From assembly GCA_937976095.1 (NCBI GenBank), contig CALJSV010000256.1, positions 1 to 34,651 of the forward strand: DNA of 34,651 bases, given 5' to 3'. Both the position numbers and the translations under genes were made by a program. The notes beneath the pieces were generated by a model. The model worked only from the letters and a program-made list of their open reading frames with translations. It was not told the origin of the DNA and searched no databases. Shown here piece after piece: positions 1-34,651 of the stretch (positions are counted from its first letter, which is position 1; every line of letters begins with the position of its first letter). The DNA comes from an uncultured Clostridia bacterium (GTDB taxonomy: Bacteria > Bacillota > Clostridia > Lutisporales > Lutisporaceae).

Positions 1-2
1 TC

Positions 3-806
3 AAAAACCATATTGACTATATACACCTTAGCAAGCAAAAGAATGTTGTTATAACCACAAGCAATATGATCTGCAATGTCGATTATGATGCAGCCATAAG
101 GTATCATAGGGAATGTGGAGCTGATATAACAATACTATACAAGAATGCCAATGATTGCACCGAAAACTTTACATACTGCAATACATACAATCTGGACGAA
201 AACAACAGAATAACTGGTGTTGATGTCAATCTTGGGAAAAAGAATGAGTGTAATATCTCAATGGAAATGTTTATAATGAGCAAATCGCTTTTCCTGGATA
301 TTATACATACTTGCTCATCAAGGGGAGACTGCGACTTCTTGAAGGATGCTATACATAAGAATATTGACAAGTTTAAAATATACGGCTACGAGTATAACGG
401 CTATTTAGCTTGTGTTAACTCTATACAAAGCTACTTCAAAACCAGTATGCAGCTGTTGGATATAAACCTTTCAAGGGAGCTGTTCTTTAAAAATGGCCTT
501 ATATATACAAAGGTTAAGGATGAGGCTCCGACAAAGTATACTGAAAATGCATTTGTGGAGAATTCACTGATAGCTAACGGCAGCATAATAGATGGAAGCG
601 TTGAAAACAGCATAATATTTAGAGGAGTTAGGGTTAAAAAGGGCGCTGTTGTTAAAAATTGCATAGTAATGCAGAACAGTGTAATAGAAGAGGGTGCATT
701 GCTAAGAAATGTAATACTGGATAAAAATGTTACGGTATCTAAGGATAAACAGCTTAAGGGTGATGAAAGCTATCCTATAGTCATTGAGAAGAAGGCCATA
801 ATTTAG
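3..806 (+). CDS. glgD: GlgD, ADP-glucose pyrophosphorylase regulatory subunit (5'-truncated)
   Basis: This is the C-terminal 267 residues of GlgD, the GlgC-like partner subunit of glucose-1-phosphate adenylyltransferase, which makes ADP-glucose for glycogen synthesis in the cytoplasm. The reading frame is open from the first base of the window, so the start lies upstream; the first internal ATG (position 66) is not the start because homologous sequence precedes it. The visible part holds the end of the nucleotidyltransferase domain (NMICNVDY, then GADITILYK) and a C-terminal left-handed beta-helix made of hexapeptide-like turns (about the last 90 residues, NSLIANGSIIDGSVENSIIF and onward). 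In this family GlgD is usually weakly catalytic or non-catalytic and modulates GlgC; glgC is expected just upstream but is not visible. glgA follows after 17 bp, so the two are co-transcribed. Confidence 0.93.
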   Translation, partial: KNHIDYIHLSKQKNVVITTSNMICNVDYDAAIRYHRECGADITILYKNANDCTENFTYCNTYNLDENNRITGVDVNLGKKNECNISMEMFIMSKSLFLDIIHTCSSRGDCDFLKDAIHKNIDKFKIYGYEYNGYLACVNSIQSYFKTSMQLLDINLSRELFFKNGLIYTKVKDEAPTKYTENAFVENSLIANGSIIDGSVENSIIFRGVRVKKGAVVKNCIVMQNSVIEEGALLRNVILDKNVTVSKDKQLKGDESYPIVIEKKAII

Positions 807-823
807 GAAAAGGAGAGATTGTT

Positions 824-2254
824 ATGAATGTACTTTTTATTGCATCGGAAGTTCATCCTTTTATTAAAACAGGAAGCCTGGGAGATGTAACCTTTTCATT
901 GTCTAGGGAGCTTCGAAAGCTGGGAATAGATGCTCGTGTTATGATACCTAAGTATGGAGATATACCTACTTTTTTTAGAGATAAGATGTCATGTACAAAT
1001 ATATTTAATGTTACAGTTGGTTGGAGAAACCAATACTGTGGGCTTGAAGAGTTAAGATATGAGGGAGCCCCCTTTTACTTTATAGATAATGAGTACTACT
1101 TTAAAAGAGAGGGTATATATGGATTTTTTGATGAAGCTGAAAGATATGCCTTCTTTTGCAAGGCAGCACTAGAGTCTATCCGTTATCTTGATTTTAAGCC
1201 AGACATTATTCACTGCCATGACTGGCAGACTGGTATGATTAGTGTGCTTCTACATGCGCATTATAAAGAGCTCCCGGAGTATAAGGAGCTTAAAACAGTA
1301 TGTACTATCCATGATCTTAAGCATCAGGGTGTATTCCCTAAGGAGATTTTGTGGGAGCTTTTAAACTTGGGAGAAGAGTATTTTACTTTAGATAGAGTAG
1401 AGTTTTTTGGTGGAGTAAGCTTTCTAAAGGGAGCCATAAACTACTCCGATGTGATAACGACACTAAGTAGTGCTTACGCTGCCGAAATTCAGACTCCTTT
1501 ATTCGGTGAGAGTATGGATGATCTTTTTAGAAGAAGAAGAAATGACTTATATGGTATAGTAAACGGCATTGATTATGCCAGCTACGATCCTGCTACAGAC
1601 AGAAGTATTTTTGCAAACTATACTGCAGAAAACCCGGAAATAAAGCACCAAAACAAAGCGAGACTGCAGGAACTTTTAGGACTTGATGTAAATCCTGATG
1701 TGCCAATGATTGCAGTAGTTTCAGAGCTTACAAGGCAAAAAGGCATAGACCTTGTAGCCTATAACCTTGATGAGCTAATGCGTATGGATGTTCAGCTTGT
1801 TGTTCTGGGTAAGGGTGAAGAACAATATGAAAACATTTTAAATGAGTACTCATCAAGGAACTCGACAAAAATGTGCGTCAGCCTGGTTGAGGATGATATA
1901 CTGGCAAGAAAGATTTTTGCTGCTGCAGATTTGTGCCTGAAGCCGTCGCTATTTGAGCCGTGTGGAGCCGGACAGATCATGGGCATGAGGTATGGATGCC
2001 TGCCGATAGTTCGCGAAACTGGAGGGTTAAAGGACACTGTAGCTCCATATAACGAATATACAGGAGAAGGAAATGGATTTAGCTTCTCGCATTATAATGC
2101 AAATGATCTTCTGTATACTATTAAGAGAGCATTGGAAATATATAAGGATAAGAAAAACTGGGAAAGCATAGTCAAATCCGCCATGAAGCAGGATTATAGC
2201 TGGAGGACTTCAGCAATTAAATATAAAAAGCTATATCAGGATTTGACGTTATAG
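824..2254 (+). CDS. glgA: Glycogen synthase (ADP-glucose, GT5)
   Basis: This 476-residue GT5 enzyme transfers glucose from ADP-glucose to the non-reducing end of an alpha-1,4-glucan. It has the two Rossmann-like halves of the family. The N-terminal substrate loop reads KTGSLGDV (residues 15-22), where the family normally has KTGGL. HCHDWQTG and a SELTRQKG segment follow in order. The C-terminal active-site loop is FEPCGAGQIMGMRYG and then RETGGLKDTV. Length is normal for GlgA. An AGGAGAG ribosome site precedes the ATG. The gene lies 17 bp after glgD and 24 bp before glgP, fitting one glycogen operon. The Gly-to-Ser change at residue 18 is unusual, but everything else argues for a working enzyme. 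Confidence 0.96.
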   Translation: MNVLFIASEVHPFIKTGSLGDVTFSLSRELRKLGIDARVMIPKYGDIPTFFRDKMSCTNIFNVTVGWRNQYCGLEELRYEGAPFYFIDNEYYFKREGIYGFFDEAERYAFFCKAALESIRYLDFKPDIIHCHDWQTGMISVLLHAHYKELPEYKELKTVCTIHDLKHQGVFPKEILWELLNLGEEYFTLDRVEFFGGVSFLKGAINYSDVITTLSSAYAAEIQTPLFGESMDDLFRRRRNDLYGIVNGIDYASYDPATDRSIFANYTAENPEIKHQNKARLQELLGLDVNPDVPMIAVVSELTRQKGIDLVAYNLDELMRMDVQLVVLGKGEEQYENILNEYSSRNSTKMCVSLVEDDILARKIFAAADLCLKPSLFEPCGAGQIMGMRYGCLPIVRETGGLKDTVAPYNEYTGEGNGFSFSHYNANDLLYTIKRALEIYKDKKNWESIVKSAMKQDYSWRTSAIKYKKLYQDLTL

Positions 2255-2278
2255 CTCAGGAGCTTAGAGGAGGCTGTT

Positions 2279-4744
2279 ATGAATATTAGCAAGGAAAGAA
2301 TAAAGGAAGATTTTATAAATAAACTTAAGACCTTAAGAGGCTCCAGCCTTGAAAAGGCATCCCTGTCAGATAAATATCTGGCACTGGGAAGTGTTATAAG
2401 AGATTATGTAGCTGATAAATGGGTAATGACAAATGATAGATACCTGGAATCAGGGGAAAAGCAGGTTTACTATTTCTCAATAGAATTCCTCTTAGGGAGG
2501 CTTTTGGGAAATAATCTGGTAAACCTCGGGCTTGAAAAGCTTTGCGAGGATGCTTTAGCAGAGCTTGGTGAATCTCTAAAAGAGATCAAGTCCGCTGAAC
2601 CTGATGCAGGGTTAGGAAATGGCGGCTTGGGAAGGCTTGCTGCATGCTTTCTTGATTCCATGGCTTCTCAGGGGATACCTGGTCATGGCTGTGGAATAAG
2701 ATATAAATATGGGCTCTTTGAGCAAAAGATAATAAATGGCTACCAGGTAGAGCTTCCTGAAAACTGGCTGCGTGAAGGAAATGTCTGGGAGATAAGAAAG
2801 CCAGACAAGGCTGTAGAGGTAAGGTTTGGAGGCCATATATGGTGGGAGGATAATGAAGGAAGGATGACCTTCCATCATGAAAACTACGAATCTGTATTGG
2901 CAGTGCCTTATGATACCCCAATAATTGGATATAAGAACAATACGGTAAATAATCTAAGACTATGGAGTGCCGAAACTCCAATGAAGGACTTTGATTTATC
3001 CTCCTTTAGTCGTGGAGACTATTTAAAGGCTGTGGAGCATAAGTATTCAGTTGAGTCAATATCACAGGTGCTTTACCCTGATGACAGCTATCATGAGGGA
3101 AGAGTACTTAGGCTTAAGCAGCAGTATTTCTTCGTGTCTGCAGGTATTCAAAGCATAATAAGACGCTATAAGCTTGGCGGCCACCCAATAACTGATTTTG
3201 ACGAGAAGGTGGCTATACACATCAATGATACTCATCCTGCAGTTGCTGTGCCTGAGCTTATGAGAATTCTTATGGATGAAGAGGGTCTTAGCTGGGATGA
3301 CGCTTGGAGGATAACCACCAATACAATATCATATACAAACCATACAATCATGTCAGAGGCTCTGGAAAAATGGCCTATAGATATGTTCAAGTCATTGCTG
3401 CCAAGAATATATATGATTGTTGAGGAAATAAATGAAAGGCTTTGCAAGGAGCTATGGATCAGGTACGCTGGAGATTCAGATAGAACAAGCAGAATGGCGA
3501 TAATAGCTGACGGCTATATAAAGATGGCTCATCTTGCGATAATTGGAAGTCATAGCGTAAATGGAGTTGCAAAGCTTCACACTGAGATTCTTAAAAAGCA
3601 GGAACTGGCGGACTTCTACAACTTCCAGCCATATAAGTTTAATAACAAAACAAACGGGATCACTCATAGAAGATGGCTAAGAAAGGCAAATCCGGCTTTG
3701 ACTCAGTTGATAAGAGATACAATAGGCTACGAGTGGATAAGACATCCTACCGAGCTTATAAGACTGCTTAAGCATTCGGAGGATTCAGCCTTCCAGGATA
3801 AGGTGTTTGAAGCCAAGCAAATCAATAAAAAGAGGCTTGCAGATATTATTAAGAATAGATATGATATAACAATAGATACAAATTCTATCTTTGATGTTCA
3901 GATAAAAAGGCTGCACTCCTATAAGAGACAGATACTGAATGTGCTTCATATAATGGATATGTATAACAGGCTGCTTGATAATCCAGACTTGGATATCATA
4001 CCAAGAACCTTCATATTTGGAGCTAAGGCGGCACCTGGCTACTATCTGGCTAAGCAGACTATAAAGCTGATTAATACGCTAGCTGAAAAGATCAATAATG
4101 ATAAGACTATAAAGGATAAGCTAAAAGTAGTCTTTATGGAGGATTATAAGGTATCCCTTGCTGAGAGGATTATACCGGCTGCGGATGTAAGTGAGCAAAT
4201 ATCAACTACAACAAAGGAAGCCTCGGGAACCGGAAACATGAAGCTGATGATGAATGGAGCAGTAACCATTGCAACTTTGGATGGTGCCAACATAGAGATA
4301 AGAGATGAAGTTGGCGATGACAATATTTTTATCTTTGGATTAACAGAGATAGAGGTTATAGACTACTATCGTAATGGCGGATATAATTCAATGGATATTT
4401 ACAGAAATGATCCTAGATTGACGATGATACTGGACCAGCTTGTAAATGGCTTCCTTACCTCAAACAATGTAGAGTTTATGAACATTTATAACTCACTCTT
4501 ACTTCATAATGATGAATATTTCGTGCTTAAGGACTTTGATTCCTATGCAAAGGCACATGCTAGAATCGATGAGTGCTACAGAGACAGGCACAAATGGATG
4601 AGCATGTCTATACACAACATTGCGCATTCAGGAATATTCTCCAGTGACAGAACCATAATGGAATATGCGTCGGGTATTTGGGGAGTTAGAAATGTACCTG
4701 TAGATAAGTATAATGTAAGAATTGAGAAGCCAAAGAGTTATTAG
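2279..4744 (+). CDS. glgP: Glycogen phosphorylase (long form, GT35)
   Basis: This cytoplasmic 821-residue PLP enzyme releases glucose-1-phosphate from glycogen by phosphorolysis. The PLP-lysine motif EASGTGNMKLMMNGA is intact, with Lys655 as the expected Schiff-base residue, followed by TLDGANIEI. The N-terminal region has YFSIEFLLGR and GNGGLGRLAACFLDS, and HINDTHPAVAVPEL and KTNGITHRRWL are in the expected places. Length matches the 800-840 residues of the classical family. The start ATG has an AGAGGAGG site eight bases upstream. It directly follows glgA, so synthesis and breakdown enzymes share a transcript. A second, short-type phosphorylase lies on the other strand at 24966-26576. Confidence 0.97.
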   Translation: MNISKERIKEDFINKLKTLRGSSLEKASLSDKYLALGSVIRDYVADKWVMTNDRYLESGEKQVYYFSIEFLLGRLLGNNLVNLGLEKLCEDALAELGESLKEIKSAEPDAGLGNGGLGRLAACFLDSMASQGIPGHGCGIRYKYGLFEQKIINGYQVELPENWLREGNVWEIRKPDKAVEVRFGGHIWWEDNEGRMTFHHENYESVLAVPYDTPIIGYKNNTVNNLRLWSAETPMKDFDLSSFSRGDYLKAVEHKYSVESISQVLYPDDSYHEGRVLRLKQQYFFVSAGIQSIIRRYKLGGHPITDFDEKVAIHINDTHPAVAVPELMRILMDEEGLSWDDAWRITTNTISYTNHTIMSEALEKWPIDMFKSLLPRIYMIVEEINERLCKELWIRYAGDSDRTSRMAIIADGYIKMAHLAIIGSHSVNGVAKLHTEILKKQELADFYNFQPYKFNNKTNGITHRRWLRKANPALTQLIRDTIGYEWIRHPTELIRLLKHSEDSAFQDKVFEAKQINKKRLADIIKNRYDITIDTNSIFDVQIKRLHSYKRQILNVLHIMDMYNRLLDNPDLDIIPRTFIFGAKAAPGYYLAKQTIKLINTLAEKINNDKTIKDKLKVVFMEDYKVSLAERIIPAADVSEQISTTTKEASGTGNMKLMMNGAVTIATLDGANIEIRDEVGDDNIFIFGLTEIEVIDYYRNGGYNSMDIYRNDPRLTMILDQLVNGFLTSNNVEFMNIYNSLLLHNDEYFVLKDFDSYAKAHARIDECYRDRHKWMSMSIHNIAHSGIFSSDRTIMEYASGIWGVRNVPVDKYNVRIEKPKSY

Positions 4745-4748
4745 TTTA

Positions 4749-4797
4749 GGTGTCAGGGAACAGGTGACAGGTGACAGGTGACAGGTGTCAGGGAACA
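4749..4797. repeat. Degenerate heptamer tandem array (7 units)
   Basis: Forty-nine bases just after the glgP stop divide exactly into seven 7-mers in the order GGTGTCA, GGGAACA, GGTGACA (three times), GGTGTCA, GGGAACA. The array is therefore partly symmetric, with the same two variant units at both ends. It is not in a reading frame of a recognised gene. Its function is unknown; slipped-strand expansion is the simplest origin. Confidence 0.9.
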
Positions 4798-4820
4798 GCT
4801 AGAGAGAATAAGGTGGTGGT

Positions 4821-4852
4821 GAATGTATGTCGGTTTGGTCCGATATACATTC
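4821..4852 (+). terminator. Hairpin between glgP and GH13 gene (possible attenuating terminator)
   Basis: A 13-bp stem (GAATGTATGTCGG pairing with CCGATATACATTC, one G-U pair) with a 6-base loop is followed by ATTTTATATT. The T-run is interrupted, so it may terminate only partly, letting some transcription into the downstream GH13 gene, which has no obvious promoter of its own. Confidence 0.55.
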
Positions 4853-4876
4853 ATTTTATATTAAAAGCAGGGAGAC

Positions 4877-6862
4877 GTGGTCGACTTGAAAAGTGAATTT
4901 ATAAGGCATGACTCACATGATATCAGATATAGAAAGCCCTTTGGGGCGGTCAGCTGTGGTACGGAGGTATGTTTATCTATAGATATCAACACAAGCTTAT
5001 ATATAAGCTATGTAGACTTGCATTTGGTTGCAGAGGATGGCATGGATACAGTATTGAGTATGAGACTTGATTGCACCGAGGGTAGTTTAAAGAAATATAC
5101 TGCGTGCTTTAATGCTTCAGAGCAGCCAGGGCTAATATGGTACTACTTCAAGGCAGGTATAGGGGGAGTGGATTACTTTTATGGCAACAATCAGTTTGCT
5201 TATGGCGGAGCTGGAAGTATTGCAAATCATATACCTGTATACTATCAAATAACAGTATACAAGGATTCGGGGGAAACTCCGGACTGGTATAAGCATGCTA
5301 TTATGTATCAAATATTTCCTGATCGATTCTTCAATGGCAACAAGGATGGGAAAGTAAGCAACCCCAAAAAAAGCAGCTTTGTATACAGCAGCTGGAATGA
5401 CAGCCCATGCTATGTTAAGGACTGCGATACAGGCAGTATTTTAAGGTGGGACTTCTTCGGAGGGAATCTTGAGGGAATAATTCAAAAGCTTGATTATCTA
5501 AAGGAGCTTGGGATAACGGTAATATATCTTAATCCAATTTTTGAATCCCATAGTAATCATAGGTATGACACTGCTGACTATAAAAATGTTGACAATATAC
5601 TCGGAGATAATGAGACCTTTAGGAGGCTTTGTGAAATTGCAAAGGAGCATGGTATATCAATTATTCTTGATGGAGTATTTAGTCATACCGGAAGTGACAG
5701 CATTTATTTTAACAAGTACGGAAGCTACCCTGAGCTTGGGGCATACCAGTCTAATGCGTCAAAATACTACTCATGGTATAGATTTAAAAGCTATCCAAAG
5801 GAATATGAATGCTGGTGGGGTATAGACAATATGCCTAATGTAGATGAAATGAATCCCGCCTACAGACAGTACATAATTAGCGGTGAGGATAGTGTGATAA
5901 AGCACTGGATGAAGCTTGGTGCAAAAGGCTGGAGACTTGATGTAGCAGATGAGCTTCCTGATGCCTTTATCAAAGAAATAAAAGAACACATGAAAAAAAC
6001 TGATAAAGAATCCGTGCTGATAGGTGAGGTTTGGGAGGATGCATCCAATAAAATAAGCTATGGGGAGAGAAGAAGATATCTGATGGGGGAAGAGTTGGAC
6101 TCAGTTATGAACTATCCCTTCAGAAATCATATGATAGATTTTATTTTAGGTCATAAAGCACCCGAGCAGGTAAGTGCAGCACTAATGAGTCTAAAGGAGA
6201 ACTATCCGACCCACAATTTTTATTCTAATATGAATTTTGTTGGTACTCATGATGTTCCCAGAATACTAACCGTACTAGGTGAAGCTCCCGATGAAGGCTA
6301 CATGACCTGGAGGGAAAGGGAAAGCTATCGTCTGAATGAGGCTAGTAAGAGCCTCGCCATAAAAAGACTGAAGCTTATCTCCCTCGTACAGATGACCTTC
6401 CCGGGAGTACCAAGCATATACTATGGGGACGAAGCTGGTCTTGAGGGCTACAAAGATCCTCTCAACAGAAGAACATATCCTTGGGGGAATGAAAACAAAG
6501 AGCTTTTAGATTGGTATAAGACCTTAGTAGCTCTTAGAAAGTCTAAGGATGCCTTCAGCACTGGCGAGTATATACCCCTTTTAGCAGAGGGAGATGTATT
6601 TGCATATATAAGAAGAATTATACACAATAAGGATGCCTTTGGAAAGAAGGCACAGAACGGGACAGCTGTAGTTTTACTGAATAGGAGCAGGGATAAGTCA
6701 ACATCAGTGAAGCTTGACCTAAGCAGCTATGGCAAAGGTGGAAGAATTATAGACTTGCTTGATGAAAGCACAAGCTATGAAGTGCTTGAAGGAGCGGCAG
6801 CTTTTGATTTAAAAGCCCTGGAAGGCAGAGTTCTATTTTGGCAGGTAGGAGAAGATGAATAA
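4877..6862 (+). CDS. Intracellular GH13 alpha-glucan hydrolase, neopullulanase/cyclomaltodextrinase-like
   Basis: A 661-residue GH13 enzyme likely to cleave maltodextrin, cyclodextrin or pullulan-type links in the cytoplasm; no signal peptide is seen. An N-terminal beta-rich domain of about 130 residues (CBM34-like position) precedes the barrel, which begins at WYKHAIMYQIFPDRFFNG. The catalytic triad is visible: nucleophile Asp355 in GWRLDVADEL, acid/base Glu384 in LIGEVWED, and Asp459 in FVGTHDVPR. MNYPFRNHMIDF is typical of the neopullulanase branch. Start choice is uncertain: GTG 4877 lies only three bases after AGGGAG, while in-frame TTG 4886 lies twelve bases after it. The stop overlaps the next start by eight bases. 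Exact bond specificity cannot be read from the sequence. Confidence 0.88.
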   Translation: MVDLKSEFIRHDSHDIRYRKPFGAVSCGTEVCLSIDINTSLYISYVDLHLVAEDGMDTVLSMRLDCTEGSLKKYTACFNASEQPGLIWYYFKAGIGGVDYFYGNNQFAYGGAGSIANHIPVYYQITVYKDSGETPDWYKHAIMYQIFPDRFFNGNKDGKVSNPKKSSFVYSSWNDSPCYVKDCDTGSILRWDFFGGNLEGIIQKLDYLKELGITVIYLNPIFESHSNHRYDTADYKNVDNILGDNETFRRLCEIAKEHGISIILDGVFSHTGSDSIYFNKYGSYPELGAYQSNASKYYSWYRFKSYPKEYECWWGIDNMPNVDEMNPAYRQYIISGEDSVIKHWMKLGAKGWRLDVADELPDAFIKEIKEHMKKTDKESVLIGEVWEDASNKISYGERRRYLMGEELDSVMNYPFRNHMIDFILGHKAPEQVSAALMSLKENYPTHNFYSNMNFVGTHDVPRILTVLGEAPDEGYMTWRERESYRLNEASKSLAIKRLKLISLVQMTFPGVPSIYYGDEAGLEGYKDPLNRRTYPWGNENKELLDWYKTLVALRKSKDAFSTGEYIPLLAEGDVFAYIRRIIHNKDAFGKKAQNGTAVVLLNRSRDKSTSVKLDLSSYGKGGRIIDLLDESTSYEVLEGAAAFDLKALEGRVLFWQVGEDE

Positions 6863-8630
6863 AGACAGTAAGCATTATGAAGCTGGTAGAAGCTTTGAGG
6901 CTGGGATGAATAGTAGTGAGCGAAAGGATAAAGGAGTCTTTTATACACCTCTTGAGATAGTAGATTATATGGCAAGGGAGGCCTTAGCTGAGTTGGATTT
7001 ACTAGAGAATCCATATATTAAGCTCCTTGACCCAGCCTGTGGAGCAGGATATTTTCTTATAAAGTCAATTGAGCTGCTTGAGATAAGGTTCTTAGAGTGC
7101 TTAAGTAAGCTGCTTGAGAAAAAGCCAGAGATTAAAGAGCACCTTGAAAAGAACAATATTAGAAGATACATTGCTGAGAATATTGTATGGGGTGTTGATA
7201 TTGACCCTGCTGCAGTAGAGCTCGCTAAGGCTTCCATCATAGAGTTTGTTGGTATGCCCTGCAAGCCTAATGTTTACTGCTGTGATAGTCTTACTGAGCA
7301 TGAAAGCAGTGGATCAATGCTGTGGAGGCAGAAATACGATTTTATATTGGGGAACCCCCCATATATAGGGCATAAGGGTGTAGATTCCTCATATAAGCTC
7401 CTGCTTCAAGCTCTTTATAAGGGAATATACAAGGATAAATCAGATATTTTGTTTTGCTTCATAAAGAGAGCAATAGATCAATTAAAGCCTGGAGGAGTTT
7501 TGTCTTTCATTTGCTCCAGATATTTGATTGAAGGACCTTCAGCTGATGGTCTTAGAGAATACATCACCGATAATTGTGGGGTGACTGAGATAGTTGATTT
7601 CTGTGGATGCAACGTATTTCAGGATGCAGGTATAGCATCGGCAATTTTTACCTTCAGAAAAGCTGATAAAGCCGAAAGTCTTAATATTAAGGGTCTTAAA
7701 ATTAAGAGCCTTAGAGTTAGGAGATTTAGGAACTCATCAGCTGTATCAAAGAACACAAGTATAATGAATGAAGACAATTTTCACAGCTACAGCATCTCCA
7801 AATCAAGACTTGCAAAAAGTGGCTGGCTGTTGATGGATAATGAAGAGTATGAGATATATGATAAAATCCAGAGCCAAGGAACTCACTTTCTGGCTGAGTT
7901 GTTTGACAGCCATCAGGGTATAATAACCGGATGCGATAAGGCCTTTATTTTAGATGCTGCAGCCATTGAGGCTCATAATATCGAAAGAGAGCTGATTAAG
8001 CCCTGGATAAAAAACAGCAATGTAAAAAAGCATAAGGTTATAGAAGCAAGTCAATTCATTGTGTATGCTGACATGATAGACAATGAAGAGGCATATCCTA
8101 ATTCTATAAGCTATATCAGCAAATACAAAGAAAGGCTTATGCAAAGACGAGAATGTCTAAAGGGAACCAGAGAATGGTACAAGCTTCAATGGGGACGAAG
8201 AGCGGAGGAATTTGAGAGCAAAAAGATTATCTATCCTTATAAGTCAAAGGAAAACAGATTTGCTGTAGATGTAGGTGGGAACTATTGTAGTGCCGATGTA
8301 TACAGCTTGCGTTTGAAAAAGGAGTATGAGGGAAGACTTAGCTATGAACACATTGCTGCAATCCTTAATTCAAAGCCTTTGGAATTTTACTTTAAATCCT
8401 TTGCTAAAAGAATAAATGGAAATCAGTATGATTATTACCCTAATACTGTCCTTAGAATTAGAATTTCAGTTGATACAGTAAACCCCAAGCTTCAGGAGCT
8501 AAGTGCAAAAATAGGCTTCTGTAATAATGAGGCAGATAGAGACGGTATTTTAAGTGATATAAATAGGGTAATATATGATATATATGGACTTTCAGAAAAA
8601 CAAATTATGATTATTGAAAACTACATATGA
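6855..8630 (+). CDS. camA: CamA-like orphan N6-adenine DNA methyltransferase (TaqI/Eco57I type)
   Basis: A 591-residue adenine-specific DNA methyltransferase. The N-terminus has the KGVFYTP signature of TaqI/Eco57I-type enzymes, the SAM-binding motif DPACGAG (residues 59-65), and the catalytic NPPY (167-170) within GNPPYIGHKG. The C-terminal half is a target-recognition region with IITGCDKAFIL, RREC, YKLQWGR, PYKSKENRFAVD and SADVYSL. These C-terminal segments match, as I remember it, the C. difficile sporulation methyltransferase CamA (about 577 residues) far better than ordinary restriction methylases. No nuclease domain is present and no endonuclease gene adjoins it. It overlaps the GH13 stop codon by eight bases and is followed by prsW after 15 bp, so it is translated from the glycogen transcript. 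Methyltransferase identity is firm; CamA orthology and the target site are inference. Confidence 0.82.
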   Translation: MNKDSKHYEAGRSFEAGMNSSERKDKGVFYTPLEIVDYMAREALAELDLLENPYIKLLDPACGAGYFLIKSIELLEIRFLECLSKLLEKKPEIKEHLEKNNIRRYIAENIVWGVDIDPAAVELAKASIIEFVGMPCKPNVYCCDSLTEHESSGSMLWRQKYDFILGNPPYIGHKGVDSSYKLLLQALYKGIYKDKSDILFCFIKRAIDQLKPGGVLSFICSRYLIEGPSADGLREYITDNCGVTEIVDFCGCNVFQDAGIASAIFTFRKADKAESLNIKGLKIKSLRVRRFRNSSAVSKNTSIMNEDNFHSYSISKSRLAKSGWLLMDNEEYEIYDKIQSQGTHFLAELFDSHQGIITGCDKAFILDAAAIEAHNIERELIKPWIKNSNVKKHKVIEASQFIVYADMIDNEEAYPNSISYISKYKERLMQRRECLKGTREWYKLQWGRRAEEFESKKIIYPYKSKENRFAVDVGGNYCSADVYSLRLKKEYEGRLSYEHIAAILNSKPLEFYFKSFAKRINGNQYDYYPNTVLRIRISVDTVNPKLQELSAKIGFCNNEADRDGILSDINRVIYDIYGLSEKQIMIIENYI

Positions 8631-8645
8631 AAAGGTGGGATTGGT

Positions 8646-9326
8646 TTGCTTTTGCTGGCAGCTGCTGTAGCTCCATCTATAGCTTTAATGTACTACTTTT
8701 ACATGAGAGATAAATATGAGCGGGAACCAAGACGTATGCTGATTAAGGCATTTATTGCGGGTATGATAATTATACTGCCTGTGCTTATTGTTGAGGTGTA
8801 TCTTAATATTTTTGATATGCCAACAAGGAACTTTTTTAAGATTGGTTACACTGCTTTTATTGTGGCTGGTCTTGTTGAGGAGACTTTTAAGTATCTGGCC
8901 TTTGTGTTGTATATATGGAAGGACAGAGAGTTTAACGAAGCCTATGATGCAATAGTATACTGTGTTTTTATTTCTTTAGGCTTTGCTACTATAGAAAACA
9001 TTGCATATGTGCTTGCAACGGGCTTTAACACCGCCCTTTTAAGATCGCTTACTGCCGTGCCGGCTCATGCTCTCTTTGCAGTATCCATGGGCTATTATCT
9101 TGGTATAGCAAAGTTCTCCAAACAGCCTAAGCGGCAGTATTATATGAAGCTTGGCTTGTTTGTTCCGGTAGTTCTGCATGGCATTTATGACTTTATACTT
9201 TTTTCCAAAAGAACCTATCTGTTAGTACTCTTTATACCTTATATGCTTTACCTTTGGAGAAGGGGTCTTAAAAATGTTGATGAGCTTATTGAGACTTCAC
9301 CATATAAAGAGAACGATTCAAAATAA
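8646..9326 (+). CDS. prsW: PrsW-family intramembrane metalloprotease
   Basis: A 226-residue polytopic membrane protein with the PrsW/CPBP-like motif set: EETFK (Glu78-Glu79), FATIEN (Glu117), a helix with His141 (PAHALFA) and HGIYD (His178). About seven hydrophobic segments are visible. B. subtilis PrsW makes the first cut in an anti-sigma factor during envelope stress; whether this copy has such a substrate is unknown, and no sigma/anti-sigma pair is in the window. Translation begins at TTG 8646 after an AAGGTGGGA site, since the hydrophobic N-terminus starts immediately. It is the last gene of the glg-camA transcript, ahead of a bidirectional terminator. Confidence 0.85.
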   Translation: MLLLAAAVAPSIALMYYFYMRDKYEREPRRMLIKAFIAGMIIILPVLIVEVYLNIFDMPTRNFFKIGYTAFIVAGLVEETFKYLAFVLYIWKDREFNEAYDAIVYCVFISLGFATIENIAYVLATGFNTALLRSLTAVPAHALFAVSMGYYLGIAKFSKQPKRQYYMKLGLFVPVVLHGIYDFILFSKRTYLLVLFIPYMLYLWRRGLKNVDELIETSPYKENDSK

Positions 9327-9333
9327 GAGATAA

Positions 9334-9367
9334 AAAAGCGGCAATAGACTAGTTTATTGCCGCTTTT
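9334..9367. terminator. Bidirectional terminator between prsW and COG3581-like gene
   Basis: A perfect 13-bp stem, AAAAGCGGCAATA and its complement, with an 8-base loop ends in T-runs on both strands. The stop codon of the minus-strand gene lies inside the loop, so the signal serves both convergent transcripts. Confidence 0.88.
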
Positions 9368-10446
9368 GCTTGCTCTCTACCACCACTTATATAGTCAACG
9401 AAGGCTTCCAATCTTGTGACATAGCCTGCTTCACCGGTTTGCTCATCCACTATGAGGGATAGTATAGGGATATTATAATCCTTTTCTATTTGAGGAAGTA
9501 TAGAGCGAGACACTATTTCAGGCATACAGGTCATTGGATATATTTGCACCAGCCCATCATATCCATGCTTTGCATATTGAATAGCATGAGCAATGCATTG
9601 CTGAGCGTGCCCGCCTATTAGGGCAGGAAGATACGGCTTGGATAGACGTTTTTCCTTAGTATAAGGCTTTCTGCCGGTTACCGGCCTTACTATAGTGTTG
9701 TCTGCCCAATCCTTTACTGTCATAGACCTGTGTACTTCAATACCCAGCTCGCCAAGTTTTTCTTCTGTCTCAAGATTGGAGAAGGGCTCAATAATAGTGT
9801 AGATTTCGCCTATAATGCCGATCTTTAAGGGTTCAAAGCTTGTATCAAGCTCAATAGCCTTGAGCTTATTTACGGTATCTCTGATAAGCTCAGTAATCTG
9901 TGCTGAGCCCTTAACATTCACTATATTACTTCTAAAGCTATGGGTAATTGCCTTTACCTGTGATTTATTTATGGCACGTGGTCTTATGTAGTAAACCAGC
10001 TCATTCATTTTATCTATTTCACAGCAAACCTTGTAACCGGCACGAAGTGCGCGGATTGGAGCAATAAATCTTCCTCCTGTTATTCTTGCTATGGAGCTTA
10101 TGAATTTTTTGAAATCTTCACCAGGAGAATCAAGAATTATAAATTCTACATCCTTATAGCCTGCATCCTCAAGAATCTGCTTTTGTATGGGCCCATAATA
10201 GCCGAATCTACAGGGGCCGCAGCTGCCTGTAATGATTATTGTATCTGCACCACTTTTTATTGCATTTATGTAATTGCCCAGCATAATTTTAAAGGGTAGG
10301 CAGATGCTTTCCGGGGATAGCTTTGAACCAAGCTGCATTGTTGCCTTGGTTGTATACGCGGGTACAATGCTTTCTACACCGATATCATCAAGCACAGCCT
10401 TAATAGCTATGTACGCTTCGCCCATATGAGGATATGTTATTATCAT
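9349..10446 (-). CDS. 2-hydroxyacyl-CoA dehydratase/activase-related protein (COG3581-like)
   Basis: A 365-residue soluble protein resembling the HgdB-fold family related to 2-hydroxyacyl-CoA dehydratases (COG3581 type). Cysteines are placed as in Fe-S binding members: SICLPFK (Cys49) and GSCGPCRFGYY (Cys76, Cys79), with later GGHAQQCIAHA and TCMPE; glycines and prolines around them are conserved-looking. The reaction is not known for this family. The start ATG has a GGAGG site that lies inside the 3' end of the upstream gene; the two coding regions overlap by 47 bp, so they are tightly coupled. An ATPase activase (COG1924) usually accompanies or is fused to these proteins but is absent here. 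Confidence 0.75.
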   Translation of the reverse strand: MIITYPHMGEAYIAIKAVLDDIGVESIVPAYTTKATMQLGSKLSPESICLPFKIMLGNYINAIKSGADTIIITGSCGPCRFGYYGPIQKQILEDAGYKDVEFIILDSPGEDFKKFISSIARITGGRFIAPIRALRAGYKVCCEIDKMNELVYYIRPRAINKSQVKAITHSFRSNIVNVKGSAQITELIRDTVNKLKAIELDTSFEPLKIGIIGEIYTIIEPFSNLETEEKLGELGIEVHRSMTVKDWADNTIVRPVTGRKPYTKEKRLSKPYLPALIGGHAQQCIAHAIQYAKHGYDGLVQIYPMTCMPEIVSRSILPQIEKDYNIPILSLIVDEQTGEAGYVTRLEAFVDYISGGREQAKAAIN

Positions 10447-11416
10447 CAGTCAACCTCCAATCCAATAAGCTCTTAAAAGCCTCTAGTCGGGTATTATATC
10501 CAGCATCTCCCGTATGCTCATCTAAGCTCAGAATAATAAAGGGCTTACTGTAGGTTTTTCTTGCAATGCTCTCAATATATTCTACAGCCAGAGAATCAAT
10601 ACCGCAGCCAAAGGCAGTCATAAGCAGAAGACCGTCTATATTGGAGTTATCCATCATATATAGTGCTCCGCCTATAAGAGATTTTCCGCTGCTCCAAAAC
10701 ATTCTCTTAGAAAGCTCGTTGCAGCGTTCATTAATAATATGAGGATCAACCATTTCAGGAGTTACAAAGCGTATTCCCCAATCCTCAAGCTTTTTAAATA
10801 GCTTCATGTTTACAAAGCTATCATAGATAAGGTATGGATGACCTATAACCCCGATAGTATGATTGCCTTCGATTTTGTTTTTTGCAGCTGCGCCATTAAT
10901 CAGCTGGTTTGGAGTATTGCCTTCAAAAACCTTAGATTTAAAGCTGTGATGTTCAGCTAAAGCTTTATTATAAGCATTGTTCAGTCTTAACGGGTTTTTG
11001 ATTTTTAAAGCACTGCCAAGCTTAAATAAGGCCTTCTTTAGATCCTTTTGGCTTCTGTGCAGGTTAACCTCTGTATCAATAAGCGGAGGAAGATCCGGAA
11101 CAGAGTACTTAACCATTTCGGGCAAGCCTCCGAATTTAGGACATATATATTCTTTTTGCGATACACTGGTTAGTCTTGGAACTAATATAAAGTCAGTATT
11201 ATCTCTAAGCTTGTAGGCATGACCATGATAAACCTTTACAGGTAAGCAGGCGTCATCGATGCAAAACTTAACTCCACTATCCAAAATCTCCTTTGTAGTT
11301 TCCGGGGAAGGAACCACCTCTGCGCCAAGCTCCTCTAAGAAGGTTTTTGCAAAGGGATAATATTTATAAAAGTACATTCCTCTAGGAATGCCGACACGTA
11401 CTGGCAAACACATCAC
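10400..11416 (-). CDS. CoA-enzyme activase-related protein (DUF2229/COG3580-like)
   Basis: A 338-residue protein of the DUF2229/COG3580 group, the usual partner of COG3581 proteins. It opens with VGIPRGMYFYKYYPFAKTF, typical of the family, and carries CIDDACLPVK (Cys52, Cys57), ICPKFGGLPEM (Cys92) and AFGCGIDSL as candidate Fe-S ligands. Function is uncharacterised; family logic suggests an ATP- and Fe-S-dependent radical-type system. Translation starts at GTG 11416 or the adjoining ATG 11413; the AGAGG site fits the ATG slightly better. It is first in a two-gene operon with the COG3581-like gene. Confidence 0.75.
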   Translation of the reverse strand: MMCLPVRVGIPRGMYFYKYYPFAKTFLEELGAEVVPSPETTKEILDSGVKFCIDDACLPVKVYHGHAYKLRDNTDFILVPRLTSVSQKEYICPKFGGLPEMVKYSVPDLPPLIDTEVNLHRSQKDLKKALFKLGSALKIKNPLRLNNAYNKALAEHHSFKSKVFEGNTPNQLINGAAAKNKIEGNHTIGVIGHPYLIYDSFVNMKLFKKLEDWGIRFVTPEMVDPHIINERCNELSKRMFWSSGKSLIGGALYMMDNSNIDGLLLMTAFGCGIDSLAVEYIESIARKTYSKPFIILSLDEHTGDAGYNTRLEAFKSLLDWRLTDDNNISSYGRSVHSY

Positions 11417-11484
11417 CTCTTTCCAGACATATTATTTACAAGATGCAGGATTTTAAACACAATCTGCTGAAAGTGAGCATTAAA

Positions 11485-11519
11485 AAAGCATATCTGACGA
11501 TGTTTGTCAGATATGCTTT
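11485..11519 (-). terminator. Terminator of the ygfA-type/chrA operon
   Basis: A perfect 14-bp stem (AAAGCATATCTGAC and complement, 7-base loop) followed on the minus strand by a T-run. It overlaps the stop codon of the distal chromate transporter gene and separates it from the downstream COG3580/3581 pair. Confidence 0.85.
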
Positions 11520-12045
11520 AAAAAAGTCCATAAAATATGAGTCCAAGTATGCCAGCTAAAAAGATTGCAAGTATGGGGTGTAGCTTCAGCTTATAAACAG
11601 AGGCAAACACTATGACGCCTATCAATATACTTTTGTAGTCCACAAAAGAAATTCTTGCGATTTTTATGCAAGCGGCACCTATCAAGGCTAGGACTGCTGG
11701 CCTTATGCCCTTTAGTATCCAGCTTAGCTGCTTTGAGTCTTTAAACTTTTGGAAATATATGGAGGCTATCAGCGACGTAAGAAACGGAATGGTTATTACT
11801 CCGATTGTGCCTGCAAATGCACCCAAAATTCCTGAGAGCTTGTAGCCTACAAAGGTAGAAGCATTCACTGCTATAGGACCAGGTGTCATTTCTGCTATGG
11901 CAACTATATTCACAAAGTCTTCCTCGCTGATCCAGGCAAAGCCCTCGATAATCTCCTTTTGAATAAGCGCAAGTACGGCATAGCCGCCACCAAAGCTAAA
12001 TGCGCCTATCTTCAAAAACGCCAGGAAAAGTCGAACTAATATCAT
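11518..12045 (-). CDS. chrA: Chromate transporter half-subunit (ChrA family, second of pair)
   Basis: A 175-residue membrane protein of the short-chain ChrA (CHR) family, in which two homologous halves form one transporter. The N-terminal signature FLKIGAFSFGGGYAVLALIQKE and the MTPGPIAVNASTFVGYKLSG segment are diagnostic, with about five or six hydrophobic helices. Members export chromate; in anaerobes the natural anion substrate is often unknown. Its ATG overlaps the stop of the sister gene by four bases, implying translational coupling. Confidence 0.88.
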   Translation of the reverse strand: MILVRLFLAFLKIGAFSFGGGYAVLALIQKEIIEGFAWISEEDFVNIVAIAEMTPGPIAVNASTFVGYKLSGILGAFAGTIGVITIPFLTSLIASIYFQKFKDSKQLSWILKGIRPAVLALIGAACIKIARISFVDYKSILIGVIVFASVYKLKLHPILAIFLAGILGLIFYGLF

Positions 12046-12578
12046 TTGCTTTCAGCCTCCCTTCCAAAAAAGAAAAATCCGAAAAGTCCTGAAAGAACTA
12101 TGATAATTGCAGGATGAATGTCTAAAAGCAGTATTAGAGCAATGGAGACAAATGAAATTGCAAGGTTTAATGCTTTGATCCCCACAGACTTAGTCAGTCT
12201 GACAAGAGCAAATAGTATTAAGGCTACTACAGCAGGCCTAATACCTGCAAATATGTATTGCATATACTTGCTTTCAGCTATAAATCTGAAAACAGAAGCA
12301 ATAGCTATAATAATAATAAAAGAAGGGCATATAGCTCCAAGTACAGCTGCTGCTGCGCCCATAAAGCGAGAGAGCTTATAGCCTACAAAGGTAGCACAAT
12401 TGGTAGCAAGAGGACCGGGAAGGCTGTTTGTAATAGCTATAGCATCAAGAAACTCTTCGTTGCTTAACCAGCCTTTATTATCTACTACTTCTTTTTGTAT
12501 TACAGGAAGCATTGCATAGCCTCCACCTATGGTAAATAGGCCTATCTTGAAAAACGTTATAAAAAGCTTAAGCAGCAT
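12042..12578 (-). CDS. chrA: Chromate transporter half-subunit (ChrA family, first of pair)
   Basis: A 178-residue ChrA half-protein with the matching signatures FFKIGLFTIGGGYAMLPVIQKE and NSLPGPLATNCATFVGYKLSR, followed by hydrophobic helices. It is a paralogue of the downstream 175-residue protein; such pairs are thought to insert with opposite topologies and work together. It begins 12 bp after the formyltetrahydrofolate cyclo-ligase gene with a GGAGGG site, so it belongs to the same operon, although no metabolic link is evident. Confidence 0.88.
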   Translation of the reverse strand: MLLKLFITFFKIGLFTIGGGYAMLPVIQKEVVDNKGWLSNEEFLDAIAITNSLPGPLATNCATFVGYKLSRFMGAAAAVLGAICPSFIIIIAIASVFRFIAESKYMQYIFAGIRPAVVALILFALVRLTKSVGIKALNLAISFVSIALILLLDIHPAIIIVLSGLFGFFFFGREAESK

Positions 12579-12590
12579 CAGAGGGCCCTC

Positions 12591-13160
12591 CTATTCCTTA
12601 CAGCTGATCACTTCGTTTTCAGTAACTATAATATCCATCGGGACATCATGAAGCTCAGATGGAATGCTATCTACAAGCTGAAAAGAGTAAGCAAGTGCTA
12701 TTTTTTTTATAGGCTTTGCTAAGGAAGAGAAATATCTGTCGTAATAACCTGCGCCGAAGCCTAATCTGTTGCCTTTTCTATCGAATGCAACGCCTGGGAC
12801 TATTGCAGTATCTATAATGCTTCTATCTACAAGCTTTATATGCTCCTGCTTTACCTCTAGGATTCCATAGAAATTTCTTTCAAGATGATCTAAGCTTGTT
12901 ATTTCTATAGTAGCAAGTTGTTTAGTTTCAATTATACAAGCAGGCACAAATACCCTTTTACCTCTGGAGAGGGCATCCACGATAATATTACTGGTAATCA
13001 CTTCATTTCGAAAATCAAGATAAATAAACATATTTTCGGCGGTCTTGTATTCATGTAAGCAAAATAGCTTTTCGGATATAAGCCTGCTTGAATGCATTAC
13101 CCTTTCTGAGTCCATAGACAGCCTTTGGCCTGCGATCATTTTTCTTTTTTCTGTCTTCAT
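12591..13160 (-). CDS. 5-formyltetrahydrofolate cyclo-ligase
   Basis: This 189-residue enzyme converts 5-formyltetrahydrofolate to 5,10-methenyltetrahydrofolate with ATP, recycling a folate that inhibits other enzymes. Key features are the basic N-terminus KTEKRKM, the substrate-contact stretch YLDFRNEV, and the ATP/folate loop GVAFDRKGNRLGFGAGYYDRY near residue 120-140. Length is normal. The ATG follows a TAGGAGGG site. About 30 bp upstream ends a 6S-like RNA on the same strand, an arrangement known from the E. coli ssrS-ygfA locus. The two chrA genes follow in the same operon. Confidence 0.92.
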   Translation of the reverse strand: MKTEKRKMIAGQRLSMDSERVMHSSRLISEKLFCLHEYKTAENMFIYLDFRNEVITSNIIVDALSRGKRVFVPACIIETKQLATIEITSLDHLERNFYGILEVKQEHIKLVDRSIIDTAIVPGVAFDRKGNRLGFGAGYYDRYFSSLAKPIKKIALAYSFQLVDSIPSELHDVPMDIIVTENEVISCKE

Positions 13161-13189
13161 ATACCCTCCTATTGAAAAGCGTTAATCAA

Positions 13190-13376
13190 ATCTGTTGCTC
13201 TAGCTGATACCAAGCAATAATGTTCCAAGGCAGAGAAGCTGTATGCTTGCTATAGGTCGCACCAAGGCAGCAATAACTCTGGAGTAGTACAATTGGTGCA
13301 ACTATTCCTTCACGTCGCCAACAGCTTCTAAGCCTCTTCACAGATTGCTTTATATCAGCTAGAACAACAGATAAAT
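13190..13376 (-). ncRNA. 6S RNA candidate (RNA polymerase regulator)
   Basis: On the minus strand about 187 bases fold into one long interrupted hairpin like 6S RNA. The closing stem is 20 bp with one G-U pair (13372-13353 with 13209-13190). Above it is AAGCAAT/ATTGCTT (13350-13344 with 13218-13212), then a central bubble of 8 and 9 bases. The upper stem is AGGC plus AGAAGCTGT (13335-13321 with 13242-13228), and an apical 10-bp stem contains GCACCAA/TTGGTGC. A TACAAT box at 13388-13383 would start transcription at about 13376. The RNA sits immediately upstream of 5-formyltetrahydrofolate cyclo-ligase, as ssrS does upstream of ygfA. In 6S RNA the central bubble mimics an open promoter and sequesters housekeeping RNA polymerase. 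Identification rests on structure and context; no covariance search was possible. Confidence 0.78.
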
Positions 13377-13382
13377 TTATGT

Positions 13383-13411
13383 ATTGTAAGTGTGACATAT
13401 ATATATTAACA
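13383..13411 (-). promoter_or_regulatory. Possible promoter of the 6S RNA candidate
   Basis: TACAAT (13388-13383) lies seven bases before the predicted 5' end of the RNA. The -35 region (TGTTAA, 13411-13406, 17-bp spacer) is weak. The surrounding AT-rich DNA makes the call tentative. Confidence 0.4.
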
Positions 13412-13571
13412 TATATACATATAAAATTCATTTTTCATATAAAAGATTTGTTTTTTTCTCAGACCTTTTATATACTGCTCCGTATATACTTATGAAAACA
13501 GAAACAAATCCGATAAGAGGTACTAATAGTAAGAGAGCCTTTTAGGATACAGCAAATGGGAGGGAATTATT

Positions 13572-14051
13572 GTGAATAGAAATTCAAACATCGTGCTAGG
13601 TGCTATATTAATAGCTCTTGGAGCATTATTCTTGCTAACTAATCTTGGATTTATAAGCTTTTCGTGGGATTACGTATGGCCACTGGCTATGCTGGTACCG
13701 GGACTTTACATGCATTTTGCGTTTTTTACCGGAATAGATAAAAACCCGGGCATTTTAGTGCCAGCTGGAATATTGACTACTTACGGCGGACTATTTTATA
13801 TAAACGTTATTTTCGGATGGCATCTTATGAGTCACCTTTGGCCTTTATTCATACTTGGTGTTGCAGTTGGTTTATTCGAGCTTTATCTGTTTGGAAGCCG
13901 TGACAAAGGTCTCCTTATACCGGTAGGAATTCTGGGAGCTATAGGTATGTCAGCACTATCAGGACCATTTATAAGAGATATAAAAAACTATGCCATACCA
14001 GTGGTTCTTATAATAATAGGTATTTCTATTATGGCAAAGAAAAAGCAGTAG
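13572..14051 (+). CDS. LiaF-like transmembrane-domain protein
   Basis: A 159-residue membrane protein with about five hydrophobic segments and no large soluble domain. The N-terminus (NIVLGAILIALGALFLLTNLG) and paired tryptophan-proline turns (YVWPLAML, HLWPLFIL) resemble the transmembrane part of LiaF-type proteins that modulate cell-envelope stress two-component systems. The cytosolic LiaF C-terminal domain is missing, and no histidine kinase adjoins it, so its role is open. Translation begins at GTG 13572 after GGGAGGG. It is followed by a tandem-repeat terminator, so it is probably transcribed alone. Confidence 0.65.
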   Translation: MNRNSNIVLGAILIALGALFLLTNLGFISFSWDYVWPLAMLVPGLYMHFAFFTGIDKNPGILVPAGILTTYGGLFYINVIFGWHLMSHLWPLFILGVAVGLFELYLFGSRDKGLLIPVGILGAIGMSALSGPFIRDIKNYAIPVVLIIIGISIMAKKKQ

Positions 14052-14064
14052 CTGTAAAGCAAAG

Positions 14065-14136
14065 TGGCAGAAGACAGCTTCTGGGCAGAAGAAAACTTCT
14101 GGGCAGAAGAAAGCTTCTGGGCAGAAGAAAGCTTCT
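14065..14136. repeat. Four tandem 18-bp units with internal dyad symmetry
   Basis: Four 18-bp units abut head to tail (14065-14082, 14083-14100, 14101-14118, 14119-14136). Units 3 and 4 are identical (GGGCAGAAGAAAGCTTCT), unit 2 differs at one base and unit 1 at two. Each contains AGAAG/CTTCT, and CTTCTGGGCAGAAG is an inverted repeat across each junction, so many alternative hairpins can form. The array follows a stop codon and lies in no recognised gene. Confidence 0.92.
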
Positions 14137-14148
14137 GCTGCTTTTTTT
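14121..14148 (+). terminator. Terminator formed by last 18-bp repeat unit
   Basis: The last repeat unit extends into a 7-bp stem, GCAGAAG/CTTCTGC with a 4-base loop, followed by TGC and seven T residues. It terminates the LiaF-like gene. The upstream units appear to be duplicated copies of the terminator stem without T-tracts. Confidence 0.8.
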
Positions 14149-14292
14149 ATGTTGTTTATCTATGGGATTTCTCATATAATATTAATAAGAGAAGCTTGTA
14201 CAATGACTGATGGCTATAGGTTTTATGTTGCAAAATGCAGGACAGCAGATTAATAGCTATGATATATATTTACAATAGGAGTGGTAAGTGAT

Positions 14293-15048
14293 ATGGCACG
14301 TATACTGATAGTTGATGATTCAATAATAATGAGAAGAAATCTTAAGGTTATACTTACGCAGGCAGGTCATGAAGTGGTTTCTGAGGCATCCAATGGGAAG
14401 GAAGCCTATATGGAATACGAGAAGCATTTGCCTGATATAGTTACAATGGATATAACAATGCCCGTAATGAATGGTATTGATGCAGTAAAAAAGATTGTGG
14501 GAAGCTTTCCAAATGCAAGAGTCATTATGATAAGTGCACTTGATCAGAGAAACATGGTTTTTGAGGCCTTGGAAAATGGAGCTAAGCACTATATAATTAA
14601 ACCGATTACTCCAGATAAGGTTTTAACTGTATTGGATGCAGTTTTGGAGGATGGAGCGATCGAGGATGCATCAAGGGTGGAAGCTGAAAGCGCCATTTCT
14701 ACTATAAGTAGAGACACTGGTGTTGAGCAAGTAGAGGCTCAAAAGGAAAAGGTACAACCCTTTACCATAGAAAACCAAGAGGGAACCTTTGTTATAAGCA
14801 TTAACAACAGTATAGATATGTCTGCCTTCACTCAGCTGGGTATGGCAGTACAAGGCTTTATGTTTATTAAGCCTCTGAAAATTACAATTAAGCTTAATGA
14901 AATAAGTGCTCTTGATAACGATCTACTTATAAAGCTCTTAGATATAGTAAATAACATTAAGTCCGTAGGAGGAGCTGTTAAAATTGTTTCGCAAAGCGAA
15001 GCAATTTCGGAAAGTCTTAGACTAAAAGGAATAATAGTTGAAGCATAA
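14293..15048 (+). CDS. Response regulator, REC domain plus STAS-like output domain
   Basis: A 251-residue two-domain protein. Residues 1-120 form a CheY-like receiver with the acidic pair Asp8-Asp9, phosphoacceptor Asp53 (TMDITMP), Ser81 and Lys103 (IIKP). After a polar linker, about residues 160-251 look like a STAS (anti-sigma antagonist-like) fold: FVISINNSIDMSAF, then an ALDNDLLIKLLDIVNNIKSV stretch and GGAVKIVSQSEAISESLRLKGI. The serine phosphorylated in SpoIIAA-type STAS domains is replaced (Asp208-Asn209-Asp210). There is no DNA-binding domain, so output is likely protein-protein. ATG 14293 is preferred over GTG 14281 because AGGAGTGG precedes it at normal distance. No kinase gene is adjacent. 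Confidence 0.82.
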   Translation: MARILIVDDSIIMRRNLKVILTQAGHEVVSEASNGKEAYMEYEKHLPDIVTMDITMPVMNGIDAVKKIVGSFPNARVIMISALDQRNMVFEALENGAKHYIIKPITPDKVLTVLDAVLEDGAIEDASRVEAESAISTISRDTGVEQVEAQKEKVQPFTIENQEGTFVISINNSIDMSAFTQLGMAVQGFMFIKPLKITIKLNEISALDNDLLIKLLDIVNNIKSVGGAVKIVSQSEAISESLRLKGIIVEA

Positions 15049-15053
15049 AAAAT

Positions 15054-15076
15054 CAACCCAATGGGTTGTTTTTTTT
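15054..15076 (+). terminator. Terminator after response regulator
   Basis: A 6-bp stem, CAACCC/GGGTTG with a 3-base loop, is followed directly by eight T residues. It lies six bases past the response-regulator stop codon. Confidence 0.85.
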
Positions 15077-15146
15077 ATGCAGTATGGCATGACTTTAATA
15101 CATATGCTAATATATTTATGTGAGCTTTGGGAAGGTGGGGTTAGAA

Positions 15147-16892
15147 ATGAAAAGAGTAGGTAGGTTTATAAGCTATTATAAACCATATAAGTTTATGTTT
15201 TTTTTGGATATGCTCTGTGCCTTGACTGTATCGGGAATTGACTTGGTTTTTCCGATAATGGTGAGATATCTGCTAAATGAAGGCATACAGAACAGGCTAG
15301 GGCTTGCTGTAGATGTAGTTCTTAAACTTGGCTTATTAATGCTGATTCTAAGAATAATTGAGTACTTCTGTCAATACTATATTACGGCATACGGGCATAT
15401 AATGGGTGCAAGGATGGAATATGATATGAGGAAGGATATGTTTGCTCATCTCCAAAAGCTTTCCTTTTCATATTTTGATAATACGAAGACAGGTCAAATA
15501 ATGTCAAGGATAGTAAACGACCTGTTTGATATTACAGAGCTTGCACATCATGGTCCTGAGGAGCTGTTTATATCCACCATAAAAATTATCGGATCTTTTA
15601 TAATACTAATGTTTATAAATGTTAAGCTCACACTGATAATTTTTGCGTTTGTACCTCTTATGATTGGCTTTGCTTACTACTATAATAAAAAAATGAGAGC
15701 AGTCTTCAGAAAAAACAGGCAGAAAATTGCAGAGGTCAATGCGCAGTTGGAGGATAGCATAGCAGGAATAAGAGTTGTGAAGTCTTTTTCAAATGAGCAT
15801 CTCGAGCAGTATAAGTTCGATAAAGGAAATACAGAGTTTTTACATACGAAGCAGGACAGCTACTATTATATGGGAAGGTTCTTTAGCGGTATCAAGCTTT
15901 TTGACGGAATAATATACCTTACAGTAATACTTGCAGGGGTTCTCTTTATAAAGGGTGGAGAGCTTGGTACTGTTGACTTGGTTACGTATCTTTTATATAT
16001 AAACACCTTACTGGTGCCAATTAGAAAGCTTATAGACTTTACAGAGCAGTTCCAGAAGGGAATGACTGGTTTTGAAAGGTTTCTTGAAATACTTGACACA
16101 AACCCTGATATAAGTGACAATGCAGACAGCATAGATCTCACTGAAGTACAGGGGAAGGTGGAGTTTAAAGAGGTTTGCTTTAGATATGATAAAGGAGAGC
16201 ATGTGCTAAGAGACATAAATCTTACACTGAACCCAGGCGAAACAGTTGCTTTGGTTGGTCCGTCAGGTGGTGGAAAATCTACACTGTGCAGCCTTATACC
16301 TAGATTTTATGAGGTCACAGCTGGCAGCATAAATATTGATGATATAGATATCCGTTCCATAAAGCTTAAGTCATTGAGACAGAACATAGGTATAGTCCAA
16401 CAGGACGTGTATTTGTTCGCAGGCACTATTATGGAGAACATAAGCTATGGAAAGCCAAATGCTACCATGGAGGAGATAATAGATGCTGCAAAGAAGGCAA
16501 ATGCTCATGAGTTTATTACTGGCTTTGAGAAGGGCTATGAAACCTATGTAGGTGAAAGAGGGGTAAAGCTATCCGGTGGCCAAAAGCAAAGGATAAGCAT
16601 AGCAAGAGCCTTTCTAAAAAATCCACCAATACTTATACTGGATGAAGCCACCTCCTCGCTGGATAATCAAAGTGAGAAAATAGTACAAAAGTCCCTTGAG
16701 AGCCTGACCAGCAATAGAACCACCTTTGTAATCGCGCACAGGCTGTCAACTATAAGGAATGCTAAAACCATACTTGTATTAACAGATAATGGCATAGAAG
16801 AAAGTGGGACACATGAAGAGCTTCTGCAAAACAGTAAGGTTTATTCAAGCCTATATAACGCTCAGTTTGAGGATGTGGAGGAGTTAGAGTAG
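15147..16892 (+). CDS. ABC half-transporter (exporter type, membrane plus ATPase domains)
   Basis: A 581-residue MsbA/LmrA-like half-exporter. About six transmembrane helices occupy residues 1-310. The ATPase has Walker A GPSGGGKST (from residue 371), signature LSGGQKQR (about 475), Walker B LILDEATS (about 498) and the switch histidine IAHRLST. Two copies would dimerise; substrate cannot be predicted, lipids, drugs and peptides all being possible. A GTG frame opening exists at 15120, but AAGGTGGGG before ATG 15147 marks the likely start. It stands alone between two terminators. Confidence 0.9.
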   Translation: MKRVGRFISYYKPYKFMFFLDMLCALTVSGIDLVFPIMVRYLLNEGIQNRLGLAVDVVLKLGLLMLILRIIEYFCQYYITAYGHIMGARMEYDMRKDMFAHLQKLSFSYFDNTKTGQIMSRIVNDLFDITELAHHGPEELFISTIKIIGSFIILMFINVKLTLIIFAFVPLMIGFAYYYNKKMRAVFRKNRQKIAEVNAQLEDSIAGIRVVKSFSNEHLEQYKFDKGNTEFLHTKQDSYYYMGRFFSGIKLFDGIIYLTVILAGVLFIKGGELGTVDLVTYLLYINTLLVPIRKLIDFTEQFQKGMTGFERFLEILDTNPDISDNADSIDLTEVQGKVEFKEVCFRYDKGEHVLRDINLTLNPGETVALVGPSGGGKSTLCSLIPRFYEVTAGSINIDDIDIRSIKLKSLRQNIGIVQQDVYLFAGTIMENISYGKPNATMEEIIDAAKKANAHEFITGFEKGYETYVGERGVKLSGGQKQRISIARAFLKNPPILILDEATSSLDNQSEKIVQKSLESLTSNRTTFVIAHRLSTIRNAKTILVLTDNGIEESGTHEELLQNSKVYSSLYNAQFEDVEELE

Positions 16893-16940
16893 CTAAATAA
16901 AGAGCAGTCAGGGCTTTTGTCCTGACTGCTCTTTATTTAG
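16893..16940. terminator. Bidirectional terminator between ABC exporter and gerQ
   Basis: A perfect 20-bp stem (16893-16912 with 16921-16940) and an 8-base loop containing TTTT. T-rich tails on both strands come from the TTTATTTAG ends. It overlaps the gerQ stop codon. Confidence 0.88.
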
Positions 16941-17515
16941 TAGTAGAATCTTACGAATTTAATTGAGTATATATCACATAGTAAGTGGTCATCTGTATCT
17001 ACTTCTTGAATTATTATATAGCTTACTCCTACATCTAAAAGAGTACCTTCTCTGTCCATAAACATATTTGTGCCTATTAAAAACTCAACCTTTACCCTTT
17101 GACCGATTTGAGTCCTTAAGTAGCCTTGAGTATATTCGATATCCATAATTGGAGTTTGTGTAAGTGCTTGGAAGTCTAAAGGTCCAGCACCGGATGTTAG
17201 AGGCATAGCGCCTATGCCTGTGGGCATAGTGCCTGCTGTGCCTGGGAAGTCAACAGTAGGTATTGGCGGCATGCCTGTCATACCTGTTATTGAGGTTGGT
17301 GGGGGCTGCATGGTTGCTGTCATGGGCAGTCCAGCTCCTGCCATAGGCATGACGGGCTGCTTAGCATGGTGTGGCATATTAGCAGTTGCTTGATATGGCA
17401 TATTAGCTGCTGCCTGATATGGCATATTAGCTGTTGTTTGTTGTGTTACATTTGGCATTGGACTTGCTTGATTGGCAAGCATGTTTGCATAGTTATAAGG
17501 ATTATTGCAGTACAT
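16937..17515 (-). CDS. gerQ: Spore coat protein GerQ-like
   Basis: A 192-residue protein. The C-terminal 75 residues (YTQGYLRTQIGQRVKVEF to DHLLCDIYSIKFVRFYY) match the GerQ domain, including a small beta-rich core. The N-terminal half is low-complexity, rich in Met, Pro, Ala, Gly and Gln, with three ANMPYQA-type repeats (about residues 29-52). In Bacillus GerQ is a coat protein needed to place the cortex hydrolase CwlJ on the spore. Here it lies 17 bp downstream of a CwlJ-like gene, the same gene order as in Bacillus, which strongly supports the call. Expression would be expected in the mother cell during sporulation. Confidence 0.83.
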   Translation of the reverse strand: MYCNNPYNYANMLANQASPMPNVTQQTTANMPYQAAANMPYQATANMPHHAKQPVMPMAGAGLPMTATMQPPPTSITGMTGMPPIPTVDFPGTAGTMPTGIGAMPLTSGAGPLDFQALTQTPIMDIEYTQGYLRTQIGQRVKVEFLIGTNMFMDREGTLLDVGVSYIIIQEVDTDDHLLCDIYSIKFVRFYY

Positions 17516-17532
17516 AGTATTCTCCTTTCAAA

Positions 17533-17976
17533 TTAAGTACTATAGTATAGTTTTGTTGGAAGATAGAAGCAGTGGTCACCTACTCTGTTTGCAAAGCTTC
17601 CAACACCATTTCTTGGGAAAACCTGTGGACAGGTAGGAATAAATGGATTGAAGTACCAAAGGCAGTAACCGACTGACAGCATTTTATTACCTGACATAGC
17701 CCAATCAGCAATATCAAAGTGCATCTGTTCAGGTGGGTTAGCCCATATGGTTTGCGGGTTTGGGACACCTCTTAGCACAGAAGTCATGCAGTCAAACTGC
17801 CCTCTTTGATTAAGAACGTTTCTGATATTTCCCTGGCCAATTCTTTGGTATTCACCGTTAGGCACATTTACTCTGTTCATTATTACTGTCGCTACAGCCT
17901 TCATGCCATTTTCGCCTTCGCCACCTGCTTCGCATCTTATTACTCTTGCCAGCAGCTCTCTTTCCGAATATGCCAC
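17533..17976 (-). CDS. cwlJ: Spore cortex-lytic cell wall hydrolase CwlJ-like
   Basis: A 147-residue hydrolase of the SleB/CwlJ catalytic family that degrades cortex peptidoglycan during germination. RVIRCEAGGEGENGMKAVATVIMNRV carries the expected catalytic Glu16, and FDCMTS and WANPPEQMHFDIADWAMSG follow in family order. No signal peptide or peptidoglycan-binding repeat is present, as expected for CwlJ rather than SleB. Translation starts at GTG 17976 after GAGAGGTG. The gerQ-like gene follows immediately. Confidence 0.88.
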   Translation of the reverse strand: MAYSERELLARVIRCEAGGEGENGMKAVATVIMNRVNVPNGEYQRIGQGNIRNVLNQRGQFDCMTSVLRGVPNPQTIWANPPEQMHFDIADWAMSGNKMLSVGYCLWYFNPFIPTCPQVFPRNGVGSFANRVGDHCFYLPTKLYYST

Positions 17977-18053
17977 TTAAATTCACCTCTCTTGTAGCAG
18001 ATATTTGTAAAAAGCAGATATAGTACATTTTATGTAAAAGTAGAAATTGTGAC

Positions 18054-18085
18054 ACAAAAAAACTGCTACCTGAAAAGTAGCAGTT
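18054..18085 (-). terminator. Terminator of the starch-binding protein gene
   Basis: On the minus strand a 9-bp stem, AACTGCTAC/GTAGCAGTT with a 7-base loop, is followed by a run of T residues, ending the gene at 18097-18411 before the cwlJ promoter region. Confidence 0.85.
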
Positions 18086-18096
18086 AGTGAATTAAA

Positions 18097-18411
18097 TTAG
18101 TCTAAAATTGTGAAAATATAGTTGCTTCCAGCGTTGTTATCCCAGTTTTGAGCATTGTCTCTAAAGCATACATTAAAGAAGGTTCCATCCTGTATTAAAG
18201 CTTGAGCCTTGAATTGATCTTCGCTTACTTTTACCATTCTAATATCCTGAACGTCCTTCCACTCATTTAAGTCTGAAGAACCGCAGTGTAAAAATACATC
18301 ATCTGCACCGGATTGAGCGAGAAGTCCTTTATATGTTACCTCTACAACATTGCTTGGCTTTATTCTGTCAGTGTTTATTTGAATTCCTTGTTCAGTTGTT
18401 ATATGCTTCAT
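18097..18411 (-). CDS. Stand-alone starch/glycogen-binding domain protein (CBM25/53-like)
   Basis: A 104-residue protein made almost entirely of one beta-sandwich domain resembling CBM25/CBM53 starch-binding modules. Diagnostic parts are VEVTYKGLLAQSGADDVFLH near residue 25-45, a mid-domain SDLNEWKDV aromatic position, and the C-terminal VCFRDNAQNWDNNAGSNYIF. There is no signal peptide, membrane segment or catalytic domain, so it should be cytoplasmic and could coat or scaffold glycogen granules. An upstream extension to 18465 is open, but an AGGAGGA site seven bases before ATG 18411 fixes the start. The family assignment is from recalled motif pattern; ligand binding is inference. Confidence 0.72.
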   Translation of the reverse strand: MKHITTEQGIQINTDRIKPSNVVEVTYKGLLAQSGADDVFLHCGSSDLNEWKDVQDIRMVKVSEDQFKAQALIQDGTFFNVCFRDNAQNWDNNAGSNYIFTILD

Positions 18412-18535
18412 TTTTTGTCCTCCTGCAGTCAAATTTTGTACAGCTTTAATAAGCTTTTGCTGCACAAAGTTATTATGTGATAAACGGTGAAGAATATTAC
18501 AAGAATGAGCTGGAAGCAGATGATTAAAAATATAT

Positions 18536-18564
18536 TTGCTATAATATTATCCTTATAATATATA
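18536..18564 (+). promoter_or_regulatory. Likely dsdA promoter overlapped by an inverted repeat
   Basis: TTGCTA (18536-18541), a 17-bp spacer and TATATA (18559-18564, with TATAAT one step further) form a plausible vegetative promoter 60 bp upstream of dsdA. A 16-bp-arm imperfect inverted repeat (18545-18581) covers its spacer and -10 box. Confidence 0.5.
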
Positions 18565-18581
18565 ATGTTATTAGGATAATA
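18545..18581. repeat. Inverted repeat over the dsdA promoter (candidate operator)
   Basis: Arms TATTATCCTTATAATA (18545-18560) and TGTTATTAGGATAATA (18566-18581) match at 14 of 16 positions around a 5-base centre. There is no T-run on the + strand, and the position over a promoter suits a repressor site more than a terminator. Confidence 0.6.
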
Positions 18582-18626
18582 GGGTTGAAAGAAATTATGA
18601 TAAATTAAAAATGGAGGCATTAATTA

Positions 18627-19976
18627 ATGATTAATATAACACAAGATATTGAAAGGCTGCTGCTTGTTAGTTTGAAAAGCTATAAGCCTGTCCTTTGGAT
18701 AAACAAAAAACTAAGCGAGATTAGTGACACTAATGAACATCCTTCTTTATCATATGAGGATATCATTGAAGCTGAGGAAAGACTTAAAAGATTTGCACCA
18801 CTTCTTAGAAGACTTTTTCCGGAAACCTTGGAGCAATCTGGAATAATAGAGTCGCGGCTTGCAAATCTTGATAATTTTAAAGAAGAATTTTTAAAAGAGC
18901 TCCACGCAAATTTCCATGGACGGCTTTTTCTAAAGTGTGATAACGAACTGCCTGTTGCGGGATCTATAAAAGCACGGGGAGGGATTTATGAGGTTCTGAA
19001 ATATGCTGAGGAGCTAGCATTCCAAAGTAAAAGGCTGAGTATTGGTGATAACTATGAAGTGTTGATGGATGAGAGCTTTAAGGAGTTTTTTGGCAGGTAT
19101 ACCTTGGCTGTCGGCTCTACCGGTAACCTGGGTTTAAGCATAGGTATTATGGGAGCAGCCTTAGGCTTTAATGTAAATGTACATATGTCTGCAGATGCAA
19201 AGGAATGGAAGAAGATCTTGCTTAAGGGCAAGGGGGTAAATGTGTTTGAATACAGCTCTGATTATAGCAAGGCAGTAGAAGAAGGCAGAAAAAAATCCGA
19301 TGCAGATCCATTTAGCTATTTTATTGATGATGAAAACTCAAAGACTCTCTTTTTGGGATATAGCACTGCGGCACTTCGCTTAAAGAAACAGCTAGAGCAG
19401 GAAGGTATTATAGTAGATGAGCAGCACCCGCTTTTTGTCTACATTCCATGTGGAGTTGGAGGTGCGCCAGGCGGTATATGCTTCGGGCTTAAGAAGGTTT
19501 TTGGAAGTTATGTACACTGCTTTTTTGTAGAGCCTACACATTCACCCTGCATGCTTTTGGGGATGGCCAGCGGGCTGCATGAGGGCATATGTGTTCAGGA
19601 TATAGGGCTGGATAACAAGACTGAGGCAGATGGTCTTGCCGTTGGAAGGCCATCAGGCTTTGTAGGTAAAATGATGGAAGGACTTTTAAGTGGAGTATAT
19701 ACTGTAGAGGATAACCAAATGTTTAAACTGTTGGCAACGCTTAGAGATAGTGAGGGTATAATAGTTGAGCCATCTGCGACTCCGGGATTATTGGGCGCAG
19801 CTAAAATTAGCCTGACAGATGAAGGCAGGGAATATTTAAGGGCAAATGGCTTAGAAGGGTATATGAAAGCCTCAACACATATAGCATGGGCTACAGGAGG
19901 TTCTTTTGTGCCGGAGGAGATGATGGAGAGCTTTTATAAAAGAGGGAAAGGAATAAAAGAGAGCATATCGATCTGA
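18627..19976 (+). CDS. dsdA: D-serine ammonia-lyase
   Basis: This 449-residue fold-type II PLP enzyme deaminates D-serine (and slowly D-threonine) to a 2-oxo acid and ammonia. The PLP lysine is Lys115 in AGSIKARGG; the phosphate-binding SxGN-type loop is GSTGNLGLSIG; the glycine loop is PCGVGGAPGG. Length and segment order match DsdA. The ATG follows ATGGAGGC at good spacing. It converges on an aminotransferase gene across a shared hairpin. Roles could be D-serine detoxification or use of D-amino acids released from peptidoglycan. Confidence 0.93.
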   Translation: MINITQDIERLLLVSLKSYKPVLWINKKLSEISDTNEHPSLSYEDIIEAEERLKRFAPLLRRLFPETLEQSGIIESRLANLDNFKEEFLKELHANFHGRLFLKCDNELPVAGSIKARGGIYEVLKYAEELAFQSKRLSIGDNYEVLMDESFKEFFGRYTLAVGSTGNLGLSIGIMGAALGFNVNVHMSADAKEWKKILLKGKGVNVFEYSSDYSKAVEEGRKKSDADPFSYFIDDENSKTLFLGYSTAALRLKKQLEQEGIIVDEQHPLFVYIPCGVGGAPGGICFGLKKVFGSYVHCFFVEPTHSPCMLLGMASGLHEGICVQDIGLDNKTEADGLAVGRPSGFVGKMMEGLLSGVYTVEDNQMFKLLATLRDSEGIIVEPSATPGLLGAAKISLTDEGREYLRANGLEGYMKASTHIAWATGGSFVPEEMMESFYKRGKGIKESISI

Positions 19977-19985
19977 TATGCTCTC
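19959..19985. terminator. Hairpin between dsdA and aminotransferase
   Basis: A perfect 11-bp stem, GAGAGCATATC and complement, with a 5-base loop spans the dsdA stop codon. The T-rich tail (CTCTTTTATT) is on the minus strand, so it is best as terminator of the aminotransferase operon and weaker for dsdA. Confidence 0.75.
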
Positions 19986-19994
19986 AAACTGTAT

Positions 19995-20819
19995 TTATGA
20001 GTTGATCTTGATATAGTTAACTATTGCCTTATCGTAAGCTTCTACTATTTTTGCGACCAGTGCATTTGTGGATGAAGCATTGTGCATCTCATCGACTTTT
20101 GCAATAGGTAGCACTTTCGGTGAGGTGCCTGTCAAAAATACAGCATCAGCAGAGTAAAGAAGCTCCTGACTTAGAGGCTCCTCTACAAGCTTAATTCCCA
20201 AAGCTGTACAGATATCGAAGATATGTATTCTTGTAATGCCAATTAGAACGCTTGCGCCAGGCGCGGTATAAATGCTATCGCCCTTTACCAGAAATAAGTT
20301 TGATCTACTGCCCTCGGTTACGTTTCCTGCATCACTTACTAATATGGCTTCATAAGCGTTTTTTTCTTTTATTGCAGCCTCTATTTTGTCACGCAATGAC
20401 TGGTTTATTACCTTTGCATTGGGATTGCTTCTTTCTGCCTTATAGGTTATGGTTTCTACACCCTCAGCATACTGATTTGCAGTTGGATAATTACTCTTAA
20501 TAAAGAAAAGCATGTACTCATAGCGATTGTTATTTGAGAATACAATCAGTTTAACGTTTTTATCCGGGGAAGCATTAGCTTCAATCAACCTTTTAATGCC
20601 TGATTTAATATCCGGAACTATGTGGCCAATGTTGAAGCCAATAGCCGCTGCGGAAGTAAGCAGACGCTCTAAATGCCTTTCAAGGAACAAAGGAACCCCG
20701 GCTATAACCCTTATAACCTCATATATAACTGCACCCTCAGGCTTTATGCCTCCAAAAGAATCAGTATCAACTATTTTCTCATTATGTATAAAGTATTTTT
20801 CTATGGCCTCATGACTCAT
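19995..20819 (-). CDS. Class IV PLP aminotransferase (BCAT / D-amino-acid transaminase / PabC group)
   Basis: A 274-residue fold-type IV enzyme. The PLP lysine is Lys136 in NPNAKVINQSLRDK, Glu169 lies in NVTEGSRSNLFLV, and SVLIGITRIHIFDI is the phosphate-binding helix region. LERHLERL near residue 46 is typical of the family. Motifs do not cleanly separate branched-chain aminotransferase, D-amino-acid transaminase and aminodeoxychorismate lyase. The neighbouring dsdA hints at D-amino acids, but that is context only. It is last in an operon with two acetyltransferase genes, 11 bp downstream of the second, with an AAGGAGA site. Confidence 0.82.
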   Translation of the reverse strand: MSHEAIEKYFIHNEKIVDTDSFGGIKPEGAVIYEVIRVIAGVPLFLERHLERLLTSAAAIGFNIGHIVPDIKSGIKRLIEANASPDKNVKLIVFSNNNRYEYMLFFIKSNYPTANQYAEGVETITYKAERSNPNAKVINQSLRDKIEAAIKEKNAYEAILVSDAGNVTEGSRSNLFLVKGDSIYTAPGASVLIGITRIHIFDICTALGIKLVEEPLSQELLYSADAVFLTGTSPKVLPIAKVDEMHNASSTNALVAKIVEAYDKAIVNYIKINS

Positions 20820-20830
20820 AAGACTTCTCC

Positions 20831-21349
20831 TTAACGAAAATATTCATTAGCAAGATAAGACATAAACACCTCATCTATATATATGCCATTACGATAAAAG
20901 CTCTTCCGTCTGTTTCCCTCATGAGAAAAGCTGCTTTTTTCGAAAACCTTTATGCATGGAGTATTATCCTCAGTTATAACGGCAGAAATACGCGAAGCCT
21001 GCTTTTCTTCGAAAAGAAACTTGCACAGCCTTTTAACTGCATCAGTTGCAAAGCCTTTACCCTTATATTGCTCACATACGTATATTTCTTCAATCGAAAA
21101 ATCCCTTTTCCAACCGCCGTCGTAGCTTATACTTCCAACTACATTTCCGGACATATCCTCTATAACGAGCCATTCTCCCTTTTTGTGGGCTTCCATACCG
21201 GTTTCAAGCTTCTTTTCCAGCATGCCCAAGGATACATCTGCCCTAGAATTTAAATAAACAATAGCTTCGGGTTCACGATATGTTTTATGTAGAACTTCCA
21301 GATCTGATTTGTATACTGCCCTGATTTTAACTAGATTACCTATTAGCAT
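20831..21349 (-). CDS. GNAT-family N-acetyltransferase
   Basis: A 172-residue GNAT protein with the acetyl-CoA pyrophosphate loop QYKGKGFATDAVKRLCKFLF, a beta-bulge strand IEEIYVCE before it, and NTPCIKVFEKSSFSHEGNRRK after it, as in RimJ/RimL-like members. The substrate is unknown; protein N-termini, amino acids and antibiotics are all possible. Its ATG overlaps the end of the upstream GNAT gene by seven bases, so the two are translationally coupled. They are only distantly alike. Confidence 0.85.
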   Translation of the reverse strand: MLIGNLVKIRAVYKSDLEVLHKTYREPEAIVYLNSRADVSLGMLEKKLETGMEAHKKGEWLVIEDMSGNVVGSISYDGGWKRDFSIEEIYVCEQYKGKGFATDAVKRLCKFLFEEKQASRISAVITEDNTPCIKVFEKSSFSHEGNRRKSFYRNGIYIDEVFMSYLANEYFR

Positions 21350-21894
21350 TGCACGCCCTCCCCTGCCAGAAACTCCTCTTTAAGAACACCCATATAGTGA
21401 TAGCTGATAGTTTTGCCACCTGCAAAGTCAGCTTCTCGAAGGTATACTTCTTTTTTGAAGCCGCATTTTTCATAGCAGCGGATGCCTCTTGGGTTTACTT
21501 CTCTTACGATGAGCTCAACCTTAACTGCCTCTCTTTGAAGGAACAGGTACTTAAGTAGAGTAGTTATTGAATCCTGTCCATAACCGCTGCTCCAATGCTC
21601 GCTTGCTATAGTGATTCCTATCATGTAGATGTTTCTAGCGTTTCTAGACCTCCAGTAGCCGATACCGCCAACGATATGATCCTCAATGTCTACAATTGCA
21701 AAGTGATCCTTTCCGTTATCCTTCAGCTTATCCTTTAGCTCTGAATCATACTCCTTCTCCATAAACTCATGTGTAAAGCCAGCAATGAAGTTGAGATCGA
21801 ACTGACCAACCAGTGGATCATTATAGATTTCAGATATGCGTTTGAAGTCTTTCTTTTCTATTGCCCTTAAAGCAATTTTTTTACCCTTTAACAA
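21343..21894 (-). CDS. GNAT-family N-acetyltransferase (RimJ/RimL-like)
   Basis: A 183-residue GNAT protein starting KGKKIALRAIEKKDFKRI, as in RimJ/RimL-like acetyltransferases. It carries SEHWSSGYGQDSITTLLKYL as the acetyl-CoA loop and NPRGIRCYEKCGFKKEVYLR as the C-terminal motif. The frame opens further upstream, to 21948, but GGGGGTGAT before TTG 21894 and the homologous start of the fold mark TTG as the start. First gene of the GNAT-GNAT-aminotransferase operon; substrate unknown. Confidence 0.83.
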   Translation of the reverse strand: MLKGKKIALRAIEKKDFKRISEIYNDPLVGQFDLNFIAGFTHEFMEKEYDSELKDKLKDNGKDHFAIVDIEDHIVGGIGYWRSRNARNIYMIGITIASEHWSSGYGQDSITTLLKYLFLQREAVKVELIVREVNPRGIRCYEKCGFKKEVYLREADFAGGKTISYHYMGVLKEEFLAGEGVQC

Positions 21895-21919
21895 TGTATC
21901 ACCCCCATTAATGAATAAT

Positions 21920-21948
21920 AATATAACACAACAGCATGAATCTATCAA
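21920..21948 (-). promoter_or_regulatory. Promoter of the GNAT/aminotransferase operon
   Basis: On the minus strand TTGATA (21948-21943), a 17-bp spacer and TATATT (21925-21920) lie 26 bp before the proposed TTG start, a good vegetative promoter. This supports the downstream start over 21948. Confidence 0.65.
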
Positions 21949-22015
21949 TGTTTTGGATTAGGTGTTAATAAATTGTAATAAAGCAGGGATATATGTGCAG
22001 GAGGTTTAGTTGCAA

Positions 22016-22044
22016 TTGCATTTTAAAGCAGGTAAGAATATAAT
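22016..22044 (+). promoter_or_regulatory. Promoter of the mgtC-family gene
   Basis: TTGCAT (22016-22021), a 17-bp spacer and TATAAT (22039-22044) sit about 60 bp before the start codon. The leader is too short to hold an M-box magnesium riboswitch. Confidence 0.65.
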
Positions 22045-22104
22045 ACTCATAAAGACTTATATTATTATTATAGTTGAGCAAATGCAGACGGGAGGCGCTA
22101 ATAC

Positions 22105-22770
22105 ATGGTAACTTATTTTGATATGCTTTTAAGAATGGGTCTTGCTTGTCTCTTAGGCGGAATAATAGGCTTGGACAGAGAGAGAAACAGACACGCAGCA
22201 GGGCTAAGAACTCACATTCTGGTTTGTATAGGGGCGACACTTGTAATGCTGTGCAATCTATTGCTCTTTGAAAGATTTAGAGGGGTTGTGAACATGGATC
22301 CTGTCAGGCTTGGCGCTCAGGTTATAAGTGGAATAGGCTTTCTTGGTGCAGGCACTATTATAAAGGAAGGCGCATCTATCAAAGGGCTAACAACTGCAGC
22401 AAGTCTATGGGCTGTTGCCTGTATAGGAATAGCTATAGGCTCAGGTCTTTATATGGCAGCAACCTTAGCTACTTCCTTTGTGCTTATTACCCTTATAATT
22501 TTTTCTCGCATAGAGCATTTGTTTTACTCCAGAACAGATAAAATAACTATAAGGCTTAAAGCTCAAAATGAATTCAAGCTTGTTGATGATTTGGTATTCA
22601 AGCTAAAGGCAATGGGTATTGAGATAAACAGGGTTACCTTTGAAAACCTTTCGGAGGATGAGCAGCTTATCAGTATAGTAGGTAAGAACCATAGAAATGC
22701 ATCCCTTAATCAAATAGCAGAAGCCGCAAAAAATATTACAGGCATCAATGGGATAGAGGTATGTGATTAA
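22105..22770 (+). CDS. MgtC/SapB-family membrane protein
   Basis: A 221-residue protein. Four or five N-terminal helices carry the family signatures LGGIIGLDRERNRHAAGLRTH, the GIGFLGAGTI loop and GLTTAASLWAVACIGIAIG. The C-terminal 75 residues form a soluble ACT-like domain. MgtC proteins help cells cope with low magnesium and influence membrane energetics; they are not thought to be simple magnesium pumps. GGGAGGC precedes the ATG at normal distance. It appears to be transcribed alone. Confidence 0.88.
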   Translation: MVTYFDMLLRMGLACLLGGIIGLDRERNRHAAGLRTHILVCIGATLVMLCNLLLFERFRGVVNMDPVRLGAQVISGIGFLGAGTIIKEGASIKGLTTAASLWAVACIGIAIGSGLYMAATLATSFVLITLIIFSRIEHLFYSRTDKITIRLKAQNEFKLVDDLVFKLKAMGIEINRVTFENLSEDEQLISIVGKNHRNASLNQIAEAAKNITGINGIEVCD

Positions 22771-22787
22771 TTAGCAATGTTTGATAT

Positions 22788-22817
22788 AATATTTTAAGAT
22801 ATATTAAAATATTTTTT
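22788..22817 (+). terminator. AT-rich hairpin after mgtC-family gene
   Basis: A 10-bp all-AT stem, AATATTTTAA/TTAAAATATT with a 6-base loop, is followed by a short T-run. Such a weak stem may terminate poorly; it could instead be part of the next gene's promoter region. Confidence 0.35.
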
Positions 22818-22836
22818 GAAATGGGGGTACGCTGAT

Positions 22837-23511
22837 TTGAAAAAACTAGATTTTTTATGGTTGGCTACATTGGCATTCATAGTAGTTATTCTTGTTGTTC
22901 CTGTAACGCATGAAGCCTTTATCGCAGCAACAAAGGCACATCCATACATAATGGGTTTCATAAAGGTTGCAATACTCGCATCAATGGGAGAGCTGCTTGC
23001 GCTTAGGATAGTAGCGGGAGGCTGGAAAAAGCCAGTAGGTATGACTTATAGAGCAATCGTTTGGGGATTTTTGGGAGTCATCTTCGTTATAGTATTTGAG
23101 CTTTTTTCAGGTGGAACAGCTTCTGCAACATCGAAGGGACTTCTGCCGGTTTTAGGAAATGAAGCAGGAGCAAAATATCTAACAGCATTTTTTACAAGTG
23201 CCTTTATGAATCTAATATTTGCACCTACCTTTATGGCCTTTCATAGGATTACAGATACCTATATAGATCTTGGTGGCGGTACGCTATCCGGTATAATGAA
23301 GGTAAAGCTAAAGGATGTAGTACTTAAAATAGATTGGCTTGGCTTTGTAAGCTTTGTAGTTGTTAAGACAATACCTTTCTTTTGGATACCGGCACATACA
23401 ATTACTTTTATATTGCCGCCGGAATACAGAGTGCTGATGGCATCCTTCCTATCAATAGCATTAGGTGGAATCCTTGCTTTCGCAAAAAAGAAAGCTGTAA
23501 AGACAGCATAA
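22837..23511 (+). CDS. Unrecognised multi-pass membrane protein
   Basis: I do not recognise this 224-residue protein with confidence. It has about five or six hydrophobic segments, a central GELLALRIVAGGWKKPVG stretch, several conserved-looking aromatic or proline positions (FWIPAHTITFILPPEYR), and a Lys-rich C-terminus. The end bears a faint likeness to Mpv17/PMP22-type proteins, too weak for a call. TTG 22837 is taken as the start because GGGGG lies nine bases upstream; the in-frame TTG at 22816 has no ribosome site. It ends at a shared convergent terminator. Confidence 0.7.
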   Translation: MKKLDFLWLATLAFIVVILVVPVTHEAFIAATKAHPYIMGFIKVAILASMGELLALRIVAGGWKKPVGMTYRAIVWGFLGVIFVIVFELFSGGTASATSKGLLPVLGNEAGAKYLTAFFTSAFMNLIFAPTFMAFHRITDTYIDLGGGTLSGIMKVKLKDVVLKIDWLGFVSFVVVKTIPFFWIPAHTITFILPPEYRVLMASFLSIALGGILAFAKKKAVKTA

Positions 23512-23518
23512 GTGCTAT

Positions 23519-23557
23519 AAAGCAATAAGAGTCGTAATGGACTACTTATTGCTTTTT
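23519..23557. terminator. Bidirectional terminator between membrane protein and DNA glycosylase
   Basis: An 11-bp stem, AAAGCAATAAG and complement, extended by AGTC/GACT across one bulged A, with T-runs on both sides. The glycosylase stop codon lies inside it. Confidence 0.85.
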
Positions 23558-24168
23558 GTTTTACTAACAAATATGTTATCCTTTATAAAAAATCTCCAGG
23601 GAACATCCTTGTACTCCTCGGCATAATCAATTCCTATACGAGGGGATGAGGCTATTTCAAAGCTTGTAGGATTTTCATCACATATATATAGCTCTCCCAG
23701 ACTGCAGAGATCAACACCATTTAAGCGCTTGTCTATTGACATTGCTTTACAGAGCTTTCCAGGACCGCTGGTAAGGTTTTTCACCTGTGCCTTTGTCAGG
23801 CTGGTATAACTGGAAGAAAAGCGGTTCTGAGACATTTCCTCCAAACCAGATAAGGGCTCAACTGCTCGAATAAGAGCTGCCTGAGGGATGTCTGGAACTG
23901 CTGCTACGGCATTAACACAGTAATACATACCGTATATCATATATACATAAGAATATCCTCCTATATGATACATGATCTCATTTCTCTCTGTTCTTCTTCC
24001 CTTGTAGGAGTGAGCAGCCTTATCCTCATAGCCCATATAGGCCTCTGTTTCTACTATTCTCCCAACAAGCTCATTTCCACCTATACGGCGTACGACATTT
24101 TTGCCAAGCAGCTCCCGTGCTACTGTTATGGAATCTCTTGTATAAAAGCTACGATCAAGTATAAACAT
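23542..24168 (-). CDS. DNA-3-methyladenine glycosylase (AAG/MPG type)
   Basis: A 208-residue base-excision repair enzyme that removes alkylated purines from DNA. Family segments occur in order: LLGKNVVRR, IVETEAYMGYEDKAAHSYKG (holding the catalytic glutamate), RNEIMYHIGGYSYVYMIYGM, and GPGKLCKAMSIDKRLNG. Length is normal. The ATG is preceded by AAGGAGCA. It is monocistronic, ending at a bidirectional terminator. Confidence 0.93.
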   Translation of the reverse strand: MFILDRSFYTRDSITVARELLGKNVVRRIGGNELVGRIVETEAYMGYEDKAAHSYKGRRTERNEIMYHIGGYSYVYMIYGMYYCVNAVAAVPDIPQAALIRAVEPLSGLEEMSQNRFSSSYTSLTKAQVKNLTSGPGKLCKAMSIDKRLNGVDLCSLGELYICDENPTSFEIASSPRIGIDYAEEYKDVPWRFFIKDNIFVSKTKSNK

Positions 24169-24217
24169 AGTTGCTCCTTTTTAAAGCGCTTTTGAATAAG
24201 CTCTTTTTTATGATGGC

Positions 24218-24262
24218 TATATTTGAGTTATAATAATGTAATATTATTATAACTCAAATATA
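24218..24262. repeat. Perfect 20-bp-arm inverted repeat in divergent intergenic region
   Basis: Arms 24218-24237 and 24243-24262 are exact complements (each containing TTTGAGTTATAATAAT or its complement) around GTAAT. It lies between divergent genes for the DNA glycosylase and an HD-domain protein, where no terminator is needed, and contains TATAAT-like boxes. A shared operator is possible. Confidence 0.8.
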
Positions 24263-24339
24263 TACATAGATGCATTTTCTTGTATATAATAATAATTAAT
24301 TGATATGTATTAAAAATAATATTTGCTATGGAGGTACAA

Positions 24340-24903
24340 ATGAACAGAGAGAAAGCCTTAGAATTTGTGAATAAGTATATAACCTCAGAGCACCTTATAA
24401 AGCATTCCTATGCAGTAGAGGCTGTGATGAGGGAGCTCGCAAGGCGACTTGAGCCTGAAGAAGAGGAGCTTTGGGGAATAACAGGCTTGCTGCATGACAT
24501 TGATGTGGATTTGGTGGATTATAGGAACAATCCCAAGCTGCACGGAATAAAAGCTGTAGAGATACTAAAGGAGCAGGGCTACGGAAATGAGGATATGTAT
24601 CATTCAATTTGTGCACATAATGAGGACACCGGGGTAAAGCTGGAGACAACTATGGATAAGGCTATTTATGCAGCTGATCCGATAACTGGCTTTATTACGG
24701 CAATTACATTGGTTTATCCTGACAAGAAGCTGAGCAGTGTCAAGGTAAAATCAATAGTAAAGAGAATGGACGAGGTAAGATTTGCCGCCGGAGCAAATAG
24801 AGATGCTATGAGATCAATAGAAAATCTGGGTATATCCTTTAATGACTTCGCAGAGCTATCGCTAAACGCAATGAGGGATATTGCAGATAATTTAGGGTTA
24901 TAG
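24340..24903 (+). CDS. HD-domain metal-dependent phosphohydrolase
   Basis: A 187-residue HDIG-type HD-domain protein. The metal ligands are visible: His22, the His52-Asp53 pair in LLHDIDVD, the histidine of KLHGIKAVEIL, and YHSICAHNEDTG further on. These proteins hydrolyse phosphate esters of nucleotides or related compounds; the substrate is unknown. GGAGG lies between an upstream in-frame ATG (24328) and ATG 24340, so the second is the start. It is monocistronic. Confidence 0.85.
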   Translation: MNREKALEFVNKYITSEHLIKHSYAVEAVMRELARRLEPEEEELWGITGLLHDIDVDLVDYRNNPKLHGIKAVEILKEQGYGNEDMYHSICAHNEDTGVKLETTMDKAIYAADPITGFITAITLVYPDKKLSSVKVKSIVKRMDEVRFAAGANRDAMRSIENLGISFNDFAELSLNAMRDIADNLGL

Positions 24904-24906
24904 ACA

Positions 24907-24938
24907 AAAACAGACTGCACTTTGTGGCAGTCTGTTTT
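24907..24938. terminator. Bidirectional terminator between HD gene and short phosphorylase
   Basis: A perfect 12-bp stem, AAAACAGACTGC and complement with an 8-base loop, has T-runs at both ends and lies between convergent genes. Confidence 0.88.
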
Positions 24939-24965
24939 GATTTGGGAGAGAGGATGGGTATAATA

Positions 24966-26576
24966 CTATGCATTATATAGTAATTCGTAATACTCTTTAA
25001 CCATTCGTTCTACCGCAAATTGCTCTCTGGTAGACTGAATGCTGTTTCGCATCATTTCTATCCACTTCTCATTATTATCATAATAAGTTGGTATAACCTC
25101 TTCCTGAAGTACCTTATAAAGTGACTTTAGATCATGAGCATCTTGAACCTCAACATCATGGCTTTCGAAGCCATCACCTATTTGCCAGCCTGTTACGCCA
25201 TGCTCACATGCCTCTGGCCACCAGCCGTCCAGTATGCTTAGGTTTAATACGCCGTTCATTGCTGCCTTCATACCTGAAGTACCGCTTGCCTCTAAAGGTC
25301 TTCTTGGATTGTTCAGCCAAATGTCAGAGCCTCTGGTAAGTGCCTTGCCTATTGTCATATCATAGTTCTCAAGGAAGACAACTGCATTAGGATACTTCTT
25401 GGACATAGCAACCAGGTTAGATACTATGGACTTTCCTGTATCATCAAGCGGGTGTGCTTTACCTGAGAATACTATCTGAAGCTTCTTATTTTCTAGCAGT
25501 GGAGCAATAATCTTTTCATCAGTAAAAATAAAGTTACTTCTCTTATAAGAGGCAGCTCTTCTTGAAAAGCCAATTGTCAGAACGTTTGGATCTAGCTCAG
25601 CTCCAGTACGCTCCTTCACAAACTCGATAAGAGCCTTTTTGTTTTTCATGTGTGCTTCCCATACTTCTGTGCCCTTTTCGGCAGCATCAAGCATTGCTTT
25701 ATCTACCCAGGTTGGAACATGAATAGCATTTGTTATTCCAACTATTGGAGCTGGATAGTCGACATGCTCCCACATTTTATTTGCTGTCTCAGCATGAAGC
25801 TGTGCAACAGCGTTGGATTTTTTGCTGGTACGGAGTGCAGCAACAGTCATATTAAAGGGTGCTCCACCTAAATGTACCATTTGCTCAGTAGTTAAGCCGT
25901 TGAAGGCACCCATATACTCTAATCTGTTCAAGTAATGGGACTCATTGCCCTGGATTATAGGAGTATGAGTTGTAAACACAACCTCACGTCTGGTTTTGTC
26001 CAGCGCTTCATAGAAGCCAGAGCCTGCTTCCATCTTTTCTTTAATAAGCTCGATTGCAGCAAGTACAGCATGACCTTCGTTGAAGTGATATATGTCTATA
26101 TCAATACCGAGCTTTCTTAAAGCTCTTACACCACCTATGCCAAGAACCATTTCCTGGGCTATTCTTTCTTCGCCAAACCAACCATAAAGCTGTCCTGTTA
26201 TCCATGCATCTTCATTTTCGGGAATATCGGTATCAAGCAAGTATAATGGCACATTACCAAACTTATCAACCTTCCAAACCTTACATACTACGTCTCTTTG
26301 ACGAATCTTAACAGTTACTTTTACTCCAGTATCGATCAGGTAGTCATAAGCATTATTATGATAAGAATCATATGGCTTACCGTCCTTGCCGATTAACTGG
26401 TCAGTATAGCCCTGCTTCCATCTGATGCCAAGACCAACCATTGGTACTCCAACATCCTTAGCACCCTTTAGATAGTCTCCTGCCAGTATGCCAAGGCCGC
26501 CTGCATACATCTTAAACTCAGAGTCTAATCCGTACTCCATACAAAAATAGGCTACGGAAGGTAGTTTTTTTTGCAT
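24966..26576 (-). CDS. glgP: Alpha-glucan (maltodextrin) phosphorylase, short type (GT35)
   Basis: A 536-residue phosphorylase of the short GT35 branch (Thermotoga AgpA-like), which acts on maltodextrins to yield glucose-1-phosphate. The PLP-lysine motif EASGTSGMKAAMNG places the Schiff base at Lys437. YFCMEYGLDSEF and AGGLGILAGDYLKGA at the N-terminus, and ILDGWWPEA after the lysine, are typical of this branch and differ from the 821-residue GlgP at 2279-4744. AAGGAGG precedes the ATG. It is divergent from malQ and preceded by a LacI-type operator overlapping its -35 box, so it is probably maltodextrin-induced. Confidence 0.92.
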   Translation of the reverse strand: MQKKLPSVAYFCMEYGLDSEFKMYAGGLGILAGDYLKGAKDVGVPMVGLGIRWKQGYTDQLIGKDGKPYDSYHNNAYDYLIDTGVKVTVKIRQRDVVCKVWKVDKFGNVPLYLLDTDIPENEDAWITGQLYGWFGEERIAQEMVLGIGGVRALRKLGIDIDIYHFNEGHAVLAAIELIKEKMEAGSGFYEALDKTRREVVFTTHTPIIQGNESHYLNRLEYMGAFNGLTTEQMVHLGGAPFNMTVAALRTSKKSNAVAQLHAETANKMWEHVDYPAPIVGITNAIHVPTWVDKAMLDAAEKGTEVWEAHMKNKKALIEFVKERTGAELDPNVLTIGFSRRAASYKRSNFIFTDEKIIAPLLENKKLQIVFSGKAHPLDDTGKSIVSNLVAMSKKYPNAVVFLENYDMTIGKALTRGSDIWLNNPRRPLEASGTSGMKAAMNGVLNLSILDGWWPEACEHGVTGWQIGDGFESHDVEVQDAHDLKSLYKVLQEEVIPTYYDNNEKWIEMMRNSIQSTREQFAVERMVKEYYELLYNA

Positions 26577-26616
26577 TTCAATTCCTCCTTAAATATATCC
26601 TTCACCAAAATTAATT

Positions 26617-26647
26617 GTTATGATAGCTTTATATCAGCTATCATAAC
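26617..26647 (-). promoter_or_regulatory. Leader hairpin of short glgP mRNA
   Basis: A perfect 11-bp stem, GTTATGATAGC and complement with a 9-base loop, lies 40 bases before the ribosome site. No T-run follows on the minus strand, so it is more likely a stability or processing element than a terminator. Confidence 0.45.
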
Positions 26648-26724
26648 GAGTTAAATTAGAATTTAATAAATTGCATAACAACAGTATGAGTATGTACTTA
26701 ATATGAATTCCTTATTTCAAAATG

Positions 26725-26753
26725 ATTATATACTAAAAAAATGCTCAGCGCAA
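26725..26753 (-). promoter_or_regulatory. Promoter of short glgP
   Basis: On the minus strand TTGCGC (26753-26748), a 17-bp spacer and a perfect TATAAT (26730-26725). The -35 hexamer is part of the operator at 26748-26763. Confidence 0.7.
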
Positions 26754-26763
26754 TCGCTTGCAC
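26748..26763. promoter_or_regulatory. LacI-family operator 1 (short glgP)
   Basis: GCGCAATCGCTTGCAC is a 16-bp pseudo-palindrome centred on CG, the pattern of LacI/MalR-family sites. It covers the -35 box of the minus-strand promoter, so binding would block RNA polymerase. Confidence 0.75.
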
Positions 26764-26878
26764 AAAATATTACAAAATAAACACAAGATTTTACAATTGA
26801 AGCTGATAACTGTCGATTTTCCTCATTAATATGGAAACATAAATATCTAGCATAATTGATTAAAGCTTAATAAGGTTA

Positions 26879-26907
26879 TTGACAATGAATATTCAATATT
26901 ATAATAT
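26879..26907 (+). promoter_or_regulatory. Promoter of malQ
   Basis: A consensus TTGACA (26879-26884) with TAATAT at 17-bp spacing (26902-26907) or TATAAT at 15 bp (26900-26905). The predicted start is near 26913. Confidence 0.7.
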
Positions 26908-26915
26908 AAATCTAA

Positions 26916-26931
26916 GTGCAAACGATTGCGC
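26916..26931. promoter_or_regulatory. LacI-family operator 2 (malQ)
   Basis: GTGCAAACGATTGCGC is a 16-bp pseudo-palindrome of the same type as operators 1 and 3. It begins at about +4 relative to the predicted malQ start, a typical repression position. Confidence 0.78.
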
Positions 26932-27051
26932 AAAAAATAAGTGAAATAGAGCTCTTAGCAGTAAACTAAGTACTATAATCATAAATGAGCTATTTAAGAG
27001 ACATAACATGCTTTTAAGGTCGCCATTACAAAATGGTTTGGGGGTATTGTA

Positions 27052-28554
27052 ATGAATTATATTAGAAAAAGCGGCATTTTGCTGCATCCGACATCGCTAC
27101 CATCGAAATACGGTATAGGTGAGCTAGGGAAGGAAGCATATGAATTTGTAGACTTTCTAAAGAGAAGCAAGCAAACTTATTGGCAGATACTGCCTTTAGG
27201 CCCTGTAGGCTTTGGGGAATCACCATACCAAAGCTTTTCTGCTTTTGCTGGAAACACTCTTCTTATAAGCATTGATAGATTAATAGATGAAGGGCTGCTT
27301 GAAAAAGCAGACTTAGCTGATGTTCCGGAGCTTTCTTGTGATAAAATCAGCTTTTGTAAGGTAAAGAGTATTAAGAATAAGCTCTTTAGAATTGCATACA
27401 AGAGATTTTTATCAGGTAGGTCTAAAGAAGACTATAAGAGGTTCATTACAGAAAACTTCTACTGGCTTGAGGATTTCGCTTTGTTCATGGCAATTAAGGA
27501 GCATTTTGGCTTCATTGCTTGGAATGAGTGGGATAGAGATATTGCCATGAGAGAAGCTGGGGCAGTTACGCGCTACAAAGAATTGCTTCATGCTGATGTT
27601 GAATATAATAAATTCCTACAGTATGTATTTTTTAAGCAGTGGGTGAGCCTTAAAGAATACGCAAACAAATCAGGTATAGAGATTATTGGAGATCTTCCGC
27701 TTTTTATATCCAATGACAGTAGTGATGCGTGGGCTTTACCTCAGCTTTTTGAGATAGATGAGACAGGGAGTCCCCTCAAGGTAGCAGGCGTTCCACCAGA
27801 CTACTTTAGTGAAACAGGACAATTTTGGGGCAATCCACACTACAGGTGGGATGCAATGAAGGCTGATGACTATAAGTGGTGGAGAGATAGATTCAATATT
27901 TTACTAAAGCTGGTTGATATTGTGAGAATTGATCATTTTAGAGGCTTTGAAAGCTACTGGGAAATACCAGGAGATGAAAAAACCGCAGTAAACGGAAAAT
28001 GGGTGCTAGGACCGGGTGTTGACTTTTTCTCAACCATTAGAAGCTACATGGGAGAGTTGCCAATAATAGCAGAGGATTTAGGCTTTATTACAAGGGAGGT
28101 AATGGAGCTTAAGGACAGCTTTAACTTTCCTGGAATGAAGATTTTACAATTTACCTTTGGAAAGGGTGCTGAAGAGAGATTTCTTCCGCATAATTATGAA
28201 GAGAATTCTATAGTTTATACAGGAACGCATGATAACGATACTACTATTGGATGGTTAAGAAAGTCTCTGCTTGAACAGCCTGAGGCAGTTGAAGAAATGA
28301 AAGCGTATCTTGGAATAGAATTTGAGATAGCAGATGAAGAATTCTGTTGGACTCTAATAGAGACTGCATATAAAAGCAAGTCAAGGACTGCTATTATCCC
28401 GCTTCAGGATATACTGGGACTTGATACAGAAGCGAGAATGAATACTCCAAACACGATAGGTGGAAACTGGGACTGGAGATACAAGCCTGAAATGCTTTCT
28501 GATGATGTGGTGGATAGGTTATTTAAGCTTTCGGAGAGATATAATAGAAATTGA
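27052..28554 (+). CDS. malQ: 4-alpha-glucanotransferase (amylomaltase, GH77)
   Basis: This 500-residue cytoplasmic enzyme moves maltosyl or longer units between maltodextrins, making chains long enough for phosphorylase. The N-terminus (RKSGILLHPTSLPSKYGIGELG) and QILPLGPVGFGESPYQSFSAFAGN are hallmark GH77 sequences. Catalytic residues are Asp294 (VRIDHFRGF), Glu341 (IIAEDLGFIT) and Asp394 (GTHDNDT). Translation starts at ATG 27052 after TTTGGGGG. It is divergent from the short phosphorylase and shares its regulation through near-identical operators. Confidence 0.96.
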   Translation: MNYIRKSGILLHPTSLPSKYGIGELGKEAYEFVDFLKRSKQTYWQILPLGPVGFGESPYQSFSAFAGNTLLISIDRLIDEGLLEKADLADVPELSCDKISFCKVKSIKNKLFRIAYKRFLSGRSKEDYKRFITENFYWLEDFALFMAIKEHFGFIAWNEWDRDIAMREAGAVTRYKELLHADVEYNKFLQYVFFKQWVSLKEYANKSGIEIIGDLPLFISNDSSDAWALPQLFEIDETGSPLKVAGVPPDYFSETGQFWGNPHYRWDAMKADDYKWWRDRFNILLKLVDIVRIDHFRGFESYWEIPGDEKTAVNGKWVLGPGVDFFSTIRSYMGELPIIAEDLGFITREVMELKDSFNFPGMKILQFTFGKGAEERFLPHNYEENSIVYTGTHDNDTTIGWLRKSLLEQPEAVEEMKAYLGIEFEIADEEFCWTLIETAYKSKSRTAIIPLQDILGLDTEARMNTPNTIGGNWDWRYKPEMLSDDVVDRLFKLSERYNRN

Positions 28555-28557
28555 TGT

Positions 28558-28600
28558 AAAACATTGCTCTAGTGCCACTTCGGCTAGGGGCAATGTTTTT
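28558..28600 (+). terminator. Terminator of malQ
   Basis: Outer stem AAAACATTGC/GCAATGTTTT with an imperfect inner GCC/GGC stem is followed by a T-run, starting just past the malQ stop codon. Confidence 0.8.
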
Positions 28601-28610
28601 ATAGTATTAC

Positions 28611-28638
28611 TTGAATATATTCAGCTTTGTGTTAGAAT
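28611..28638 (+). promoter_or_regulatory. Promoter of the LacI-family regulator gene
   Basis: TTGAAT (28611-28616), a 16-bp spacer and TAGAAT (28633-28638). A 7-bp inverted repeat, ATTATGT/ACATAAT (28648-28668), lies near the start site. It does not resemble the GTGCAA-type operators, so autoregulation through that site type is not evident. Confidence 0.5.
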
Positions 28639-28706
28639 ATGGATAGCATTATGTGGAGCAGACATAATGAGAAGAGGCATAAAGCAGTTTTGATAGGAGG
28701 AATTTC

Positions 28707-29741
28707 ATGTCAGTTACGATAAAAGATGTGGCAAAGGCTGCAGGTGTAGCTGCTTCCACTGTTTCCAGAGTAATAGCTGATAACCCACGGATAAGCCAAA
28801 AGACAAAGGAAAAGGTGCTTCAGGTTATGAAGGAGATGGATTTTTATCCTAATGCAATAGCCAGAAGCCTTGCAAATAGAAGCACAAAAACTATAGGTGT
28901 AATAATGCCTCACTCTAGTGAACAGGTATTTGTTAACCCTTTCTTTACTGAGGTAATGAGAGGAATTGGAATGAGTGCTATGAAAAGAGGATATAACGTA
29001 CTGTTCTCCACCGGCAGCGATATAGAGGAGGAGTATAGGTCAACAAGCAAGCTTGTAAACGAGCAGAGGGTGGATGGCCTTATTTTGCTTACTTCGAGAA
29101 TAAAGGATAAAACAATAGATGAGCTTATAAAAAAGAAATTTCCCTTTGTAGTGGTTGGTAAGCATCCGAAGCTTGAGAATATTAATTGGGTTGACAACAA
29201 TAATCAAGAGGCAGGCTACACAGCTACTGAGCACTTAATAAAGCAGGGGCATAAGTCTATAGGCTTTATCGGAGGAGAATTTACCTATGTCTTTATGGGT
29301 GAACGCTTCAAGGGCTATAAAAAGGCTTTAGATAGCTTTAGCATAGAATTCAGCAAGGAATTTCTTGCATTGGAGGAGTTTTTGGAGGAAGGTGGGTATC
29401 GGGCTATGAAAAAGCTGCTTTCAAACAAAAAAAGGCCTACTGCTGTAGTGGTTGCTGACGATTTGATGGCGTTTGGCGTTATGAGAGCAATAAAAGAAGA
29501 AGGCTTAAGGATTCCACAGGATATATCCGTTGTAGGCTTTAATGATACTCCTCTGGCGAGCTATGTTGATCCACCGCTGACCTCTGTTGAGATATTTGTC
29601 TTTGATCTTGGTTACAATGCCAGCGAAGTGCTAATAAATCAATTGGAGCAAGAGGATGATCAGAAGAAGCACATAATTGTTCCGACAAGATTAAAAATAC
29701 GTAAATCTTCTATAACTGTAAGAAGACAAAAAAAATTATAA
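28707..29741 (+). CDS. LacI-family transcriptional regulator (MalR-like)
   Basis: A 344-residue regulator. The N-terminal helix-turn-helix reads VTIKDVAKAAGVAASTVSRVI, followed by the hinge helix region PNAIARSLANRSTKTIGVIMP and a periplasmic-binding-protein-like effector domain (residues 60-335). Its position between malQ and malE, with three GTGCAA-CG-TTGCGC type operators nearby, makes it the likely maltodextrin-responsive repressor, comparable to MalR of other Gram-positive bacteria. It is not CcpA by context, but CcpA-like behaviour cannot be ruled out by sequence alone. A GGAGGA site precedes the ATG. Confidence 0.9.
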   Translation: MSVTIKDVAKAAGVAASTVSRVIADNPRISQKTKEKVLQVMKEMDFYPNAIARSLANRSTKTIGVIMPHSSEQVFVNPFFTEVMRGIGMSAMKRGYNVLFSTGSDIEEEYRSTSKLVNEQRVDGLILLTSRIKDKTIDELIKKKFPFVVVGKHPKLENINWVDNNNQEAGYTATEHLIKQGHKSIGFIGGEFTYVFMGERFKGYKKALDSFSIEFSKEFLALEEFLEEGGYRAMKKLLSNKKRPTAVVVADDLMAFGVMRAIKEEGLRIPQDISVVGFNDTPLASYVDPPLTSVEIFVFDLGYNASEVLINQLEQEDDQKKHIIVPTRLKIRKSSITVRRQKKL

Positions 29742-29759
29742 ATTATGGGACATACCTAA

Positions 29760-29787
29760 TTGACAAATCATGAGAATATATTATAAT
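29760..29787 (+). promoter_or_regulatory. Promoter of malE operon
   Basis: A perfect TTGACA (29760-29765) and a perfect TATAAT (29782-29787) with a 16-bp spacer make a strong promoter, consistent with high malE expression. The predicted start is near 29794. Confidence 0.8.
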
Positions 29788-29811
29788 TAGATTATGTTAG
29801 TTCATACGATT

Positions 29812-29827
29812 GTGCAACCGGTTGCGC
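29812..29827. promoter_or_regulatory. LacI-family operator 3 (malE)
   Basis: GTGCAACCGGTTGCGC is a 16-bp palindrome with a single broken pair, the most symmetric of the three sites. It lies at about +18 to +34, between the promoter and the ribosome site. Confidence 0.82.
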
Positions 29828-29858
29828 AACTATGAATAAATAATAAGGGGGAAGAATT

Positions 29859-31142
29859 GTGAAAAAGAGTACAATCAAGGTATTAAGTCTACTCATGGTT
29901 TTAGTTCTTATGTTTTCAATGGCGGCTTGCGCTAAAAAGGTTGAAGAGGCTGCTTCAACTCCAGATGCTACACCAACAGAAGCTGCAAAGAAGCCAGTTG
30001 AATTGGTGTTCTGGGAGCAAGAAGAACCAAACAACGACCCAATATATGACAGATTACTTACTGAATTTAACAAGAAGTACCCACATATCACAGTTACAAG
30101 AGTTCACTATACAACTGACGACTTAAGAAGCCAATTCCAAACAACTGTATTGGCTGGCGAAGGTCCAGACATAGTATTTGGTCCAGATGACAACCTAGGT
30201 GTATTCCAAACAATGGGTCTTATACAGCCACTTGATAAGGTATTATCAGCAGATTTCCTTAACACACTTGATAAGAAATCAGTTGACGGCTGCAGAATAA
30301 GCGGTGATTTATACGGTATGCCTGACAGACAAGGCAATAACATCATGCTTGTTTATAATAAGGACTTAGTTCCAACAGCTCCTGAAACTGTTACAGAAAT
30401 GATAGAAATTGCTAAGAAAAACACAAACGCGAAAGAAGGCAAATACGGTCTAGTTTTCCAAGCATATGAGCCATTCTTTATTTCATGGGTAGCTAATGGT
30501 CTTGGCGGAAACGTATTTGATGAAAAATATCAACCAACATTAAACACCCCAGCTTTCATAGCTGAGTATAAATTCTTATATGACATTTTTAATGTTCATA
30601 AGATTATACCTGCAGACTGTAACTATGACGTAGCAAGCAACCTTTTCAAAGAAGGAAAAGCAGCTATGATAATCAACGGACCATGGTCATGGGGCGAGTA
30701 CGAAGCAGCTGGTATCAACATGGGTCTTGCACATCTTCCGAAGCTTGAAAATGGAAAATATGGTTCAGCATATACTTCAACTAAGGCATACTCAGTAAAT
30801 AAGAATGTTACAGATCCAGATAGATTAGAAGCAGTTAAGCTTGTACTTGAACTCTTCGGATCAGCTGAATTCCAATTAGAATTTGCTAAGGCTTCAGGTT
30901 GGATGCCAACTAACAAGGTAGCTATGGAAGACTCCTTTGTAAAGAACGATCCAAAGTTCAACATAGCAACTGAAGGTATGAAGGTTGGAACTCCGATGCC
31001 AATAGTACCAGAAATGAGAGCAATCTGGGATGCACTTAAGCTTACAGTTCCAGACATAATGACTGGTAAGATAACTCCAGAGAAGGCAGCTGAAATGGCA
31101 CAAAAGGAAGCAGAAAAGAATATAGCTAACTTCAACAAATAA
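29859..31142 (+). CDS. malE: Maltodextrin-binding lipoprotein MalE
   Basis: A 427-residue solute-binding protein. Residues 1-23 are a lipoprotein signal peptide, with lipobox SMAAC and the modified Cys24, followed by an acidic, Thr/Pro-rich linker. The mature part is a cluster-1 sugar-binding fold (VELVFWEQEEPNNDPIYDRL, TVLAGEGPDIVFGPDDN, AAMIINGPWSWGEY). Sugar identity is inferred from neighbours. The GTG start follows AAGGGGGAAG. Base and codon use differ visibly from neighbours (regular CCA, ACA, GAA and AAG use), as in highly expressed genes. A hairpin with a T-run separates it from malF, so more malE than malFG mRNA is expected. Confidence 0.92.
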   Translation: MKKSTIKVLSLLMVLVLMFSMAACAKKVEEAASTPDATPTEAAKKPVELVFWEQEEPNNDPIYDRLLTEFNKKYPHITVTRVHYTTDDLRSQFQTTVLAGEGPDIVFGPDDNLGVFQTMGLIQPLDKVLSADFLNTLDKKSVDGCRISGDLYGMPDRQGNNIMLVYNKDLVPTAPETVTEMIEIAKKNTNAKEGKYGLVFQAYEPFFISWVANGLGGNVFDEKYQPTLNTPAFIAEYKFLYDIFNVHKIIPADCNYDVASNLFKEGKAAMIINGPWSWGEYEAAGINMGLAHLPKLENGKYGSAYTSTKAYSVNKNVTDPDRLEAVKLVLELFGSAEFQLEFAKASGWMPTNKVAMEDSFVKNDPKFNIATEGMKVGTPMPIVPEMRAIWDALKLTVPDIMTGKITPEKAAEMAQKEAEKNIANFNK

Positions 31143-31155
31143 TAGACATCAAATT

Positions 31156-31190
31156 ATAGGGAATGGCTAACTGCCCATTCCCTATTTTTA
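31156..31190 (+). terminator. Intra-operon terminator between malE and malF
   Basis: An 11-bp perfect stem, ATAGGGAATGG and complement with an 8-base loop, is followed by TTTTTA. No promoter is clear before malF, so leaky termination here would set a high malE to malFG ratio. Confidence 0.75.
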
Positions 31191-31280
31191 CAAAATCATA
31201 TCGTATATAATAGGCGCTTCAATATAGTATAAATGCGCTTAGGAATATTCTTATTCTAAATAAAAGGAGGAGCTGATATT

Positions 31281-32225
31281 TTGAGTGCTGTTTCAACCAA
31301 AACATCTAAGCCCACGAAGACACCAAGAATAGACAACATAAGAAATAGGAACCTGGCCATTAAGTGGTGGACACCATATATGTTTATAATACCTGCTATT
31401 TTAATAGTACTTTTAATGGTTATTTATCCATTGGTATTTGGCGTTAGATTGTCACTGACTAACATGAATTTAAGAAACTTCCTTAATCCTAAAATTATAG
31501 GCTTGGATAACTACATTGAGATATTTACAGATCCAGAGTTTTATATAACCTTCGGCAGAACAATTTTATGGACCTTTGCCAATGTATCAATGCACGTAGT
31601 TATTGGTCTTTGGCTGGCTACTCTTATAAACAGAAAGCTTATGGGAAAATCACTTATTAGAGTTCTACTGATACTTCCTTGGGCCATGCCTGAATATATT
31701 GCTGTTCTGACTTGGTTTGGACTTTTTAACTATCAGTATGGGGCAATAAATATTTTGCTTAGGGCTATAGGCTTATCTGCGCTCCCATGGCTGTCAAATC
31801 CTAACTTTTTATTTAGCGCAGCAATAATAACAAATGTATGGCTTGGCTTCCCGTTCATGATGATGGTTTCACTTGGCGGCTTGCAAAGCATACCAACTGA
31901 GCTATATGAAGCTGCGGATATTGACGGAGCATCCAGCTGGCAGAAGTTCAAAAACATTACACTGCCAATGCTTAAGCCTGTGCTTGTTCCTGCTGCTACC
32001 CTAGGTGCAGTATGGACCTTCAATAAGCTTAATGTAATATATATATTGGCAAAGAATTCGTCAGATTCCAGAGTTCACATACTGGTTACAAAGGTTTATA
32101 GAGCAGGCTTTGACTATTATAGATATGGATATGCGGCAGCCTTCTCCGTTGTAATATTCTTGATTCTTGCGCTATTCGCATCGAGCTTTATTAAAGCTAT
32201 GAAGGGAACAGAGGAGGTGTACTAA
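31281..32225 (+). CDS. malF: Maltodextrin ABC transporter permease MalF
   Basis: A 314-residue inner-membrane permease with a basic N-terminus and six hydrophobic helices. The ATPase-contact loop EAA motif is EAADIDGASSWQKFKNITLPMLKP. It lacks the large periplasmic loop of E. coli MalF, as is usual in Gram-positive bacteria. Translation starts at TTG 31281 after AAAGGAGGAG. Only two bases separate its stop from malG. No ATP-binding subunit lies nearby. Confidence 0.92.
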   Translation: MSAVSTKTSKPTKTPRIDNIRNRNLAIKWWTPYMFIIPAILIVLLMVIYPLVFGVRLSLTNMNLRNFLNPKIIGLDNYIEIFTDPEFYITFGRTILWTFANVSMHVVIGLWLATLINRKLMGKSLIRVLLILPWAMPEYIAVLTWFGLFNYQYGAINILLRAIGLSALPWLSNPNFLFSAAIITNVWLGFPFMMMVSLGGLQSIPTELYEAADIDGASSWQKFKNITLPMLKPVLVPAATLGAVWTFNKLNVIYILAKNSSDSRVHILVTKVYRAGFDYYRYGYAAAFSVVIFLILALFASSFIKAMKGTEEVY

Positions 32226-32227
32226 TT

Positions 32228-33079
32228 ATGTTGAGAGATAAATTTGAGCGTAACGATAAGCCAGTAAAAATAGTACTAATATATTTAGCTTTGATAACAA
32301 TGTGTCTTATTACGGTATATCCGGCATTAAATATGCTCACCATTGCTTTGCGTCCGGGTAATGCCCTGTTTCAGTCCAATCTTAAGATAATCCCGGATAA
32401 TGCTACATTAGCTAATTTTGAAACTGCCATTTTTAAGAGAAACCTCTTACTATGGATGCGTAACAGCCTATTAGTATCCTTTCTTACAGGGATAATAGGC
32501 GTAATATTTGCTACATCAGCAGGATATGCTTTTTCAAGATATAAGTTTTTTGGTGCAAAGGTTACCTTAACCTTGTTTTTACTGACTCAGATATTCCCGG
32601 CACCAATGCTGTTACTGCCTACTTATATTCTATTAGCTAAACTTAAGCTGCTAAACAATTTTTTGGGGCTTATAATACCATATGCTGCTACTGCAGTTCC
32701 GTTTTGTGTGTGGACCTTAAAAGGCTACTTTGATACCATTCCAAGGTCCTTAGAGGAAAGTGCATATATAGATGGGGCAAATGTATTGACTACTTTTTTC
32801 AAGATAATACTTCCGCTTTCAAAGCCTGCACTTGCAATAGCAGCATTATTCTCCTTTATGACGGCTTGGAATGAGTATATTATCTCAAGAATAATAATAA
32901 CAAAGCCACAATTGGCTACATTGCCATTAGGACTTGTAAACATGCAGACCGCATTTAACACAGAGTGGGGAGTATACTCCGCATCTGCACTACTGACATC
33001 TATACCAGCAATGATACTATTTGTAAGTCTTTCAAAGTATCTTGTTTCCGGTTTGACTGTTGGAAGCGTAAAGGGGTAA
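32228..33079 (+). CDS. malG: Maltodextrin ABC transporter permease MalG
   Basis: A 283-residue permease, six helices, with the EAA loop EESAYIDGANVLTTFFKIILPLSKP and the MalG-type C-terminus GLTVGSVKG. It pairs with MalF to form the channel. It follows malF by two bases, with GAGGTG inside the malF end as ribosome site, so the two are translationally coupled. The amylase gene follows after four bases. Confidence 0.93.
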   Translation: MLRDKFERNDKPVKIVLIYLALITMCLITVYPALNMLTIALRPGNALFQSNLKIIPDNATLANFETAIFKRNLLLWMRNSLLVSFLTGIIGVIFATSAGYAFSRYKFFGAKVTLTLFLLTQIFPAPMLLLPTYILLAKLKLLNNFLGLIIPYAATAVPFCVWTLKGYFDTIPRSLEESAYIDGANVLTTFFKIILPLSKPALAIAALFSFMTAWNEYIISRIIITKPQLATLPLGLVNMQTAFNTEWGVYSASALLTSIPAMILFVSLSKYLVSGLTVGSVKG

Positions 33080-33083
33080 GCGT

Positions 33084-34625
33084 ATGTATAGGATGAGAAA
33101 AACATTTGTGTCAGCATTACTTATTGTAGTGCTGATTATTTCTAGTCTTGCACTAGTTGCAGCAGATAATGGTACTAGTAAGGCTATTGGACAGCAGGAT
33201 ATAATTTACTTCGTAATGACAGACCGATTTTATAATGGGGATACAAGTAATGACATTAAGACAAACCCTAAAGATATAAGAGCACACCATGGAGGCGATT
33301 TTCAAGGGCTTATTGACAAGCTTGATTATATCAAAGAGCTTGGAGCGACAGCAGTCTGGGTTACTCCAGTAGTTCAAAATAGCTTTGGTGGATATCATGG
33401 CTACTGGGCTATCGACTTTTATAAGGTTGATGAGCATTTAGGAGACCTTGATAAAATGAAGGAGCTGGTAGCTAAAGCTCATGAAAAGGGTATAAAAATA
33501 ATAGTCGACTTGGTTGTAAATCACACGAGTCCGATTCATCCTTGGGTAGGAAATGAAAGCTATAAAGACTGGTTTCATCAGACTGGAAATATAAATAATT
33601 GGAATGACCAGAAGGAAGTTGAGAACGGAAAGCTGGCTGGTTTGCCCGATTTAGCACAGGAGAATCCTGAGGTAGCAAAGTATCTGATCGACATGGCTAA
33701 ATGGTGGATCAAGGAGACAGGGATAGATGGCTTTAGACTAGATACTGTAAGACACGTTCCAAAGGATTTCTGGGTAGAGTTTACAACTGAAATAAAAAAG
33801 GATTATCCTGATTTCTATATGATCGGAGAGGTTTGGAGCGGTGATCACAGCTACCTTAACGAATACCAGCAGGTAGGGCTTGATGGGCTCGTTGACTTCC
33901 CTATGCATTTTGCAATTAATGATGTATTTGGAAGAGGAAAGGGCATGGGCATGCTCAAAGCAGCAATTGACAATAGCAGCATATATAAGAATAGGTATCT
34001 ATATGGAACCTTTATAGATAATCATGATGTATCAAGGTTTGTAAATGTTGCAGGTTCAAAGGTCAATGAAAAGCTAAAGCAAGCGCTTACCTTCCAAATG
34101 ACATATACCGGAATCCCGATAATTTACTATGGCACGGAAATTGCTATGGAAGGCGGAGAAGATCCTAACAACAGAAAGTCTATGGACTGGGAAAAGGAAT
34201 CAGAAGTCCGCGATTATATGAAGAAACTGACTAAGCTGCGCAAGGACAATACTGTATTTACTATGGGAGACATCAAGGTGCTTAATATAGCTGATAGCTA
34301 TATAGCGTACTCTAGAAGCTATATGGGAGAGACAGCTATAGTATTGTTGAATACAAAAAATCAAGAAAGCGCAGAAAAGCTCACAGTTCCGGTAGAAATT
34401 GTGGGAAGAGGCAAGCAACTTGTAAATGTGTTTAACGAAAATGATACGCTAAGTGCAGATGGAAATGAAATAAGCCTTGTACTGCAAGCAAAAGAGTCAA
34501 GAATATATATGCTTAAAGATAGAAAGACAGATATATATTTGATATACTTTGTTATAGTATTCTCAATACTGGCGCTTAGTGCAGTCATAGTGATGACTAT
34601 TAAACGAAGCAAGAATAAAAAATAA
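33084..34625 (+). CDS. Surface-anchored alpha-amylase (GH13)
   Basis: A 513-residue extracellular GH13 enzyme. An N-terminal signal peptide (about residues 1-27) leads to a barrel starting QQDIIYFVMTDRFYNGD. Catalytic residues are Asp220 (DGFRLDTVRH), Glu249 (MIGEVWSG) and Asp315 (FIDNHDVSRF). After a short beta domain, residues 482-504 form a hydrophobic helix followed by KRSKNKK, a membrane anchor with the catalytic domain outside. It would cut starch or glycogen to maltodextrins beside the MalEFG importer. The start ATG follows AAAGGGG. The 26 bases after the stop end in AGCAGCTGCT, probably the loop side of a terminator cut by the window edge. Confidence 0.92.
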   Translation: MYRMRKTFVSALLIVVLIISSLALVAADNGTSKAIGQQDIIYFVMTDRFYNGDTSNDIKTNPKDIRAHHGGDFQGLIDKLDYIKELGATAVWVTPVVQNSFGGYHGYWAIDFYKVDEHLGDLDKMKELVAKAHEKGIKIIVDLVVNHTSPIHPWVGNESYKDWFHQTGNINNWNDQKEVENGKLAGLPDLAQENPEVAKYLIDMAKWWIKETGIDGFRLDTVRHVPKDFWVEFTTEIKKDYPDFYMIGEVWSGDHSYLNEYQQVGLDGLVDFPMHFAINDVFGRGKGMGMLKAAIDNSSIYKNRYLYGTFIDNHDVSRFVNVAGSKVNEKLKQALTFQMTYTGIPIIYYGTEIAMEGGEDPNNRKSMDWEKESEVRDYMKKLTKLRKDNTVFTMGDIKVLNIADSYIAYSRSYMGETAIVLLNTKNQESAEKLTVPVEIVGRGKQLVNVFNENDTLSADGNEISLVLQAKESRIYMLKDRKTDIYLIYFVIVFSILALSAVIVMTIKRSKNKK

Positions 34626-34651
34626 CAAAAACCGAGCCTCTAGCAGCTGCT

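Follow-up and report, generated by a model that had tools for sequence, protein, structure and literature searches.

Among proteins of solved structure, the one most similar to the protein considered here is CamA (CD2758) of Clostridioides difficile, which tunes the formation of spores in that species and for which a CamA-DNA structure has given 15 residues touching the bases of the target CAAAAA (PMC8187626). One site, Me3, drives sporulation in C. difficile (PMC13395437). In papers up to July 2026, CamA has been called C. difficile-specific and hence argued to be a selective drug target. A related motif, CAAAAAR, is known from other species. Awo_c14460 of Acetobacterium woodii, cloned alone in Escherichia coli, methylates it at position 6 (PMC6700114); CAAAAAR has been reported in many Clostridium species, with a function common to it and the C. 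difficile motif already suggested (PMC10745947), and Clostridium carboxidivorans and C. cadaveris have a CRAAAAR motif. A literature search that covered a minority of subscription papers, and not Oliveira et al. (2020), found no paper joining CamA to the CAAAAAR enzymes by sequence. To the wider motif, which is already known, the present analysis adds a description of the family, with its characteristic residues, distribution and loci.

The window is the whole stretch analysed, 34,651 nucleotides of a contig (CALJSV010000256.1) from an uncultured Clostridia bacterium of the Lutisporaceae. It carries a methyltransferase gene (Table 1) whose reading frame is intact and begins with ATG, with AGGAGA close on its 5′ side. 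The protein matches the Pfam families Eco57I (1.5e-25), N6_Mtase (1e-18) and TaqI_C (1.2e-10), and a Pfam search of its 591 residues found no nuclease domain, in agreement with the initial annotation, which had read it as a TaqI/Eco57I-type enzyme without one. NPPY together with a TaqI-like recognition domain places it in the gamma class of N6-adenine methyltransferases. Terminator-like hairpins lie before the amylase gene (4818-4855) and after prsW (9334-9367); flanking both ends, they suggest co-transcription, and the amylase gene, the methyltransferase gene and prsW probably form a single transcript.

Table 1. Features of the methyltransferase gene and its immediate neighbours in the window
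Feature	Position	Strand	Basis
CamA-family orphan N6-adenine DNA methyltransferase, 591 aa	6855..8630	+	ORF, alignment, Pfam, tree
Ribosome-binding site AGGAGA	6847..6852	+	direct reading
Catalytic motif IV NPPY, residues 167-170	7353..7364	+	aligned with CamA N165-Y168
Target-recognition domain, about residues 327-591 (CamA 320-577)	7833..8627	+	Pfam and CamA alignment
N521 and Q524 (CamA S514 and I517)	8415..8426	+	CamA alignment
Alpha-amylase-family gene, 8-base overlap with the methyltransferase start	4877..6862	+	
PrsW-type intramembrane protease (prsW), 15 bases past the methyltransferase stop	8646..9326	+	

The surroundings hold further genes. Over positions 66-9326, glgD, glgA, glgP and the amylase gene are followed by the methyltransferase gene, and this glycogen cluster also lies 5′ of it in genera g1 and g5 and part of g2 of the host family, not in g3 and g6. 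On the minus strand, two DUF2229/HGD-D type genes (CoA-enzyme activase-like; 9349-11416) are retained after prsW in several genera, and a gene for a SleB/CwlJ-like cell wall hydrolase (16937-17976) adjoins one for a protein without family match, whose C-terminus we take to be GerQ-like; these two are probable spore-germination genes. The motif itself occurs in the window at near expectation (CAAAAA, 24 observed and 20.8 expected; TTTTTG, 36 and 31.0).

Among all PDB sequences, C. difficile CamA was the best match to the window protein (E 2e-122, 412.6 bits, residues 10-553), and M.BseCI the second (2e-26, 95.7 bits). The best PADLOC model was a 577-position type II methyltransferase (2.8e-126). 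Identity to CamA is 41% across 528 aligned amino acids. The initial annotation had noted a likeness to CamA in four segments, and the likeness is near letter-for-letter: NPPYIGHK, ITGCDKAFIL and LQWGR recur unchanged, and PYKSKENRF corresponds to PYKSNENRF. When the base-contact residues were mapped onto the window protein through the CamA alignment (PMC8187626), 13 of the 15 proved identical (R425, W439, R441, Q438, Q346, I349, H171, Y521, S472, A473, K172, Y455 and K456 in CamA numbering), those inside the recognition domain being Q354, I357, R432, Q445, W446, R448, Y462, K463, S479, A480 and Y528 of the window protein. Every listed contact to C1, A2, A3, A4, T5 and their partners is unchanged. 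The two that differ, N521 for S514 and Q524 for I517, both lie at the rearranged A5:T6 pair. Both positions vary among other members too, and thus were not used to define the family; as the N521/Q524 pair is absent from all other homologs aligned, the enzyme may depart from CamA at the edge of its motif. In the target-adenine pocket, N165, P166, Y168 and F253 of CamA are kept and Y30 is replaced by F29; the three SAM aspartates are kept, and S62 of motif I is replaced by A61. An AlphaFold2 model computed with the window protein and four C. difficile homologs was discarded (pLDDT 37).

The contact residues separate this group from its neighbours. Ten other TaqI_C proteins from Clostridia have 0-4 of the 15, M.BseCI has none, and the divergent relatives L055-L057 have 8-9. 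In an alignment of 49 CamA-type rows, mean conservation is 94% at the contact positions and 50% over the full set of columns; in 20,000 random draws of 15 columns the contact value was never reached. By this specificity and conservation, the contact signature is diagnostic of a family, and it occupies some of the most conserved columns in the protein. In the tree, too, the CamA-type rows split from other TaqI_C enzymes (SH-aLRT 99) with the window protein on the CamA side; three divergent rows with 8-9 of the 15 contacts nest within. The window enzyme belongs to an 11-member host-family clade, f1A (100/100), and, by its place in the tree, is a separate CamA-family lineage of which CamA is not the closest relative. 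Grouping within the family follows the host family (f40, 100/100; f54, 100/99; f22, 100/100), with a support of just 76/97 for f58, which holds C. difficile, and f45 not forming one group. The host family itself has two methyltransferase lineages, f1A and f1B, the second of which occurs in genera g4 and g7. Monophyly of all copies in the host family was rejected (AU p 0.0014), which implies that an old transfer, or the loss of a paralog, took place there at least once.

The same family takes in the CAAAAAR enzymes. The homolog L045 maps to 1.68 Mb on a chromosome of 4,044,777 bases, where Awo_c14460 is expected, and is presumed to be that enzyme; L046 is 51% identical to it, which fits the 48.9% reported for Eubacterium limosum (PMC9503626). 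With both CamA and CAAAAAR enzymes within one family, a CAAAAA target can be predicted for the window enzyme. Its kinship with CamA and a probable CAAAAA target are well supported, and we put the probability of an orphan CamA-family methyltransferase with this predicted target at about 0.87.

How far does the family extend? CamA-type methyltransferases were found in 17 of 22 species and all 7 genera of the host family, and in 59 of 71 species and 19 of 23 genera of f58. The latter was recognised as the family of C. difficile by near-identical CamA copies; f54 and f40 were assigned by inference only, f40 being probably Clostridiaceae. Of the contacts, 13-15 are retained in the 28 f58 loci examined, whose identity to CamA is 48-100%. 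A class sample of 391 genomes, with almost the whole host family among them, gave matches in 53, about 47 of them counted as CamA-type, and a phylum sample of 398 genomes gave none outside Clostridia at E 1e-40. The CamA family thereby looks Clostridia-wide and not peculiar to C. difficile. The expectation of a CamA relative outside that species was borne out by the full-length match, the 13 shared contacts and the position in the CamA-family clade. The base-reading residues of CamA recur in most species of C. difficile's family and in many further families of Clostridia. Judged on sequence, neither the enzyme family nor these residues are specific to C. difficile, contrary to what has been published.

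Some copies in C. difficile's family are aberrant. One CamA-type gene (G787:C4:73042-74742) is full of stop codons, and those of G801, G803 and G838 have many stops or are in pieces, which suggests that the gene is dispensable there or that the assemblies are broken. In genera g492 and g493 of the same family, CamA-type proteins have long open frames (L188-L190, L192, L195 and L197); three of four measured carry a C-terminal extension of about 200-230 aa, in which no Pfam domain was found (tested on L190).

Each host family keeps the gene in a place of its own. In f1A, prsW comes next wherever the contig reaches the downstream gene. Members in f58 have an amidase or EAL gene on one side and HPr-PtsI on the other, a placement that persists down to 40% identity, and those of f54, f45 and f73 lie 5′ of an MgsA-type AAA ATPase gene, mostly also with an M16C peptidase gene. 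In f40 (L075, L078 and L082-L088), the methyltransferase gene stands upstream, on the same strand, of STAS, HATPase and sigma genes at all nine testable loci; representatives matched the spoIIAA, spoIIAB and sigF equivalogs above cut-off, and spoVA genes follow sigF in most. The gaps are 77-1438 bases long, with another gene inside some of them. As f40 is one clade, this linkage counts as one evolutionary event, not nine.

Such constancy bears on a rival reading of the enzyme as the methylating partner in a type II restriction-modification system, or as a type IIG remnant. The fold is common to such enzymes, and PADLOC gave weaker matches to type IIG models. However, a fixed chromosomal position per family is unlike that of mobile restriction-modification systems, and the protein is free of any nuclease domain. 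The open reading frames of the window (34 kb) include none recognised as a restriction gene, and the initial annotation had likewise seen no partner there; nor does a nuclease occur among the recurrent neighbours that were checked across several host families. A restriction origin of this kind is thus very improbable. No second TaqI_C protein was found in the genome, and in this context the enzyme is an orphan; the genome being 80% complete, a restriction partner at a distance is conceivable. As for specific candidates, a type IIG restriction enzyme was rejected with no fused nuclease domain and only 591 aa, BREX PglX with 74 bits against a curated cut-off of 500, and MADS MAD2 with 61 bits against 720.

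A closer contender is a CamA-type enzyme whose target is shifted or relaxed (e.g., to CAAAAAR or CRAAAAR, or with positions 5-7 altered) owing to N521/Q524. That pair is unique, the enzymes of the A. woodii/E. limosum type (CAAAAAR) have G514/L517 where CamA (CAAAAA) has S514/I517, and CRAAAAR in C. carboxidivorans and C. cadaveris shows a variant motif. Yet all remaining contacts are unchanged, other members of the window's clade keep S514 like CamA (L007, for instance, has S514/L517), and S514 and I517 touch A5:T6, not base 7 (PMC8187626), so the relation between residues 514/517 and R at position 7 is a correlation only. We consider a shifted target a minority possibility; the different target raised in the initial annotation is not favoured, with the residues reading CAAAA intact and just two at A5:T6 altered, and an unshifted CAAAAA target remains the preferred reading.

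What would such a mark be used for? spoIIE is present in the window genome (G000:C230); spo0A, present in 18 of 22 family members, was not found in its 80%-complete assembly. The spoIIE promoter has a conserved TGACAAA, presumed to be a Spo0A box, 5′ of a −10-like element. In the window genome this box reads TGACAAAAAATTC; the same site (L100), lying some 254 bases 5′ of the spoIIE match, is listed as CCTGACAAAAAATTC, and a CAAAAA there shares bases with the putative Spo0A box. At the equivalent position the Clostridioides relative G309 has TGACAAAAAAAA, which is taken to correspond to Me3 of C. difficile. Other host-family carriers, including the genus-mate G007, have TGACAAATATT-like boxes without the CAAAAA site, and four genomes without the methyltransferase carry it. 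Presence of the enzyme and of CAAAAA in the spoIIE box is not associated (about 4 of 18 carriers and 4 of 13 non-carriers), and among 32 carriers of CamA-type enzymes from families other than the host's, 13 lack SpoIIE, the presumed A. woodii being one of them; sporulation would therefore be at most one use of the mark.

The main job may instead be a general one, in metabolism, envelope stress, replication or repair, with the sporulation role a C. difficile elaboration. The carriers lacking SpoIIE and the host-family carriers lacking the site speak for this, as do the local partners of the gene, an amylase gene and prsW instead of sporulation genes, and the CamA effect in mice, which is largely separate from sporulation (PMC13395437). 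Against it stand the spoIIAA-spoIIAB-sigF linkage of f40 and the spoIIE site of the window genome itself, and we hold the odds to be about even. The sigF-operon linkage elsewhere and CAAAAA in this spoIIE promoter are suggestive of a sporulation role; such a role in this organism, through spoIIE and sigma-F, is possible, though we lean against it. Less probable still, and in our view unlikely, is that CAAAAA methylation by CamA-type enzymes forms an ancient Clostridia-wide epigenetic layer on sporulation entry via sigma-F, seen at spoIIE in C. difficile, as sigF-operon linkage in Clostridiaceae-like species and at the presumed spoIIE Spo0A box here.

Homology, residue conservation, orphan context, clade and distribution are established by computation. 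The activity and the regulatory role, as we infer them, would be as follows. DNA would be bound in the cleft between the N-terminal catalytic and C-terminal recognition domains, the target adenine would be squeezed out of the DNA, and the last A of CAAAAA would be methylated on one strand, genome-wide. Methylated promoters may then be used differently by regulators such as Spo0A, or by RNA polymerase. From its chromosomal place between the amylase gene and prsW and its inheritance with the host lineage, the enzyme is probably a domesticated regulator and not half of a restriction system. The family joins two rarely linked literatures, that on CamA and that on the CAAAAAR motif of Clostridium and acetogens; CamA biology becomes open to study in laboratory species that are harmless, and a CamA inhibitor could also hit other gut Clostridia.

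Among known systems, M.BseCI belongs to a restriction system. This type II enzyme (ATCGAT; PDB 7QW5) is, like the window protein, a gamma-class methyltransferase with a TaqI-like recognition domain, but has 0 of the 15 CamA base contacts. CamA (PDB 7LNI, 7LT5 and 8CXZ) is like the window protein in domain order, length (577 against 591 aa), target-adenine pocket and orphan status, and differs in having S514/I517, Y30 and S62 in place of N521/Q524, F29 and A61, and in a locus running from amidase/EAL to HPr-PtsI instead of from amylase to prsW; in the tree it is not the nearest relative. The CAAAAAR methyltransferases of A. woodii (Awo_c14460), E. limosum, Clostridium pasteurianum and others, which place m6A on the sixth base and need R at base 7, share the family of the window enzyme. 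L045, the presumed Awo_c14460, is 34% identical to the window protein, has G514/L517 and adjoins the gene of an MgsA-type AAA ATPase and that of an M16C peptidase, whereas its core contacts are those of the window protein.
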